Source of the DNA: Pseudorhodobacter sp. PARRP1
GTDB lineage: Bacteria; Pseudomonadota; Alphaproteobacteria; Rhodobacterales; Rhodobacteraceae
NCBI GenBank assembly: GCA_002256245.1
Contig: NKIU01000004.1
Coordinates: forward strand, 124,001 to 188,000
Direction: 5' to 3'
DNA: 64,000 nucleotides
In this document: positions 1-64,000 of the stretch, in pieces
Numbering within the stretch: the stretch's first letter is position 1
Layout of the letters: the number at the start of each line of letters is the position of its first letter
Translations under genes and position numbers: made by a program
The notes under the pieces: generated by a model
Told to the model about the DNA's origin: nothing
Seen by the model: only the letters and a program-made list of their open reading frames with translations
Database searches by the model: none

Positions 1-373
1 GGCGCTGTCGGCACTGGGGCAGACCTATCCGGGGGTGGATATTGCCAGCCACATCCGCGGCAATCCGATCTGCGTCAGCTGGGAGGCCGACGAGAATTTC
101 CTCGGCGCGTTCAAGGGCGCGCTGCCGGGGCATTACCGCTATAACCACCGGATGTATGGCCATTTCGTGCAAGACAACCTGCCAGCGGCGCAGCGTGGGA
201 TTTTCCTTGCCGGCGACGGCATCAGTTGGACGCCGGCATGGGTGGAGGGCGCGGTGCAGACGGCGTTGAACGCGGTTTGGGGCATCATGCACCATTTGGG
301 CGGCGCATCGCCCGCCGAAAATCCGGGGCCGGGTGACGTTTACGCCGAACTGGGGCCAGTGGCGCTGGATTGA
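1..373 (+). CDS. Flavin-containing amine oxidase, C-terminal fragment
   Basis: The reading frame is open from the first bases of the window, so the 5' part lies outside it. The last ~120 residues carry the C-terminal FAD-contact motif of the monoamine oxidase/L-amino-acid oxidase fold: LAGDGISWTPAWVEGAVQTA, where GDG...SW...EGA contacts the flavin and the helix that follows. The family oxidises primary or secondary amines or amino acids to imines, giving H2O2. The substrate cannot be told from this fragment; a tryptophan-2-monooxygenase-like or polyamine oxidase role are both possible. A strong hairpin terminator follows 47 bases after the stop. It faces the peptide-transport operon tail to tail. 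Confidence 0.8.
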   Translation, partial: ALSALGQTYPGVDIASHIRGNPICVSWEADENFLGAFKGALPGHYRYNHRMYGHFVQDNLPAAQRGIFLAGDGISWTPAWVEGAVQTALNAVWGIMHHLGGASPAENPGPGDVYAELGPVALD

Positions 374-419
374 TCGCGTATCACGGCGCGGGCCTTTGAT
401 CGCATTGCCCGATCAACCA

Positions 420-452
420 AAAAGCGGCGCGGGACCACCCCGCGCCGCTTTT
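420..452. terminator. Bidirectional intrinsic terminator
   Basis: A perfect 13-bp stem (421-433 with 439-451, core AAAGCGGCGCGGG) closes a 5-base loop, with A residues before it and T residues after it. It sits between two convergent genes, the amine oxidase (+) and the dppF-like gene (-), and can serve both. Confidence 0.85.
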
Positions 453-492
453 CTTTGCATGACTTACGGCGCTTTCGCGTCGCCAGATCAGA

Positions 493-1338
493 TCAGGCCA
501 GTGCCTGCTTGCGACGCGCGACCCTTGCGCGGATGGCTGCAACATCGGTCACCGGGGTGGCTGCGAAAAGTTGCTGCGTGTAGGGGTGCTGCGGGTTGGC
601 AAACAGCGCCTCGCGGCTGCCCTGTTCCACCGCGACACCCTTGCTGAGCACCAGCACATCATCGGCAATGTAGCGCACCACTGACAGATCATGGCTGACG
701 AAGACATAGGTCAGGTTGAATTCGTCTTGCAGATCGGCCAGCAGGTTCAGCACCTGCGCCTGCACCGACAGATCGAGTGCCGAGACAGGTTCATCCAGCA
801 CCAGCAACGCCGGGTTCAGCATCAAGGCCCGCGCAATGGCGATGCGCTGGCGCTGGCCGCCCGAGAACATATGTGGATAGCGGTTGAAATGTTCGGGTTG
901 CAGGCCGACCTTGGCCAGCATCGCCTCGGCCTTCTCGCGGCGTTCGGCGGCGGGCAGGGCGGTGTTGATCAGCAAGGGCTCCATCAGCACATCGCCGACC
1001 TTTTGGCGCGGGTTGAGGCTGCCGTAGGGGTTTTGAAACACCATCTGCACCTTGGAGCGCATCGCAGGCGTCAGCTTGTGCCGACCGATATCCACCGCTT
1101 GACCGTCCAGTTGCAACACGCCGCTGGACGGCGGATCAATCAGCGCGATGATGCGGGCAAGGGTGGATTTGCCCGATCCGCTTTCGCCAACGATGGCAAG
1201 GGTTTTGCCCTTTTCCACCGCGAAATCAACGCCTTTGACAGCGCGGACGGTTTTGGTGCCGCCGAACATACCGCCGCTGACATGGTAATCCTGCGTCAGT
1301 GCTTTGCCTTCCACAACGATGTTGGAACGGGTGGTCAT
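493..1338 (-). CDS. dppF: Peptide ABC transporter ATP-binding protein, DppF/OppF type
   Basis: A 281-residue ATPase subunit of a dipeptide/oligopeptide importer, acting on the cytoplasmic face of the inner membrane. Walker [10 protein letters not shown] is at 51-59, the Q-loop block NPYGSLNPRQ at 103-112 is typical of OppF, the signature SGGQRQR is near 159 and Walker B LLVLDEP near 178. The C-terminal ANPQHPYTQQL segment is the oligopeptide-subfamily tail. It is the last gene of the operon and its start overlaps the stop of the dppD-like gene by ATGA. The exact substrate (di-, oligopeptide or another small solute) cannot be fixed from the ATPase. Confidence 0.88.
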   Translation of the reverse strand: MTTRSNIVVEGKALTQDYHVSGGMFGGTKTVRAVKGVDFAVEKGKTLAIVGESGSGKSTLARIIALIDPPSSGVLQLDGQAVDIGRHKLTPAMRSKVQMVFQNPYGSLNPRQKVGDVLMEPLLINTALPAAERREKAEAMLAKVGLQPEHFNRYPHMFSGGQRQRIAIARALMLNPALLVLDEPVSALDLSVQAQVLNLLADLQDEFNLTYVFVSHDLSVVRYIADDVLVLSKGVAVEQGSREALFANPQHPYTQQLFAATPVTDVAAIRARVARRKQALA

Positions 1339-2174
1339 TTCAACGCCTCCGCTGCCATGAAATCGGCGACGGTTGGCAAACGGTCGCCCTTGGCGTTTTC
1401 GGGCAGCGCCGAAAGCAGCGCGCGGGTGTAGGGGTTTTGCGGGTTCTCAAACAGGCTGAGCACATCGGCCTCTTCCATCTTGCGGCCCTTGTATTGCACG
1501 ATGACGCGGTCGGCGGTCTCGGCCACAACGCCCATGTCATGCGTGATCAGGATCAGCGCCATGCCGTGCTTTTCTTGCAGGGTCATCAGCAGATCAAGGA
1601 TCTGCTTCTGGATCGTCACATCCAGTGCGGTGGTGGGTTCATCCGCGATCAGCAGGCGCGGGTTGCTGGCAATCGCCATGGCGATCATCACGCGCTGGCA
1701 CTGGCCGCCCGACATCTGATGCGGATAGGCGTTCAGCTTGGTTTCCGGCTCGGGGATGCCGACGGCGTTGAACAACTCCACGGCGCGGGCGCGGGCGGCG
1801 CGGCGGTTCATGCCAAGGTTGAAGCGCAAGACTTCCTCGATCTGGAAGCCGACGGTGAAGGATGGGTTCAGCGAGGCCACGGGCTCTTGAAAGATCATGG
1901 TGATCTCGCGCCCGATCAACTTGCGGCGCTCGGTCGCGGACATCTTCAGCAGATCGCGGCCGTCGTAGGTCATCTCATCGGCGGTGACGGTGGCGGTGTC
2001 GGGCAGAAGGCCCATCACCGCCAGCATCGAGACCGATTTGCCCGACCCGCTTTCGCCGACAATCGCCAGCACTTCGCGCGGGCTGACCGAAACATCGACG
2101 CCGTCCACCGCGGTGAACGCCCCGGTTGAGGTGGCAAAGCGCACGGTCAGGTTCTTGATGGTTAGCAACGCCAT
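1335..2174 (-). CDS. dppD: Peptide ABC transporter ATP-binding protein, DppD/OppD type
   Basis: A 279-residue partner ATPase of the same importer. Walker A GESGSGKS is at 40-47, the Q-loop lies in [11 protein letters not shown], followed by signature MSGGQCQR and Walker [13 protein letters not shown]. The C-terminal [16 protein letters not shown] is the hallmark of the OppD/DppD subfamily. The start is one base from the stop of the permease gene before it, and the end overlaps the dppF-like gene by 4 bases, so the subunits are translationally coupled. Confidence 0.88.
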
Positions 2175-2175
2175 G

Positions 2176-3078
2176 TCAGCTCCGCTTCAGTTTGGGGTCA
2201 AGCGCATCACGCAGCCCGTCGCCCATCAGGTTGATCGCCAGCACCGAAATCAGGATGGCAAGGCCGGGCAGGGTGACGACCCACCACGCGCGCAGGATAA
2301 ACTCGCGCGCTTCGGCCAGCATGGTGCCCCATTCCGAAGCGGGCGGCTGCGCGCCCATGCCCAGAAAGCCCAAGGCGGCAGAATCAAGCACGGCAGACGA
2401 GAACGACAGCGTGGCCTGCACGATCAGGGGGGCAAGGCAGTTCGGCAGGATGGTCTTGAACATCAGGCGCATGGTGCCCGCACCTGCGACACGCGCGGCG
2501 GTGACGTATTCGCGTTCCTTCTCGCCCATCACGGCGGCGCGGGTCAGGCGGGCGAAATGGGGTTGATAGACGATGGCGATGGCGATCATCGCATTGGTCA
2601 GCCCCGGCCCCAGCACCGCCACCAGCACGAGGGCCAGCAGCAAGGACGGGAAGGCAAGGATCACATCCATCACCCGCATGATCACGCTATCGACCCAACC
2701 GCCGAAAAAGCCCGCCAGAAGGCCCACGAAAATGCCGCCGATCAGCGCGATTGCGACCACGACGATGCCGATGAACAGCGAATATTGCGCACCATAGATC
2801 AGCCGCGACAGCATATCGCGGCCCACGGCATCGGTGCCGAGCAGAAAGCTGGTGCTGCCACCCTCTTGCCAGAAGGGCGGGACCAGCAGCGCGTCGCGGT
2901 ATTGCTGGGTTGGGTCATGCGGGGCGATGACTTGGGCGAAGATCGCAAGAATGACCAGCCCAAGAAACACCCACATACCGACCACGGCACCGCGGTTCTG
3001 GCGGAAGTAAAACAAGAAATCGGCCAGCATCTGCTTGCGGATTGCGGCATCGCTGAGTTTGATTGTCGTATCGCTCAT
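2176..3078 (-). CDS. dppC: Peptide ABC transporter permease, DppC type
   Basis: A 300-residue inner-membrane permease. I start it at the ATG at 3078 (MSDTTIKLSD), which overlaps the dppB-like stop by ATGA; the long in-frame extension upstream has no membrane or family character. It has an N-terminal transmembrane helix (about residues 33-53), a periplasmic loop with PHDPTQQ, then a permease core with about five helices. The EAA loop, EYVTAARVAGAGTMRLMF, binds the ATPases. The N-terminal OppC/DppC extension is present. Confidence 0.88.
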   Translation of the reverse strand: MSDTTIKLSDAAIRKQMLADFLFYFRQNRGAVVGMWVFLGLVILAIFAQVIAPHDPTQQYRDALLVPPFWQEGGSTSFLLGTDAVGRDMLSRLIYGAQYSLFIGIVVVAIALIGGIFVGLLAGFFGGWVDSVIMRVMDVILAFPSLLLALVLVAVLGPGLTNAMIAIAIVYQPHFARLTRAAVMGEKEREYVTAARVAGAGTMRLMFKTILPNCLAPLIVQATLSFSSAVLDSAALGFLGMGAQPPASEWGTMLAEAREFILRAWWVVTLPGLAILISVLAINLMGDGLRDALDPKLKRS

Positions 3079-4082
3079 TTGTGGCGAATCCTCGGGTTGA
3101 TGAGGCCATAGGTCAGATCGACCAGCAGATTGACGAGCATCACCAGCCCCGCAATCAGCAAAAGGCCGCTTTGCACCACCGGATAATCGCGGCGCGAGAT
3201 GGAATCGATCATCCATTTGCCGATGCCCGGCCATGAGAAAATTGTCTCGGTCAGGATGGCACCGGCCATCAGCACGCCGATTTGCAACCCGATCGTGGTG
3301 ATCACCGGGATCATCGCGTTGCGCAGCGCGTGCACGCCGATGACGCGCGACGGTGGCATGCCCTTGGCCCGTGCGGTGCGGACGTAATCTTCGCCCATCA
3401 CTTCCAGCATCGCCGAGCGGGTTTGCCGCGCGATCACCGCGAGCGGGATGGTCGCCAGCACCACCGAAGGCAGGATCAGGTGCGACAGCGCCGAGCCAAA
3501 CGCGCCCTTTTGCCCCGAGATCAGGCTGTCGATCAGCATGAAGCCGGTCACATCGGGAAAGAAATAAACCAGGCTGATGCGGCCTGAAACCGGTGTCCAG
3601 CCGAGGATGCCGGAAAAGAAGATGATCAGCAGCAGGCCCCACCAGAAGATCGGCATCGAAAAGCCGACCAAGGCGGCGGTCATCGACACCTGATCAAACC
3701 ACGAGCCGCGCTTGATCGCGGCCAGCACGCCCACCGGCACACCGATCAGGGTGGCGATCAGGATGGCGACCAACCCGAGTTCAACCGTTGCCGGGAACAG
3801 GGTAAGAAATTCGGCCATCACCGGCTTTTTGGTGACCAGAGAATTGCCCAGATCGCCGTGGAACAGCCGACCGAGAAAGTCGAAATATTGCACCCAAAGC
3901 GGGCGGTCAAAGCCAAGCTGCGCCGAAAGTTCTGCGTGCCGCTCGGGCGAGATGCCGCGCTCGCCCGCCATCAAAAGCACCGGGTCGCCGGGCAGGATGC
4001 GGACAAAACTGAAGGCAATCAGGGTGATGCCCAGAAACGTTGGCACCAGATACAGCAATTTGCTGAGGATGAATCTGATCAT
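3075..4082 (-). CDS. dppB: Peptide ABC transporter permease, DppB type
   Basis: A 335-residue permease forming the translocation pore with the DppC-like subunit. The start is the ATG at 4082 (MIRFILSKLLYLVPTFLG), which opens with the usual first transmembrane helix of DppB/OppB. The family block LPGDPVLLMAG follows near residue 30, and the EAA loop EDYVRTARAKGMPPSRVI lies in the second half. A GC-rich hairpin separates it from the binding-protein gene upstream. Confidence 0.88.
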   Translation of the reverse strand: MIRFILSKLLYLVPTFLGITLIAFSFVRILPGDPVLLMAGERGISPERHAELSAQLGFDRPLWVQYFDFLGRLFHGDLGNSLVTKKPVMAEFLTLFPATVELGLVAILIATLIGVPVGVLAAIKRGSWFDQVSMTAALVGFSMPIFWWGLLLIIFFSGILGWTPVSGRISLVYFFPDVTGFMLIDSLISGQKGAFGSALSHLILPSVVLATIPLAVIARQTRSAMLEVMGEDYVRTARAKGMPPSRVIGVHALRNAMIPVITTIGLQIGVLMAGAILTETIFSWPGIGKWMIDSISRRDYPVVQSGLLLIAGLVMLVNLLVDLTYGLINPRIRHK

Positions 4083-4117
4083 GTGGGGGTCCTTGGGCCG
4101 AGGGTTGGCCAAAATGT

Positions 4118-4148
4118 CGGATGCGCGGGAACGGGTCCCGCGCATCCG
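4118..4148 (-). terminator. Intercistronic hairpin between dppA- and dppB-like genes
   Basis: A perfect 13-bp stem (4118-4130 with 4136-4148) closes a 5-base loop. On the minus strand it lies between the binding-protein stop and the first permease and is followed by ACATTTTGG, only a weak T run. Such hairpins often cause partial termination or protect the 3' end of the upstream message, making the binding protein more abundant than the membrane subunits; that role is inferred. Confidence 0.6.
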
Positions 4149-4164
4149 GTCTGGTGTGGTGGGC

Positions 4165-5769
4165 TTATTCGGTCACATCGACGGTGTCGAAGGTGAAATC
4201 GCCCAAGGGGCTCATCACAAAGCCGGTCACGTTCTTGGCCATCGGCACGTATTGCGTCGAATGGTCCAGCGTCGCCCAAGGCGCTTGATCCTTGAAGATC
4301 ACCTGTGCTTGTTCATAAAGCTTGGTGCGCTCGGCCACGTCTGAGGTTTGCTTGGCTTTCGACAGGATGTCGGAAAACTCTTGGTTGCACCAGAACGCGC
4401 GGTTGGCACCGCCCGGCTGCGCCGAGGCGCAAGACAAAAGCACGCCCATGAAGTTGTCCGGATCGCCATTGTCGCCCGTCCAGCCCAGGATCACAGCACC
4501 ATCACGGCCCGGCTCCATCGACTTGTCAAGATATTCGCCCCATTCGTAGGAGACGATTTCAACCTTGACGCCGACCTTGGCGAAGTCTTCCTGCATCAGC
4601 TCTGCCGCGCGCTTGGCGTTGGGCATATAGGGGCGCTGCACCGGCATCGCCCAGATCTTCATCGACAGATCCTTGACGCCTTCGGCTTCCAGCGCGGCTT
4701 TGGCGGCAACCGGATCGTAAACGTCGTCCGCGATGGCGTCGTTATACGACCACATCGTCGGCGGGATCGGGTTTTTGGCGACTTGGCCTGCACCCTGGAA
4801 CACCGCGTCGATGATGGCTTGCTTGTTCAGCGCCATGTTCAAAGCTTTGCGCACTTTCGGATTGTCGAACGGCGCTTGGGTGGTGTTGTAGGCAAGGTAG
4901 CCGACGTTCAGGCCCGCTTGCTCGTCCATTTTCAGGTTCGGGTCTTCCTTGATCGCGGCGATATCAGCCGGGGCCGGGTAGGGCATCAACTGACATTCGC
5001 CGGCTTTCAGCTTTTGCAGGCGCACCGCAGCATCCGGGGTGATGGCGAACACCAGATCGTCAATTTTCGGGGCAGGACCCCAGTAATCGGCGTTCTTGGC
5101 GTAACGGATCACGGCGTCTTTCTGGTAGGCCACGAATTTGAACGGGCCGGTGCCGATCGGCGCGTTGTTGAGGTCTTCCTTGGTGCCCGCCTTGTCCAGC
5201 ATGTCGGCATATTCTGCCGAAACGATCGAGGCGAAGGGCATCGCGATGTTGGCCAGGAAGGGTGCTTCCGGACGGGTCAGCACGAATTTTACGGTGTAAT
5301 CGTCAACCTTGACGATGTCCTTGATCAAGGACGGCATTTCCATCGAGTTGTAGTATTCGTAGGTGATGCCCGCGATATACTGGTTCCACGGATGATCTGC
5401 CGAGGCTTGGCGCTGGTAGCTGAAGATCACGTCATCGGCGTTGAAATCGCGCGAGGGTGTGAACTTTTCGTTCGAATGGAACTTCACGCCCTGACGCAGC
5501 TTGAAGGTGTATTCCAGACCGTCGGGGGAAACCTCCCACGATTCTGCCAAGGCAGGCTCGACCTCGGTGGTGCCTTTTTTGAACTCGACCAGACGGTTGT
5601 AGATCGGGTGGGCCGAGGCATCGAAAGTGCCGCCAGCGGTGTAGGGGGCCGGATCAAACCCCTCGGGCGAGGCTTCCGAGCAATAGACGAAGGTCTTGGC
5701 AAGGGCAGGCATGGCGGTGGTCATCGCCAATGCGGAGGCCGCAATCAGGATGCGGGATAGCATTTTCAT
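4165..5769 (-). CDS. dppA: Peptide ABC transporter periplasmic binding protein (family 5)
   Basis: A 534-residue solute-binding protein. Residues 1-24 (MKMLSRILIAASALAMTTAM PALA) form a signal peptide with an ALA cut site, so it is periplasmic. The mature start KTFVYCSEASPEGFDPA and the later LAESWEVSPDGLEYTFKLR are the SBP_bac_5 signature of dipeptide-binding DppA and relatives. AAGGA lies about 8 bases before the ATG. It is the first gene of the transporter operon. Ligands in this family include dipeptides, delta-aminolevulinate, haem and nickel complexes; the neighbouring M24 peptidase favours peptides. Confidence 0.88.
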   Translation of the reverse strand: MKMLSRILIAASALAMTTAMPALAKTFVYCSEASPEGFDPAPYTAGGTFDASAHPIYNRLVEFKKGTTEVEPALAESWEVSPDGLEYTFKLRQGVKFHSNEKFTPSRDFNADDVIFSYQRQASADHPWNQYIAGITYEYYNSMEMPSLIKDIVKVDDYTVKFVLTRPEAPFLANIAMPFASIVSAEYADMLDKAGTKEDLNNAPIGTGPFKFVAYQKDAVIRYAKNADYWGPAPKIDDLVFAITPDAAVRLQKLKAGECQLMPYPAPADIAAIKEDPNLKMDEQAGLNVGYLAYNTTQAPFDNPKVRKALNMALNKQAIIDAVFQGAGQVAKNPIPPTMWSYNDAIADDVYDPVAAKAALEAEGVKDLSMKIWAMPVQRPYMPNAKRAAELMQEDFAKVGVKVEIVSYEWGEYLDKSMEPGRDGAVILGWTGDNGDPDNFMGVLLSCASAQPGGANRAFWCNQEFSDILSKAKQTSDVAERTKLYEQAQVIFKDQAPWATLDHSTQYVPMAKNVTGFVMSPLGDFTFDTVDVTE

Positions 5770-5855
5770 GTCTTGGTCCTTTCACTCTCTGTTAAGCACG
5801 TGTCCGACCTGTTCAGATGGGCCGGTTTTCTTTGCAGGCGCGGATGGTCTGCGCC

Positions 5856-7043
5856 TTAGGTCGTGGGGTCTGCGAACGGATCATCGAGCCGTTCGGCGGG
5901 CGGCACAAACCAGCGTGGGCCGGAGTGTGTCATGTAAACAATGTCTTCCAGCCGCACGCCACATTCGCCATAGACGCACAGCATAGGCTCGATGGAAAAG
6001 CACATGCCGGGGGCCAACGCGGTGTCATTGCCTGCCACGATATAGGGGGCTTCGTGGATGTCGAGACCAAGGCCGTGGCCGGTGCGGTGCGGCAGGCCCG
6101 GCACAAGGTAGCCGGGGCCGAAACCCGCAGCCGTCAGCACGCCGCGCGCCGCAGCATCGACCGCGCCGCAAGCGGTGCCGATTTGCGCTGCCGCAAAGGC
6201 CGCCGATTGCGCGCGACGCTCCAACTCCCACAACTGGCGCTGGCGCGGGGTTGCGGTGCCAAACACATAAGTGCGCGTGATATCCGAGGCATAGCCGTGC
6301 AGCGTGCCGCCCATGTCAAACAGCACCATATCACCCTGTTGCAGAATTTGCGGCTCGGGCACGCCATGCGGATAGGCGGTGGCCTCGCCGAACTGAGCAG
6401 CGGCGAACAGCGGTTTCAGGCCAAGCGCGGTATGGGCGGCAAGGATGAAGTCGGTGACTTCGGTGGTCGAAATCCCGGCGCGCAAACCGGCATGGACGGC
6501 CTTTTGCACCGCAAAACTGGCGTTCATCGCGGTTTGCATCAGCGCGATTTCGGCGGCGGATTTGCACTGGCGCTGTGCGTCGATCATCATCTGCGCTGAT
6601 GTCACCGGCCCTGCCACCTGCGCCATCAAGCCTGCGGCGAACACGAACGGCGTGGCCGGATCAAGGGCGAGGCCAGCACCGGGTGTCGCCATCGCCTGCA
6701 ACTCGGCCGCGATCAGCGCATAGGGGCTTTCGTGTTCCTCCCACGCGACCACATCGCCGTCCAGCCGCAACAGGCTGCGCAGTTTTGGCACCTCGAACTG
6801 CGGTGAGACATAGATCAGCGCGCCAGTGGCTGGCACCAGCGCGCCGTGTATCCGCTCGGACAAGCCCAAGCGCAGGCCGGTGTAATAGGTCAGCGAAGAC
6901 GAGGCATCCAGCCAGACCGCCTTGACGCCCGCGCGCTGCATCCGCGTTTGAAGCCCGGCCAGCCGCATCTGCAACTCTGCGGCTTCGATCGCTGCGGCTT
7001 GAACGGGGCGGAACGCGGCAAGGGCGGTCGCAAAATCGGTCAT
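5856..7043 (-). CDS. M24 family metallopeptidase (Xaa-Pro aminopeptidase/dipeptidase-like)
   Basis: A 395-residue cytoplasmic pita-bread-fold peptidase with an N-terminal creatinase-like domain (about 1-165) and a C-terminal catalytic domain. The dinuclear-metal ligands can be seen in order: D in LFDMGGTLHGYASDITRTY (two Asp), H in RTGHGLGLDIHEAP, E in CFSIEPM and E in VRLEDIVYM. I start it at the ATG at 7043, with GGACC just upstream; a longer start at 7082 is possible. It lies upstream of the transporter on the same strand, so imported Xaa-Pro peptides could be its substrates. Creatinase-type activities share this fold. Confidence 0.82.
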   Translation of the reverse strand: MTDFATALAAFRPVQAAAIEAAELQMRLAGLQTRMQRAGVKAVWLDASSSLTYYTGLRLGLSERIHGALVPATGALIYVSPQFEVPKLRSLLRLDGDVVAWEEHESPYALIAAELQAMATPGAGLALDPATPFVFAAGLMAQVAGPVTSAQMMIDAQRQCKSAAEIALMQTAMNASFAVQKAVHAGLRAGISTTEVTDFILAAHTALGLKPLFAAAQFGEATAYPHGVPEPQILQQGDMVLFDMGGTLHGYASDITRTYVFGTATPRQRQLWELERRAQSAAFAAAQIGTACGAVDAAARGVLTAAGFGPGYLVPGLPHRTGHGLGLDIHEAPYIVAGNDTALAPGMCFSIEPMLCVYGECGVRLEDIVYMTHSGPRWFVPPAERLDDPFADPTT

Positions 7044-7161
7044 GCAGGGTCCATTGTCTGTTGGCGACGCGCGTGGGGGCAAGCAATGCGAGACCTGCGC
7101 AAAGCGCGGTCATTGGCGGCGTGCCAAGCTCCCCATCAGCACGCTTTTGCACCTAACCCAG

Positions 7162-7180
7162 ATTGGATACGATATACAAT
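7162..7180. promoter_or_regulatory. Candidate GntR/FCD operator
   Basis: ATTGGATACGATATACAAT is an inverted repeat in which 7 of 9 arm positions pair, in an AT-rich island between the divergent peptidase and GntR genes. FCD-type GntR proteins bind palindromes of this size, often with TTGTATACAA-like cores. This placement would let the regulator control both directions. Confidence 0.5.
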
Positions 7181-7227
7181 ATGAAAGTTCTTCCCGATTG
7201 AGCGGCGAGTGGATAGAGATTTCTTCA

Positions 7228-7932
7228 ATGGCGGGGGGCATGATGGCGCTGAAGGGTGTGGACGTATCCAAGATGGTCTCGGCCGGCGGGCTGGTGTTTG
7301 AGGCGTTGCGGCGCGCCATCATCGAGGGCGAGTTGAAAGACGGCGATGCCTTGCGGCAGGATGAAATCGCGCGGCTGTTCCACACCAGCCGCATCCCGGT
7401 GCGTGAGGCGATCACCATGCTGGAGCAACAGGGGCTGGTGAAAAATCACCGCTTCAAGGGTGCGGTGGTGGTGGGGTTGTCGATTGCCGAAGCCAGCGAA
7501 ATCTTTGATTTCCGCTGCATTGTCGATGCGCATGTGATCCGCGCGGCGGTGCCCCATATGACGCCTGCGCTGATCGCCGAGGCCCGCGCGATTTGTGACG
7601 CCTTTGTCAGTTCCACCGATCCGATGCGCTGGGGTGATCTGAACCGCGCCTTCCACATCACGCTGTATCAGGCCAGCAATCTGCCGTTTCATCTGGCAAC
7701 ACTGTCCAACGCGATGGACCGACTTGACCGCTATCTGCGCGCGCAGTTGTTGCTGACCGATGGCCACGCAAGATCAAATGCCGAGCATCTGGCGATTCTG
7801 GAGGCCTGCGCGCGCGGGGATGCAGAGGCCGCAGCCGATCTGACCGTGGCGCATATCCGTGGCGCGCAACTGGCGCTTCAGCAGCATCTGGCAAGGATTC
7901 AGGCAAAGTTCGGCAGCGTCGAGACGGCTTGA
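7228..7932 (+). CDS. GntR family transcriptional regulator (FCD/FadR subfamily)
   Basis: A 234-residue repressor-type protein. An N-terminal winged helix (about 15-85) includes ALRRAIIEGELKDGDALRQD and the recognition segment TSRIPVREAITMLEQQGLV. A C-terminal all-helical FCD ligand domain (about 95-225) contains FDFRCIVDAHVIRAAV and the metal/ligand residues in RAFHITLYQAS and HLAILEACARGD. The start is uncertain: ATGs at 7228, 7240 and 7243 are all in frame; I chose 7228. It is divergent from the M24 peptidase and dpp-like genes and probably controls them in response to a carboxylate or peptide-derived ligand. Confidence 0.85.
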   Translation: MAGGMMALKGVDVSKMVSAGGLVFEALRRAIIEGELKDGDALRQDEIARLFHTSRIPVREAITMLEQQGLVKNHRFKGAVVVGLSIAEASEIFDFRCIVDAHVIRAAVPHMTPALIAEARAICDAFVSSTDPMRWGDLNRAFHITLYQASNLPFHLATLSNAMDRLDRYLRAQLLLTDGHARSNAEHLAILEACARGDAEAAADLTVAHIRGAQLALQQHLARIQAKFGSVETA

Positions 7933-8008
7933 CCCGGGCCCTGGGCTGTGCGGCCAACGCCGCGGCAGGCCGCTGAAACCAAGGCAGAATAACGTCTGAT
8001 GATGGGAT

Positions 8009-8082
8009 TGGAGCGGGTGAAGGGAATCGAACCCTCGTATTCAGCTTGGGAAGCTGCTGCTCTACCATTGAGCTACACCCGC
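8009..8082 (-). tRNA. tRNA-Gly(CCC)
   Basis: Read on the minus strand, a full cloverleaf starts GCGGGTGTAGCTC at 8082. The anticodon loop is TTCCCAA (anticodon CCC), the T arm is GAGGGTTCGATTCCCTT, and the acceptor 3' half CACCCGC is followed by an encoded TCCA. It closely resembles the E. coli glyU tRNA. It decodes GGG. Confidence 0.95.
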
Positions 8083-8184
8083 ATGGGCTTTCAGGTATGC
8101 CAGCCGCGCGCCCTCGTCAAGGTGGTTTGGCGCGGCTGGCAGGGGTTTGCGGCCAATTTGGCTTTGCGGCCGGGGCCTGGGTTT

Positions 8185-9828
8185 TCAGGGCACTGTGGTC
8201 TCGGTGCGCTCGCCTTTGGTGACTTTGGCTGCCGCTTCGGCTTTCACGCCGTCACGTTCGGTTTCGACCAGATAATCGCCTTCCGGCAAGGCTATCGTGA
8301 CATTGTCCGCGTAGGTGAACGACATCTGCGTGCGGTTTCCGGCCAGATCGGCCTTGGCCTTGTAGATGGTGATCTGGCTGGCACCGGGGGCGGTCACGGC
8401 CAAGACCCCCGCTTGCAGGATGACGCTGACGTTGACGCGCTCTCCGGCTTTGACGGTGAACGGGGTTTCGGCGATTGCGCCGCCTTCGGTGACGCGCGCG
8501 ATATAGTCGCCGGGCGAAAGTTCAAACTTGGACGCCGGGCCGTAGCTGGTGGTGATGGTGTCATGGCTGCCGTCCAGCGCCTGCTTTGCGCTGAGGATTT
8601 CGACGGAATGTTGCGTGCTCTCCATCAACAGACCCTCGACATAATAGCCGTCCACCACCGCAAGGCCTGATCCGATGATCAGATCACGCTCGACCAGATC
8701 GCCGGGTTTAAGGGTGATGGTCTCGGTGACTTTGGCCTGACCCATGGTGCCGGTGATGGTGTAGTCGCCCGCAGGCAGATAGAACCGCGACGGGCCGTAG
8801 TTGGTGGTGTCGATCCCGCTGGCCGAGGTGATGTTGACTGAGGCATCCGTGCTTTCCGCGCCCGCGGCATCGGGTTTCGGGTGCAGGATCAACCGTGCGG
8901 CGTTCATGTTGATTTCGGGCGCGGCGAGTTTATCGGCGGTCAGGGTGATGTCGGATTCCTGCACGGCCTGATCAAGGATGGTGACAAGGCGGTATTCCCC
9001 CGGCTCGATGAAGGATTTTACCGCGTTGTATTCCGTGGTGATGCGATCCCCGGTGGTGCCATCGGGATTTTTGGCGTGAATTTCCCAAGCGATATCGGTG
9101 CTGTCTTCGGGTTTTTTCACGCCGGGGGCCAGCACGAGGGTGGGCAGGAAGTTCAGATCAAGCTGCGCGGGCTTTGCGGGTTCGGGTGCTGGCGCAGGTT
9201 CGGGGGCGGCGATCACGGTGGCTTGCAGGGCGACCTTCAGGCTGTCGAGATCGTCGGCGGTGATGTATTGGCCGCCGGTGTCTTCGGCAAGGCAGGCCAC
9301 TTGTTTGCCTTCGTCCTTGGTCAGACCAAAGCCCACCACATGCGCGGTGAAATCGACGCCCGACGATTCGAGTTCCTGCGCCAGGGCACACGGATCACCC
9401 TCGCAGGTTTCGATGCCGTCGGTGATCAGCACCACGGTGGCTTTTTCCTCGGTCGAGTGCAGCTCGGACGCGGCGCGGCGCACGGCTTCGGTCAGGGGCG
9501 TCTTGCCCAAGAATTGCATCTTGGCGGCGGCATCTGAAATGGCCTGAGCCGTGCCTTGCGCCGGGGCGACCAGCGTTTCAATATCGTCACAAGCGCCTTT
9601 AGAGCGGTGGCCATAGGCGATCAGGCCCAGTTCGGTATCGGCGGGGATGGTTTTCAGCACTTCGGCCAAAGCCTCACGCGCGATTTCAAGTTTCGGCTTG
9701 CCGTCGATTTGCCCCCACATCGAGCCAGAGCCATCCAGCACGATGATGGTGCGGCCATCGGCGGCGGCAAGGGTGGGCAGGCATAAGAAAACGAAGGCAA
9801 TAGCGCGCAAGATCGAGAAAATTCGCAT
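8185..9828 (-). CDS. Secreted von Willebrand factor A domain protein
   Basis: A 547-residue protein. The start ATG at 9828 has AAGGA 7 bases upstream and opens a signal peptide (MRIFSILRAIAFVFLCLPTL, then AAADG). The vWA domain (about 23-210) keeps the MIDAS motif DGSGSMWG, a downstream GKTPLTEAV threonine and LITDGIETCEGD, so it should bind a divalent metal. Its cysteines sit in pairs (ACDDIETL, ETCEGDPCALA), as expected outside the cytoplasm. The C-terminal half is several ~80-residue beta-rich repeats, each with YGP-x-x-F-x-L-x-x-GDY and KPGD or KAGE. The family binds proteins or surfaces; the partner is unknown. Confidence 0.8.
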   Translation of the reverse strand: MRIFSILRAIAFVFLCLPTLAAADGRTIIVLDGSGSMWGQIDGKPKLEIAREALAEVLKTIPADTELGLIAYGHRSKGACDDIETLVAPAQGTAQAISDAAAKMQFLGKTPLTEAVRRAASELHSTEEKATVVLITDGIETCEGDPCALAQELESSGVDFTAHVVGFGLTKDEGKQVACLAEDTGGQYITADDLDSLKVALQATVIAAPEPAPAPEPAKPAQLDLNFLPTLVLAPGVKKPEDSTDIAWEIHAKNPDGTTGDRITTEYNAVKSFIEPGEYRLVTILDQAVQESDITLTADKLAAPEINMNAARLILHPKPDAAGAESTDASVNITSASGIDTTNYGPSRFYLPAGDYTITGTMGQAKVTETITLKPGDLVERDLIIGSGLAVVDGYYVEGLLMESTQHSVEILSAKQALDGSHDTITTSYGPASKFELSPGDYIARVTEGGAIAETPFTVKAGERVNVSVILQAGVLAVTAPGASQITIYKAKADLAGNRTQMSFTYADNVTIALPEGDYLVETERDGVKAEAAAKVTKGERTETTVP

Positions 9829-9891
9829 CACAGAATCCTTGGAAATGACACAGCGGAATGGTGCAAGCTTAACCAAGCCCGCGCCAAACGC

Positions 9892-9925
9892 AAAGAGCCT
9901 TGCAGATTGCTCTGCAAGGCTCTTT
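9892..9925 (-). terminator. Intrinsic terminator after the fasciclin gene
   Basis: A perfect 15-bp stem (9892-9906 with 9911-9925) closes a TTGC loop. It lies between the fasciclin stop and the vWA gene start, both on the minus strand, with a short T run (CTTTGCGTTTGG) on that strand. It separates the two transcription units. Confidence 0.8.
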
Positions 9926-10023
9926 CACTGATCGGACTAAAGTGGGGACTATGAACAGGCCGACCAGTGTTTCACAAACTGCGGCGATCCGACTGGGATG
10001 CAAATCGCCACTGCTGTCACTGG

Positions 10024-10584
10024 TTACATTTTCGGCAGCATGACGGTGTCGATCACGTGGATCACGCCGTTCGACTGCTTGACGTCGGCTTGGGTGACGG
10101 TGGCCACGTTGCCCATCTCGTCGGTCAGCTTGATCATGTCGCCTTCATAGGTGGCTTGCAGGGTGCAACCGCCCAAGGTCGGCACCGGGTGGGTGCCTTT
10201 GTCATCGGCGATCATGCCTTTCAGCGCGTCCGACATCACTTCTTTGCCGACAACGTGGCAGGTCAGGATCTTGACCAGCGTGTCTTTGTTTTCCGGCTTC
10301 AGCAGGTTTTCAACGGTGCCTGCGGGCAGTTTGGCGAAGGCTTCGTTGGTGGGCGCGAACACGGTGAACGGGCCAGCGCCCGACAGGGTTTCGACCAGAC
10401 CAGCGGCTTGCACGGCTGCCACGAGGGTGGTGTGGTCTTTCGAGTTCACAGCGTTTTCAACGATGTTTTTCTCGGGGAACATCTCGGCACCACCGACCAT
10501 CGGGTTTTCGGCCAGCGCCATGCCGGAGGAGAGCGCCAGAAACGCGGTTGCCATTGCGGCTTTGACCATACGGGAAGCGTTCAT
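10024..10584 (-). CDS. Secreted fasciclin (FAS1) domain protein
   Basis: A 186-residue protein. The start ATG at 10584 follows AGAGGT by about 6 bases, and a signal peptide ends ...SSGMALA. A single FAS1 domain occupies about 50-185: the H1 motif [20 protein letters not shown] and the H2 motif [14 protein letters not shown] are both complete. FAS1 proteins are adhesion or matrix modules. In mycobacteria the FAS1 proteins MPT70 and MPT83 belong to the SigK/RskA regulon, and here the next genes upstream are a SigK/RskA-like pair. A 17-base palindrome lies in the 5' leader. Confidence 0.88.
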
Positions 10585-10608
10585 TGTGTTACCTCTTGTT
10601 GGTTGAAG

Positions 10609-10625
10609 GGCAAGACCGTCTTGCC
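10609..10625. promoter_or_regulatory. Palindrome in the leader of the fasciclin gene
   Basis: GGCAAGAC-C-GTCTTGCC is a perfect inverted repeat with 8-bp arms and a one-base centre, 25-41 bases before the fasciclin start. It may be an operator or an mRNA hairpin; no known motif was recognised. Confidence 0.4.
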
Positions 10626-10645
10626 TCATGGTGAAGTAACGAAAA

Positions 10646-10671
10646 GGGCGGCTGAAAAGTTTCAGCCGCCC
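10646..10671 (-). terminator. Intrinsic terminator of the sigK-rskA unit
   Basis: A 12-bp stem (GGGCGGCTGAAA, 10646-10657, with 10660-10671) is followed on the minus strand by TTTTCG. It lies after the anti-sigma stop and before the fasciclin promoter region, so fasciclin should be transcribed separately. Confidence 0.8.
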
Positions 10672-10730
10672 GCATTTTATTTTCGATTTATTTGTCTTGC
10701 CGCGAAGTTTTATCTGAAGTGTTTGAATTA

Positions 10731-11387
10731 TCAGATATTTTTCAGCGGCCCGGCGGCAACAACCGGCCCCGTCGGTTTGCCATCCGGCCCACCGCCCTTG
10801 GGCTCCAGCGTGATCGCCAGCACGTAACCCGCGGCAGCTTTCGGGGCGGGGATGGTGACAGATGCGGTGGTCAGCAGCCCCAGAGAGACCGGGGCCTTGT
10901 CGCCCTCGATGATCCACAACTCGTAATCCTTGCCGACTTCGGCATCGGTGCCAGAGGTGCGGGTCAGGATCAACTGATCGCCCGCGATGGCGGCCTCATA
11001 GCGCAGGGGCGAGGCCTCGGCTGTCAACTCGGCGGTCATGGTCGGGGCCACGGGGGCGGGTGGCGGCAGCATGAGAAACGCGGCCGCACCAAAGGCTGCG
11101 GCGGTCAGCGCGCCACCGATCCACGCAAACCAGCGGCGCGGCTTGGCGGTTTGTTGCGGGAACAACCGCGCCTCGATCTGCGGCAGCAGGTTGGGGGCGG
11201 GGGCCTCGAGGTAGTCGTCGTTCAGATCCGCCAGACGGTTTTGCCAATCGTTCACCAAGGCGGCGAAGGACGGGTCACGTTTCAGGCGAGTCTCGGCGGC
11301 GGTGCGTTCCGCCAGATCGAGGGCCCCCAGCACGTATTCGGCGGCGAGGGCTTCGTCTTCGGGCAGATCAAAGGCGGTGCTGGTCAT
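10731..11387 (-). CDS. rskA: Anti-sigma factor, RskA family
   Basis: A 218-residue, single-span membrane protein. The cytoplasmic N-terminus (1-80) has the anti-sigma pattern [19 protein letters not shown]. One transmembrane helix spans about 86-107 ([20 protein letters not shown]). The periplasmic RskA domain (about 115-215) contains [18 protein letters not shown]. The start ATG overlaps the sigma-factor stop by ATGA. The protein should hold the sigma factor at the membrane until signalled proteolysis. It lacks a CHCC zinc motif, as is usual for RskA. Confidence 0.85.
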
Positions 11388-11923
11388 TGCTCCATGCACT
11401 CCTTCAGTTTCAGCAGGCTGCGGCGCAGCCATGTCCGCATGGTGTTCAGCGGCACGTTGAACTGGGCGGCAAGGTCAAGATACGAGGTGCCCGCAAGGTA
11501 GGCCCCGCGCAGGGCTGCGGCCTTGTCAGCCTCAAGCGTGTCAAAGCATTGGTTGATGCGCTTGGCCTCGCCTGCCGCAATCATGCGGTTTTCGGCGCGT
11601 GGCGTGGTGTCGATCACCGCGTTCATCGCATCTTCATCGCCCGACTGCACCTCGCGCCGGGCGCGCAGGCGGTCAATCGCGTGGTTGCGCGCGAGGGCGA
11701 TGAGCCAGGTCATGCCACGGCCTTTATCGGCTTCATACCGATTTGCCCGCAGCCATACTCTGGTAAACACCTCTTGCAACGCATCCTCCGCTTCTGCCCG
11801 GTTTCCCAAGATACGCAAGAGCACGCCCATAAGTTTCGCGGAGGCACTTGAATAGATTTGCTGGAATGCTACGCGGTCTTGCGCGGCAATTCGAGACAGC
11901 AGTTGTGCTATAGGATCATCCAT
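11384..11923 (-). CDS. sigK: ECF RNA polymerase sigma factor, SigK-like
   Basis: A 179-residue ECF sigma factor. Region 2 covers about 15-85 (AFQQIYSSASAKLMGVLLRI, then AEDALQEVFTRVW) and region 4 about 115-175 (AYLAGTSYLDLAAQFNVPLN, then RTWLRRSLLKLKECM). The start ATG at 11923 has no Shine-Dalgarno but lies 8 bases after a -10-like hexamer, suggesting a leaderless message. Its product is coupled to RskA. The next downstream unit encodes the fasciclin protein, a plausible target. Calling it SigK rests on the RskA partner and this context. Confidence 0.85.
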   Translation of the reverse strand: MDDPIAQLLSRIAAQDRVAFQQIYSSASAKLMGVLLRILGNRAEAEDALQEVFTRVWLRANRYEADKGRGMTWLIALARNHAIDRLRARREVQSGDEDAMNAVIDTTPRAENRMIAAGEAKRINQCFDTLEADKAAALRGAYLAGTSYLDLAAQFNVPLNTMRTWLRRSLLKLKECMEQ

Positions 11924-11931
11924 AGCTTGCC

Positions 11932-11959
11932 AATTTAGGGACGCGGGCGGATAGGTCAA
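11932..11959 (-). promoter_or_regulatory. Candidate promoter for sigK-rskA
   Basis: On the minus strand, TTGACC (11959-11954), 16 bases, then TAAATT (11937-11932). The predicted start of transcription falls at about 11923-11926, on or next to the sigK start codon. The -35 box overlaps the stop codon of the preceding gene. Confidence 0.5.
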
Positions 11960-13998
11960 GTGCGCCTGCGCCGACCGCCGCTGCCAGCCCCCGATGTGTT
12001 GAAGCTGACATGCGGCAGGGTGACGATTTTGGACAGTTCGGGGAAGGTATCCACCGCATTCGGGATGGCGCTTGCGTTGACGAAATGCTCTTGAAAGCGC
12101 GGCTCGATGGCGGTTTCGACCTTGTGGATGTGGTGAACGGTGTCCTCGATGTAGTTGCGCGCGGCGACATTGCACAAGGCAATCCGCGCGCCGGTGCCAG
12201 CGGCGTTGCCCGCCGAAATCACCTTGTCCAGCGTCACATCGGGGATCATGCCCAGCACCATGGCGTGTTTGGGGCTGATATGCGCACCGAACGCGCCTGC
12301 CAGCACAACCTTTTCCACGGTTTCCACGCCCATCTCGTCCATCAGCAGCCGTGCGCCTGCGTAAAGTGCGGCCTTGGCCAGTTGGATGGCGCGGATGTCG
12401 CCTTGCGTCACCGTGATCAGCGGGCCACCGGATGCCGTGCCGTCATGCAGCACGTAGGAATGGGTGCGGCCTTCCGAGATGCAGCGCGGGGTGCCGGTTT
12501 GATCGGGGCCGCCGATCAGCCCGCCCTGATCGACAAGGCCCGCCATCCGCATCTCGGCCACCGCCTCGATGATGCCTGACCCGCAAATGCCGGTGATACC
12601 GGTTTTATCGGTGGCGGCTGCAAAGCCCGGATCGTTGGACCACAGATCGGAGCCTATGACGCGGAAGCGGGGTTCCTTGGTGACGGCGTCAATCTCGACC
12701 CGCTCAATCGCGCCGGGGGCGGCACGTTGGCCCGAGGATATCTGCGCGCCTTCAAACGCCGGGCCGGTGGGCGACGAACACGCCAGCACGCGGGTTTCGT
12801 TGCCAAGCAGCAGTTCTGCGTTGGTGCCGACATCGACGATCAGCACCATTTCTTTCGATTTGTTGGGTTCCTCTGACAGCGCCACCGCCGCGCAATCCGC
12901 GCCGACATGGCCGGCGATGCAGGGCAGGATATAGACGCGGGCGGCAGGGTTGACGGCCTTGATATCCAGATCAGCCGCATCCAGCACCAGCGACCCCGAG
13001 GTCGCCAGCGCAAACGGGGCCTGGCCGAGTTCCACCGGATCAATGCCGAGCAGCAAATGGTGCATCACCGGGTTGCAGACAAAGGTGATCTCGTAGATCG
13101 AGGTCGGCACGATCTTGGCCTCGGTTGCAATCGCCTGCACCAGCCCATTCAGCGCGGTGCGGACGGCGGCGGTCATCTCGACATCGCCGCCGGGGTTCAT
13201 CATGGCGTAGCTGACCCGGCTCATCAGGTCTTCGCCAAAGCGGATTTGCGGGTTCATCACGCCGCTTGAGGCCAGAACGCTGCCGTCATGCAGGTCGCAC
13301 AAATGGGCCGCGATGGTGGTCGAGCCAAGGTCGATGGCAAGGCCGTAAAGCTTGCCCTCGTGGAAGCCCGGCCAGATATCAAGGATGCGGTGGCGCGCGT
13401 CGTGGTTGCCCTTGTGCAGGGCGACCGTCACGCTCCAGTTGCCTTTGCGCAAAGCAGGTTGCAGGCGGCGCAGGATCGGCAGTTCTGCCGCCACTTCGCC
13501 GACACCCCATTGTTGTTGCAGGGCGGTCACCAACCGCTCAAAGTCGCCGGTGGGTTCGTGCATGTCGGGCTCGGCCACCTCGACGTAAAGCGCGCGGGTG
13601 GCCGGGTCCATCACGATGTCGCGCTGGCTGGCGGACTTGCGGATCACCTGTTTGTGCACTTGGGATTCCGGCGGCACGTCGATCACGACATCGCCCATCA
13701 CCTTGGCCTGACAGCCAAGACGCCGGCCGTCTATCATGCCGCGCTTGGATTTGTAGCGTTCTTCGACGCTGTTCCATTCGGTCAGCGCATCGGCCTCGAC
13801 GGTGACGCCATGTTTGGAAAACTCGCCATAACCCGGGGTGATCTGGCATTTCGAGCAGATGCCGCGCCCGCCGCAGACCGAATCGAGATCGACGCCCAGT
13901 TGCCGCGCGGCGGTCAGCACCGGGGTGCCGTGCGCAAAGCGCCCACGCTTGCCCGAGGGGGTGAAGATCACGAGTGCGTCTTGGGTGTCGTCGGTCAT
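11956..13998 (-). CDS. 2Fe-2S/ASKHA-domain corrinoid activator-like protein (DUF4445, RACE type)
   Basis: A 680-residue protein starting at the ATG at 13998. The N-terminal ferredoxin domain has the plant-type ligand set Cys42, Cys48 and Cys51 (VCGGRGICSKC) with Cys96 (RRLGCQA). The C-terminal ASKHA ATPase core starts at about 275 (LAIDLGSTTIAAHL) and continues with VDVGTNAELLLG. This is the RamA/RACo-type architecture, whose members use ATP to drive reduction of Co(II) corrinoid in methyltransferases. No corrinoid protein or methyltransferase lies in the window, so its partner is elsewhere. It is 13 bases downstream of the cupin gene. Confidence 0.83.
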   Translation of the reverse strand: MTDDTQDALVIFTPSGKRGRFAHGTPVLTAARQLGVDLDSVCGGRGICSKCQITPGYGEFSKHGVTVEADALTEWNSVEERYKSKRGMIDGRRLGCQAKVMGDVVIDVPPESQVHKQVIRKSASQRDIVMDPATRALYVEVAEPDMHEPTGDFERLVTALQQQWGVGEVAAELPILRRLQPALRKGNWSVTVALHKGNHDARHRILDIWPGFHEGKLYGLAIDLGSTTIAAHLCDLHDGSVLASSGVMNPQIRFGEDLMSRVSYAMMNPGGDVEMTAAVRTALNGLVQAIATEAKIVPTSIYEITFVCNPVMHHLLLGIDPVELGQAPFALATSGSLVLDAADLDIKAVNPAARVYILPCIAGHVGADCAAVALSEEPNKSKEMVLIVDVGTNAELLLGNETRVLACSSPTGPAFEGAQISSGQRAAPGAIERVEIDAVTKEPRFRVIGSDLWSNDPGFAAATDKTGITGICGSGIIEAVAEMRMAGLVDQGGLIGGPDQTGTPRCISEGRTHSYVLHDGTASGGPLITVTQGDIRAIQLAKAALYAGARLLMDEMGVETVEKVVLAGAFGAHISPKHAMVLGMIPDVTLDKVISAGNAAGTGARIALCNVAARNYIEDTVHHIHKVETAIEPRFQEHFVNASAIPNAVDTFPELSKIVTLPHVSFNTSGAGSGGRRRRT

Positions 13999-14011
13999 GG
14001 CAATCCTCGGG

Positions 14012-14389
14012 TCAGACAAAGGTGTAGGCGATTTCGGCGAAGCTATCGGCGGCAAAGCTGTAGAACCAGCGCACGGGTTGGTCGGCGCTGCGCACGCCAT
14101 GCACGGCATTGCCGGGAATGAACAGCGCAACACCGGGTTTCAGGCGGTGGAGGGTATCGTTGATGGTCACATCAACCTCACCCTCCAGCCCGAAATAGAC
14201 CTCGGGCTGCGGATGGCAATGCAGCGCGAAGCTGTCGCCGGGCGACATGATGGCAATGCCGCAGACCAGGCTTTCGGTGGGGGTCGCATCGCCCGAAAAC
14301 AGGGTTTTCCAACGGATAGAGCCGCGCGTGGGATCATCCCACGACGCCTCTGGCAGGCTGGCCTCGTCAATACGGTGCGGATGCGTCAT
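14012..14389 (-). CDS. Small cupin-domain protein
   Basis: A 125-residue single-domain cupin. Motif 1 is seen in FALHCHPQPEVYFGLEGEV (His, His, Glu as metal ligands) and motif 2 in FIPGNAVHGVR (His). A metal site is therefore likely. It precedes the corrinoid-activator-like gene by 13 bases on the same strand and probably shares its message. Cupins of this size include DMSP-lyase-like and sugar-isomerase-like proteins; neither is supported specifically, so the substrate is unknown. Confidence 0.75.
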   Translation of the reverse strand: MTHPHRIDEASLPEASWDDPTRGSIRWKTLFSGDATPTESLVCGIAIMSPGDSFALHCHPQPEVYFGLEGEVDVTINDTLHRLKPGVALFIPGNAVHGVRSADQPVRWFYSFAADSFAEIAYTFV

Positions 14390-14476
14390 GCAACCCTCTG
14401 TGTTCTTGGGGCAAAGTCTAAGCTGCATCTGCGCCACATCATCGCCTGTTCGCGGCATTGCAGGGGTGATCTGCGG

Positions 14477-15559
14477 CTATTGCGTGCGGAATTGCTTGGC
14501 GAGTTTCAGGCCCTGACCCTGATAATTCGAGGCAATCTCGCGCCCGTATAGGGTTTCCGGGCGTTCGGCCATCCGTTCATAGACCAGACGGCCCACGATT
14601 TGCCCGTGTTCCAGCACGAAGGGTGCCTCGTGGCAGCGCACTTCCAGCACGCCACGGCTGCCTTGCCCGCCTGCGGCTGCATGGCCAAAGCCCGGATCAA
14701 AGAAGCCTGCGTAATGCACGCGGAACTCGCCGACCATGGCCAGGAAGGGGGCCATTTCGGCGGCATAATCGGGCGGGATCGTCACAGCCTCGCGCGACAC
14801 CAGAATATAGAACGCGCCGGGATCAAGGATGATGCGGCCGTTTTGCGAGTGGATTTCCTCCCAAAACTCGGGTGCCGGGTAGTGGCCGATTTTATCCAGA
14901 TCGACGACGCCGGTGTGCGGCTTGGCGCGGTAGCCGACCAGATCGCCGGTTTCAGGCCGCAGATCGACCGAAAAGCCGAGGCCTTCGGAAATCAGGGCTT
15001 CGCCCGACACCAGCGGCTCTTGCGCGTTCAGGGCGAGCAATTCGGCATCCGACAGCACGGCTTGGCCTTGGCGAAAGCGGATCTGGTTCAACCGCTGCCC
15101 GGCACGCACCAGCACCGAGAACGACTTCGGGCAAACCTCGGCATAAAGCGGGCCGTGATAGCCCTCGGCGATGCGGTCAAATTCGGTGCCGCCATCGGTG
15201 ATCAGCCGGGTCAGCAGATCAAGCCGCCCGGTCGAGGATTTGGCATTGGCAACGACGGTGATGCCGTGGGGCAGGGCAAGGCTTTCCATCAGCGGAATGA
15301 TATAAACGCAGCCCTTTTCCAGCACGGCGCCCTTGGTCAGATCAATCTGATGCATCTCAAACTCGGCGATGCGGTCGGCGGTAAGGCGGCCCTTGCCGAT
15401 CAGAAACGAGGCGCGCACGCGGTAGGCGATGGAACCAAGCCGCAGATCAAGGCTGGCGGGTTGGATCTGTTCGGGGATGATCGCGGGGCTGGCGGTGATG
15501 GCCCCGCTGGCGATCAGACTGCGCAGGTGTTGGGCAGGTAGCACACCGGGTTGGCTCAT
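14477..15559 (-). CDS. dcd: 2'-deoxycytidine 5'-triphosphate deaminase, two-domain form
   Basis: A 360-residue protein about twice the length of E. coli Dcd (193), as in other alphaproteobacteria. The first half has IQPASLDLRLG and a dUTPase-fold core (ANAKSSTGRLDLLTRLITDG, with GPLYAEVCP). The second half repeats the fold (GFGHAAAGGQGSRGVLEVRC, then HEAPFVLEHGQIVGRLVYE). It converts dCTP to dUTP for dTMP synthesis. An ATG at 15559 sits 7 bases from AGGA; the GTG one codon earlier is too close to it. Confidence 0.88.
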   Translation of the reverse strand: MSQPGVLPAQHLRSLIASGAITASPAIIPEQIQPASLDLRLGSIAYRVRASFLIGKGRLTADRIAEFEMHQIDLTKGAVLEKGCVYIIPLMESLALPHGITVVANAKSSTGRLDLLTRLITDGGTEFDRIAEGYHGPLYAEVCPKSFSVLVRAGQRLNQIRFRQGQAVLSDAELLALNAQEPLVSGEALISEGLGFSVDLRPETGDLVGYRAKPHTGVVDLDKIGHYPAPEFWEEIHSQNGRIILDPGAFYILVSREAVTIPPDYAAEMAPFLAMVGEFRVHYAGFFDPGFGHAAAGGQGSRGVLEVRCHEAPFVLEHGQIVGRLVYERMAERPETLYGREIASNYQGQGLKLAKQFRTQ

Positions 15560-15620
15560 CACATCATCCTTTGAACGAAAACGCCCGCGCTGCGGTCACG
15601 CAGGCGGGCGGTTTTCGATT

Positions 15621-15698
15621 TGGTCGGGCCAGAGAGATTCGAACTCTCGACCTTCCGCCCCCCAGACGGACGCGCTAACCAGGCTGCGCTATGGCCCG
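15621..15698 (-). tRNA. tRNA-Pro(GGG)
   Basis: On the minus strand the cloverleaf starts CGGGCCATAGCGCAGCCTGG at 15698. The anticodon loop is CTGGGGG (anticodon GGG), the T arm is GAGAGTTCGAATCTCTC, the acceptor 3' half TGGCCCG is followed by A and an encoded CCA. It resembles bacterial tRNA-Pro in its D arm. It decodes CCC and CCU. Confidence 0.95.
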
Positions 15699-15761
15699 AC
15701 ACGCGGTCTTCATACTGATATTCCGGGCGGGGGCAAGCAGGAAAGCGCAAGGCTGCCAAGC

Positions 15762-16514
15762 CTATGTTGCGGCGGCGCGCGGCGTGGCACGCAAACGCGC
15801 GCGCAAAGACAGCAAACGCGCGCGGATCACGTGCACTTCGGGTTGGCGATCTGCCAGACTGTGCGCGGGCAGGGCGCGCAATCGGGTGATCAGGTCGGCA
15901 TCATCGGCCCACAGCGGCGGCTTGGCGGCGGGGGATGATTCTGCTGCCACGTCAAGGGGTTCAGCGGTGATGGGCGCCGGCATGAAGGCCACGATTTCGG
16001 CGACTTCAGGCTCTACCTCCAGCAGTTCAACCTCGGGCGCGTCCTCGGTGAGGGCTGCGAAATTAAACGTCGGCTCTGGGTCTGGCTTAGGCTCGCTGCG
16101 GCGCAGGGCGGTTTCCAGTGCCACGATGGTGGCGGTGGTGGCCTTTTCGGGCGGCAGATCGACATCGTCACGTGCGCCAAAGTTTGACGCGAGTGCAGCC
16201 TCAAGCGCGGCTTCGGCATCGACATCTATATCATCGGGCACAACATCACCCGAAAGGCCCGCCACATGCCGCACGCCTTGCTCGCGCAGGATTTTCTGCA
16301 CGCCGCGGATGGTGAGGCCCTCGTCATGCAACAGCCGCTTGATGCCGGTCAGCAAAGCCACATCGGCGGGGCGATAATAGCGCCGCCCGCCCGCCCGTTT
16401 CACCGGGCGGATTTGCGGGAAACGGCTTTCCCAGAACCGCAGCACATGCGCCGGGGTTTCCAGATCATCGGCCACCTCGGAAATGGTGCGAAAGGCCTCT
16501 GGCGATTTATCCAC
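15762..16514 (-). CDS. MerR-family transcriptional regulator
   Basis: A 250-residue protein. The MerR winged helix is at about 8-80 ([20 protein letters not shown], then [20 protein letters not shown]). A long, acidic, Glu/Pro/Ala-rich region (about 90-200) shows no fold I recognise, and a basic tail ([18 protein letters not shown]) ends it. There are no cysteines, so it is not a classical metal or thiol sensor. It is the last gene of the rpmF-plsX-fabH-ihfA string, 12 bases after ihfA. The target is unknown. Confidence 0.8.
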
Positions 16515-16526
16515 CGGCTGCGATCC

Positions 16527-16826
16527 TTACTTCTTGCCAGCCGCCACGCGGTCTTTCATCAGATGCGAGGGCCGGAAGGTCAGCACGCGGCGCGGCGAGA
16601 TCGGAACCTCATCGCCGGTTTTCGGGTTGCGGCCCACACGTGCGGTCTTGTCGCGCACCGAGAACGTGCCGAAGGATGAGATCTTCACCGTCTCGCCCGA
16701 AGCCAAGGCATCGGACATATGTTGCAGCACGGCTTCGACCAGTTCGGACGATTCGTTGCGGCTGAGGCCTACTTCGTGGAACACCGCTTCGGACAAATCC
16801 ATACGCGTCAGTGTCTTCTCGCTCAT
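16527..16826 (-). CDS. ihfA: Integration host factor subunit alpha
   Basis: A 99-residue HU/IHF-fold DNA-bending protein ([20 protein letters not shown]...). The intercalating beta-arm motif [13 protein letters not shown] and the FRPSHLMK end are both intact. It works with IhfB in the nucleoid, in sigma-54 and site-specific recombination complexes. Two ATGs are adjacent; I chose the second (16826), 5 bases from GGGGGG, which also matches the start of related proteins. Confidence 0.93.
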
Positions 16827-16925
16827 CATATCCCCCCAGGGTTATTTTGAGCACGATGCGCGGTCTGGAATTGCGAGTCAATAACAGGGGCTTGGCAGGC
16901 GTTCTTAAAAGCGCATTTCAGCAGC

Positions 16926-17897
16926 TTACCAGCGCAGAACGACCGATCCCCAGGCCAAACCACCGCCGATTGCCTCTGTAACCAGCAGATCACCGGGCTT
17001 GATCTGGCCGCGCGCCTTGCCAACCGACAGCGCGAGGGGAATCGATGCAGCCGAGGTGTTGCCGTGATCCTGCACGGTGACGACCACATGATCCATCGGC
17101 ACCTGCATGCGTTTGGCGGTGGCTTCGATGATGCGGATGTTGGCCTGATGCGGCACGATCCAATCAACATCACCGCCAGTGAGGCCGATTTTCTCCAGCG
17201 CGGTATGGGCGGTTTCGGCAAGTTTTTCGACGGCGTGGCGGAAAACCTCTTTGCCTTCCATCCGCAGATAACCGGTGGTGCCGGTCGAGCTGCCGCCATC
17301 CACGTAAAGCAGATTGCCGTAGCGGCCATCCGAGTTCAGATCGGTGGCCAGGATGCCGCGATCGGTCGTGTCGCCCGTGCCCTCGGCGGCTTCCAGCACC
17401 AGCGCACCCGCGCCATCGCCAAACAGCACGCAGGTGGCGCGGTCTTTCCAATCCATCAGACGGCTGAAGATTTCGGCACCAATCACCAGCACGCGCTTGG
17501 CCTGCCCGGTGACAATCAGCGCATTGGCGTTGGTCAGCGCGAACACGAAACCGGCGCAAACCGCCTGCACATCAAAGGCAAAGCCGCGTGTCATGCCAAG
17601 CTTGCCCTGGATGGTTGTGGCGCAAGACGGAAAGGTGAAATCGGCGGTCGAGGTGGCCACGACAATCGCGTCAATGTCGCTGGCCTTAAGACCTGCATCG
17701 GCAAGGGCCGCCAAAGCGGCGCGGGTGCCCAGATCGGCGGTGGTCTGGCCTTCGGCGGCGTAATGACGCCGCTCGATCCCCGAGCGGGTTCTGATCCATT
17801 CGTCGGTGGTTTCCACCAAAGCCTCAAGATCTGCGTTCGGCACGACACGTTCGGGCAGATAGTGCCCAACGCCTTTGACTACGGCGCGAATTGTCAT
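16926..17897 (-). CDS. fabH: 3-oxoacyl-ACP synthase III (FabH)
   Basis: A 323-residue condensing enzyme that joins acetyl-CoA and malonyl-ACP to start fatty-acid synthesis. The Cys-His-Asn triad is visible: Cys114 (VQAVCAGFVFA), His in WIVPHQANIRI and Asn in QDHGNTSAASIPLA. The C-terminal GGGLAWGSVVLRW is the usual end. The start overlaps the plsX stop by ATGA, the common plsX-fabH arrangement. Confidence 0.95.
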   Translation of the reverse strand: MTIRAVVKGVGHYLPERVVPNADLEALVETTDEWIRTRSGIERRHYAAEGQTTADLGTRAALAALADAGLKASDIDAIVVATSTADFTFPSCATTIQGKLGMTRGFAFDVQAVCAGFVFALTNANALIVTGQAKRVLVIGAEIFSRLMDWKDRATCVLFGDGAGALVLEAAEGTGDTTDRGILATDLNSDGRYGNLLYVDGGSSTGTTGYLRMEGKEVFRHAVEKLAETAHTALEKIGLTGGDVDWIVPHQANIRIIEATAKRMQVPMDHVVVTVQDHGNTSAASIPLALSVGKARGQIKPGDLLVTEAIGGGLAWGSVVLRW

Positions 17898-19015
17898 TCT
17901 GTGGACTTTGCCTCCGCCCCATCTGCGCCGACCTCGGCAGCAACATCCTGCCCCGCGCGCCCTGTCGATGCAACCCGTGCCGCAAGCCGTTCGAGAAAGC
18001 CCGCGCTGGACAACTGATAGGCCAAGGTGATGGCTGCCGCGACGCCGGTTTCATCTGCCGAGCCGTGCGATTTGATCACCGTGCCGTTCAGGCCCAGAAA
18101 AATCCCGCCATTGACGCGGCGCGGGTCCATCCGGCGTTGCAGGCGCTTGAGTGAGTTCAGCGCCAGCAGGGCTGCGAATTTCGACAAGATGCCAGCGTTG
18201 AACGCCTCGCGCATAAAGTCGGAAATCAGCTTGGCGGTGCCTTCGGCGGTTTTCAGCGCGATATTGCCAGTGAAACCGTCGGTCACGATCACATCGACGC
18301 GGTCAGACGGCAGATCGCCGCCTTCGACAAAACCGATGTATTCATAGCCGCCAGCCTCTGCCGCAGCGGCCAACTGGTCGTTGGCCTCTTTCAACTCGGC
18401 GCGGCCTTTATGCTCTTCGGTGCCGACGTTCAGAAGGCCGACGCGCGGGCGCGCAAGTTTCAAACCGTTGCGGGCGTAAGATGCCCCCATCGCGGCGTAT
18501 TGCAGCAAATCGGCGGCCTCGGCCTTAATGTCCGCGCCCACGTCCAGCATCACGTTGAAGCCGCCGGGGTTGCGAGACGGCCACATGCAGGCAATCGCGG
18601 GGCGGTTCACCCCCGGAAGCTTGCGCAGGCGGATCATCGACACCGCCATCAACGCACCGGTGTTGCCGCAAGACACGGCCACCGTGGCCTCACCATTCTT
18701 CACCGCATCAATGCACGACCACATCGACGTGCCTTGCCCCGAGCGCATGACCTGAGACGGCTTATCGCTCATCGTGACAACGCGGTCGGTGTGGCGCAAT
18801 GTCACCCGACTGCTGAGATCTGGATGCCGCGCCAGCAAGGGCGACAGAATGGCAGAATCGCCATGCAGCAGGAAAGAGGCATCCGGCAACTGCGCGGCAG
18901 AAAGCACAAGACCGGCGACAACAGCCCCCGGTCCGCGATCTGATCCCATCGCATCAACAGAAATGACGATGCCGCTTGCACCAGGTTTAGACGGAGTTTG
19001 GGTTCCGGTTTCCAC
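17894..19015 (-). CDS. plsX: Phosphate acyltransferase PlsX
   Basis: A 373-residue peripheral membrane enzyme that makes acyl-phosphate from acyl-ACP for phospholipid synthesis. Family blocks VISVDAMGSDRGPGAVV, AVSCGNTGALMAVS and VDVIVTDGFTGNIALKT are present. The only start that keeps the whole N-terminus is a GTG at 19015; no strong Shine-Dalgarno is seen there. It lies 26 bases after rpmF and overlaps fabH. The last 25 residues are a poorly conserved acidic tail. Confidence 0.93.
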   Translation of the reverse strand: METGTQTPSKPGASGIVISVDAMGSDRGPGAVVAGLVLSAAQLPDASFLLHGDSAILSPLLARHPDLSSRVTLRHTDRVVTMSDKPSQVMRSGQGTSMWSCIDAVKNGEATVAVSCGNTGALMAVSMIRLRKLPGVNRPAIACMWPSRNPGGFNVMLDVGADIKAEAADLLQYAAMGASYARNGLKLARPRVGLLNVGTEEHKGRAELKEANDQLAAAAEAGGYEYIGFVEGGDLPSDRVDVIVTDGFTGNIALKTAEGTAKLISDFMREAFNAGILSKFAALLALNSLKRLQRRMDPRRVNGGIFLGLNGTVIKSHGSADETGVAAAITLAYQLSSAGFLERLAARVASTGRAGQDVAAEVGADGAEAKSTE

Positions 19016-19041
19016 GAGGTGCGCGCAGGGCTAGAGGCGGC

Positions 19042-19245
19042 TTACGCCGCGTCCTCGTCAACTTCGACGGCTTTGGTCGCCATAACTTCGCGTGCATCGT
19101 AGTGACCGCAGGACGGGCACACGTGGTGCGGGCGCTTCAGCTCGCCGCAGTTGGTGCAATCTTGCGGGTTGCCAGCCACCAACGCGTCATGCGAGCGGCG
19201 CATGTTGCGCTTGGAGCTGGTGGTGCGGTTCTGCGGGACAGCCAT
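19042..19245 (-). CDS. rpmF: 50S ribosomal protein L32
   Basis: A 67-residue large-subunit protein ([20 protein letters not shown]...). The four zinc-ribbon cysteines are kept ([18 protein letters not shown]), so it is the zinc-binding form. It has its own promoter upstream and leads into plsX-fabH-ihfA, linking ribosome and lipid synthesis. Confidence 0.96.
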
Positions 19246-19349
19246 GTCACGACCTCGGATAGTGGGGGACAGGCCCCGGATTTTACTTTGATTTCAGAGC
19301 TTTGCCACATATCGAATGGGCACGCAACAAACCTCTCAATGAGGCGCGG

Positions 19350-19377
19350 AACATAGTCAGATTCCCGCCATGTGCAA
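19350..19377 (-). promoter_or_regulatory. Promoter upstream of rpmF
   Basis: On the minus strand, TTGCAC (19377-19372), 16 bases, then TATGTT (19355-19350): a good housekeeping promoter about 100 bases before rpmF. It lies between yceD and rpmF. Confidence 0.6.
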
Positions 19378-19407
19378 GCCCCTTTCTGCAAAGCGGCAAG
19401 GATAGCC

Positions 19408-19980
19408 CTAAGTCTCGGGTTCCTCGGGCTTTTTCAGCTTGTCGGCCAGCGCCGCCAGCCCGGCAAAAGGCTTGAGGTCTGCCGATTGCAGCGGTGCCAC
19501 ACCCGGCGCTGCAAAGGCCGCTTCGCTAAATTCGGCACCGCGTGCGCGCGGATAGAGCGGCAAGGCAAGCGCCAAAGCCTCGATCGCGACGGCGGCGATG
19601 TCGATGGTCTCGGGCAAAGGCTCGATATCATCCTCGGGGATTTCCAACTCGTCGGCGTCTGGCTGGGCGTAGTCATAGGCATAGCGGCGCTCGGTGGTGT
19701 CGGCCAGTTTGCTGCGCACAGGCGCAAGCGTGATCGAGCAGGGCTGCACCACAAGGGCTGCAAGATCGGCGCGCAGCATGACATCGGCGCGGCCAGAGGG
19801 CGACAACTCGCCCTTGAAGGTGAATTCCGGCAGATCAATCAGATCAAGCGCATCGGCAATCTGACGCCGCGCGGCCAAGTCCGGCGCAAAGGTAAAGCGC
19901 AGCGGTTTGCGCCCTGACACCAGGGCCGAGCGGTAAGGTTGGGTCGGCAAACCTGGGTTGGCGGCATTGGTCTCGGTCAT
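19408..19980 (-). CDS. yceD: YceD family protein (DUF177), 23S rRNA accumulation protein
   Basis: A 190-residue protein. The start ATG at 19980 has GGGGG 7 bases upstream. The family core is present: FKGELSPSGRADVMLRADLA and LVVQPCSITLAPV (one of the usual CxxC cysteines is missing), then the acidic segment PDADELEIPEDDIEPLPETI. YceD is needed for 23S rRNA accumulation and is normally found next to rpmF, as here. The alanine- and lysine-rich C-terminus is variable. Confidence 0.85.
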   Translation of the reverse strand: MTETNAANPGLPTQPYRSALVSGRKPLRFTFAPDLAARRQIADALDLIDLPEFTFKGELSPSGRADVMLRADLAALVVQPCSITLAPVRSKLADTTERRYAYDYAQPDADELEIPEDDIEPLPETIDIAAVAIEALALALPLYPRARGAEFSEAAFAAPGVAPLQSADLKPFAGLAALADKLKKPEEPET

Positions 19981-20214
19981 CAGATTTCCCCCTGTCGTCA
20001 TCGCTTCAGACCCATCCACGCGTCTTGCGTGAGATTATCCGGTGTTTTCGGTCGCATCCGCGTTCCATTCTTGAACAAAGAAGCGACCTTCTGTAAGCCA
20101 AAAGCAACGGGTCTTGGCAACCGTTGCCTTTGCACTGCGATACTGGCCCGTTCCGGCTGGCGCAAGAGCAGGCAGGGCGGCGGCTGGGACAAGACCACGA
20201 GGATGAGGGCAGGA

Positions 20215-20712
20215 ATGGCGCAGCTTTTCGGTAAATCGGCTCGGATCGCTCAGGGCGGCCCCGTGCGGGCTTTGGCTGCGCGCGCAAGGATGATCGCGCT
20301 TGCGGTGGTGCTGGTGGCGGCCTGCGCGCCGATCACCCGCGATCATGGCTATGTGCCGACCGATGAGGAATTGTCGCTGATCACGGTGGCGAAAGACACC
20401 CGCGAATCTGTGGCCGTCAAGATCGGGCGGCCCTCGGCTTCGGGTCTGCTGAACGACCTTGGCTGGTTTTACGTTGAAAGCCGCTTTGTCACCAAGGGCG
20501 CGCTGCCGCCGAAAGAAGTTGACCGCGAAGTGGTGGCGATTTCCTTCACCGAGGCCGGGGTGGTTGAAAACATCGAACGCTTCGGGCTGGAAAAGGGCCA
20601 GATCGTGCCGCTGTCGCGGCGTGTCACCAAAGATAATGTCAAATCTGCCGGGATTCTGCGGCAGTTGTTCGGCAATATCGGCGGTATAAGCGCGGATCAG
20701 TTGATCCGGTAA
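20215..20712 (+). CDS. bamE: Outer-membrane assembly lipoprotein BamE (SmpA/OmlA)
   Basis: A 165-residue lipoprotein. The lipobox LVAAC places the mature N-terminal Cys near residue 37, after a helix MIALAVVLVAA. The SmpA/OmlA fold follows (ELSLITVAKDTRESVAVKIG, then WFYVESRFV and VVENIERFGLEKGQ). It is a periplasmic-face subunit of the BAM complex that folds outer-membrane proteins. The start is uncertain: ATG at 20215 has GAGGG upstream, but 20203 or 20290 are possible. It is divergent from yceD. Confidence 0.88.
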   Translation: MAQLFGKSARIAQGGPVRALAARARMIALAVVLVAACAPITRDHGYVPTDEELSLITVAKDTRESVAVKIGRPSASGLLNDLGWFYVESRFVTKGALPPKEVDREVVAISFTEAGVVENIERFGLEKGQIVPLSRRVTKDNVKSAGILRQLFGNIGGISADQLIR

Positions 20713-20724
20713 TCGCGGGGGCTT

Positions 20725-21330
20725 TCAGGCGCGCTTGGCTTTTACGCGGGCGCGCAGGGCTGTCAGATCAACCTCACGCAGATAGCGTGGAATGTTGATC
20801 CAGACGTGGTGAAACCCGAATCCGCCGTTTTGCAACTCGTCCAGCGCGTCGTTGCGGCTCCACCCCTGATACAGCATCCGCCACAAGGCGATGATCATGC
20901 CGGTGCGATCAGCGCCATGCGTGCAATGCACCAGCACCGGGCCGCTTGTCTGGGCATCGCGCAGGGTTTGCAGGGCCAGCACGATCTTGGCGCCGTTCTC
21001 GTCGCGGATGTGCCGGGTGGTGATCTTGATATGTACGGTTTTCAGCCCGGTGCCTGCTGCAAGCGGCGAATCATCCACCGTGCGGCGCAGGTTGATCACG
21101 GTTTTCACGCCCAACGCCGCGAGGTTGCGAAATCCCTCGGCATCAGGTTGCGCGCTGCGGTAAATCAGCGGTGTGACGCGGTGCAGATTGGGCACTCCGG
21201 CCAAGGGCACGGGTTTGGCCCAATCCCCTGCGGTGCGCTGTGCCCAAAGCGTATCGGGCAGCGCAAGACCCGGCAGCACCAACGCAGCCATAGCCAAGGT
21301 CGCGCGTCGCGTAAGCTGTGGCGAGGGCAT
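20725..21330 (-). CDS. Exported tyrosine/dual-specificity phosphatase-like protein
   Basis: A 201-residue protein with an N-terminal export signal (MPSPQLTRRATLAMAALVL...), including a twin-arginine-like RR. The catalytic loop HCTHGADRTG is the CX5R motif of cysteine-dependent phosphatases, and an upstream TVDDSPLA/RHIRDENG region could hold the general acid. AGGAGA lies 5 bases before the ATG at 21330. Family members act on phosphotyrosine, inositol phosphates or lipids; the substrate is unknown. Convergent with bamE, 12 bases apart. Confidence 0.8.
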   Translation of the reverse strand: MPSPQLTRRATLAMAALVLPGLALPDTLWAQRTAGDWAKPVPLAGVPNLHRVTPLIYRSAQPDAEGFRNLAALGVKTVINLRRTVDDSPLAAGTGLKTVHIKITTRHIRDENGAKIVLALQTLRDAQTSGPVLVHCTHGADRTGMIIALWRMLYQGWSRNDALDELQNGGFGFHHVWINIPRYLREVDLTALRARVKAKRA

Positions 21331-21431
21331 CGGATTCTCCTGTGATGGCGCGCACGGATCACCCTTGCTTTGACCATGCCCGCCGCGCAAGGGTAGGCGC
21401 AGCAGAACGCCTCTTTAACCCCGGTTTCCGC

Positions 21432-22226
21432 ATGCTTTTATTGACCAGAGGCCGCTACGTTGCGCGGCTGGCCGAAACGCAGCACGACCTGACCGCAGCA
21501 CAAGCCCTGCGCCACCGCAGCTTTCTGGCCCGCCGGGGCATGGCCGCACAAGAGGGCCGTGATTCTGACGCCTTCGACGCGATGTGCCGGCATGTGCTGA
21601 TCGCCGAGCGCGCAAGCGGTGCCTTGGTGTGCTGCTATCGCCTGCTGGCATTTCGCGCGGGGCAAAGCCTGTCGGGCAGCTATGCCGCCCAAGTCTATGA
21701 TCTGCGCGCGCTGGATGGCTTTGCAGGGGCCAAGCTGGAACTCGGCCGGTTCTGCCTTGATCCGGCCTGGCACGACCCAGACATCCTGCGGCTGGCCTGG
21801 GGGGCGATGGCGCAGATCGTTGACGCCGAAGCCATCGGCCTGCTGTTCGGCTGCTCGTCGTTTGAGGGCGCGGATTGGGCCCCCCACACGCCGGCCCTTG
21901 CGTTGCTGCGCAACCATCTGGCCCCCGCGCCGTGGATGCCCGCGCGCAAGGCTGCCGAGGTGTTCGACTTTGCCCGCCATCTGCGCGACACCCCGGTTGA
22001 TCTGCGCCTGGCGATGCAAACCCTGCCGCCGCTGTTGCGCACCTATCTTGCCATGGCGGGCTGGGTCAGTGACCATGCGGTGCTCGACCACGCGCTTGAC
22101 ACGCTGCATGTGTTCACCGCGGTCGAGATCGCCAAAATCCCGCCCGCCCGTGCGCGTGCCCTGCGCGCCGTTTCAGACGACCCCGGTGCCGCATCGCCGA
22201 TTGACGCCGCGCGCAAGGTATCCTAG
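21432..22226 (+). CDS. olsB: L-ornithine N(alpha)-acyltransferase (OlsB)
   Basis: A ~264-residue GNAT-fold acyltransferase that moves a 3-hydroxyacyl chain from ACP to ornithine, the first step of ornithine-lipid synthesis. Supporting blocks are HDLTAAQALRHRSFLARRG, CRHVLIAERASGALVCCYRL, KLELGRFCLDPAWHD and LLFGCSSFEGAD. The start is not certain: the ATG at 21432 lacks a clear Shine-Dalgarno and an ATG at 21345 would add 29 residues. No olsA follows it; the next gene is uup. Confidence 0.82.
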   Translation: MLLLTRGRYVARLAETQHDLTAAQALRHRSFLARRGMAAQEGRDSDAFDAMCRHVLIAERASGALVCCYRLLAFRAGQSLSGSYAAQVYDLRALDGFAGAKLELGRFCLDPAWHDPDILRLAWGAMAQIVDAEAIGLLFGCSSFEGADWAPHTPALALLRNHLAPAPWMPARKAAEVFDFARHLRDTPVDLRLAMQTLPPLLRTYLAMAGWVSDHAVLDHALDTLHVFTAVEIAKIPPARARALRAVSDDPGAASPIDAARKVS

Positions 22227-22234
22227 CAGGCGGC

Positions 22235-24046
22235 ATGGCACGCGCACCCCTTCTCCAGCTTTCTGGCATCTCGCTGACTTTCGGCGGCAATCCCGTTTTT
22301 GACGAGCTTGACCTTGTCGTCCAACCCGGTGACCGGGTGGCGCTGGTTGGCCGCAACGGCTCTGGCAAATCCACCTTGATGAAGGTGATGGCCGGGCTTG
22401 TGGAACCTGACAAGGGCATCCGCGTGGTGCCGCCCGGCGTGCACGTTGGCTATATGGAGCAAGACCCGGATCTGGCGGGCTTTGCGACCTTGGGCGATTA
22501 TGCGGCATCCATGCTGCCCGAGGGCGAGGAATATAAGGTCGCCATGGTGGCCGAAGGGTTGAAGTTTAACCCCGAAACACCCGTCGCCACCGCATCGGGC
22601 GGCGAGCGTCGGCGTGCGGCGCTTGCCAAGCTGATGGCCGAAGCGCCTGAACTGATGCTGCTGGACGAGCCGACCAACCATCTGGACATCCAAGCCATTG
22701 AATGGCTTGAAGAAGAACTTAAAGGCACCCGCACCGCTTTCGTGCTGATTTCGCACGACCGTGCGTTTTTGCGCGCGCTGACGCGGGCGACATTGTGGAT
22801 TGATCGCGGCCAGATCAAACGCCGCGAGGCTGGTTTTGACGGCTTTGAAGAATGGCGCGAAACCGTTTGGGCTGAAGAAGACGAGGCCCGCCACAAGCTG
22901 GATCGCAAGATCAAGGCCGAGGCGAAATGGGCGGTTGAGGGCATCTCGGCCCGCCGCAAGCGCAATCAGGGCCGGGTGCGCGCGCTGGCGGCGCTGCGCG
23001 AAGAGCGCGGCAGCCAGATCCGTCGCCAAGGCACGGCGCAGTTGGAACTCGACTCGGGCCAGCAGTCGGGCAAACGGGTGATCGAGGCCAAGGGCATCTC
23101 GAAAATCTACGGCGACAAGACCATCGTGCAGAATTTTGACCTGCGGGTGCTGCGCGGCGATCGTGTGGCGTTCGTCGGCCCGAATGGCGTGGGAAAAACC
23201 ACGCTTCTCAAGATGTTGACAGGCGAAATTCAACCAGATTCGGGCAGCGTGCAGCTTGGCACCAATCTGGAAATTGCGGTGTTTGACCAAGCCCGCGCGC
23301 GGCTGGACCCCAACGCAACCCTGTGGGACAGCCTGACCAATGATCCGCTGATGGCGGTGTCGGGCAGCTCTGATCAGGTGATGGTGCGCGGCAATCCCAA
23401 GCATGTTGTGGCGTATCTGAAGGACTTTCTGTTCGACGAAGCCCAAGCCCGCGCCCCCGTGCGCTCGCTTTCCGGCGGCGAAAAGGCGCGGTTGCTCTTG
23501 GCCAAACTGATGGCTTTGCCGTCAAACCTGTTGATCATGGACGAACCGACCAACGATCTGGACGTCGAAACCCTTGATTTGCTTCAGGATATCTTGGGCG
23601 ATTACGATGGCACCGTGCTGCTGGTCAGCCACGACCGCGACTTTATCGACCGGGTTGCCACCTCGACCATCGCCTTGGAAGGCCGGGGCCGCGCCACGGT
23701 TTATCCGGGCGGGTGGAGCGATTATCAGAACCAGCGCGTGGTTTCCGGCGGCACGCTGACGGCAGATAACTCTGCCAAAACAGCATCTTCTGCGGCACAC
23801 GTAAAGTCAGATGTGAAGAAGCCCGAGGGGCTGACCTTCACCGAGCGCAAACGGCTTGAGGCCTTGCCCGCGCTGATCGAAAAGCTTGAGGCCGAGATCG
23901 GCAAAGTCGCCGATCTGCTGTCCGATCCGCAGATGTTCACCAAAGAGCCGGTGAAGTTCCGCAAGGCTGGCGAGGCTTTGTCGGAACGGCAGGCGCAACT
24001 GGCGGCAGCCGAAGCCGAATGGCTGGAGTTGGCAGAGCGCGCCTAA
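22235..24046 (+). CDS. uup: ABC-F family ATPase, Uup type
   Basis: A 603-residue cytoplasmic protein with two ABC domains and no membrane segment. Walker A motifs are GRNGSGKST (about 39-47) and GPNGVGKTT (about 328-336); signatures are ASGGERRR and LSGGEKAR; Walker B motifs are MLLDEPTNHLD and LIMDEPTNDLD. The linker has the Uup-like ARRKRNQGRVRAL, and the C-terminus is a coiled-coil DNA/ribosome-binding domain (LPALIEKLEAEIGKVADLL). ABC-F proteins act at the ribosome; Uup also affects transposon excision. It lies 8 bases after olsB and overlaps the next gene tail to tail by 4 bases. Confidence 0.9.
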   Translation: MARAPLLQLSGISLTFGGNPVFDELDLVVQPGDRVALVGRNGSGKSTLMKVMAGLVEPDKGIRVVPPGVHVGYMEQDPDLAGFATLGDYAASMLPEGEEYKVAMVAEGLKFNPETPVATASGGERRRAALAKLMAEAPELMLLDEPTNHLDIQAIEWLEEELKGTRTAFVLISHDRAFLRALTRATLWIDRGQIKRREAGFDGFEEWRETVWAEEDEARHKLDRKIKAEAKWAVEGISARRKRNQGRVRALAALREERGSQIRRQGTAQLELDSGQQSGKRVIEAKGISKIYGDKTIVQNFDLRVLRGDRVAFVGPNGVGKTTLLKMLTGEIQPDSGSVQLGTNLEIAVFDQARARLDPNATLWDSLTNDPLMAVSGSSDQVMVRGNPKHVVAYLKDFLFDEAQARAPVRSLSGGEKARLLLAKLMALPSNLLIMDEPTNDLDVETLDLLQDILGDYDGTVLLVSHDRDFIDRVATSTIALEGRGRATVYPGGWSDYQNQRVVSGGTLTADNSAKTASSAAHVKSDVKKPEGLTFTERKRLEALPALIEKLEAEIGKVADLLSDPQMFTKEPVKFRKAGEALSERQAQLAAAEAEWLELAERA

Positions 24047-24507
24047 AAGCAATCGGCGGCGGCGACGGGTTGCATCAGAAACGCGCGGTCGTCGCCTGCG
24101 GTGCCCGATAGGGTTAAAAAGCCGTCGTCGTTCTCAAACGACATGCCCAAGGCGCTGACGGTCAGCAACAGCGCACCGCCATCGCGCAAGCCCAGCTCAA
24201 ACGCGCCCGCGTCGCCTTCCATCCCGCAGGACAGGCCAAGCGCCTCCGGCTCGCAATAGGCGCTGCCGATGTATCGCGCGCGGTCGCGTAAAGTCACTGT
24301 GATATCAACAACAAGCGACGTGCTGACGGTTTGGCCCTCGGCCGGGGTCAGGGCGATGGCAACCACCTGTTGCTGTGGATGTCTGGCCAGATGTGCGGCA
24401 TCATAGCTGCGTTGAAAGCACGCAGCCTCGGGCGGAAACATCGCCACCGCCCCGGTTTGGGCCAGCAAGGGCATGGGCCATGCCAGAAAAAACAGGGCAC
24501 GAATCAT
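24043..24507 (-). CDS. Small secreted protein of unknown function
   Basis: A 154-residue protein. A short signal peptide (MIRALFFLAWPMPLLAQ) suggests periplasmic location. Four cysteines (CFQRSY, YCEPEALGLSCG and the penultimate C of AADCF) could form two disulfides. The rest is predicted to be beta-rich. No family is recognised. It directly abuts the stop of the PLP decarboxylase on the same strand (24508) and so is probably co-transcribed with it. Confidence 0.6.
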   Translation of the reverse strand: MIRALFFLAWPMPLLAQTGAVAMFPPEAACFQRSYDAAHLARHPQQQVVAIALTPAEGQTVSTSLVVDITVTLRDRARYIGSAYCEPEALGLSCGMEGDAGAFELGLRDGGALLLTVSALGMSFENDDGFLTLSGTAGDDRAFLMQPVAAADCF

Positions 24508-25890
24508 CTAATCTCCGATCAATTCCGCCACAACCTGCGCGATCATCATCACATCCGCCTGCGTGCAGTCAAATTGGCCGACCTGCACCCGGATCACATA
24601 GCGGCCCTCGTGCAGGGTTTGGGTCAGATAAATCCGGCCGTCATCATTGATGCGGTGCAGCAAACGCTCGGTCTGCGCATCATCCGCAAGCGCAAATGTG
24701 TAAAGCGACAGAATGGGTTGCGTGATGATCTTCACACCGGGCAGCGCCGCCAGCGCGGTGCAAGACGCTTGCGCCCACTGCACATGATTGCGGATGCGCG
24801 CGCGCAATCCATCCAACCCATAAGCGCGCAGGGTGAACCACAGCTTCAGTGCGCGGAACCGCCGCCCGAGTGGCACCGTCCATTCATTGAAGTTGACGAT
24901 CTCCTCGCGCCCCGCCGTTTCCAGATAACTGGGCCGCAGCCCCAGCGTTTTCACCTGCGGCCCCGGATCGCGCAAAAACTGGATGGCGCAATCAAACTGC
25001 ACGCCCAGCCATTTGTGCGGGTTGAACACGATGGAATCGGCGCCCTCAATCCCCGCCCACAGGGCGCGAAACTCGGGGCAGATCATCGCCGAGCCTGCCC
25101 AGGCCGCATCAACATGCACCGGCAGCCCATGCGCCTTGGCCACCGCGATGCAATCGCCGATGCGGTCAAACGCACCAATCGAGGTGCCCCCGGCGCACAA
25201 AACCACGCCTGCGGGCAGCATTCCCAGCGCCAGATCGGCGCGAATGGCGGCATCCAGCGCATCGGGTCGCATCGAAAAGCTGTCGTCGGTGGCAACTTTC
25301 ACCAGATTGTCTTGCCCGATCCCCGCCACCCGCACCGCCTTATCGACCGAGGAATGTGTCTGCGCCGAAGCATAGATGCGCAGAACTTTGCCGTGCATCC
25401 CACTGATATTGCTTTGAAACCCCAACGCCTGCTCGCGCATTGTCAGGATCGCAGACAAGGTCGCCGTGGTGGCGGAATCGTGGATCGTGCCGACAAACCC
25501 TGCGGGGAGCCCCAAAGCGCCCCGCAGCCAGCCGACCATCACCTGCTCAATCTCGGTCGCGGCGGGCGAGGTCTGCCACAGCATGCCCTGACAGGCCATC
25601 GCATTGGCCAACTGCTCGGCCAGCATCGACGCAGGCGCGGCATTGGCCGGAAAATACGCGAAAAACCGCGGGTGCTGCCAATGCGTCATGCCCGGCGGCA
25701 CGATGCGTTCGAAATCGGCAAAGATCGCCTCCATCGGCTCGGGCGCATCGGGGGCGGTGGCGGGGAGTTGCCGCGCAATCGCCCCCGGCAAAAGCGGCGC
25801 GCGCACCGGGCGGTTGCGCAGGTTGCGGTGATAGTCGCTGGCCCAGTCGGCGGCGCGTTTCGACCAATGGTTCAGATCATCGTGGTTCAT
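24508..25890 (-). CDS. Pyridoxal-phosphate-dependent decarboxylase (group II)
   Basis: A 460-residue fold-type I enzyme of the aromatic-L-amino-acid decarboxylase family. Key features are THWQHPRFFAYFPANAAPAS, DSATTATLSA (cofactor phosphate), VHVDAAWAGSAM (Asp to the pyridine N) and the Schiff-base Lys in NPHKWLGVQFD. The start ATG at 25890 (MNHDDLNHWSKRAADW) matches the family N-terminus. It should release CO2 from an aromatic or acidic L-amino acid. The exact substrate cannot be read off. It is divergent from the cysS leader. Confidence 0.87.
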   Translation of the reverse strand: MNHDDLNHWSKRAADWASDYHRNLRNRPVRAPLLPGAIARQLPATAPDAPEPMEAIFADFERIVPPGMTHWQHPRFFAYFPANAAPASMLAEQLANAMACQGMLWQTSPAATEIEQVMVGWLRGALGLPAGFVGTIHDSATTATLSAILTMREQALGFQSNISGMHGKVLRIYASAQTHSSVDKAVRVAGIGQDNLVKVATDDSFSMRPDALDAAIRADLALGMLPAGVVLCAGGTSIGAFDRIGDCIAVAKAHGLPVHVDAAWAGSAMICPEFRALWAGIEGADSIVFNPHKWLGVQFDCAIQFLRDPGPQVKTLGLRPSYLETAGREEIVNFNEWTVPLGRRFRALKLWFTLRAYGLDGLRARIRNHVQWAQASCTALAALPGVKIITQPILSLYTFALADDAQTERLLHRINDDGRIYLTQTLHEGRYVIRVQVGQFDCTQADVMMIAQVVAELIGD

Positions 25891-25948
25891 GGCGGCCTCC
25901 GGTTTGCGCAATCTTAACCCGTGAAGCAATCGCGGCAACCAAAACCCC

Positions 25949-25977
25949 TTGGCGGCGCGCATCTAAATCGCTATCAC
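25949..25977 (+). promoter_or_regulatory. Candidate promoter of the cysS-cimA operon
   Basis: TTGGCG (25949-25954), 17 bases, TATCAC (25972-25977). Transcription would begin about 25984-25985, at the A of the leader-peptide ATG, making that small ORF leaderless. This fits its lack of a Shine-Dalgarno. Confidence 0.45.
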
Positions 25978-25984
25978 GGGCGCC

Positions 25985-26026
25985 ATGAACACGATGGGCA
26001 TCATCATTTGCTGCATTACCTGCTGA
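25985..26026 (+). CDS. Leader peptide MNTMGIIICCITC upstream of cysS-cimA
   Basis: A 13-codon ORF ends in TGA 95 bases before cysS. Its codons read M-N-T-M-G-Ile-Ile-Ile-Cys-Cys-Ile-Thr-Cys: four Ile and three Cys in eight consecutive positions. The two coupled downstream genes make cysteinyl-tRNA synthetase and citramalate synthase (isoleucine synthesis). The composition is what a ribosome-mediated attenuator sensing charged tRNA-Cys and tRNA-Ile would need. There is no Shine-Dalgarno; the promoter position suggests leaderless translation. After it, CCTC repeats (26049-26052, 26057-26060) can pair with the GAGG repeats (26107-26115) that include the cysS Shine-Dalgarno. The function is inferred. 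Confidence 0.6.
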   Translation: MNTMGIIICCITC

Positions 26027-26121
26027 CGAACAGTCACGCGGGCCATCACCTCATTCCCTCAACCGGATCAAGCTGATAGACCCGCCGCAGGCAAATGCGA
26101 GCGTAAGAGGCGAGGGTTGCG
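26027..26121 (+). promoter_or_regulatory. Structured leader between the uORF and cysS
   Basis: This stretch can fold in competing ways: GCGGG (26038-26042) with CCCGC (26081-26085), and CCTC-N4-CCTC (26049-26060) with GAGG-C-GAGG (26107-26115), which would mask the cysS ribosome-binding site. No T run follows either stem, so control of translation start is more likely than termination. Confidence 0.45.
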
Positions 26122-27537
26122 ATGATCAAACTGCACAACACCAAGACGCGGGCGAAGGAAATCTTCACCCCGATTGATGACAAGAACGTGCGGATGTATG
26201 TCTGCGGCCCCACGGTTTACGATCGCGCGCATCTGGGCAACGGCCGCCCGGTGGTGGTGTTTGACGTGCTGTATCGCCTGCTGCGCCATGTTTACGGCGC
26301 CGACCACGTCACTTACGTGCGCAATTTCACCGATGTCGATGACAAGATCAACGCGACCGCTCTGGCCCGCCAGCAGGCAGGCGCTGCGGGTTCGCTGGAG
26401 GACCTGATCCGCGAGCGGACCGAGGAAACCATCCAGTGGTATCACGACGACATGGACGCCTTGGGCGCGCTGCGGCCCAACTTTGAGCCGCGCGCGACGG
26501 AATATATCGGGCCGATGGTGGCGATGATTTCCGATTTGATCGCCAAAGGCCATGCCTATGCCGTTGAAGGTCATGTGCTTTTTCGTGTACGTTCGTACAA
26601 GAGTTACGGCGCGCTGTCGGGCCGCTCGGTCGATGACATGATCGCAGGCGCGCGGGTCGAAGTGGCCCCCTTCAAAGAAGACCCGATGGATTTCGTGCTG
26701 TGGAAGCCGTCCTCGGGCGACGAGCCCGGCTGGGAAAGCCCTTGGGGCCGGGGCCGTCCGGGCTGGCATATCGAATGCTCGGCGATGAGTTATGAATTGC
26801 TGGGGCCTTCGTTTGACATCCACGGCGGCGGCTTGGATCTGCAATTCCCCCACCACGAAAACGAGATCGCCCAAAGCTGCTGCGCCCACCCCGAGGCGAG
26901 TTTCGCGCGGGTCTGGATGCACAATGAGATGCTGCAGGTTGAGGGTAAGAAGATGTCCAAGAGTTTGGGCAATTTCTTTACCGTCCGGGATTTGCTGGAT
27001 CAGGGAATTCAGGGATATATCATTCGTATGGTCTTCCTCATGACTCACTACAGTAAACCGATGGATTGGACCGAGGCGAAATTCGTGAGAGCACGAGGTG
27101 AACTTAGTAAGTGGGCCAACTGGATGGCGAATTTTTCTGAGACAGGAATTAGTCCGTCTCAAGAGTTAATCGAAGCGCTTTCTGATGACCTCAATACCCC
27201 TGATGCAATCACACATCTTCGCACGTTGTATAGTGTTGGAAAATACGAACAACTGGCTGCTGATCTAAAATTTCTGGGCATTTGGAACGGACAAAATTCA
27301 AATGAAATTTCAGGTATTTACCTTCACGACACACATACCAAGCAAGCTGTTAAAATAAAAATTGAAAAAATCTTGGATCGCCTTGCTGAAGCAAGATCGG
27401 TGAAGAAATATGCCGAAGCTGATCGTATTAAGGCTGATCTTGTTGAAGCAGGCGTTGCAGTTCAGATTAGCAAAACTGCGACTTCTTACACGTTAATGCC
27501 AAATTTTGATCTCGCTAAACTCGAGTCCCTGAAATGA
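26122..27537 (+). CDS. cysS: Cysteinyl-tRNA synthetase, with an AT-rich 3' part
   Basis: A 471-residue class I synthetase that charges tRNA-Cys. Zinc ligand Cys28 sits in [14 protein letters not shown] (the last four residues are the HIGH-like motif); the other ligands lie in HIECSAMS and PHHENE. KMSKS is at 277-281. GAGGG lies 6 bases before the ATG. From about 27000 (codon ~293) to the stop, GC falls to about 42% by hand count, against over 60% in the first part, with rare codons (AAA, ATA, TTA, AGA) and phrases such as [10 protein letters not shown]. The protein stays full length and ends in the normal [12 protein letters not shown] block. The stop overlaps the cimA start (ATGA). Confidence 0.93.
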
Positions 27538-29156
27538 ACCCCTCGCGCCTCTACCTGTTCGACACCACCCTCCGCGATGGCCAGCAAACCCAAGGTGTGC
27601 AATTCTCCACCGCCGAAAAGCGCCAGATTGCCACGGCGCTTGATGCCTTGGGGGTGGATTATATCGAGGGTGGGTGGCCGGGGGCGAATCCGACCGACTC
27701 GGAATTTTTCGCCCATGCCCCGAACACCCGCGCCACCATGACGGCGTTTGGCATGACCAAGCGCGTCGGGCGCTCGGCGGGCAATGATGATGTGCTGGCG
27801 GCGGTGCTGGATGCGGGCACGCCGGCGGTCTGTCTGGTGGGCAAGACGCATGAATTTCACGTCACCACCGCCTTGGGTGTTTCCCTAGAGGAAAACCGCG
27901 AGGCGATTGCGGCCTCGTTCCAGCATGTCGTCGCCAAAGGGCGCGAGGCTTTGTTTGACGCCGAGCATTTCTTTGACGGCTATCGCGCCAACCCAGACTA
28001 CGCGCTGTCATGTCTGCGCGCGGCCTATGATGCGGGTGCGCGCTGGATCGTTTTGTGCGACACAAACGGCGGCACTTTGCCATCGGAAGTGGGGCGCGTG
28101 GTGGCCGAGGTGATCGCCGCAGGCATCCCCGGTGATCGGTTGGGCATCCATTGCCACGATGATACCGGCAATGCGGTGGCCAATTCCTTGGCGGCCGTAG
28201 AGGCGGGCGCGCGGCAGATTCAAGGCACGCTGAACGGGCTGGGAGAGCGTTGCGGCAACGCAAATCTGGTCACCCTGATCCCGACTTTGCTGCTGAAGGA
28301 ACCTTTCGCAAGCCAGTTGCAAACCGGGGTCTCAGCCGAGGCTTTGGCCGGACTTGTACGTTTGTCCCGCAGCTTGGATGACATTCTGAACCGTGTGCCA
28401 AACCGTGCGGCCCCCTATGTCGGCGCCAGCGCCTTTGCGCACAAAGCTGGGCTACATGCCAGCGCAATCCTCAAGAATCCAAGCACTTACGAGCATATCG
28501 CGCCTGAAATCATCGGCAATGAGCGTATCATCCCTATGTCAAACCAGGCCGGGCAATCGAACCTGCGCACGCGCCTGATCTCGGCCGGGATCGAGGTGGC
28601 GGCGGGTGATCCGCGGCTGGGGCGCATCCTTGAAATCATCAAGGAACGCGAGGATCAGGGCTATGCCTACGACGGCGCGCAGGCCAGTTTCGAGCTGGTC
28701 GCCCGCAAGGAATTGGGCCTGCTGCCGACCTTCTTCGAGGTCAAGCGTTACCGGGTGACGGTGGAGCGGCGGAAGAACAAATATGACCGCATGGTCAGTT
28801 TGTCCGAAGCGGTGGTGGTGGTTAAAATCGGCGAGCACAAGATGCTATCGGTCAGCGAAAGCATGGATGAAACCGGCACCGATCGCGGCCCGGTCAATGC
28901 GCTTTCAAAGGCGCTGGCCAAGGATCTGGGGCCGTATCAGCGGGTGATTGACGATCTGCGGCTGGTCGATTTCAAGGTGCGGATCACCCAAGGCGGCACC
29001 GAGGCGGTGACTCGGGTGATTATTGACAGTGAAGACAGTCAGGGGCGGCGCTGGTCTACAGTGGGGGTCTCGGCCAACATCGTCGATGCCTCGTTCGAGG
29101 CGCTGCTGGACGCGATCAACTGGAAGCTGATCCGTGACATCGGGGTGCCGGTATGA
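27534..29156 (+). CDS. cimA: (R)-citramalate synthase
   Basis: A 540-residue HMGL-like enzyme that joins pyruvate and acetyl-CoA into citramalate, the entry to threonine-independent isoleucine synthesis. The catalytic TIM barrel has [27 protein letters not shown] and [12 protein letters not shown]. The C-terminal LeuA-type regulatory domain (about 400-540) probably binds isoleucine. The length and GQQTQG motif separate it from LeuA. It is coupled to cysS by ATGA and to the next gene by ATGA. Confidence 0.9.
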
Positions 29157-29914
29157 GCGTTGACGCCTGCGCCGATCTGGTTGAGCGCGGCGATGCGGAC
29201 CGGTTCGCGGCGGTGATGGCGGCCCCTCCGGCGGTGCGGGCGCGGTTGTGGCCGCTGTATGCGTTCAATCTGGAAATCGCCCGCGCGCCTTGGGTGACGA
29301 AGGAACCGATGATCGCCGAGATGCGGCTGCAATGGTGGCGCGATGTGGTGGCCGAGCCTGCTCCGCGGGCGCATGAGGTGGCGGGGCCGCTGCACGGGCT
29401 GATCGCGGCGGCGGGTCTGGATGTGGGCGTGCTGGAGCAGATGGCTGCGGCGCGGGTGTGGGATGTCTATGCCGAGGCGTTCGAGGATCAGGCGGCGTTT
29501 GATGCCTATCTGGACCGGACCGCGGGGGGGCTGATGTGGCTGGCGGCGCGTGCGGTGGGGGCGGAGGCTCGGGCCGAGGCTGCGGTGCGCGACTATGGTT
29601 GGGCGGCGGGGTTGGCTGCTTTTTTGCGTGCGGTTCCGGTGCTGGAGGAGCGCGGCAAGCGGCCTCTGGTGGATGGGCGGCCGGGGGCGGTGCGGGATCT
29701 TGCGGCGCGCGGGCTGGAAAAAATCAAGGTCGCGCGGGCAGGGCGGCGGTTGGTGGGCGCGGCGGCCCCGGCCTTGCTGGCGGGATGGCAGGCCGAGGCG
29801 GTGTTGGCTCAGGTGGTGGCCGATCCGATGGTGGTGGCCGAGGGGCGGATGGGGCTGTCGGAGTTTGGCCGCAGGGGCAGGCTTTTGTGGCAGGCGACAA
29901 CCGCCCGCTGGTAG
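29153..29914 (+). CDS. Squalene/phytoene-synthase-fold protein, NDUFAF6-like
   Basis: A 253-residue all-helical protein of the SQS/PSY superfamily. The segment LWPLYAFNLEIARAPWVTKE, then PMIAEMRLQWWRDVV, matches the family, but the first Asp-rich motif (DxxxD), needed to bind the diphosphate and Mg, is absent. It therefore resembles NDUFAF6, a complex I assembly factor, more than a working synthase. It follows cimA with an ATGA overlap and ends at a hairpin terminator. No carotenoid genes are near. Confidence 0.72.
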   Translation: MSVDACADLVERGDADRFAAVMAAPPAVRARLWPLYAFNLEIARAPWVTKEPMIAEMRLQWWRDVVAEPAPRAHEVAGPLHGLIAAAGLDVGVLEQMAAARVWDVYAEAFEDQAAFDAYLDRTAGGLMWLAARAVGAEARAEAAVRDYGWAAGLAAFLRAVPVLEERGKRPLVDGRPGAVRDLAARGLEKIKVARAGRRLVGAAAPALLAGWQAEAVLAQVVADPMVVAEGRMGLSEFGRRGRLLWQATTARW

Positions 29915-29940
29915 GGTCCCGCATCGGGACCACCATTTTA
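29915..29940 (+). terminator. Terminator after the cysS-cimA operon
   Basis: GGTCCC (29915-29920), loop GCATC, GGGACC (29926-29931), extended by TGGT/ACCA pairing around it, then ATTTTA. It begins immediately after the stop. The same GGTCCCG core recurs at 37718. Confidence 0.7.
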
Positions 29941-29983
29941 CCCTATACAGATCAACGGGTTGGCATTTCCCGTTCACCAAACG

Positions 29984-30436
29984 TTAAGCTTTATCACCAA
30001 GATCGAACGCATAGCGCAGGCCTGTCACCGGGGCCGGGTGAAACCCCTGCGCAAGATAAAACGCCTGCGCGATGTCGTTGCCCGGCAGGGCTGAGACCGT
30101 CACGTAACTTGCCATTTTGCTGCGCGCATAGTCGAGGCTTGCCGCCAACAGCGCCTTGCCGATGCCATCACCGCGCGCATCCTCGCGCACAAACAGGTGG
30201 TGCAGATCCATGCCGCGCTGGCCGTATTGCACCCGCGCCAGTTGCGTCAGCGCCGCATAGCCCAGCAGGCGGCGGTCTGCCTGATAGACCAGCGCGTGCA
30301 GCCAAGGTGCCGCCCCGAACAGATCGCGCTGCAACTGTGCCACCGTGGCAGTTGCGGTGTCACCGTGATACTCGGCCAGCGCATGCACCATCTTGCAAAC
30401 CTGCGGCAGATCGGCGGGGGTGGCGGGACGGATCAT
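29984..30436 (-). CDS. GNAT family N-acetyltransferase
   Basis: A 150-residue acetyltransferase (MIRPATPADLPQVCKMVHAL...). The acetyl-CoA pyrophosphate loop is seen as VREDARGDGIGKALLAA (R-x-x-G-x-G), and QAFYLAQGFHP is the usual C-terminal motif. The acceptor is unknown; small amines or protein N-termini are typical. It is the last gene of a three-gene unit; its start overlaps the HExxH gene's stop by ATGA. Confidence 0.85.
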   Translation of the reverse strand: MIRPATPADLPQVCKMVHALAEYHGDTATATVAQLQRDLFGAAPWLHALVYQADRRLLGYAALTQLARVQYGQRGMDLHHLFVREDARGDGIGKALLAASLDYARSKMASYVTVSALPGNDIAQAFYLAQGFHPAPVTGLRYAFDLGDKA

Positions 30437-31131
30437 GCGGAGAAGCCCATCGGCGTTGCGGAAAGCGCTGCGGCCATTTTGCGCAATTTCTTCCCGACAT
30501 GTGCCGACAGGAAGGGCAAAGCGGCATCAACAGGACGGTTTGTCAGCTGCAAAAACACCGCAAGCGCAAAGGCGCGGGTGTCTTGCGAAAGATACCCGGC
30601 CCAGCCCATCCGGTCGGCCGCATCAAGTTGAAAAATTCCAAACCCATGAATGACGCAGTGCAAATCTGTGGCAAGTTCATGGGTGGCACGACCGCCGGGC
30701 ATGTCCTCTACCACATCGGCCAGTTTAAGATGCATCAACTCGTGCGCCATTGTGGAAATGAAGACAATCGGATGATCCAACAGGCGGGGGTCATAGGTGA
30801 TGATCGGCGTTTTGCTGTCGGCAATGAAGCTGCCGCTGACTTGGGTAAGGCTGTTGTAGTCGCGCGCGGCCTGCTCTGGCAAAATGCCCTGCGGGATCAA
30901 GCTGACATCGACAGAGTCGAGCGATAACAGGGACTTCACTTCGGAAAACACCCGTTGCGCAGTCTCGGCTGCGGCAGCGCGATTGGATTTGAAAAAGGTG
31001 CGCGTCGGGGTGATCAGCGGCGCGGCGCTTAGGCTGTCTTGGCCAAAATTTGCCACAGCCCATGCAAAATGCGACTCTACCCAAGCGCGTTTTTCAGGCG
31101 CAATCACTGGGGCTGACCGAAACGGCCACAT
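30433..31131 (-). CDS. Putative zincin (HExxH) protein of unknown function
   Basis: A 232-residue protein without signal peptide or membrane segment. HELMH at 130-134 is a zinc-metallopeptidase motif; 16 residues later RATHELATDLHCV offers a third ligand (Glu152 or Asp156). An upstream DYNSLTQVSGSFIADSKTPI could be a beta edge strand. I know no named family for it. It lies 3 bases after the MFS gene and overlaps the GNAT gene, so all three are probably one message. Confidence 0.65.
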   Translation of the reverse strand: MWPFRSAPVIAPEKRAWVESHFAWAVANFGQDSLSAAPLITPTRTFFKSNRAAAAETAQRVFSEVKSLLSLDSVDVSLIPQGILPEQAARDYNSLTQVSGSFIADSKTPIITYDPRLLDHPIVFISTMAHELMHLKLADVVEDMPGGRATHELATDLHCVIHGFGIFQLDAADRMGWAGYLSQDTRAFALAVFLQLTNRPVDAALPFLSAHVGKKLRKMAAALSATPMGFSA

Positions 31132-31134
31132 CGC

Positions 31135-32343
31135 CTAGCGCGTCTCTTTCGGGCGCAGGGCCAGCCAGATCAGCGCGCCACCCGCAAGCACAAGGAACGG
31201 CAGCATTGCCATGTTCACCGCTTGCCAGCCCGCCTGCACAGAGGAACCCGAGCAGTTCATCAACCCGCCCGATGAGAAGCTGGCGAGGGTGACGCCGCCG
31301 AACACGATCAGATCGTTCATGCCCTGCATCCGGCCACGCTCGGCCGGGGTGATCAGGGTGGTCAGCATGGTGGTGGCGCCGATGAAGGCAAAGTTCCACC
31401 CGAAGCCCAACAGCATCAGAGCGGCAAAGAAGTTGAACAGATCGACCCCCGCCATCGCCACCGCTCCGGCTGCGGCAAGGATGATCAGGCCGGTGGCCAT
31501 CACCCGCTGTGTGCCGAAGCGGGCTATGATGTGGCCGGTGACAAACGAGGGCGCATACATCGCCAGCACATGGCCCATCACCACATTGGCGGCATCCGAT
31601 TTCAGATAGCCGCAGCCAACCACCGCGAGGGGCGACGAGGTCATCACCAGGTTCATCAGCGCGTAGGACACCGTGGCCACGATCACCGCGACGGCAATCG
31701 CGGGCGTGCGGATCAGATCGGCGCGGCTGCGGCCCTGCGCCGAACCTACGGCGGCAACCACAGGTTTGGGGATCTTGAGCAGCGCGAACAGGAAGACGCC
31801 AAAGACGTTGAGGGCAATGACGGTCAGGTAGGTGCCCAGAAACGGGATGACCAAGGCGTCATTGGTCAGCTTGACCAGCTCTGGCCCGGTGACGGCAGAC
31901 AGCAGGCCCCCCGCCATCACCCAGGAAATCGCCTTGGGGCGGAAGCTTTCGGAGGCGGTGTCGGCGGCGGCAAAGCGGTAAAACCCCTGCGCCGACATAT
32001 AGATGCCCGAAAACAGGCCACCCAGGATGAACAGCGCGAAAGAGCTGTGGTAAAGGCCAAGGGCGCTGATCACCGCCCCCAAAGTGCCGCCCAGGGTGCC
32101 CGCGATGAAGCCCGCGCGCCGACCAAAGCGCGCCATGAACGCCGAGATCGGCGTCGCCGTCAGCATCGAGCCGATCACCATCGCCGAAATCGGCAGCGTC
32201 GCCCAGCACGGGTTTGGCGCAAGCGATTGCCCCGCCAGCCCTGCGATGATGAACACCATCGGCAGTTGCGCGCCAAGGATGGCTTGGGAAGCAACGAGCA
32301 CATAGACGTTGCGGCGGGCGAGGCTGTCTTGATCGGTCATCAT
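31135..32343 (-). CDS. Major facilitator superfamily transporter
   Basis: A 402-residue inner-membrane protein with 12 likely helices. The loop 2-3 motif appears as SAFMARFGRRAGFIAGTLGG, and its counterpart in the second half as GHIIARFGTQRVMATGL. The profile fits small-molecule or drug efflux MFS carriers; the substrate is unknown. It is the first gene of the MFS-HExxH-GNAT unit. Two adjacent ATGs open it; no strong Shine-Dalgarno is seen. Confidence 0.85.
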   Translation of the reverse strand: MMTDQDSLARRNVYVLVASQAILGAQLPMVFIIAGLAGQSLAPNPCWATLPISAMVIGSMLTATPISAFMARFGRRAGFIAGTLGGTLGAVISALGLYHSSFALFILGGLFSGIYMSAQGFYRFAAADTASESFRPKAISWVMAGGLLSAVTGPELVKLTNDALVIPFLGTYLTVIALNVFGVFLFALLKIPKPVVAAVGSAQGRSRADLIRTPAIAVAVIVATVSYALMNLVMTSSPLAVVGCGYLKSDAANVVMGHVLAMYAPSFVTGHIIARFGTQRVMATGLIILAAAGAVAMAGVDLFNFFAALMLLGFGWNFAFIGATTMLTTLITPAERGRMQGMNDLIVFGGVTLASFSSGGLMNCSGSSVQAGWQAVNMAMLPFLVLAGGALIWLALRPKETR

Positions 32344-32435
32344 GTGCCATCGGTAGGCATGGGGTATGGCCGGGGCAAGGGGGATTCGCTCTGGCCTTAT
32401 GAATTGCGCGCGCTGGAGGGGTGGCAGGAGAAGTC

Positions 32436-33065
32436 ATGGTTGGGCGGATCATCGAAAGTCTGGACTGTGTGGCCGAGGGGGCAGCGTGGCTGGCTGCATC
32501 GGATGTGCGCTTTGCCGGGGCGTTGGGACAGGTGGGCGCTTTGCCGCTGCGGCGTCATGCCGATGGGTTTACCGCGCTGCTGGATGCGATTGTCGGCCAG
32601 CAGGTTTCGGTCGCCTCGGCCAATGCGATCTGGGCGCGGATGGAGGCAGCGGGGGTGGTCAGCCTTGAGGGCGTGCAGGCGGCCACGGACGAGCAATTGC
32701 GCGCGGCTGGCCTGTCGCGGCAAAAGGCACGCTATGCCAAGGCGCTGGCGGCATCTGGCATAGATTTCATCGGCTTGCGGGTGATGCCGGATGAGGTGGT
32801 GATTGCCGAACTGGTCGCCGTGCCGGGCATTGGGCGCTGGACGGCCGAGATCTACGCGATGTTTGCCTTGGGGCGTGCCGATGTGTTCGCGCCCGGCGAT
32901 CTGGCGTTGCAAGAGGGCGCGCGGCTGCTGTTCGGGCTGGAGGCGCGGCCCACGGAAAAGGCGCTGCGGGCGATGGCCGAGGCGTGGAGCCCGTGGCGCA
33001 GCGTTGCGGCGCGGGTGCTGTGGGCCTATTATCATGTGGTGAAAACGCGAGAAGGTATCCGATGA
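32436..33065 (+). CDS. alkA: DNA-3-methyladenine glycosylase II (AlkA-like)
   Basis: A 209-residue base-excision repair enzyme. The helix-hairpin-helix VAVPGIGRWTAEIYAMF is followed by the catalytic-Asp segment GRADVFAPGDLALQ. The N-terminal region holds TALLDAIVGQQVSVASA, as in AlkA, but the E. coli N-terminal domain is missing, so it is the short form. AGGAG lies 5 bases before the ATG at 32436. Its stop overlaps the esterase start by ATGA. Confidence 0.87.
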   Translation: MVGRIIESLDCVAEGAAWLAASDVRFAGALGQVGALPLRRHADGFTALLDAIVGQQVSVASANAIWARMEAAGVVSLEGVQAATDEQLRAAGLSRQKARYAKALAASGIDFIGLRVMPDEVVIAELVAVPGIGRWTAEIYAMFALGRADVFAPGDLALQEGARLLFGLEARPTEKALRAMAEAWSPWRSVAARVLWAYYHVVKTREGIR

Positions 33066-33721
33066 GGGAATTGAAGTTTGGCCGGGTGGCAGCGGCCTCG
33101 GGGCAGGCGCGCGGCATGGTGGTGTTCGTGCATGGCTATGGTGCCGATGGCGCGGATTTGCTGGGGCTGGCGGACAGCCTTGCACCGCATTTGCCGCATG
33201 TGGTGTTCTATGCCCCCGATGCGCCCGAGGCTTGTGCGGGTAATCCGTTTGGCCGCCAGTGGTTTGGCATTCCGCGCTTTGACGGCTCATCCGAGGCGGA
33301 TGCCAAGGCGGGGCTGGCGCGGGCGGCAGAGGATTTGAACGGCTTTCTCGATGCGCGACTGGCGGACGAGGGCTTGGCCCCCGAGGCGCTGGTTTTGCTG
33401 GGGTTTTCTCAGGGTGCGATGATGAGCCTGCATGTGGCCCCGCGCCGTGAACAGGTGATTGCCGGGGTGGTGTCTATTTCAGGAAAGCTGATGTTTCCTG
33501 AAGCGTTAAAGGCTGAGGCTAAGGTGAAACCTGAAGTGTTGTTGGTGCATGGCGATCAAGACCCGGTGGTGCCGTTTGACGAAATGCAGGTGGCAGGAAA
33601 TGCGCTGGTGGCGGCGGGGTTTGCGACCTACGGCCACGTGATGAAGGGCACCGGGCACGGTATTGCGCCCGATGGCTTGCAGGTGGCGTTAAGCTTTATC
33701 GCCGATCGGCTGGGGGTTTAA
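33062..33721 (+). CDS. Carboxylesterase/phospholipase-type alpha/beta hydrolase
   Basis: A 219-residue serine hydrolase of the Abhydrolase_2 family. The oxyanion region is VVFVHGYGADGADLLGLA, the nucleophile Ser is in LLGFSQGAMMS, Asp in HGDQDPVVP and His in GTGHGIAPDG: a full triad. These enzymes act on short-chain acyl esters, lysophospholipids or acyl-proteins. It is coupled to alkA and overlaps glk tail to tail by 4 bases. Confidence 0.87.
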   Translation: MRELKFGRVAAASGQARGMVVFVHGYGADGADLLGLADSLAPHLPHVVFYAPDAPEACAGNPFGRQWFGIPRFDGSSEADAKAGLARAAEDLNGFLDARLADEGLAPEALVLLGFSQGAMMSLHVAPRREQVIAGVVSISGKLMFPEALKAEAKVKPEVLLVHGDQDPVVPFDEMQVAGNALVAAGFATYGHVMKGTGHGIAPDGLQVALSFIADRLGV

Positions 33722-34686
33722 GTGCCGCCCGTGGCCAGATAGGCGGCACAACCGGTGAGGGCGGCGAAATCGTCCTCGACCGCGAAGACGGCGAAGCTTT
33801 GCATGAATTCGGCAAAACGGCCCTTGGTGCGGAAGGCGCTCGCCAGGTTCATCTCGTCCATATAGGGCACCATGGCGCGGGCGACGCCGCCGATCAGATA
33901 GATGCCGCCAAACGGCAGATGAACCAAGGCCAGATTGCCAAGCTCTTGCCCCAGCAAGTGCATGTAAAGCTTGGCCGTTTCAACCGCCAGCGGATCGCCC
34001 GCGGCAAGGGCGGCCATGATGTCGGCGGCCTTCAGATCTTGCGGTTGACCGGCTTCGGTGGTGGTGAACAGATGCACATGCTCCAGCCCGCGGCCCGCCA
34101 GCACATCCTCGACCCCGGCGTAGCCATGCGCGTTTGCCACCTTGTGCGCGACAAATTCTGACAGGCGGAAATCCTGCGCGGTTTGCACCGGCATCGAGAT
34201 GTGACCGCATTCGGACGCAGCAACCAGACGGCCCTTGGGCGTGTCATGCACCGGCGCTGCGTTCATGCCGGTGCCCACCCCCACCACCAGCATCGCCGCA
34301 CCCGGTGCTTGCGTGCCGGGGATCAGCACGCGCAAATACTCGGGCGCGATATGGCCCAAGGCATGGCCCTGCGCTTGCAGATCGTTGAGGATGGCGGTCT
34401 GGCTGGCGTTGGTTGCGCGGATCAGCAGCGCCGCGTCAATCACCCAAGACAGGTTGGTCATCACCGCCACGCCATCGCGCACCGGCCCCGCCGCCGCGAC
34501 ACAGACGCCATCCACCGCATGCAGCCCTTCTTCGGCCATATAGCGCGCCAGAACAGGCTCCAGACTGCTGAATTCGCTGTTGGCATAGCGGCGGATGCTT
34601 GTGGGGCGCACCACTTTGCCATCGGCGAGGGCCACGCGGGTGTTGGTGCCACCGATATCGGCAACGAGGGCGAGGGAGGTGGGCAT
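33718..34686 (-). CDS. glk: Glucokinase
   Basis: A 322-residue ROK-unrelated hexokinase-fold enzyme of the bacterial Glk family, phosphorylating glucose with ATP. Motifs are LVADIGGTNTRVALADG (phosphate 1), VCVAAAGPVRDG, ILNDLQAQGHAL (Asn-Asp, catalytic base) and SECGHISMP. The start ATG at 34686 has AGGA 5 bases upstream. It follows the LacI gene by 47 bases on the same strand, so it probably belongs to a sugar-responsive unit. Confidence 0.9.
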   Translation of the reverse strand: MPTSLALVADIGGTNTRVALADGKVVRPTSIRRYANSEFSSLEPVLARYMAEEGLHAVDGVCVAAAGPVRDGVAVMTNLSWVIDAALLIRATNASQTAILNDLQAQGHALGHIAPEYLRVLIPGTQAPGAAMLVVGVGTGMNAAPVHDTPKGRLVAASECGHISMPVQTAQDFRLSEFVAHKVANAHGYAGVEDVLAGRGLEHVHLFTTTEAGQPQDLKAADIMAALAAGDPLAVETAKLYMHLLGQELGNLALVHLPFGGIYLIGGVARAMVPYMDEMNLASAFRTKGRFAEFMQSFAVFAVEDDFAALTGCAAYLATGGT

Positions 34687-34733
34687 CTTTGTCCTCATTG
34701 GATGAGCTTTGGCACGCAGGCCGTTGATATAGC

Positions 34734-35762
34734 TTATTTACGCGGGGCCGGGCCTGTGGATTGGCCAAGGATCAGATCGGCCTCGAGCAGGCGGTGCAGC
34801 GGGCCTTGTGCCGGATCGGCGATCAGCGCCAACAGCATCTCGGCCGCAATCCGCCCGGCATCGCGCACCGAAGAGCGTGTCGCTGTGAAAATCGGCACTT
34901 CGTCGCCGTTGCGCAGATAGCCCAATTCATCGTCAAAGATGATCACCGAGACATCGCGGCCCAGCTTTTGGCCCTGACCCTCGATCGCGCGGCGCACGCC
35001 CATCCCCGAAAGCATCGAGGCTGCCACGAACGCCGTCGGCGGATTTTCCATCGCCAGCATACGGTTGGCTGCGCGAAAGCCCGAAAGCTCGGTCATCTCG
35101 TCGCTGGCCATCAGGGCAGGGTCGGGCGCAATCGCGCGCGCGGTCAGTGCATCGCTATAGCCGGTGCGGCGGCGGATCGCGAAATCCATATCCTCTTTGC
35201 CGTTCACCAGGGCGATGCGGCTGTGGCCCAGATCAAGCAAAAACTCGGTCGCGCGCAGGAAGGCGCGGCGGTTGTTGACATCGACCCAGGAATAATCGCT
35301 TTCAATCCCCGTGGCGCGCCCATGGGTGACGAACGGCAGGCCGAGTTCTTGCAGGCTGGCGATGCGTGGATCAAAGGTGCGCACGGCATGCACGATCACG
35401 CCATCGACAGCGCCGCGCGATTTCAGATCGCGGTAAACGGCGGCCTCGGCATCGTCGGCGACCACCGACAGCAGCATGTCGTAACCGTTGGCGGTGTAAA
35501 TCTCACCCGCGCCGGCGATAAAATCGGCGAAGATCGGATTGGTGATTTCAGATTTGGTGGCGACCGGAAACACATGGCCGACCGCCATCGCGCGCCCGGT
35601 TGCCAGCCGGATGGCGCGGGCGTTGGGGCGGTAGTTGTAGCGCTTGGCGGCCGCCACGATACGCTCGCGCGTGACATCATTGACCTCGGGGTAACCGTTC
35701 AGCGCACGGCTGACGGTGGTGGGGGAGAGGTTGAGTTTTTGCGCCAGTTCTTTGAGATTCAT
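34734..35762 (-). CDS. LacI family transcriptional regulator
   Basis: A 342-residue repressor. The helix-turn-helix is at the N-terminus (MNLKELAQKLNLSPTTVSRA, then LNGYPEVNDVTRERI) with the hinge NYRPNARAIRLATGRA. A periplasmic-binding-protein-like sensor domain follows (about 60-335). The gene directly downstream is glk, so the effector is probably glucose or an alpha-glucoside. No sugar transporter lies in the window, so its other targets are elsewhere. Confidence 0.88.
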   Translation of the reverse strand: MNLKELAQKLNLSPTTVSRALNGYPEVNDVTRERIVAAAKRYNYRPNARAIRLATGRAMAVGHVFPVATKSEITNPIFADFIAGAGEIYTANGYDMLLSVVADDAEAAVYRDLKSRGAVDGVIVHAVRTFDPRIASLQELGLPFVTHGRATGIESDYSWVDVNNRRAFLRATEFLLDLGHSRIALVNGKEDMDFAIRRRTGYSDALTARAIAPDPALMASDEMTELSGFRAANRMLAMENPPTAFVAASMLSGMGVRRAIEGQGQKLGRDVSVIIFDDELGYLRNGDEVPIFTATRSSVRDAGRIAAEMLLALIADPAQGPLHRLLEADLILGQSTGPAPRK

Positions 35763-35922
35763 CGCGGTTGGGTTGGCCAAAGGATCAGTTGCGCAGGACA
35801 CTAGCCGCGCATGCCGGGGTGGTCAAAGTCTTTGAGGCCCGGTTTGCACAATCGTTTCAGTTTTTTGCCGGCATATTTATTTTTCAGTGGGTTACCGTGT
35901 GCGCGGTGGCCTCAAAGCGGTA

Positions 35923-36834
35923 TCAAACAGGCGTTGATGATTCGCCCTGCAAGGCCGCAGGCAAGGCTTGTGGCACCAGCCGGATAAAGTCCTGCGCGGC
36001 GGCAGAGGGCGGGTTATGTGCCAGATGTGCAAGGATCAAAGGCTCGGTGCCCGCGTCATGGATCGGGCGCGTCACAAGCGGTTTGCCATCGGGGCTAAGC
36101 CGCGCTGCGGGGTTGGTGTAGGACAGCCCGACACCCAAGCCATTGGCGGCATAGCTGCGCATCAGATCAAGCGAGGCGGTGCGGTGGTGGATCTGCGGGC
36201 TCAGGCCCGCTTGGGCAAACAACCCCCGCATATGGCCCAGCGACAGGCCTTGGTCGGCCAGAATAAGTGGCTGCTGTGCCAGTTGCGCAAGGGTCAGGCT
36301 GCTGCATTGGGCAAGCGGATGCGCGGGCGGCAAGATCGCATGTGGCGTGATGCGCGCCAGCGTTTGCCGCGCGATGCCCGATTGCAAGCCAAGATCCCAT
36401 GTCAGGGCAAGATCGACATGGCCTTTGTGCAGCGATGCGGAAAGCTGTTCGAAATCCATGACATGCGGGGTGATCTTCAGGTTCGGCGCATGCTTTGCCA
36501 TGAAGGTCAGGATCGGGGCTAGGCAGCTTGCGGCCAGATCTTCGAACACCGCAAGCCGGATATCTTCGGCCACTGTCGCGGGGTCGGTCAGGCGCGACAA
36601 GGCGGCAAGCTGCACCTCGGCCAGATCAAGCCAGCCCCGCCCGAAGGCGGTGGGGGTCAGGCGGCCCCCGGCACGGCGCAGAAACAGCGGGCGGTGCAGC
36701 AGCGATTCGAGTTGCGCAAGTGCCACCGACAGCGCGGGCTGGCTGACGTGCAAGGCCTCGGCCGCTGCCGTCATGCCGCCATGGCGGGCAACGGCGGTGG
36801 CATATTCCAACTGGCGCAGGGTAAGGGATAGCAT
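35923..36834 (-). CDS. LysR family transcriptional regulator
   Basis: A 303-residue protein. The N-terminal winged helix has LRQLEYATAVARHGGMTAAA and EALHVSQPALSVALAQLES. The C-terminal effector domain (about 90-295) follows the LysR pattern (DIRLAVFEDLAASCLAPILT, then VDLALTW). It is divergent from the dioxygenase gene, the usual LysR-target layout. Confidence 0.88.
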   Translation of the reverse strand: MLSLTLRQLEYATAVARHGGMTAAAEALHVSQPALSVALAQLESLLHRPLFLRRAGGRLTPTAFGRGWLDLAEVQLAALSRLTDPATVAEDIRLAVFEDLAASCLAPILTFMAKHAPNLKITPHVMDFEQLSASLHKGHVDLALTWDLGLQSGIARQTLARITPHAILPPAHPLAQCSSLTLAQLAQQPLILADQGLSLGHMRGLFAQAGLSPQIHHRTASLDLMRSYAANGLGVGLSYTNPAARLSPDGKPLVTRPIHDAGTEPLILAHLAHNPPSAAAQDFIRLVPQALPAALQGESSTPV

Positions 36835-36847
36835 GGGGTTATGACCG

Positions 36848-36877
36848 ATATTGCAAGGTATTATTTGCAGCTATGAT
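36848..36877 (+). promoter_or_regulatory. AT-rich divergent promoter and LysR target region
   Basis: In the 87-base gap between lysR and the dioxygenase gene, two TTGCA elements (36851-36855 and 36865-36869) and ATA/TAT half-sites fall in an AT-rich island, followed by TATGAT (36872-36877). This could be the LysR binding site overlapping a promoter. Confidence 0.4.
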
Positions 36878-36921
36878 TAGGGCAGGCCATCGTGCAACCC
36901 AAGCGAAATCAGGAGATCAGG

Positions 36922-37707
36922 ATGGTCGTGGTAACCGATGAGATGATTGCGGCCTATCAGCGCGATGGCGTGGTGCTGGTGAAGGGGCTGTGGGCCGATT
37001 GGGTCGAGGAGTTGCGCGCGGGGGTCGAGCGTAACATGGCCGCGCCGGGGCCTTATGCGGCCGAGAACCTCAAGCCGGGCGATGCGGGGCGGTTTTTTGA
37101 TGATTACTGCAACTGGGAGCGTATTCCGGAATTTGAGCGGGTGATCAAACAGTCGGAAGTGGCCGAGGTGGCGGCCAAGCTGATGGCATCGACGCGGGTG
37201 CAGATGTTTCATGATCACGTGCTGGTCAAGGAACCCGGCACCACCAAGCCTACGCCCTGGCATCAGGATGGGCCGTATTACTTCGTGGAGGGGCGGCAGA
37301 ATGTGTCGTTCTGGTCGCCGCTTGATCCGGTGAAAGAGGCCTCGTTGCGCTGCGTGGCGGGGTCGCATCTGTGGCCGCGTGAGGTTTTGCCGACGCGGTG
37401 GCTGGCGGAGACCTCGTTTTATCCCAACCCCGAGCTGTATATGCCGGTGCCGGACCCGGATGCCGAAGGGATGCCGATAAGAGAGTGGCAGATGGAGCCG
37501 GGCGATGCGGTGGCGTTCAATTATCGCACGCTGCATGGGGCGCGCGGGAACCATGCGGGCACACGGCGGCGGGCGTTTTCGTTGCGGGTTTTGGGCGATG
37601 ATGCCCGCTATGTCGAGCGTCCGGGGCGAACCTCGCCGCCCTATCCGGGGCATGACATGGTCGCGGGGCAGGTCTTGCGCGAGGATTGGTTTCCGTTTTT
37701 GAAGTGA
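36922..37707 (+). CDS. Phytanoyl-CoA dioxygenase family protein
   Basis: A 261-residue Fe(II)/2-oxoglutarate-dependent oxygenase. The metal triad can be seen: H and D in TPWHQDGPYYF and the second His in FNYRTLHGARGNH; the 2-oxoglutarate Arg is likely in GTRRRAFSLRV. AGGAGATCAGG precedes the ATG at 36922. Family members hydroxylate lipids, ectoine, antibiotics or other small acids; which one cannot be told. Control by the divergent LysR protein is likely. Confidence 0.83.
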   Translation: MVVVTDEMIAAYQRDGVVLVKGLWADWVEELRAGVERNMAAPGPYAAENLKPGDAGRFFDDYCNWERIPEFERVIKQSEVAEVAAKLMASTRVQMFHDHVLVKEPGTTKPTPWHQDGPYYFVEGRQNVSFWSPLDPVKEASLRCVAGSHLWPREVLPTRWLAETSFYPNPELYMPVPDPDAEGMPIREWQMEPGDAVAFNYRTLHGARGNHAGTRRRAFSLRVLGDDARYVERPGRTSPPYPGHDMVAGQVLREDWFPFLK

Positions 37708-37715
37708 GGTTTGGG

Positions 37716-37738
37716 ACGGTCCCGAGTTGGGACCGTTT
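37716..37738 (+). terminator. Terminator after the dioxygenase gene
   Basis: An 8-bp stem ACGGTCCC (37716-37723) with GGGACCGT (37729-37736), loop GAGTT, then TTTCT. Its GGTCCCG...GGGACC core matches the hairpin at 29915. Confidence 0.75.
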
Positions 37739-37905
37739 CTGACCCCAACGATTTCAAAGCCTTGCGCGGCCGACTTCAGGATTTGTTAACTTTTGGCTGC
37801 GCAGGTGAAGTGGCGGCGCATGTGAAGTGGCTGCGCGGATTGGCCCCATGGCGGAGGGCTTGTCGTGCGGGGATGGCGGTGGGACAAGGCGGTAAGGAGA
37901 ACGCC

Positions 37906-38910
37906 ATGACCCCAAGCCCCCAAGTGCAGCGCCGCCCGAAGGCCTATCCGCCGCCCGAGTTTCCGCCGCGCAAACCGAAGCTGTTTGCCAAGATGCCGCC
38001 TGCGATTTTCCCCGTCGTGCTGGGCGTGCTGGGGCTTGGGCTGGCGTTGCGTGAGGCGGCAGTGGTTTTGGCGCTGCCGGGTGGGCTGGTCGAGGCGGCA
38101 TTGGGTGCTGCGCTGGGGTTTTGGGCTTTTGCCACAGTTGCACTGTTGTGCAAGATCGCGCGGCGGCCTTCGGTGTTGCTAGACGACCTGCGGGTGTTGC
38201 CGGGGCGGGCGGGGATGGCTGCGTGCAGCCTCAGCGCGATGCTGGCGGCGGCGGTGCTGGTGCCCTATGCGCCGGGCGTCGCCTATGGTGTGATGGTGGT
38301 GGCGCTGGTCGCGCATGGGCTGCTGGCGGCACTGGTGATCTGGCAGATTGCGCGCAGCCCTCGCGCGCAGCGGGTGGTAACGCCGGTGTGGCATCTGAGT
38401 TTTGTGGGCGGCATTGTCGCGGCGGTTCCGGCGCTGGCTTTGGGGCGGGCGGAGTTGGCGCAGGTGCTGATGTGGGGGGCTTTGCCGATTGCGGCGCTGA
38501 TCTGGGGCGCGTCGCTGGCGCAGATGATCGGGCGGATACCGCCCGCGCCGCTGCGGCCTTTGCTGGCGCTTCATCTGTTTCCGGCGGCTGTGTTCAGCCT
38601 TGTGGCCAGTGGCTTGGGGCAGGGGATTTTGGCGCAGAGTTTTGCGGCATTTGGCGGGGTGATCTTGTTGGCGCTGCTGCTGGGCCTGCGCTGGGTAACG
38701 GCGGCAGGATTTTCGGCGCTGTGGGGCAGTTTCGCCTTTCCGCTGGTGGCTTATGCGGCGGCGCTGATCGGCTTGGGCGGTCAGGTGCAGCAGATCGGGA
38801 TGGGGTTGCTGGCGGCGGCGGTTGTGGTGGTGCTGGGCGTTGCGTGGAAGGTGGTGGCGATGTGGCCGACGGGCAAGCTTGCGGCCAAGACCAACGCGGC
38901 GGAGGCGTAA
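37906..38910 (+). CDS. TDT-family transporter (TehA/SLAC1-like)
   Basis: A 334-residue integral membrane protein with about ten helices. AAGGAGA precedes the ATG at 37906, and a proline- and basic-rich cytoplasmic N-terminus (QRRPKAYPPPEFPPRKPKLF) leads into the first helix. The pattern (PPAIFPVVLGVLGLGLALRE, then PLLALHLFPAAVFSLVASG) fits the tellurite-resistance/dicarboxylate-transporter and SLAC1 anion-channel family. The transported ion is unknown. It ends in a long hairpin terminator. Confidence 0.78.
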   Translation: MTPSPQVQRRPKAYPPPEFPPRKPKLFAKMPPAIFPVVLGVLGLGLALREAAVVLALPGGLVEAALGAALGFWAFATVALLCKIARRPSVLLDDLRVLPGRAGMAACSLSAMLAAAVLVPYAPGVAYGVMVVALVAHGLLAALVIWQIARSPRAQRVVTPVWHLSFVGGIVAAVPALALGRAELAQVLMWGALPIAALIWGASLAQMIGRIPPAPLRPLLALHLFPAAVFSLVASGLGQGILAQSFAAFGGVILLALLLGLRWVTAAGFSALWGSFAFPLVAYAAALIGLGGQVQQIGMGLLAAAVVVVLGVAWKVVAMWPTGKLAAKTNAAEA

Positions 38911-38914
38911 GGAC

Positions 38915-38958
38915 CGCGCCGAAAAGAAACGCTCCTGTGGAGCGTTTCTCGGCGCGTT
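38915..38958 (+). terminator. Terminator after the TDT transporter gene
   Basis: CGCGCCG-AAA-AGAAACGCTCC (38915-38935) pairs with 38939-38956 over 18 bp, leaving a 3-base AAA bulge and a TGT loop. Only TTGC follows, so termination may be partial. Confidence 0.65.
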
Positions 38959-39016
38959 GCTCATAAGGCTGAAAGCCGTTGAGCAAGGGGCGTGGTGCCA
39001 CAAACCCACAGTGTGA

Positions 39017-39105
39017 AAATCGGGGCGCGCCTGCCTGGGCGGGCGCGGTAACGCGCCTGCGGGGGCAGGCAGGCGCGGCCCGATTTGTTTTCGAACAAAT
39101 CGGGC
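39017..39105. repeat. Large nested palindrome with alternative pairing
   Basis: Arms 39017-39036 and 39067-39086 are 20-base inverted repeats with one mismatch, enclosing a second stem (GGCGCG-GTAA-CGCGCC, 39042-39057). The right outer arm, CCCGATTT (39079-39086), can instead pair with AAATCGGG at 39097-39104, forming a 12-bp hairpin with a TTCG loop (39078-39105). It sits between convergent genes. Confidence 0.7.
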
Positions 39106-39116
39106 AAGTGATCGGC

Positions 39117-41398
<2,282 letters not shown>

Positions 41399-41402
41399 GG
41401 CT

Positions 41403-42011
41403 TCAGGCGGTGGTGCTGAAGGCCATGTAGATCACCGTGGCAATCACCGCCCAATAGACCGCGATCAGCGCCACCACCGCGCTGATCGCAAGCGCCCCAG
41501 CCGCCAGAATGAACACGCCGTCGCGGCCCAAAAGGCCAAGGGCGGCAATCAGAATCGCAAGCGCGGGCAGAAAGTTGCCCAGCGGAATAGGCAGCATCAC
41601 CAGCACGCTCAGCACCACGCCGATGCCGCCAATGATGCGCTGCGCGGGCTCTGCGCTCAGATGTGGCAGACGCGGATGCAGCACCCGCTCGATGCGGGCA
41701 AGGTAAGGTGCGGCCCGGTTCAGCAGCGCCAGCAGATTGGCCCGCAGCAGCGCGCGGTTGGCGATAAAGCCCGGCAGCCAGACCTTTCGGCCCAGCATCA
41801 TCTGAAACATCAGCACCACGAGCGGCAAGCCGGTGATCGCCGAAGTCCCCGGCAACCCCGGCAGCAGATTGGGCACCGCGAACAAGATCAGCAGCATCGC
41901 GCGCGCATCGGTCTTGATGCCAGCCGCCAGATCGCCGAGGCTGACGCGCTCGGAATCGCCCGCTTGCACAAGGCCGAGCAGTTGCTGGGAAAGCGGGATG
42001 GGGTCTGACAT
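41403..42011 (-). CDS. exoD: Exopolysaccharide synthesis protein, ExoD family
   Basis: A 202-residue membrane protein starting at the ATG at 42011, with GAGGT 4 bases upstream. The family pattern is present: VSLGDLAAGIKTDARAMLLI, LFAVPNLLPGLPGTSAITGL and LPIPLGNFLPALAILIAALG, giving about four or five helices. ExoD affects exopolysaccharide production and alkali tolerance in rhizobia; the molecular role is unknown. It converges with guaB, 4 bases apart. Confidence 0.85.
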   Translation of the reverse strand: MSDPIPLSQQLLGLVQAGDSERVSLGDLAAGIKTDARAMLLILFAVPNLLPGLPGTSAITGLPLVVLMFQMMLGRKVWLPGFIANRALLRANLLALLNRAAPYLARIERVLHPRLPHLSAEPAQRIIGGIGVVLSVLVMLPIPLGNFLPALAILIAALGLLGRDGVFILAAGALAISAVVALIAVYWAVIATVIYMAFSTTA

Positions 42012-42155
42012 GGCACCTCGGGCGTTTGTTGCAAGATGGGGCCTTGCGCGCTGCATTGCCAGTGGCCTGCCGCGGGTTTGCGCGAAATCCGCCCGCGCCG
42101 ATTGCAGCGACGCGGCACCCATTGTAGGCAGGGCCAAACGCGCACAGGGGCAGAT

Positions 42156-43310
42156 ATGACACCGCAAGCACGGCTTTCCGCCGCCATCGACGTGCTCGAC
42201 CGTATTCTCGCCAGGGCCGCGCCCGAGCAGGCGCTGACCAACTGGGGCCGCGCCAGCCGATTTGCAGGCTCGGGCGACCGCGCGGCGGTGCGCGATCTGG
42301 TGTTCGACGCGCTGCGCTGCAAACGCTCGCACGCGGCCTTGGGGGGCGCGCTTAGCGGGCGCGGGCTGGTGCTGGGCGGGGTGCGCGCGCGCGGGCTTGA
42401 TCCGGCGCAACTGTTCACCGGCGAGGGCCATGCGCCAGCGCCGCTGAACGAGGCTGATGCCGGATTTGCGCCTGCGGGCAATGTGGCACTGGATTGCCCC
42501 GATTGGCTGGCGGCCCCGCTGCAAGCGTCGCTGGGGGCCGAGTTTGAGCCGGTGATGCGGGCCTTGCAGCACCGCGCCCCGGTGTTTTTGCGGGTGAATC
42601 TGGCGAAGGCATCGGTCGCTGCGGCCATAGCGGCATTGGCTGCCGACGGCATCACCTGCACGTTAAACCCGCTTGCGAACACCGCGCTGGAAGTTACGGA
42701 AAATGCGCGGAAAATCCAGAACTCGGCGGCCTATCTTGAGGGGATCGTCGAATTGCAGGATGCCGCCAGCCAGGCCGTGATCGCAGCCTTGCCGCTGAAG
42801 GATGGCCAGCGCGTGCTGGACTACTGCAGCGGCGGCGGCGGCAAGGCGCTTGCCATGGCCGCACAAGCGCGGGTGCGCGTGGTGGCGCATGATGCCGACC
42901 CGCGCCGGATGCGCGACATCCCCCCGCGCGCGGCACGGGCGGGCGTGCAGATCGAATTGGCCGAAACCTATGATATTGGAACGGGTTACGACGTGATCCT
43001 GACAGATGTGCCATGCTCGGGCTCGGGCAGTTGGCGGCGTGATCCGCAAGGCAAATGGGCGCTGACACCGGCGCGACTGGCATCGCTGTGCGACATTCAA
43101 GGCGAAATTCTTGACACAGTCGCCCCGCTGCTTGCGCCCGGCGGCACGCTTGCCTACGCGACCTGCTCGATGCTGGCGGCAGAAAATGAACAGCAGATTG
43201 CCGCTTTCCTTGCGCGCCATGCGGGCTTTGCCAACCCGCTGCAACGCCGGTTTTCCCCTCTGCAGGGCGCGGACGGGTTTTTTGTGGCACTGCTGACGCG
43301 TCAAAGCTGA
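42156..43310 (+). CDS. RsmB/Sun-like RNA m5C methyltransferase
   Basis: A 384-residue SAM-dependent methyltransferase of the NOL1/NOP2/Sun family. An N-terminal RNA-binding helical domain (1-110) precedes a Rossmann fold with motif I LDYCSGGGGKALAMA, motif IV TDVPCSGSGSWRR (Cys) and motif VI YATCSMLAAEN (catalytic Cys). The probable target is 16S rRNA C967 (as RsmB), but the exact base is inferred. The start ATG at 42156 avoids an in-frame extension lacking family character. Confidence 0.85.
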   Translation: MTPQARLSAAIDVLDRILARAAPEQALTNWGRASRFAGSGDRAAVRDLVFDALRCKRSHAALGGALSGRGLVLGGVRARGLDPAQLFTGEGHAPAPLNEADAGFAPAGNVALDCPDWLAAPLQASLGAEFEPVMRALQHRAPVFLRVNLAKASVAAAIAALAADGITCTLNPLANTALEVTENARKIQNSAAYLEGIVELQDAASQAVIAALPLKDGQRVLDYCSGGGGKALAMAAQARVRVVAHDADPRRMRDIPPRAARAGVQIELAETYDIGTGYDVILTDVPCSGSGSWRRDPQGKWALTPARLASLCDIQGEILDTVAPLLAPGGTLAYATCSMLAAENEQQIAAFLARHAGFANPLQRRFSPLQGADGFFVALLTRQS

Positions 43311-43356
43311 CGATATACACAACTTGAGGGTGATTTTTACCTTGCATGCGAGGCGG

Positions 43357-43372
43357 TTAAGTCTGCATTAAC
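43357..43372 (+). promoter_or_regulatory. CtrA box upstream of cckA
   Basis: TTAAGTCTGCATTAAC is a perfect TTAA-N7-TTAAC full CtrA site, 49 bases before the cckA start codon. In Caulobacter and relatives CtrA binds this motif. Confidence 0.7.
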
Positions 43373-43420
43373 ATTTTGACCGCCAAATGAGGTGTAACGA
43401 ATCCCGGATCGGAGGGCGTA

Positions 43421-45721
43421 GTGGCCAGTTCGACAACCAATTTGGCCAAGGTCTTTGCACCCAGAAAGCAACCGCAGCTTGCGCTGTGGCTGTTGCTGGC
43501 GCTGTCTTGTGGCTGCGCGGTGGGGATCATATTTGCCTCCCACACCGTGATGCAGGTGATGTTTTTGGCCGCAGGGCTGACATTTGCGGCGCTTGCCATG
43601 GTGCAACAAAGCTCGGGCTGGATGGCCACGCGCCGGCAAAACCTGCTAGAGGCGCGGCTGATCGCCCTTGTGGGGCTGGATGCAACGCCGTGCTTTACCA
43701 GCGATGCGCATGGCCAGATCAGCTATCAGAATGCGGCGGCGGGCACGCGGTTTGGCCCGGCGGCGGGCGGCACGCTGATTTCGGTGCTGAAAGACCATTT
43801 TGCCGCCCCCTCGGCGGTTCTCTACCGGTTGCAGACGCGGGCAAGCCACAGCGGCGCTGCGCGTGAAGATGTGGCGACGCGGCGCGGCCACATGCGGCTG
43901 TCGGTGCACCGTCTGACTGAAGCGCGGTTTTTGTGGCGGCTTGAGGAATTTCAAGAGCGTGGCAGCGCCGGGCGCGGCGCCGAAAGCCTTAGTCTGCCGA
44001 TGCTGACCGCCAACAAGGCGGGGGTGGTGCTGTTCACCAACGACTCGATGCGCCGCTTGCTGGGCGGGCGTCCGAAACGGCTGGACCGTGTGTTCACTTC
44101 GACCAATCTGCACTCGGGCGAAGAGGTTGAGGTTTCGGCGGCAACCGGCCCGGTGCGCGCAATTCTGGCCGAGGTCGAAGGCTTGGGCGAGCGGCGCGAG
44201 ATCTATCTGCTGCCGGTGGCACGGCGCGCCAATGACGAAAGCATGTCAGCCGATTTCGAGCATGTTCCGGTGGCTCTGTTGAAGTTTGAGGCCGACGGCA
44301 CGCTGCGCCAGGCCAACAAGGTGGCGCGCGACCTGCTGCATCTTGAGGATGCGCCCGCGCAGATGCATGAGTTGTTCGAGGGGCTTGGCCGGCCGGTCAG
44401 CGACTGGCTGTCGGATGTGGTGCAAGAGCGTATCCCCGGCGGCGCCGAGGTTTTGTGCGCGCGGCGTCTGGGGGCCGAGGTGTTCTTGCAAGTGACCCTG
44501 CGCCGCATCGTCGATCACGGCCGCCCCGGCGTGCTTGCGGTGTTGCAGGATGCAACGGCGCTGAAAACGCTTGAGGCGCAATTCGTGCAAAGCCAGAAAA
44601 TGCAGGCAATCGGCCAGCTTGCCGGTGGTGTTGCCCATGATTTCAACAATCTGTTGACGGCGATTTCGGGCCATTGCGACCTGCTTTTGCTGCGCCACAA
44701 CAGCACCGATCCGGCCTATGCAGACCTGATCCAGATCCATCAAAACGCCAATCGCGCGGCGGCCCTCGTCGGGCAGTTGCTGGCGTTTTCGCGCAAACAA
44801 ACTCTCAAGCCCGAGCGGATCGAGTTGCAGGATGTGCTGTCGGATCTGGCGCATCTGCTCAACCGGCTGGTGGGAGAGCGGGTGCGGCTGCGGCTGGCCC
44901 ATGCGCCCGATCTTGGCGCCATCCGTGCCGACAAGCGGCAGTTGGAGCAGGTGATCATGAACCTTGTGGTCAATGCGCGCGATGCGATGCCCGAGGGCGG
45001 CACCATCCGGATCGAGACCGAGGCGCTTACCCTGCGCGAAGAGATGCGACGCGACCGCGCGGTGCTGCCTGCGGGCGAATACGCGCTGATCCGGGTCAGC
45101 GATTCGGGCGTGGGCATTCCACCGGAACGGCTGCAAAAGATCTTCGAGCCGTTCTTCACCACCAAACGCGCAGGTGAAGGCACCGGCCTTGGCCTTTCAA
45201 CTGCTTACGGCATCGTCAAGCAGTCAGGCGGTTTCATTTTTGTCGATTCGACCGAGGGCGAAGGCTCTATCTTTCAACTGTATTTCCCGATTTTCAGCGG
45301 CACCGCGGCTGATGAACCGATCTTGCCACAGCCCAAAAAGGTGGTGCTGCGCCAAGGCGAGGGGGTGGTGCTCCTGGTCGAAGATGAAGCGCCGGTGCGC
45401 GCCTTTGCAAGCCGGGCCCTGCGCATGCGCGGCTACACCGTGCTCGAGGCGGAAAACGCTGAAGAGGCCCTGAAACATCTGGAAGACCCCAGCCTTGAGG
45501 TTGACATCTTTGTGACCGATGTGGTGATGCCCGGCATGGACGGCCCAAGCTGGGTGCGTGAGGCGCTGAAAACCCGCCCCAATGTGAAGGTTATTTTCGT
45601 CTCCGGCTATGCGGAAGAAGCGCTTTCCGAAGGGCAAGCACGAATCCCCAATTCAACCTTCCTTCCCAAGCCGTTCTCGCTCAGTGACCTGACCGCGACC
45701 GTGCAGGGGCAACTTCATTAG
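43421..45721 (+). CDS. cckA: Hybrid sensor histidine kinase CckA
   Basis: A 766-residue inner-membrane kinase with a GTG start at 43421 (GGAGG, 5-base spacing). Two helices (about 20-40 and 43-63) are followed by PAS-like sensor regions (about 75-370). The DHp motif [17 protein letters not shown] carries phospho-acceptor His406. The ATPase has N ([14 protein letters not shown]), G1 ([11 protein letters not shown]), F (FEPFFTTK) and G2 ([11 protein letters not shown]) boxes. The receiver domain has acceptor Asp700 ([12 protein letters not shown]) and Lys in LPKPFS. CckA feeds phosphate through ChpT to CtrA, controlling cell cycle, motility or gene-transfer agents in Rhodobacterales. Confidence 0.93.
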
Positions 45722-45859
45722 CCGACGCGATTCGTGACCAACCGTCGGATGCCCCACAGATGCGACGCAAATTAATGTTTTTGTTCCGTTCTCTGGTAAC
45801 CATTCTTTAATCATGTTGCGAAACACTGATCTTGCGACAATTTGATTGAAATGTTCTGG

Positions 45860-45882
45860 GTTTACCCTCATATATGGTAAAC
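45860..45882 (+). promoter_or_regulatory. Inverted repeat in the recA promoter region
   Basis: GTTTACC (45860-45866) and GGTAAAC (45876-45882) form perfect 7-bp arms around CTCATATAT, a likely -10 region. Overlapping it, AAAC-N7-GAAC (45879-45893) differs by one base from the rhizobial LexA box GAAC-N7-GAAC. The rest of the 221-base gap after cckA is AT-rich with no other feature. Confidence 0.4.
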
Positions 45883-45942
45883 AAATGCAGAACATCTTGG
45901 GCGATTGCCGCCTGAAGACAAGCATGGGATAAGGGCAAAGCA

Positions 45943-47010
45943 ATGGCAGCGGCAAATCTGATCGAGTTGAACGGGAAGCGGGATATGGACAAGGCAAAGG
46001 CGTTGGAAAGCGCTCTGGCACAGATTGAACGGCAGTTCGGCAAAGGCTCGATCATGAAGCTGGGCCAGGACAATCCGGTGATGGATATCGAGGCCACCTC
46101 GACCGGGTCGCTGGGGTTGGATATCGCCCTGGGCATTGGTGGTCTGCCGCAGGGGCGGATCATTGAAATTTATGGTCCCGAAAGCTCGGGCAAAACCACG
46201 CTGACGCTGCATGTGGTGGCCGAACAGCAGAAGAAGGGCGGCGTTTGCGCGTTTGTCGATGCGGAACACGCGCTTGATCCGCAATATGCAAAGAAGCTGG
46301 GCGTCAATCTGGATGAATTGCTGATCAGCCAACCCGACACCGGTGAGCAGGCGCTGGAGATTGTCGATACATTGGTGCGCTCGGGCGCGGTCAGCCTGAT
46401 TGTGGTTGATTCCGTTGCAGCACTGGTGCCGAAATCGGAAATTGAAGGCGATATGGGCGACATGCAGATGGGCAGCCAGGCCCGCCTGATGTCGCAGGCG
46501 ATGCGCAAGCTGACCGGCAGCATCGGCAAATCGAACTGCATGGTGATCTTCATCAACCAGATCCGCATGAAGATTGGCGTGATGTTTGGCAGCCCCGAGA
46601 CCACAACCGGCGGCAACGCGCTGAAATTTTATGCAAGCGTGCGCCTCGATATCCGTCGGACCGGTGCGATCAAGGATCGCGACGAAGTTGTCGGCAATGC
46701 AACCCGCGTCAAGGTTGTGAAGAACAAGGTCTCGCCGCCGTTCAAGGAAGTTGAATTCGACATCATGTATGGCGAGGGCATCTCGAAGGTGGGCGAACTC
46801 GTTGATCTGGGTGTCAAGGCGGGTGTGGTTGATAAATCCGGCAGCTGGTATTCGTTCCGCGACGAGCGGATCGGTCAGGGCCGGGAAAACGCCAAAACCT
46901 TCCTGAAGCAAAACCCGGCGATGGCCCTTGAGATCGAAGACAAAATCCGCGCCGCCAACGGGTTGGATTTCTCGGTCAAGTCCGATGACGGCGCGATGAT
47001 CGACGATTAA
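45943..47010 (+). CDS. recA: Recombinase RecA
   Basis: A 355-residue DNA-strand-exchange ATPase. Walker A is GPESSGKTT (about 79-87), Walker [13 protein letters not shown], the L1/L2 DNA loops include [16 protein letters not shown] and [18 protein letters not shown], and the C-terminus is acidic (DDGAMIDD). It drives homologous recombination and LexA self-cleavage. AAGGG lies 8 bases before the ATG. Confidence 0.97.
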
Positions 47011-47034
47011 GGTTTGACCAAACAGTTGAATTTC

Positions 47035-47065
47035 AGGCCGGAAACGTCAAGTTTCCGGCCTTTTT
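47035..47065 (+). terminator. Terminator of recA
   Basis: An 11-bp stem (AGGCCGGAAAC 47035-47045 with 47051-47061), loop GTCAA, and a run of five T (47061-47065). A textbook intrinsic terminator. Confidence 0.92.
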
Positions 47066-47105
47066 GCATCGACAGTGGACAGCCCCCGCGGCGCCGGATA
47101 AACGG

Positions 47106-47132
47106 AGCGGGACCAGAGTTTTCCCGCTTTTT
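47106..47132 (+). terminator. Terminator-like hairpin just before the alaS ribosome-binding site
   Basis: AGCGGGA (47106-47112) pairs with TCCCGCT (47122-47128) and is followed by five T (47128-47132), then GGAGG (47133-47137) and the alaS ATG at 47147. CCCGC upstream (47085-47089) could pair with GCGGG (47107-47111) and open the hairpin. It looks like an attenuator, but no Ala-rich leader peptide is present. Confidence 0.55.
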
Positions 47133-47146
47133 GGAGGCCCAAGCCT

Positions 47147-49801
47147 ATGGCTTCGTTGAATGACATCCGCTCGACCTATCTCGATTTTTTCGTGCGCAAC
47201 GGCCACAAACGTGTGGACAGCTCGCCCCTGGTGCCGCGCAATGACCCGACGCTGATGTTCGCAAACTCTGGCATGGTGCAGTTCAAGAATTGCTTCACCG
47301 GGGTGGAGACACGCGATTACAAACGCGCGACCACGGCGCAAAAATGCGTGCGCGCGGGTGGCAAGCACAACGATCTCGACAATGTCGGCTACACGGCACG
47401 CCACCACACGTTTTTCGAAATGCTGGGAAATTTCAGTTTTGGTGACTACTTCAAGGACCAAGCCATTGCTTTTGCTTGGGAATTGCTGACGAAGGATTTC
47501 GGGCTGAACAAAGACAAGCTGCTCGTCACGGTGTATCACACCGATGACGAGGCGGCCTCAATCTGGAAGAAGGTCGCGGGGCTGCCCGACAGCCGGATCA
47601 TCCGCATCGCCAGCGATGACAATTTCTGGCGCATGGGGCCGACCGGGCCGTGCGGGCCTTGCACCGAGATTTTTTACGATCACGGCGACCATATCTGGGG
47701 CGGCCCTCCGGGTTCGGCCGAGGAGGATGGCGACCGTTTCATCGAAATCTGGAACAACGTGTTCATGCAGAACGAACAGTTCGCCGATGGCACGATGCGC
47801 CCGCTGGACATGCAGTCGATCGACACCGGCATGGGGTTGGAGCGGATCGGCGCGTTGTTGCAGGGCAAGCACGACAATTATGACACCGATCTGATGCGCG
47901 CGCTGATTGAGGTTTCGGCGCATGCGACGCACAGTGATCCGGATGGTCCGGGGAAAACCAGCCACCGGGTTATCGCCGACCATCTGCGCTCGACCTCGTT
48001 TCTGATCGCGGACGGGGTGACGCCCAGCAACGAAGGGCGCGGCTATGTGCTGCGCCGGATCATGCGGCGGGCGATGCGGCACGCGCATATGCTGGGCGCA
48101 AAAGACCCGGTGATGCACAAATTGGTACCGGCGTTGGTGCAGCAGATGGGGGCGGCCTACCCAGAGTTGCAGCGCGCGCAAAGCCTGATCGAAGAAACGC
48201 AACTGCTGGAAGAAACCCGGTTCAAAACCACGCTGGATCGCGGCCTGCGCTTGCTGCATGACGAGCTAGATCACCTACCCGAAGGTGGCGCTCTGCCGGG
48301 GGGCGTGGCGTTCAAGCTATACGACACCTATGGCTTCCCGCTGGATCTGACACAAGATGTGCTGCGCGAGAAGGATCGCGCTGTGGATGTCGCGGGCTTC
48401 GATGCCGCGATGCAGGAACAAAAGACCAAGGCGCGCGCGGCGTGGTCGGGTGCGGGCGGCACGGCGGATGCGAAGATCTGGTTCGAGATCGCCGAGGCGC
48501 ATGGCACCACCGAATTCCTCGGCTATGACACCGAAACCGCCGAGGGGCAGATTGACGCTTTGGTGCGGGACGGTGGGTTGATCGGCGCCGCCGAGGTTGG
48601 GACGAGCGTGCAGATCGTGGTTAATCAGACGCCGTTTTATGCCGAAAGTGGCGGTCAGGTTGGCGACACCGGCTATGTGCGCACGGCGACGGGGCTGGCA
48701 GAGGTGACGGATACGCGCAAAACTGCCGGGGTGTTCATCCATGTGGCATCGGTGCGCGAGGGCACGATCCTGCGCGGGCAACCGGCGAAACTGGAGGTCA
48801 GCCACGCGCGCCGCAAGGCCATCCGGGCCAATCACTCGGCCACCCACCTGCTGCACGAGGCTTTGCGTCGGGCGTTGGGCGATCATGTGGCACAGCGTGG
48901 ATCGTTGAACGCGGCGGACCGGTTGCGGTTTGATTTCAGCCATTCGGCGGCAATGTCTGAGGCGGATCAGGTTAAGGTTGAAGCGGAAGTCAATGAATTC
49001 ATTCGGCAAAACACTGCCGTTGATACCCGTATCATGACCCCGGACGACGCGCGCGCTTTGGGGGCGCAGGCACTGTTTGGCGAGAAATATGGCGATGAAG
49101 TGCGGGTGGTGTCGATGGGCACGCTCGACGGTTCGGGCAAAGGCAGCGAGGGGCGGACGTATTCGCTGGAACTGTGCGGCGGCACGCATGTGGCGCGGAC
49201 GGGCGATATTGGTGCATTTGTGCTGCTGAGCGATTCTGCCTCGTCGTCTGGTGTGCGCCGGATTGAGGCTTTGACCGGCCAAGCCGCGCTGGAGCATCTG
49301 CGCGCGCAGGATCAGCGGTTGGCGGCGGTGGCTTTGGCGTTGAAGACGCATCCGGGCGATGTGCTGGACCGGGTGAAGGCGCTGCAGGACGAGCGGCGCA
49401 GTCTGGCGAATGAAGTGGCGCAGTTGCGCCGCGAGTTGGCGATGGGCGGTAAGTCTGGTGGCCCGCAGATCAATGAAATCAACGGGGTAAAGCTGATTGC
49501 TCAGGTGCTTTCGGGGGTTTCGGGCAAGGATTTGCCGGGGTTGATTGACGAGATGAAGGCACAGATCGGCTCTGGCGCGATTGTGCTGATTGCCGACACT
49601 GGCGCGAAACCGGCGGTGGCTGCGGGTGTCACGGCGGACCTGACCGCACGGATTTCGGCGGTGACGCTGGCGAAGGCGGCCGTGGAGGCTTTGGGTGGCA
49701 AGGGCGGCGGCGGTCGGCCAGATATGGCGCAGGGTGGCGGCGCTGACATCGCGCTGGCAGATGCGGCGATTGCAGCGGTGCATGCCGCTTTGGAGGCTTG
49801 A
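47147..49801 (+). CDS. alaS: Alanyl-tRNA synthetase
   Basis: An 884-residue class II synthetase. The catalytic domain starts [20 protein letters not shown] and has motif 2 in [16 protein letters not shown]. The editing domain carries HxxxH ([13 protein letters not shown]) and the C-x3-H partner ([15 protein letters not shown]), so Ser/Gly proofreading should work. A C-terminal C-Ala dimerisation domain ends it ([14 protein letters not shown]). SD GGAGG is 9 bases before the ATG. Confidence 0.96.
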
Positions 49802-49802
49802 G

Positions 49803-50096
49803 ATGGCAACAGCTTTGTGGATCGCCCATGTCGCGGTAAGCGACGCCGAGGCTTACGGCAAATACGCGGCGCTGGCGGGGCCGATCCTGGCCTCGTTCGG
49901 GGAAAATTTCCTCGCACGATCAGGGCGTTATGTGCAGCTTGAGGGCAATGACCGCGCGCGCAACGTGGTGGCGCGCTTCCCCAGTGTGGAAGCGGCGGTA
50001 GAGTGTTACCACTCGGCAGCCTATCAGGCGGCTTTGGTTCATGCGAAGGGCGCCTCGGTGCGCGATCTGGTGGTGGTGGAGGAGTTGGGCGCCTAG
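49803..50096 (+). CDS. DUF1330 family protein
   Basis: A 97-residue protein (MATALWIAHVAVSDAEAYGK...). The ferredoxin-like alpha/beta pattern of DUF1330 is complete: WIAHVAVSDAEAYGKYAALA, then ENFLARSGRYVQLEG, ARFPSVEAAVECYHSAAYQ. It begins one base after the alaS stop, so is probably co-translated. No enzymatic function is known for most members. Confidence 0.85.
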   Translation: MATALWIAHVAVSDAEAYGKYAALAGPILASFGENFLARSGRYVQLEGNDRARNVVARFPSVEAAVECYHSAAYQAALVHAKGASVRDLVVVEELGA

Positions 50097-50200
50097 CCTT
50101 CGCCTCGCTCAAATTGAACGGAAAAATGTGCTGCAACCGGTGCATTTTGTGGTATGTTTTCCTCAAGAGTCCGGTTCAGGGCCAATACGTGGGGGCAGTT

Positions 50201-51031
50201 ATGTGTCGTTGGGCAGCTTACGCGGGCGCGCCGATCTTTCTGGAAGAGATCATCAGCCGTCCGGGCCATTCCTTGATCCACCAAAGCCATTGCGCCACGC
50301 AGTGTCATTCGTCGATCAATGCCGATGGTTTTGGCGTGGCCTGGTATGGCGACCGGGCAGAGCCGGGGCTGTATCGCGATGTGCTGCCGGCCTGGTCTGA
50401 TCCGAACCTGCGCAGCCTGACGGCGCAGGTGAAATCGGGGCTGTTTTTGGCGCATGTGCGGGCGTCAACCGGCACCGCGACCAGTCGCAACAACTGCCAT
50501 CCGTTCGTGCATGGCGCTTGGTCGTTCATGCACAACGGGCAGGTCGGCGGCTATGATCAGTTTCGCCGCGACGCGGATATGATGATACCGGACGCGCTTT
50601 ATGCGGCGCGCAAGGGGGCCACGGATTCTGAGGCGCTGTTTTTGGTGGCCGTGGCCGAGGGGTTGGACGCTGATCCGCGCGCTGCGTTGGAGCGCGCCTC
50701 GGCGCGGTTTATCGCCGTGGCCAAGGCCAAGGGGGCGGCACCGCATCTTCGGATGACGGCGGCGCTTAGCGATGGCAAGCGGCTTTATGCGGTGCGCTAT
50801 GCCACGGATGATGCCGCACCCAGCCTGTATTACCGCTGGTCAGAAACCCGCGGCGGCATGGCGGTGGTGTCGGAACCGCTTGAGGCGGAGGAGGGCGGTT
50901 GGAACCAGATCGCCTCGAACACCTTCTGCACCTTCGACGGCGCGCAGGTTAAGGTGGAGCCTTTCCTGCCTTGCAAGATGGCGGGCCGCTACACTGTGGA
51001 CAGCGCAGATGCGTCGTTTGCTGCAGAATAG
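50201..51031 (+). CDS. Class II glutamine amidotransferase (EgtC/YafJ-like)
   Basis: A 276-residue Ntn hydrolase. The start ATG at 50201 is followed at once by Cys2 (MCRWAAYAG), which becomes the catalytic N-terminal nucleophile when Met is removed; GGGGG lies 5 bases upstream. Conserved blocks are INADGFGVAWYG, LFLAHVRASTGTATSRNNCH (glutamine binding) and WSFMHNGQVGG. Relatives include EgtC, which hydrolyses a gamma-glutamyl intermediate of ergothioneine synthesis, but no egt genes are near; a stand-alone YafJ role is equally possible. Confidence 0.85.
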   Translation: MCRWAAYAGAPIFLEEIISRPGHSLIHQSHCATQCHSSINADGFGVAWYGDRAEPGLYRDVLPAWSDPNLRSLTAQVKSGLFLAHVRASTGTATSRNNCHPFVHGAWSFMHNGQVGGYDQFRRDADMMIPDALYAARKGATDSEALFLVAVAEGLDADPRAALERASARFIAVAKAKGAAPHLRMTAALSDGKRLYAVRYATDDAAPSLYYRWSETRGGMAVVSEPLEAEEGGWNQIASNTFCTFDGAQVKVEPFLPCKMAGRYTVDSADASFAAE

Positions 51032-51041
51032 CTTCAAATAG

Positions 51042-51890
51042 CTATTTGATCCGACCACTTGCCACCAGATCAGCCAGCAGATGATCATGTGTGGTGCAGG
51101 GCGCGTCGATTTTATGAAAATAGCCCATGTCGCGCACCATTTCGGCATTGATCGACGATACATCCCCGCGCGTCATTTTAACTTTCTGAAAGTATTCGAC
51201 GCTTTGTATTGCATAGTGGTTGAGGTGAAATCGCTCATTCTCGGACACCGTGCGTGACGAACAAGCCCCGACAACGCGGTGGGTTTTCAAGGTTTTTTGC
51301 GTTTTCAACACAGAGGTGCGACAGAGATATTTACGCCCACCCTCGGCGTAGCGCCAGGGTGTGCATTGGGTAAAGCCCTGACGCAAACTTTGCGGGTGTT
51401 TGTCCAATCCGCTGCTGCCAAACATCCGCCAATTTGCATAGATCACATCTGAATGATAAAAATCAGGCAGTTGTGCGGCAATGGTTTCCCCCGATGGGCA
51501 GAACCAAAACTCATCCAGATCGGCAATCAACAGCCATTGGCATCTTTTGGCGATCTTCATTTCCTTGATGGCCGACCAGTAATGCTGCTTCTGACGGTAG
51601 CGTTGAGGATATTCTACCAATTCTACAATGCCTTGCGCGACCCACGCCTTGGCTTTTGCGACCGTGTCGTCGGTGCTGCCATTGTCGATCAGAAAGATTT
51701 TGCCCGCACCCATGGAAATGTAGTGCTGCACCCATTCGTCAATGTTCATGGCTTCATCTTTCATGATGCCAAGAACACCCAATTCATGTTCGTAATTGCC
51801 CTGCGTCTGGCCGTGCAATTTGCGGCGCGTCAGACGGTGGTAATTCAATGCCTTTACGGCTGCTTTTAGTCTATTCAACAACGAGAACAC
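51042..51890 (-). CDS. Glycosyltransferase family 2/92-like protein, copy A
   Basis: A 282-residue protein. The GT-A fold is indicated by LGVLGIMKDEAMNIDEWVQH, KIFLIDNGSTDDTVAKAKAW and the metal-binding LIADLDEFWFC (DxD-like). No transmembrane segment is seen. It probably adds a sugar to a surface polysaccharide or glycolipid; donor and acceptor are unknown. The next gene upstream is a close paralogue, and both end LLADLVASG(R/K)IK. GC (about 52% by hand over 300 bases) is lower than its surroundings, suggesting acquisition. Confidence 0.8.
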   Translation of the reverse strand: MFSLLNRLKAAVKALNYHRLTRRKLHGQTQGNYEHELGVLGIMKDEAMNIDEWVQHYISMGAGKIFLIDNGSTDDTVAKAKAWVAQGIVELVEYPQRYRQKQHYWSAIKEMKIAKRCQWLLIADLDEFWFCPSGETIAAQLPDFYHSDVIYANWRMFGSSGLDKHPQSLRQGFTQCTPWRYAEGGRKYLCRTSVLKTQKTLKTHRVVGACSSRTVSENERFHLNHYAIQSVEYFQKVKMTRGDVSSINAEMVRDMGYFHKIDAPCTTHDHLLADLVASGRIK

Positions 51891-51952
51891 CCAAAGGTTT
51901 GATAAAACTCAGAAAGTCGATCCGATACCCAACGCAACCTGAAATGACAGTT

Positions 51953-52807
51953 TCATTTAATCTTACCACTGGCCACCAGATCGGCCAACAGATGATCGGG
52001 TTGGGTGGCGCTTGCGTTCTGACCATCGAAGAATTGCATGTGTTTGAGAGTATCATTCTTCGGCTTGCTGACCGCGCCGCGCGGCATTTTAACCGTCTGA
52101 AAGAATTCCAGACTTTGGGTGACGTAGTGATTGAGATGAAACCGCTCGTTATCTGACACCGTGCGCTCGGAGCGGGCACCGTTCACGGTGTGCACGCCCA
52201 TGCTGCGGCCCGAGGTGATCACCGAAGTGCGGCACATATATTTGCGTCCGGTGTGAAAGTGCAGGCCGGGAATGCACGTTGTCAGGGCTTGGCGCAGGCT
52301 GGCGGGATGCTGGATGCATCCGTTGCTGCCGAACACCCGCCAGTTGCCATAGATCACGTCAAAGTCGCGGAAATCATCCAGTTGCGCGGCGATAGGCTCG
52401 CCTGAGGGGCAAAACCAGAATTCATCCAGATCGGCCACGATCAGCCATTTGCATTTGCGGCGGATGTTCAACTGTTTGAAAGCTGTCCAGTAATGCGCGG
52501 TCTGGCGATGGCGCTCGGGATATTCGACAAGCTCGAGCACGCCCTTTTCGACCCAGGACTTAGCCTTTTGGACGGTGTCATCTGTGCTGGCGTTGTCGAT
52601 CAGAAAGATCTTGCCCGCGCCCATCGACAGATAATGTTGCACCCATTCGTCAAGGTTCATGGCTTCGTTTTTCATGATGCCAAGCACGCCGAGGGTAAAT
52701 TCATGCGCCGCGTTGGCCTCTCGCTGAACCCGTAGCCGCTCGATGCGATTGCGGTTCCAGGTGCGCAGAGTGTTTCTCAGGCTGGCAAGCACGTGCAGTA
52801 TCCCCAT
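51953..52807 (-). CDS. Glycosyltransferase family 2/92-like protein, copy B
   Basis: A 284-residue paralogue of the adjacent gene with the same blocks: LGVLGIMKNEAMNLDEWVQH, KIFLIDNASTDDTVQKAKSW, LIVADLDEFWFCPSGEPIAA and NERFHLNHYVTQS. I start it at the ATG at 52807 (MGILHVLASLRNTLRTWN), which matches the length of copy A; earlier in-frame ATGs reach into the typA terminator. It lies 62 bases upstream of copy A on the same strand. Substrates are unknown. Confidence 0.8.
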   Translation of the reverse strand: MGILHVLASLRNTLRTWNRNRIERLRVQREANAAHEFTLGVLGIMKNEAMNLDEWVQHYLSMGAGKIFLIDNASTDDTVQKAKSWVEKGVLELVEYPERHRQTAHYWTAFKQLNIRRKCKWLIVADLDEFWFCPSGEPIAAQLDDFRDFDVIYGNWRVFGSNGCIQHPASLRQALTTCIPGLHFHTGRKYMCRTSVITSGRSMGVHTVNGARSERTVSDNERFHLNHYVTQSLEFFQTVKMPRGAVSKPKNDTLKHMQFFDGQNASATQPDHLLADLVASGKIK

Positions 52808-52884
52808 CAAATGCTTTTGGATAATGCACGTTTGCAAGGCGGCGGTGCAACCTGTCTCAATGACCATGCCGCGGCGTTCTATAA

Positions 52885-52910
52885 AAAAACCCGCCATGTG
52901 GCGGGTTTTT
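52885..52910 (-). terminator. Terminator of typA
   Basis: AAAAACCCGCCA (52885-52896) pairs with TGGCGGGTTTTT (52899-52910); on the minus strand a run of T follows, 6 bases after the typA stop. It can also act in the other direction. Confidence 0.88.
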
Positions 52911-52915
52911 CTGGA

Positions 52916-54733
52916 TCAGGCCGAGCGCGACATGCGCTTGCGGTCGTTCGGATCAAGGTAGCGTTTGCGCATCCGCACCGATTTCGGCGTCACTTCGACC
53001 AGTTCGTCATCGTCGATATAGGCGATGCACTGTTCCAGGCTAAGCTTGACCGGGGTGGTCAGGCGCACCGCCTCGTCGGTGCCAGAGGCCCGCACGTTGG
53101 TCAGTTGTTTGCCCTTCAGCGGGTTCACTTCCAGATCGTTGTCGCGCGAGTGTTCGCCGATGATCATGCCGGTGTAAACCGGTTCCTGCACGCCGATGAA
53201 GAAGTGGCCGCGATCTTCCAGTTTCCACATCGCGTAGGCCACCGAAATCCCGGATTCCATCGAGATCAGAACGCCTTGACGGCGGCCTTCGATGGCGCCC
53301 TTGTGCGGCGCCCAATCGTGGAACACGCGGTTCAGAACGCCGGTGCCGCGGGTGTCGGTCATGAACTGACCGTGATAGCCGATCAGACCGCGCGAGGGCA
53401 CATGTGCGATGATGCGGGTTTTGCCAGCGCCTGCCGGTTTCATCTCAACCAGATCGCCCTTGCGCGGGCCGGTCAGCTTTTCGATCACAGCGCCGGTGTA
53501 TTCGTCATCGACGTCGATGGTGACTTCTTCGATCGGTTCGGATTTCACACCGTCGATGTCCTTGAACAGCACGCGCGGGCGGCTGATCGACAGCTCAAAG
53601 CCCTCACGGCGCATGTTTTCGATCAAGACGCCCATTTGCAATTCGCCGCGACCGGCCACTTCAAAGGCGTCGCCGCCGGGGGTGTCGGTGACTTTGATCG
53701 CAACGTTGATCTCGGCTTCTTTCATCAGACGCTCGCGGATCACGCGCGACTGCACTTTGCTACCTTCTTTGCCAGCGAGCGGGCTGTCGTTGATGCCGAA
53801 GGTGATCGAAATCGTCGGCGGATCAATCGGTTGCGCCGGGATCGCGGTTTCAATTTCCAACGCGCAAAGCGTGTCGGCCACGGTGGCTTTGGTCATGCCC
53901 GCGAGGGTGACGATGTCGCCCGCCTCTGCCGCATCAATCGGGGTCATCACAAGGCCACGGTAGGCGAGGACTTTCGAGACGCGGAATTGCTCCAGCTTTT
54001 CGCCATCGCGGCTCAGCGCCTTGATGGTTTCGCCAGCTTTCAGCGTGCCAGCCTCAACCCGGCCGGTCAGAATGCGGCCGATGAACGGGTCAGCGGAAAG
54101 TGTAGTCGCCAGCATCTGGAAGGGTTCAGCGCGGCGCGAGATTTGTTTGGGTTCCGGCACATGCTTGATCACCAGCTCATAGAGTGCTGTCAGATCCTTG
54201 CGCGGGCCGTCAAGTTCAACGTCAGCCCAGCCGGAACGGCCCGACGCATAGAGCACCGGGAAGTCGAGTTGGTCATCATCAGCGCCAAGGTTGGCGAACA
54301 GATCGAACACTTCGTTCAGCGCGCGGGAAGGCTCGGCGTCGTGCTTGTCAACCTTGTTCAGCACCACGATGGGGCGCAGGCCCAAAGCGAGGGCTTTCGA
54401 GGTCACGAATTTGGTTTGCGGCATCGGGCCTTCGGCGGCGTCCACCAGCAGCACCACGCCGTCAACCATCGACAGGATACGCTCCACTTCGCCGCCGAAA
54501 TCGGCGTGTCCGGGGGTATCGACGATGTTGATACGCGCGCCGCCCCATTCAAGGCTGGTGCATTTCGCAAGAATGGTGATGCCACGCTCGCGTTCAATGT
54601 CGTTGCTGTCCATCGCGCGTTCGGCAACCGCTTGGTTGTCGCGGAAGGAACCGGACTGTTTCAGCAGTTCGTCAACGAGGGTGGTCTTGCCATGGTCAAC
54701 GTGCGCGATGATGGCGATGTTGCGAAGCTCCAT
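52916..54733 (-). CDS. typA: Translational GTPase TypA/BipA
   Basis: A 605-residue ribosome-binding GTPase. G1 is AHVDHGKTTLVDELL (10-24), G2 region RERGITILAKCTS, G3 DTPGHADFGGE, G4 LNKVDKHDAEP. Elongation-factor-like domains II, III and V follow, then the TypA-specific C-terminal domain (LEQCIAYIDDDELVEVTP, then KSVRMRKRYLD). It helps 50S assembly and stress adaptation. No clear Shine-Dalgarno precedes the ATG (CTCCCCG). Confidence 0.95.
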   Translation of the reverse strand: MELRNIAIIAHVDHGKTTLVDELLKQSGSFRDNQAVAERAMDSNDIERERGITILAKCTSLEWGGARINIVDTPGHADFGGEVERILSMVDGVVLLVDAAEGPMPQTKFVTSKALALGLRPIVVLNKVDKHDAEPSRALNEVFDLFANLGADDDQLDFPVLYASGRSGWADVELDGPRKDLTALYELVIKHVPEPKQISRRAEPFQMLATTLSADPFIGRILTGRVEAGTLKAGETIKALSRDGEKLEQFRVSKVLAYRGLVMTPIDAAEAGDIVTLAGMTKATVADTLCALEIETAIPAQPIDPPTISITFGINDSPLAGKEGSKVQSRVIRERLMKEAEINVAIKVTDTPGGDAFEVAGRGELQMGVLIENMRREGFELSISRPRVLFKDIDGVKSEPIEEVTIDVDDEYTGAVIEKLTGPRKGDLVEMKPAGAGKTRIIAHVPSRGLIGYHGQFMTDTRGTGVLNRVFHDWAPHKGAIEGRRQGVLISMESGISVAYAMWKLEDRGHFFIGVQEPVYTGMIIGEHSRDNDLEVNPLKGKQLTNVRASGTDEAVRLTTPVKLSLEQCIAYIDDDELVEVTPKSVRMRKRYLDPNDRKRMSRSA

Positions 54734-54808
54734 CGGGGAGGTCTCTTTCTTTTGTCAGCTTTGGCGCGGCGATAGCCTAGATAGGCCGGAAAGGCCAGAG
54801 GAACCTTT

Positions 54809-55411
54809 TCAGGTGGCGATGTATCGGTCGCGGCGGTGGTTGATGGCGAGGAAAATGTTGAAAACGGCGGCACCGAGGAAGGACCAGCCCAGAATATGCC
54901 AGTCGAGAAACAGGAGTGAGACAGTGAACAGGATCGCGTCAAAAATCAGTTGCGCGTAGCCTGCCTGAAAGCCGGTGCGGTCTTGCAGGATCAGCCACAG
55001 GATCGAGATGCCGCCAAAGCTGCCGCCGTGGCGGACGACGGCAAGGGCGGCGATGCCGAACAGGATGCCAAAGAGGACTGCGGCGAAGGCGGGTTGGATG
55101 TGCTGGAACGACAGCCAGCGCGGCAGGATGGCGATGGCAAGCGACAGCAGGCCGACGCAGAGGAAGGTTTTCAGGGTGAACGCCAGCCCCATGCGTTTGT
55201 AGCCAAACCACAGGAACGGCAGCGAGATGGTGAAATACACCGCCGAGAACGGCCAGCCGGTGGCGTAGCTGATCAGGGCTGCGACCCCGGTGGTTTGGCC
55301 CGCGATGAAGCCCATGTAGGTCAGGATGTGCATGCCGACGGCGGCCATGCAGATACCGAAGGCGATGCCTTGGGCGTCTTCAATCGCGGAGTGGTGGTGG
55401 GCTTCGGTCAT
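54809..55411 (-). CDS. YitT family membrane protein
   Basis: A 200-residue protein with about five or six helices (GIAFGICMAAVGMHILTYMG, FIAGQTTGVAALISYATGW, AAVLFGILFGIAALAVVRHG). The GGSFGGISILWLILQ block marks the YitT/DUF161 family. The C-terminal cytoplasmic DUF2179 domain is missing, as in short forms. Function is unknown. A strong promoter ends about 7 bases before its ATG, so the message should be leaderless; no Shine-Dalgarno is present. Confidence 0.8.
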   Translation of the reverse strand: MTEAHHHSAIEDAQGIAFGICMAAVGMHILTYMGFIAGQTTGVAALISYATGWPFSAVYFTISLPFLWFGYKRMGLAFTLKTFLCVGLLSLAIAILPRWLSFQHIQPAFAAVLFGILFGIAALAVVRHGGSFGGISILWLILQDRTGFQAGYAQLIFDAILFTVSLLFLDWHILGWSFLGAAVFNIFLAINHRRDRYIAT

Positions 55412-55416
55412 AGGCT

Positions 55417-55445
55417 CGCATAGCGCGGGGCTTCATCTATGTCAA
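55417..55445 (-). promoter_or_regulatory. Promoter of yitT, giving a leaderless mRNA
   Basis: On the minus strand, TTGACA (55445-55440), 17 bases, TATGCG (55422-55417). Transcription should begin at about 55409-55411, exactly where the ATG of the yitT-like gene is. Confidence 0.65.
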
Positions 55446-55470
55446 TAATGCTGACCTATCGGGTGGGGCA

Positions 55471-55501
55471 AAAAAAGGCCCGGCGCGATGGCCGGGCCTT
55501 T
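55471..55501 (-). terminator. Terminator of icd
   Basis: AAAGGCCCGGC (55474-55484) pairs with GCCGGGCCTTT (55491-55501), loop GCGATG; six T follow on the minus strand (55476-55471). Confidence 0.92.
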
Positions 55502-55505
55502 GGGT

Positions 55506-56720
55506 TCAGCCTTGCAGGGCTTTGTTCAGATATTCATCGACCTTTTCCAGATAGCCCATCGTGGTGAGCCATTTCTGATCGGGGCCGACCAGCAGCGCCA
55601 GATCCTTGGTCATCCAGCCGTCTTCCACCGCATCGACGGTTACTTTTTCCAGCGTGGTGGCAAAGCGCATCAGCTGTTCGTTGCTGTCGAGTTTCGCGCG
55701 GTGCTTAAGGCCGCCAGTCCAAGCGAAGATCGACGCGATGGAGTTGGTCGAGGTCGCCTTGCCCTTCTGATGTTCGCGGAAATGGCGGGTGACGGTGCCA
55801 TGCGCGGCCTCGGCCTCGACGGTTTTGCCATCGGGGGTCATCAGGATCGAGGTCATCAGGCCGAGCGAGCCGAAGCCTTGTGCCACGGTATCGGACTGCA
55901 CATCGCCGTCGTAGTTCTTGCAGGCCCAGACATAGCCGCCCGACCATTTCATCGCGCTCGCCACCATATCGTCGATCAGGCGGTGTTCGTAATGGATGCC
56001 CTTGGCCTTGAACTGGTCTTCAAATTCCTCGGCATAGATCTTGGCGAAGATGTCCTTAAAGCGGCCGTCATAGGCTTTCAGGATGGTGTTCTTGGTCGAA
56101 AGATACACCGGCCAGCCTTTCAGCAAGCCGTAGTTGAACGACGAACGCGCAAAGTCGTGGATGCTGTCGTCCAGGTTATACATGCCCATATAAACGCCCG
56201 AGGACGGCGCGTTATAGACTTCTTTCTCGATCACCGTGCCGTCTTCGCCGACGAATTTCATCGTCAGTTTGCCCGCACCGGGGAAGCGGAAATCGGTGGC
56301 TTTATACTGATCGCCAAAGGCATGACGGCCAACCACGATGGGCTTGGTCCAGCCGGGCACCAGACGGGGCACGTTGCGGCAGATGATCGGCTCGCGGAAG
56401 ATCACGCCGCCGAGGATGTTGCGGATGGTGCCGTTCGGCGATTTCCACATTTGCTTGAGGTTGAATTCCTCAACCCGCTGCTCATCCGGGGTGATCGTCG
56501 CGCATTTGACGCCGACACCGTATTTCTGGATCGCATGGGCAGAATCAATGGTGATCTGGTCGTTGGTGCGATCACGTTCTTCGATGCCCAGATCGTAGTA
56601 TTTCAGATCAATGTCGAGGTAGGGCAGGATCAGCTTTTGCTTGATGAAATCCCAGATAATCCGGGTCATCTCGTCGCCGTCGAGTTCGACAACGGGGTTG
56701 GCTACCTTAATCTTGGTCAT
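55506..56720 (-). CDS. icd: Isocitrate dehydrogenase, NADP-dependent
   Basis: A 404-residue homodimeric type II enzyme, the eukaryote-like form common in alphaproteobacteria (E. coli Icd is a different type). Features are [40 protein letters not shown] (substrate Ser/Asn/Arg), [20 protein letters not shown] (metal Asp) and [15 protein letters not shown] (NADP). It makes 2-oxoglutarate, NADPH and CO2. A 10-base direct repeat lies upstream. Confidence 0.96.
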
Positions 56721-56782
56721 GTCGGCCCCTTGTGGTTGGTTATGCTTGTGTCCGGTGTATGTGAAAATACGGTAAAAGGAAA

Positions 56783-56802
56783 GATGGTATGCGATGGTAT
56801 AC
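56783..56802. repeat. Ten-base direct repeat upstream of icd
   Basis: GATGGTATGC (56783-56792) is followed at once by GATGGTATAC (56793-56802), one mismatch. It lies in the 96-base gap before icd and may be a binding site for a regulator; no known motif was matched. Confidence 0.4.
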
Positions 56803-56816
56803 TGAAATGTCGCGGG

Positions 56817-57416
56817 CTATTTGAAGTAAACCTGCGTCTTTTCGCGCACCCAATCCCATAGCCGAGGCGCACCTTTGGCGATTTTCACCCCGACGCGGGA
56901 CTCGAGCTGTTCCGCCGTGACGTTGTATTCGATCCAAGTGCCGCCGCCCGATTGCAGATTGGCCATCACCGGCTGCACGCGGTCCAGCGATTTGGCGAAA
57001 ATGGCATCGGGGGTAAGGGCTGCTTCAAACTCATCCCATATGCTGCGCAGATCGTCGCGCAGGTCGGCGGGGAGCAGGCCGAAGATACGGTCGGCGGCGC
57101 GGGATTCGGCTTGTTGGACAGATGTGCTACTATGCGCCTTGCCGTCTGCGGAGTGGATCGGCACGTCGCCCACGTCAATCTCGACCAGATCATGCACCAA
57201 GAGCATCTTGATCACGCGGGAAATATCGACGCCGGGGGCGGCTTGGTCGGCCAGCACCAAGGCATACAACGCCAGATGCCAGCTATGTTCGCCCGAATTT
57301 TCCCGCCGCGAGCCATCGCACAAGGTGGTGGCGCGCAGCACCGATTTCAGGCGATCTGCCTCGTTCAGAAACGCGAATTGCGCCTCTAGACGCGTATCAC
57401 CGGGCTTGGCGCTCAA
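56817..57416 (-). CDS. HD-domain phosphohydrolase (YfbR/HDDC2-like)
   Basis: A 199-residue enzyme. Metal ligands are in GEHSWHLALYALV (His), MLLVHDLVEIDVGD (His-Asp) and the later KSLDRVQPVMANL (Asp). The profile fits 5'-deoxynucleotidase-like HD proteins, which remove phosphate from dNMPs or nucleotides. It begins with an ATGA overlap with the small gene upstream. Confidence 0.83.
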   Translation of the reverse strand: MSAKPGDTRLEAQFAFLNEADRLKSVLRATTLCDGSRRENSGEHSWHLALYALVLADQAAPGVDISRVIKMLLVHDLVEIDVGDVPIHSADGKAHSSTSVQQAESRAADRIFGLLPADLRDDLRSIWDEFEAALTPDAIFAKSLDRVQPVMANLQSGGGTWIEYNVTAEQLESRVGVKIAKGAPRLWDWVREKTQVYFK

Positions 57417-57673
57417 TGGCCGCTCTGCATATGGGGGCCGGGCGGAGGGGCGGTGCCTTCGCGTTTGGCCTTCAAGAGCGACTCGACAAATTTGCGCCCG
57501 CGCTGCTCTGCGACGCGGACGCGGTAGGCGGTGAGGAACGCCTCTTGCATGGTGGGCGAGGCATCCAGCAGCACTTTCGACACCTTGTCCGGCAAACGGT
57601 GGTCGTCGAGTTCTTCCATCGCGGCGATCACGTCGCGGGCGAGTGCGTCGCCCATATCCTCGACGACGCCCAT
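57413..57673 (-). CDS. Small conserved-looking protein of unknown function
   Basis: An 86-residue helical protein (MGVVEDMGDALARDVIAAME...). It has no signal, membrane segment or cysteine. The motif YRVRVAEQRGRKFVESLLKA is basic; the C-terminus is Pro-rich (TAPPPGPHMQ). Placement supports a real gene: it starts right at the stop of the hydrolase and overlaps the HD gene by ATGA. No family recognised. Confidence 0.6.
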   Translation of the reverse strand: MGVVEDMGDALARDVIAAMEELDDHRLPDKVSKVLLDASPTMQEAFLTAYRVRVAEQRGRKFVESLLKAKREGTAPPPGPHMQSGH

Positions 57674-58333
57674 TTAGCGGGTCACTTCCGTCAGACGACG
57701 CTTCACATAGCCGGAAACCGTGTCGATCATCGGCTTCATATGGGCTTCCTCGTCCTTGAAGAAGTGATCGGCACCCTCAATCTGCGTGTGGGTGATGGTG
57801 ATGCCCTTCTGCTCGTGCAGTTTGTTCACCAGGTTGGTGGTATCTTTCGGCGGGGCCACCTTGTCGGCGGTGCCGTTGATGATCAGGCCCGAGGCCGGGC
57901 AGGGCGCAAGAAAGCTGAAATCATACAAGTTCGCCGGGGGCGCCACCGAGATAAAGCCGGTGATTTCCGGGCGGCGCATCAGCAGTTGCATGCCGATCCA
58001 CGCGCCAAACGAAAAGCCTGCCACCCAGCAATGCTTGGCGTTCTGGTTCATGGATTGCAGGTAATCGAGGGCGCTTGCCGCATCCGACAACTCACCAATG
58101 CCCATGTCATATTCACCCTGCGAACGCCCGACGCCGCGGAAGTTGAAGCGCATGACGGTGAAGCCAAGGTTGTAGAACGCATAGTGCAGGTTATAGACAA
58201 CCTTGTTGTTCATCGTGCCGCCATAAGCGGGATGCGGGTGCAGCACGATGGCGATTGGCGCATCACGCTCTTTCTGCGGATGGTAGCGGCCTTCGAGGCG
58301 GCCTTCTGGGCCGGCGAAAATAACTTCGGGCAT
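57674..58333 (-). CDS. Alpha/beta hydrolase (dienelactone-hydrolase-like)
   Basis: A 219-residue hydrolase. The nucleophile Ser is in VAGFSFGAWIG, Asp in NGTADKVAPP and His in EGADHFFK, giving a full triad; LHPHPAYGGTMNNKVVYNLH is the family's substrate/oxyanion region. The substrate is unknown. It is divergent from iscR and heads a three-gene unit with the small protein and the HD enzyme. Confidence 0.83.
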   Translation of the reverse strand: MPEVIFAGPEGRLEGRYHPQKERDAPIAIVLHPHPAYGGTMNNKVVYNLHYAFYNLGFTVMRFNFRGVGRSQGEYDMGIGELSDAASALDYLQSMNQNAKHCWVAGFSFGAWIGMQLLMRRPEITGFISVAPPANLYDFSFLAPCPASGLIINGTADKVAPPKDTTNLVNKLHEQKGITITHTQIEGADHFFKDEEAHMKPMIDTVSGYVKRRLTEVTR

Positions 58334-58365
58334 GCAAGCTCCGTGCCTGTGTTCTGAACGAATTG

Positions 58366-58394
58366 TTGACGAATTCGCTCGGATATACTAGAAC
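58366..58394 (+). promoter_or_regulatory. Candidate promoter of the isc-suf operon
   Basis: TTGACG (58366-58371), 17 bases, TAGAAC (58389-58394). The -10 overlaps the ICE-like palindrome, so a bound iron regulator would block RNA polymerase. Confidence 0.45.
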
Positions 58395-58403
58395 CATTCT
58401 AAA
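58387..58403 (+). promoter_or_regulatory. ICE-like box (candidate Irr operator) upstream of iscR
   Basis: ACTAGAA-CCA-TTCTAAA holds a perfect TAGAA-N3-TTCTA palindrome and differs at two positions from the rhizobial iron-control element TTTAGAA-N3-TTCTAAA bound by Irr. It lies 90 bases before iscR. Confidence 0.6.
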
Positions 58404-58492
58404 GCGGCAAAACCGCTCATGGACTGGGGTTGAGTTAAGCGGACGCACCCCCGACGTCAATGGAAAGTCACGCGATTGGGTGGGTGCTGCGC

Positions 58493-58969
58493 ATGAAACT
58501 ATCGACCAAGGGGCGCTATGCCATGGTGGCGCTGGCCGATCTGGCTTTGGCCGAGGCGAAATCGACCGATGAGTTGATGTCGCTGGCGGCGATTGCCAAG
58601 CGGCAGGATCTGTCGCTGCCGTATCTGGAGCAGTTGTTCGTCAAGCTGCGCCGCGCGGGGCTGGTCGAGGCGGTGCGGGGGCCGGGTGGTGGCTACCGTC
58701 TGGCGCGCAGCCCGGATTCGATCCGGATTTCCGAGGTGATGGAGGCGGTTGAGGAGAACGTCGATGCGATGCATTCCGGCGCGGGGGCCTCGGGCGGCGT
58801 GTCGGGGTCACGCGCGCAAAGCCTGACCAATCGGCTGTGGGAGGGGCTTTCGGCGCATGTCTATGTGTTCTTGCACCAGACCCGGCTGTCGGACGTGATT
58901 GGCAATGTGATGACGCCGTGCCCCGCGGTGCCGGCGCTGTTCCGGGTGGTGGATGTGGTGGACGAATGA
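58493..58969 (+). CDS. iscR: Rrf2 family regulator IscR, without the usual cluster cysteines
   Basis: A 158-residue winged-helix regulator starting at the ATG at 58493 (MKLSTKGRYAMVALADLALA). The DNA-binding part includes LPYLEQLFVKLRRAGLVEAV and RGPGGGYRLAR. E. coli IscR binds [2Fe-2S] with three Cys and a His near residues 92-107; here that loop is Gly/Ser-rich (AMHSGAGASGGVSGSRAQ) and the only Cys is in MTPCPAVPAL. Rhodobacter IscR is known to be unusual in the same way. It controls the Fe-S genes that follow. Its stop overlaps the next gene by ATGA. Confidence 0.92.
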   Translation: MKLSTKGRYAMVALADLALAEAKSTDELMSLAAIAKRQDLSLPYLEQLFVKLRRAGLVEAVRGPGGGYRLARSPDSIRISEVMEAVEENVDAMHSGAGASGGVSGSRAQSLTNRLWEGLSAHVYVFLHQTRLSDVIGNVMTPCPAVPALFRVVDVVDE

Positions 58970-60009
58970 GCCGCATCTACCTTGACTGGAACGCCACCAC
59001 ACCGCTGCGCCCCGAAGCGCGGGCGGCAATGATTGCGGCGATGGATGTGGTGGGCAACCCGTCCTCGGTCCATGCAGAAGGCCGCGCGGCCAAGGCGCTG
59101 ATGGAGCGCGCGCGTGGCAAGATCGCGGCGGCGTTGGGGGCAGAGGGCGCGGATATCGTGTTCACCTCGGGGGCCACCGAGGCTGCGGCTTTGGCCTGCG
59201 CCGGGCGCGGACTGGTTTGCGCGGATGTCGAGCATGAGGCGGTTTCGGCGTGGTGCGCGGCGGAACTGGTGGTGGATTTCGATGGCAGGGTGACGGTGCC
59301 GGACCCATCGCGCAGCACGCTGCAACTGGCCAATTCCGAAACCGGCGTGGTGCAGGATTTGCCCAACGGTTTGGCGGTTTCTGATTTGACTCAAGGCTTT
59401 GGCAAGCTGCCGTTGGCGTTCAACTGGCTGGGCTGCGACATGGGGCTTGTCTCGGCGCACAAGCTGGGCGGGCCGAAGGGCGTCGGCGCTTTGGTGCTGC
59501 GGCGGGGCTTGGATGTCGCTTCACAGTTGAAGGGTGGCGGGCAAGAGATGGGCCGCCGTGCTGGCACCGAGAATATCATCGGAATCGCAGGTTTTGCAGC
59601 GGCCGCCGAGGCCGCGGCCCGTGATCTGGCCGATGGGGTTTGGGATCGCGTGGCCGAAATTAGAAATATTCTAGATTCAGCATTGTCCGCCATGGGATTT
59701 GAGATTATTTCAGTCGGGAATAGGATGCAGCGCCTGCCCAACACGCTGAATCTGATCGCGCCGGGCTGGAAGGGCGAGACTCAGGTGATGGCGATGGACC
59801 TTGCGGGCTATGCGGTTTCGGCAGGCTCTGCCTGCTCCAGCGGCAAGGTGCGCGCAAGCCGGGTGCTGAAGGCGATGGGGTTCGATGAGACGCAGGCGGG
59901 GCAGGCCATCCGCATCTCGCTTGGCCCGGATGTGACGGAAGACCACGTGCTGCGCTTTGCGGACGCCTGGGCACGCGACTACAAACGGATACGTTCGCGC
60001 GTTGCGTGA
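58966..60009 (+). CDS. iscS: Cysteine desulfurase
   Basis: A 347-residue PLP enzyme giving sulfur from cysteine to the Suf scaffold. The PLP Lys is in [17 protein letters not shown] and the catalytic Cys in [17 protein letters not shown]. The ATPL-type N-terminus ([19 protein letters not shown]) places it with IscS/NifS (class I). The cofactor His segment is [12 protein letters not shown]. An AT-rich patch (59655-59725) with an ICE-like palindrome lies inside. Start overlaps the iscR stop (ATGA). Confidence 0.9.
59659..59675 (+). promoter_or_regulatory. ICE-like palindrome inside iscS
   Basis: ATTAGAA-ATA-TTCTAGA has the same TAGAA-N3-TTCTA core as the site before iscR. It lies in coding sequence, forces rare AGA and CTA codons, and is 375 bases before sufB. 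It could control an internal promoter for sufBCD. Confidence 0.45.
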
Positions 60010-60049
60010 ACATCGGGCGGCAACGCCTTGGGGTAAAAGGAATATGACG

Positions 60050-61564
60050 ATGACCGATCTCGATCTGGAAGTGCGTGACGGTGTGGACCGCGAGACGATT
60101 GAAACCGTCGCCGCGATGTCGGGCACCTATAAATACGGCTGGTCCACCGAGATCGAGATGGATTACGCGCCCAAAGGCGTGTCGGAAGACATCGTGCGGC
60201 TGATTTCGGCCAAGAATGAAGAACCCGAATGGATGCTGGACTGGCGGCTGGCGGCCTACCGGCGCTGGGTGCAGATGGAAGAGCCGTCCTGGGCGATGCT
60301 GAACTATCCGACCATCGACTATCAGGATCAGTATTACTACGCCAAACCGAAAAGCATGGCAGTCAAGCCGAAGTCCTTGGACGAGGTCGATCCGAAGATC
60401 CTCGCCACCTACAAAAAGCTTGGCATCCCGTTGAAAGAACAGCTTATTCTGGCGGGCGTCGAAGGGGCTGAGGAAGCGGGCGAGCGCAAGGTTGCGGTCG
60501 ATGCGGTGTTCGATTCCGTCTCCGTGGGCACCACATTCAAGGCGGAACTGGCCAAGGCTGGGGTGATTTTCTGCTCGATTTCGGAAGCGATCAAGGATCA
60601 CCCGGAACTGGTGAAGAAATACCTTGGCTCAGTCGTGCCGCAATCGGATAACTTCTTTGCCACGCTGAATTCGGCGGTGTTTTCGGATGGTTCCTTCGTC
60701 TATATCCCGCCGGGCACCCGCTGCCCGATGGAGCTTTCGACCTATTTCCGCATCAATGCCGAGAACACTGGCCAGTTCGAGCGCACGCTGATCATTGCCG
60801 ATAAAGGCAGCTATGTCAGCTACTTGGAAGGCTGCACTGCACCAAAACGCGACACCAACCAGTTGCATGCGGCTGTGGTGGAGTTGGTGATTTTGGAAGA
60901 CGCCGAGGTGAAATATTCCACGGTGCAGAACTGGTATCCGGGCGATGAAAACGGCCTTGGCGGCATCTATAATTTCGTGACCAAACGCGCCGATTGCCGG
61001 GGCGACCGGGCGAAAGTGATGTGGACCCAAGTTGAGACCGGCTCGGCGATCACCTGGAAATATCCGTCCTGCATCCTGCGCGGCGATGACAGTCAGGGCG
61101 AGTTCTACTCGATTGCAATCGCCAACAATGCCCAGCAAGCCGACACCGGCACCAAGATGGTGCATCTGGGCAAGCGCACGAAATCTCGTATTGTTTCCAA
61201 GGGCATATCGGCGGGCAGGGCGCAGAACACCTATCGTGGCCTTGTGTCGATGCACCCCAAAGCCACCGACAGCCGCAACTATACCCAGTGCGACAGCCTG
61301 CTGATCGGCGACAAATGCGGCGCGCATACGGTGCCGTATATTGAGGTCAAGAACAATTCGAGCCGGGTCGAACACGAGGCGACCACCAGCAAGGTGGACG
61401 ACGATCAGCTGTTCTACTGCCGCTCGCGCGGGATGGACGAGGAAGAAGCGGTGGCGCTGGTGGTGAACGGCTTCTGCAAGGAAGTTTTGCAGGCGCTGCC
61501 GATGGAATTTGCCATGGAAGCGCAAAGTCTGGTTGCGATTTCGCTCGAAGGCTCGGTGGGCTAA
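60050..61564 (+). CDS. sufB: Fe-S cluster assembly protein SufB
   Basis: A ~504-residue scaffold subunit of SufBC2D. The start is the ATG at 60050, 8 bases from AGGA; an ATG two codons earlier is only 2 bases from it. The beta-helix core is typical ([37 protein letters not shown], then [20 protein letters not shown]). The conserved Cys/Glu/His residues of the assembly site are in LEGCTAP and [11 protein letters not shown]. Confidence 0.95.
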
Positions 61565-62158
61565 GTGGCTAAGCCGTTTTCCCGCCCCAAGGTCACGCTG
61601 CCGCCCGAGGCCGAGGCGGCGGTGCGGCAGTATTACGGGCAGGCGCGGGTCATTCTGGAGTATGGCTCGGGTGGCTCGACGGTGATCGCGGCAGAAATGC
61701 CGGACAAGCAGATTTTCTCGGTGGAGAGCGACGTGAACTGGTGGCGCGGGATGCGCGGCTATTTCGAGGAGAATCCGCCCGCCTCGCCGGTGGTGATGCA
61801 CCACGGCAAGATCGGTCGCACGCGCGAATGGGGCTTTCCCGAAAACGATGCACAGTTTCGCAAATGGCCGGGATATCCTTTGTCTGTCTGGGACTTACCC
61901 GAGTTTGTTCATCCAGATGTCGTGCTGATCGACGGCCGCTTCCGCCCCGCTTGCTTTTTGTCTGTGCTGTTCAAGATCACCCGGCCGGTGGTGCTGTTGT
62001 GGGACGATTACGTCGATCGGCTTGAATATCACCAATGTGAAGACTTCGCGAAACCCGTGGCCATGCACGGCCGTATGGCCCGGTTTGCGCTGACCCCAAC
62101 ACCCATTCCGGCCGACAAGCTGCAATGGATCATCCAATCGTTTCTGCGCGCCCATTGA
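61565..62158 (+). CDS. Methyltransferase-fold protein inside the suf operon
   Basis: A 197-residue protein with a GTG start touching the sufB stop. The segment VILEYGSGGSTVIAAEMPDK is a SAM-binding motif I (E-x-G-x-G-x-S-T), followed by FSVESDVNWWRGM (acidic end of strand 2) and HPDVVLIDGRFRPAC (motif IV-like). This resembles class I SAM methyltransferases or sugar-linked methyltransferases. It sits between sufB and sufC, 27 bases from sufC. The substrate and any link to Fe-S assembly are unknown. Confidence 0.7.
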   Translation: MAKPFSRPKVTLPPEAEAAVRQYYGQARVILEYGSGGSTVIAAEMPDKQIFSVESDVNWWRGMRGYFEENPPASPVVMHHGKIGRTREWGFPENDAQFRKWPGYPLSVWDLPEFVHPDVVLIDGRFRPACFLSVLFKITRPVVLLWDDYVDRLEYHQCEDFAKPVAMHGRMARFALTPTPIPADKLQWIIQSFLRAH

Positions 62159-62185
62159 TGCGCCCTCTGCCTGAAGGACAATAAA

Positions 62186-62941
62186 ATGCTGGAAATCAAC
62201 AACCTGCATGTGAAACTTGAAGAAGAAGACAAGGTGATCCTGCGCGGCGTCAACCTGTCGATCGGCGCGGGCGAGGTGCATGCAATCATGGGGCCGAATG
62301 GCTCGGGCAAATCGACGCTGTCTTATGTGCTTTCGGGCCGCGATGGCTATGAGGTGACCGAGGGTTCGGCCACGCTTGACGGCGAGGAATTGCTGGAGAT
62401 GGAGCCCGAAGCGCGGGCTGCGGCAGGGCTGTTTCTGGCGTTTCAATACCCCGTCGAAATCCCCGGTGTCGGCAACATGACCTTCCTGCGCACCGCGGTG
62501 AACGCGCAGCGCAAGACCCGTGGAGAGCCGGAAATCTCGGCCGGTGATTTCCTGAAACTGGTGCGCGAAAAGGCCAAAACGCTGAAAATTGACGCCGACA
62601 TGCTGAAGCGCCCGGTCAATGTGGGTTTCTCAGGTGGCGAGAAAAAGCGCAATGAAATCCTGCAAATGGCGATGCTGGAACCCAAGATGTGCATCTTGGA
62701 TGAGACCGATTCCGGCCTTGATGTGGACGCGATGAAGCTGGTGTCCGAGGGCGTGAACGCCTTGCGCGGGGCAGGGCGTTCGTTCCTGGTTATCACGCAT
62801 TATCAACGGCTTCTCGACCATATCAAACCTGATTTCGTGCATATCATGGCCGCAGGGCGCATCATCAAGACCGGCGGGCCGGAATTGGCGCTTGAGGTTG
62901 AAAACAACGGATACGCCGATCTTCTGGCGGAGGGTGTTTGA
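62186..62941 (+). CDS. sufC: Fe-S cluster assembly ATPase SufC
   Basis: A 251-residue ABC-type ATPase that opens SufB and SufD during cluster building. Walker A is GPNGSGKST (about 36-44), the Q-loop LAFQYPVEIPGVGN is Suf-specific, the signature is FSGGEKKR and Walker B with the altered D-loop is CILDETDSGLDVDA. GAAGGACA precedes the ATG. Its stop overlaps the sufD start (TGATG). Confidence 0.95.
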   Translation: MLEINNLHVKLEEEDKVILRGVNLSIGAGEVHAIMGPNGSGKSTLSYVLSGRDGYEVTEGSATLDGEELLEMEPEARAAAGLFLAFQYPVEIPGVGNMTFLRTAVNAQRKTRGEPEISAGDFLKLVREKAKTLKIDADMLKRPVNVGFSGGEKKRNEILQMAMLEPKMCILDETDSGLDVDAMKLVSEGVNALRGAGRSFLVITHYQRLLDHIKPDFVHIMAAGRIIKTGGPELALEVENNGYADLLAEGV

Positions 62942-64000
62942 TGGCGGTTTTGCAATCAAAGCAAGACGCGTTGCAGGCGCGGCTGTCCGGCCTTCAGTTT
63001 GCGCCGGGCGGTTGGTTGGGGGCCGCGCGCAGCGAGGCGTTGCGCCGCGTCACAGCCATGGGCCTGCCGGGCAAGCGCGATGAGTATTGGCGCTATAGCG
63101 ATCCCACGGGGTTGAATGCGACCGATGCCACCCCGGTTGATCTGTTTGATCCGCTGGACGAGCCTGCGCCGTTCAGTGGTGTGGATCGGCTGAAAATTGT
63201 GTTTGTCGATGGCGTTTTCGATGCCAGCCAATCTGATGCTTTGGCGCTGGAGGGTGTGCAGATCGAACATCTGGCCGAGGCGGGACGCGCCGATATTCAT
63301 TGGGCAAGCGCGCTTTACGGCGTGTTGGAAACGCGCGGCCAAAGCCCGGTGCAGCGCCCCTTGGCGGCGCTGAACTCGGCTTTTGCGGCGCAGGGCGTTC
63401 TGATCCGTGTGACGGCAACGCCGTCGAAACCGATTTCGTTGATTTATCAACATAAAACAGCCACTTCCGACGCGATGTTGCACCATTGCGTGAAGGTTGA
63501 ATCCGGTGCCGAAGTGACCATTCTTGAAAATGGCGCGGCCGCAGCACGGCTGAGCCATGTGATGGAAGTGGACGTGGCCGATGGCGCGCGCTTTCACCAC
63601 ATCCGCGCACAGGGGCGGGCGCATCTGCGTCAGGCGATCACCCATCTGTTCGCGCGGATCGGTCGCAACGCGGCGTTCAAGTCTTTCACCCTGACAGCGA
63701 ATGGCCATCTGACCCGCAATGAGGCGGTGCTTGAGTTGCTGGGCGCGGATTCGGTCGCCCATGTTGCGGGTGCCGCCTTGGGCGACGGCGATTTCCACCA
63801 TGATGACACCGTGTTCATCACCCATGCCGCCGAGCGTTGCGAAAGCCGGCAGGTGTTCAAGAAAGTGCTGAAAAACGGCGCGGTCGGGGTGTTTCAGGGC
63901 AAGATCCTTGTCAAGCAAGGGGCGCAAAAGACCGATGGCTATCAGATCAGCCAGGCGTTGATGCTGGACGACGACAGCCAGTTTCTGGCCAAGCCCGAGC
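62941..64000 (+). CDS. sufD: Fe-S cluster assembly protein SufD (3' end beyond the window)
   Basis: The frame is open from ATG 62941 to the last base (353 codons seen, family usual length about 420-440). The N-terminus has GLPGKRDEYWRYSDPTGLNA, the SufD hallmark, and the beta-helix part contains LTANGHLTRNEAVLELLGAD, HHDDTVFITHAAERCESRQV and AVGVFQGKILVKQGAQKTDG. It forms the SufBC2D scaffold with SufB and SufC. It overlaps the sufC stop by one base. Confidence 0.95.
   Translation, partial: MAVLQSKQDALQARLSGLQFAPGGWLGAARSEALRRVTAMGLPGKRDEYWRYSDPTGLNATDATPVDLFDPLDEPAPFSGVDRLKIVFVDGVFDASQSDALALEGVQIEHLAEAGRADIHWASALYGVLETRGQSPVQRPLAALNSAFAAQGVLIRVTATPSKPISLIYQHKTATSDAMLHHCVKVESGAEVTILENGAAAARLSHVMEVDVADGARFHHIRAQGRAHLRQAITHLFARIGRNAAFKSFTLTANGHLTRNEAVLELLGADSVAHVAGAALGDGDFHHDDTVFITHAAERCESRQVFKKVLKNGAVGVFQGKILVKQGAQKTDGYQISQALMLDDDSQFLAKPE

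Follow-up and report, generated by a model that had tools for sequence, protein, structure and literature searches.

The window, the whole 64,000 nucleotide stretch of Pseudorhodobacter sp. PARRP1 DNA that was analysed, includes two coupled genes: cysS, specifying a cysteine--tRNA ligase (26122..27537; TIGR00435, 429 bits with a cut-off of 340) and cimA, specifying a citramalate synthase of the isoleucine precursor route (27534..29156; TIGR00977, 568 bits with a cut-off of 450). Both, together with the leader features described below, are located on the forward (+) strand. The cimA start lies on the cysS end with a 4-base overlap and, since both products score above the curated family cut-offs, the coupled pair proposed in the initial annotation was borne out. 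A GAGGG Shine-Dalgarno sequence for cysS can be read at 26112..26116. A further gene resembling those for squalene/phytoene synthases (PF00494; 29153-29914) overlaps the end of cimA, also by 4 bases, and the operon may therefore comprise three genes.

Upstream of cysS is a small open reading frame (uORF; 25985..26026) which would encode the leader peptide MNTMGIIICCITC. It has an ATG at 25985, 13 sense codons and a TGA at 26024-26026, and the cysS ATG (26122) is found 95 bases 3′ to it. Four of its last eight codons are Ile and three are Cys. The candidate regulatory codons, Ile6 Ile7 Ile8 Cys9 Cys10 Ile11 (26000..26017), include tandem Cys codons (9-10, TGC TGC) and lie between two RNA segments, regions 0 and 1, considered below. 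The initial annotation had been exact in coordinates, frame and peptide, and our recount also gave seven Ile or Cys codons in the last eight. To judge the rarity of this composition we took from both strands of the window the 327 ORFs that begin with ATG and have 8-19 codons, the leader ORF and a nested ATG counted in: only these two reach 7/8 and the best other ORF has 4/8. Short window ORFs contain 4.7% Ile, 4.5% Cys and 5.4% Thr, and with a pooled Ile and Cys frequency of 9.2% a simple binomial gives a probability of ~4e-7 for at least seven of eight. No Rfam covariance model matched the window leader up to an E value of 5, and none reached the gathering threshold in five related loci.

The uORF is preceded by a candidate promoter, P1, composed of a −35 element TTGGCG (25949..25954) and a −10 element TATCAC (25972..25977). 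When 111 non-redundant leaders are aligned by the first base of the uORF start codon, the strongest upstream positions are YTGG at −36..−33, with a T at −35 in 85%, YTA at −13..−11 and a C at −1 (90%). The window carries the corresponding signals, namely TTGG (25949-25952), TATCAC (25972-25977) and a C at −1, with the −10 element displaced upstream by one base relative to its most frequent position in the family. Words resembling a Shine-Dalgarno sequence precede 10 of the 111 uORFs versus 83 of the 111 cysS starts. Because the promoter is in fixed register with the ATG, the uORF is probably leaderless, with transcription starting at the A of its ATG. A promoter so placed had been suggested from the window alone; it is plausible in that it fits the family-wide register, while a strict sigma-70 consensus scan found no promoter site at the window leader. 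A putative second promoter, P2 (26054..26082), lies between the uORF and cysS. It includes TTCCCT (26054-26059) and an extended −10 sequence, TGATAGACC (26074-26082), and peaks occur at matching positions in 90 leaders: TT at −27/−26 and TGCTAAG at −7..−1 from a downstream CCCGC box. The motif TGnTA is present in 71/138 leaders and in 8/12 loci devoid of the uORF, as raw counts. To judge from this signature, P2 may be a basal cysS promoter which bypasses the attenuator.

Among the matches listed, the nearest named relatives are Rhodobacterales and, in the best 80 named Rhodobacterales loci of these matches, cysS is followed by cimA in all 80. A second set of 90 loci from the same family was selected according to genus and to the presence or absence of cimA; cimA is present in the stretch examined for 74 of these and not for 16. 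Together with the window, the two sets, between which species may overlap, provide 155 cimA-adjacent loci. Leaders were called without regard to residue content, as an ATG ORF of 8-19 codons with a GCGGG-like box after its stop codon. This procedure retrieved a leader at 139 of the 155 loci, one of them (L056) a miscall. In the L056 leader, an apparent extra hairpin separates the uORF stop from the GCGGG box, and this insert misled the caller. The 16 uncalled loci comprise one cut by a contig end (L014), three with Ile/Cys ORFs seen by eye that fail the anchor and were tallied as uncalled (L121, L141 and L149), and 12 in which no Ile/Cys leader ORF was found (L004, L011, L012, L027, L031, L032, L052, L094, L120, L160, L163 and L171). 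L027 is from Rhodobacter capsulatus. These 12 loci, which include that of genome G242, indicate that the leader can be lost while cimA is retained.

The composition of the leaders is strongly biased. In 128 distinct peptides (1616 residues), Ile is the commonest residue (28.2%), followed by Cys (21.0%) and Thr (14.6%). A leader peptide matched to two amino acids, as proposed in the initial annotation, is supported by the comparison. Over 130 distinct uORF sequences, Ile, Val and Leu occur in the proportions 467:14:49, which argues that Ile itself, rather than hydrophobicity in general, is what these positions share, and the ratio of Ile to Cys is 467:347. Cys is present at codons −5 and −4 in 104 and 90 of the 130 leaders respectively. 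Both ATT and ATC are used at codons −6 (34/34) and −7 (30/33), whereas ATT accounts for 121 of the 124 Ile codons at −3, implying that part of the Ile signal is at the nucleotide level. Thr was considered as a third signal and set aside because it is also frequent in the cysS ORFs of family f8 (see below) and often lies beside the stop codon, within region 1.

Natural variation in gene content provides a further view of the codons. Of 292 genomes of the family, 276 have a cimA match (E up to 1e-100). In genus g7, judged by eye, the leader is present in 8/9 genomes with cimA and in 0/11 of those lacking it. The cimA label requires four changes on the CysS tree in this genus, three of them forced by well-supported branches with the bootstrap not settled, so that the eleven cimA-lacking genomes represent fewer than eleven events. 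The g7 genome which has cimA but no leader, G242, is placed inside the leaderless clade of this tree, and some g7 leaders include a single Ile (MNARAADCCCITV, MDARATLFCCRIV). At the 16 cimA-lacking loci the caller picked five ORFs. Those at three g7 loci, L087, L088 and L096 (the last with two Cys and one Ile), were judged by eye to fall inside the preceding gene or at its end; that at L091 differs from MDWICCLCRA, which fails the anchor; and L111 is at a contig end, its genome, G191, being left out as uninformative. Genus g79 (three genomes, one event) carries MDWICCLCRA, MDWICCLCRA and MEWICCPC upstream of cysS; cimA is absent from two of these genomes and, in the third, from the stretch examined behind cysS. 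In the two genomes of genus g46, both cimA and the leader are absent.

Outside the family we sampled 28 cimA genes, with cysS directly upstream in 16 and not in the stretch examined in 12, among which L184 is truncated by the end of its contig. A clear Ile and Cys leader was found at one of the 16 cysS-cimA loci, in G330, a member of a third order (MSNAHTIFICPIICR); MTCATLICG at another, L237, is doubtful as such a leader. A search for relatives of G330 in its family and order, as a test of this second dual leader, retrieved none among the available genomes. No obvious Ile leader was seen at the 11 loci outside family f8 among the 12 without an upstream cysS.

Family f8, the sole family seen in its order (that of G298), belongs to an order other than that of the window's family, and its cimA is separate from cysS. 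A short ORF precedes cimA in 30 of 33 loci (e.g. MNPAHSIIQGLIISG, MNIINAIIIKGLIISG, MALAWIIIKGIIIRG), and, among the 333 residues of the 23 distinct sequences, 31.5% are Ile and none is Cys. Pairing tests of the kind described below gave no covariation for this leader. As far as the literature was searched, it is undescribed. A long GC-rich complementarity, CCGCCGCCG with CGGTGGCGG, was observed downstream of these ORFs (L176, L202-L230, L265 and L268). The solo cysS of f8 is preceded by an ORF with at least two Cys codons in 14 of 16 genomes (e.g. MTCRCCRKNTTESLA), and the 13 distinct peptides include 18.5% Cys and 2.3% Ile; these ORFs were picked for Cys and only their low Ile content is therefore unbiased. 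About 100-190 bases before cysS, several ORFs at L248-L263 keep the pair TGT CGA (Cys and a rare Arg codon; e.g. ATGACCTGTCGA), which may point to a distinct family of Cys leaders or to a motif at the nucleotide level. Together, the distribution suggests that the codons follow the genes, Cys codons accompanying cysS and Ile codons accompanying cimA, and that they occur apart where the genes are apart.

The leader RNA has a potential for several conserved pairings. An outer stem is formed by the first uORF codons and the bases behind the GCGGG box; in the window, its left arm is region 0, GATGG (25993..25997), and its right arm region 2b, CCATC (26043..26047). It encloses an inner hairpin in which region 1, CCTGCTGAC (26019..26027), the end of the uORF with its stop codon, pairs with region 2a, GTCACGCGGG (26033..26042). 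The minimum free energy fold of 25985-26060 (−21.7 kcal/mol, z −2.48) contains the region 0 pairing, and the inner hairpin has an energy of −12.9 kcal/mol. Single-sequence folds of the leaders of four relatives gave z values of −2.75, −2.09, −1.35 and −1.62, and the G330 leader has no notable fold (z 0.22). RNAalifold on a 57-row MAFFT alignment returned three pairs and no compensatory change, and register-free pairing tests were used in its place. In these tests the partners are exchanged among species; the shuffles treat the leaders as independent, ignoring kinship. For the outer stem (108 leaders, three of the 111 being dropped), which covaries strongly, the score of own pairs was 14.62 compared to 11.92 with partners swapped (sd 0.24, maximum 12.61), and at least six pairs can form in 72/108 leaders compared to a swapped mean of 39.5 (maximum 58). 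Variants of the two arms include GAACGGC/GCCGTTC, GAAGAGC/GCTCTTT and ATGACGA/TCGTCAT. The inner hairpin, in which the uORF end pairs with GTCNCGCGGG, covaries weakly (14.09 versus 13.64 shuffled, sd 0.115).

The GCGGG of region 2a (26038-26042) has an alternative partner, the CCCGC of region 3 (26081..26085). This 2:3 pairing scored 20.64 compared to 18.61 (sd 0.19; 111 leaders). In the 94 leaders which remain when the 17 without a box are dropped, the flanking pair is complementary in 73, with a shuffle mean of 41.9 and a maximum of 58. The other three neighbours are close to the shuffle level (61 versus 60.3; 36 versus 27.8, maximum 39; 37 versus 30.0, maximum 39), and control positions obtained by sliding gave 28-52, one offset also exceeding its own shuffles (52, maximum 48). 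The flanking pair is a C.C mismatch in the window, where the 2:3 pairing is short. The outer stem and inner hairpin are compatible and enclose the Ile and Cys codons, while the 2:3 pairing excludes the inner hairpin: GCGGG can pair either with region 1, for which covariation is weak, or with region 3.

Behind the hairpin is a pyrimidine tract (26048..26061) with 5 T in the 16 positions scored, versus a family mean of 7.2. T-rich tracts with up to 11 T of 16 are found at this position in some relatives; a terminator scan gave no match at the window leader, where the U-poor tract would constitute at best a weak intrinsic terminator. The initial annotation had instead proposed a switch in which CCTC-N4-CCTC pairs with the GAGG repeats at the cysS Shine-Dalgarno sequence. 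The repeats are indeed present in the window (26049-26060 and 26107-26115). A CCTC-N3-5-CCTC motif occurs in 4/138 leaders (the window, L003, L005 and L022), and its combination with the GAGG repeat is confined to the window among these 138; the switch was therefore rejected as a general mechanism. The conserved pairings are instead those between the uORF start and the segment behind the hairpin, the uORF end and GTCNCGCGGG, and GCGGG and CCCGC.

From the comparison of peptides, codon types, promoter register, pairings and gene content, the leader is best read as a ribosome-stalling attenuator responding to two amino acids, a reading to which we assign a probability of about 0.7. In this model, the transcript would begin with the first base of the uORF start codon, as the promoter register suggests, and the peptide would be translated from a leaderless RNA. 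When charged Cys-tRNA and Ile-tRNA are both ample, the ribosome would reach the stop codon and depart, permitting formation of the outer stem and inner hairpin, pairings supported by comparison. The resulting terminator-like fold in front of the pyrimidine or U tract would leave little cysS-cimA message. This terminator step is the weak point of the mechanism in the window. If either charged tRNA is scarce, the ribosome would pause on the IIICCI codons between the arms, separating these and making GCGGG available to the CCCGC further downstream, and we infer that this would result in readthrough into cysS-cimA. Given the size of its footprint, a ribosome halted at codons 6-11 would mask one of regions 0 and 1 or the two together, so that pausing at Ile and at Cys codons could have the same effect. 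The Cys codons would serve cysS and the Ile codons cimA, and the promoter downstream of the hairpin would probably provide basal cysS expression. We also consider it fairly probable that a single stalled-ribosome switch implements OR logic here on two unrelated amino acids, one sensed on behalf of a tRNA synthetase and the other on behalf of a biosynthetic enzyme in the same operon, with modular codons: Cys and Ile with cysS-cimA, Ile only with cimA alone and Cys-rich with cysS alone, in at least two alphaproteobacterial orders.

Other explanations concern either what the codons sense or how expression is controlled. The Cys codons alone might monitor Cys-tRNA, with cimA as a passenger and Ile incidental or structural. 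This corresponds to the published proposal for the element (145 examples in the available text of PMC8632094) and is consistent with the frequent Cys at codons −5/−4, with a nucleotide constraint at codon −3, nearly always ATT, and with the Cys leader retained by g79 without cimA. We nevertheless judge it unlikely: Ile outnumbers Cys, is not exchanged for Val or Leu, shifts in position and uses both codons, and the solo cimA of f8 carries an Ile-only leader. A further view is that the uORF is a by-product of RNA structure or of the promoter, and that neither the peptide nor its codons serve to sense starvation. Its start and end are constrained by RNA pairing and the second promoter-like signature overlaps region 3; the Ile and Cys codons, however, lie between the paired arms, keep their identity with synonymous change at −6 and −7, are in frame with the ATG and stop, and follow gene content, all of which renders this view very improbable.

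Concerning the mode of control, Rho might load behind the hairpin, where the RNA is rich in C and poor in G, once the ribosome has left and be blocked by a stalled ribosome or by the 2:3 pairing. In the window this segment is indeed C-rich, with few U, and Rho has been suggested for Cys leaders of mycobacteria that have no terminator hairpin (in the portion of PMC1262725 available), but the T-rich tracts of some relatives fit intrinsic termination. We regard a Rho mechanism as unlikely. Control might also be translational, the conserved folds or the window CCTC repeats gating access to the cysS Shine-Dalgarno sequence in place of termination. The window has CCTC-N4-CCTC opposite a GAGG repeat and a weak U tract, and 26037-26121 in isolation folds region 2 and CCTC onto the Shine-Dalgarno region. 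This fold is unremarkable (z −0.92), though, the CCTC/GAGG combination is particular to the window among the 138 leaders, and a ribosome stalled on region 1 would favour a fold that hides the Shine-Dalgarno sequence, a response of the wrong sign; we regard this alternative as quite improbable. Rho-dependent or translational control is possible in the window's own clade.

Should the two-amino-acid attenuator be correct, it would illustrate how a single attenuator comes to integrate unrelated metabolic signals when a pair of unrelated genes is co-transcribed, and how the codons of leader peptides evolve as a record of operon gene content. The split leaders would then constitute ready-made natural swaps for probing the role of each codon block. 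An excess of cysteine interferes with the synthesis of isoleucine in enterobacteria, at the threonine deaminase step. Citramalate synthase bypasses threonine deaminase, cysteine-sensitive in those bacteria, and this may provide a physiological reason for the association.

The leader closely resembles uORFC-8-2 (Brewer et al. 2021, PMC8632094), for which the available text describes 145 examples, found only upstream of cysS and in Rhodobacterales, with an AUG uORF that carries a tandem pair of Cys codons, and with two stems followed by a U run, and proposes a Cys attenuator. The window leader shares the position upstream of cysS in a member of the Rhodobacterales, the AUG uORF and the tandem Cys codons; it also has two stems and a 3′ pyrimidine/U tract in which the U run is weak, and it is almost certainly a member of this group. 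Its tandem Cys codons are codons 9 and 10 compared to 'usually at positions 14 and 15' in the published description. Isoleucine, cimA and citramalate have no occurrence in the main text of PMC8632094, and a search of the open-licence literature found neither the Ile/cimA half of the leader in print nor a relevant paper linking cimA with cysS or a leader peptide with citramalate. Hence, of the novelty originally claimed for the locus, the Cys attenuator had already been proposed, while the Ile/cimA half is absent from that text: the element is not new but a second, Ile/cimA signal appears to be undescribed. Relative to the available description, our analysis adds the Ile codons, the linkage to cimA, the probable leaderless start, the outer stem identified by covariation and the split leaders. 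What seems new is that Ile is the commonest leader residue and that, on sequence comparison, the codons follow the genes.

Leaderless poly-Cys short ORFs of mycobacteria are reported to attenuate downstream genes according to cysteine supply (Canestrari et al. 2020, as cited in a review). They share with the present leader a small ORF (here probably leaderless, to judge from promoter register) and contiguous Cys codons, but involve one amino acid, other genes and another phylum; the window leader has both Ile and Cys codons and, in its family, Ile is commonest. Moreover, the family has conserved stems, unlike the mycobacterial Cys leaders, for which the available part of PMC1262725 describes no conserved hairpins able to act as terminators.

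As in attenuators of the trp and his type, the window leader codons are cognate to the operon products (CysS and CimA), although the region 1:2 covariation is weak (14.09 versus 13.64), the 2:3 pairing is short and the terminator scan gave no match. Several amino acids may be monitored by one leader: the enterobacterial thr attenuator carries Thr and Ile codons and that of ilvGMEDA carries Ile, Val and Leu codons. The present leader is similar in that one peptide includes codons for several amino acids and would control alternative folds by stalling. Both operons are named in the available part of PMC1183508. The amino acids of the thr and ilvGMEDA leaders share a pathway, whereas the two codon sets of the window leader fit an aminoacyl-tRNA synthetase and an unrelated biosynthetic enzyme.
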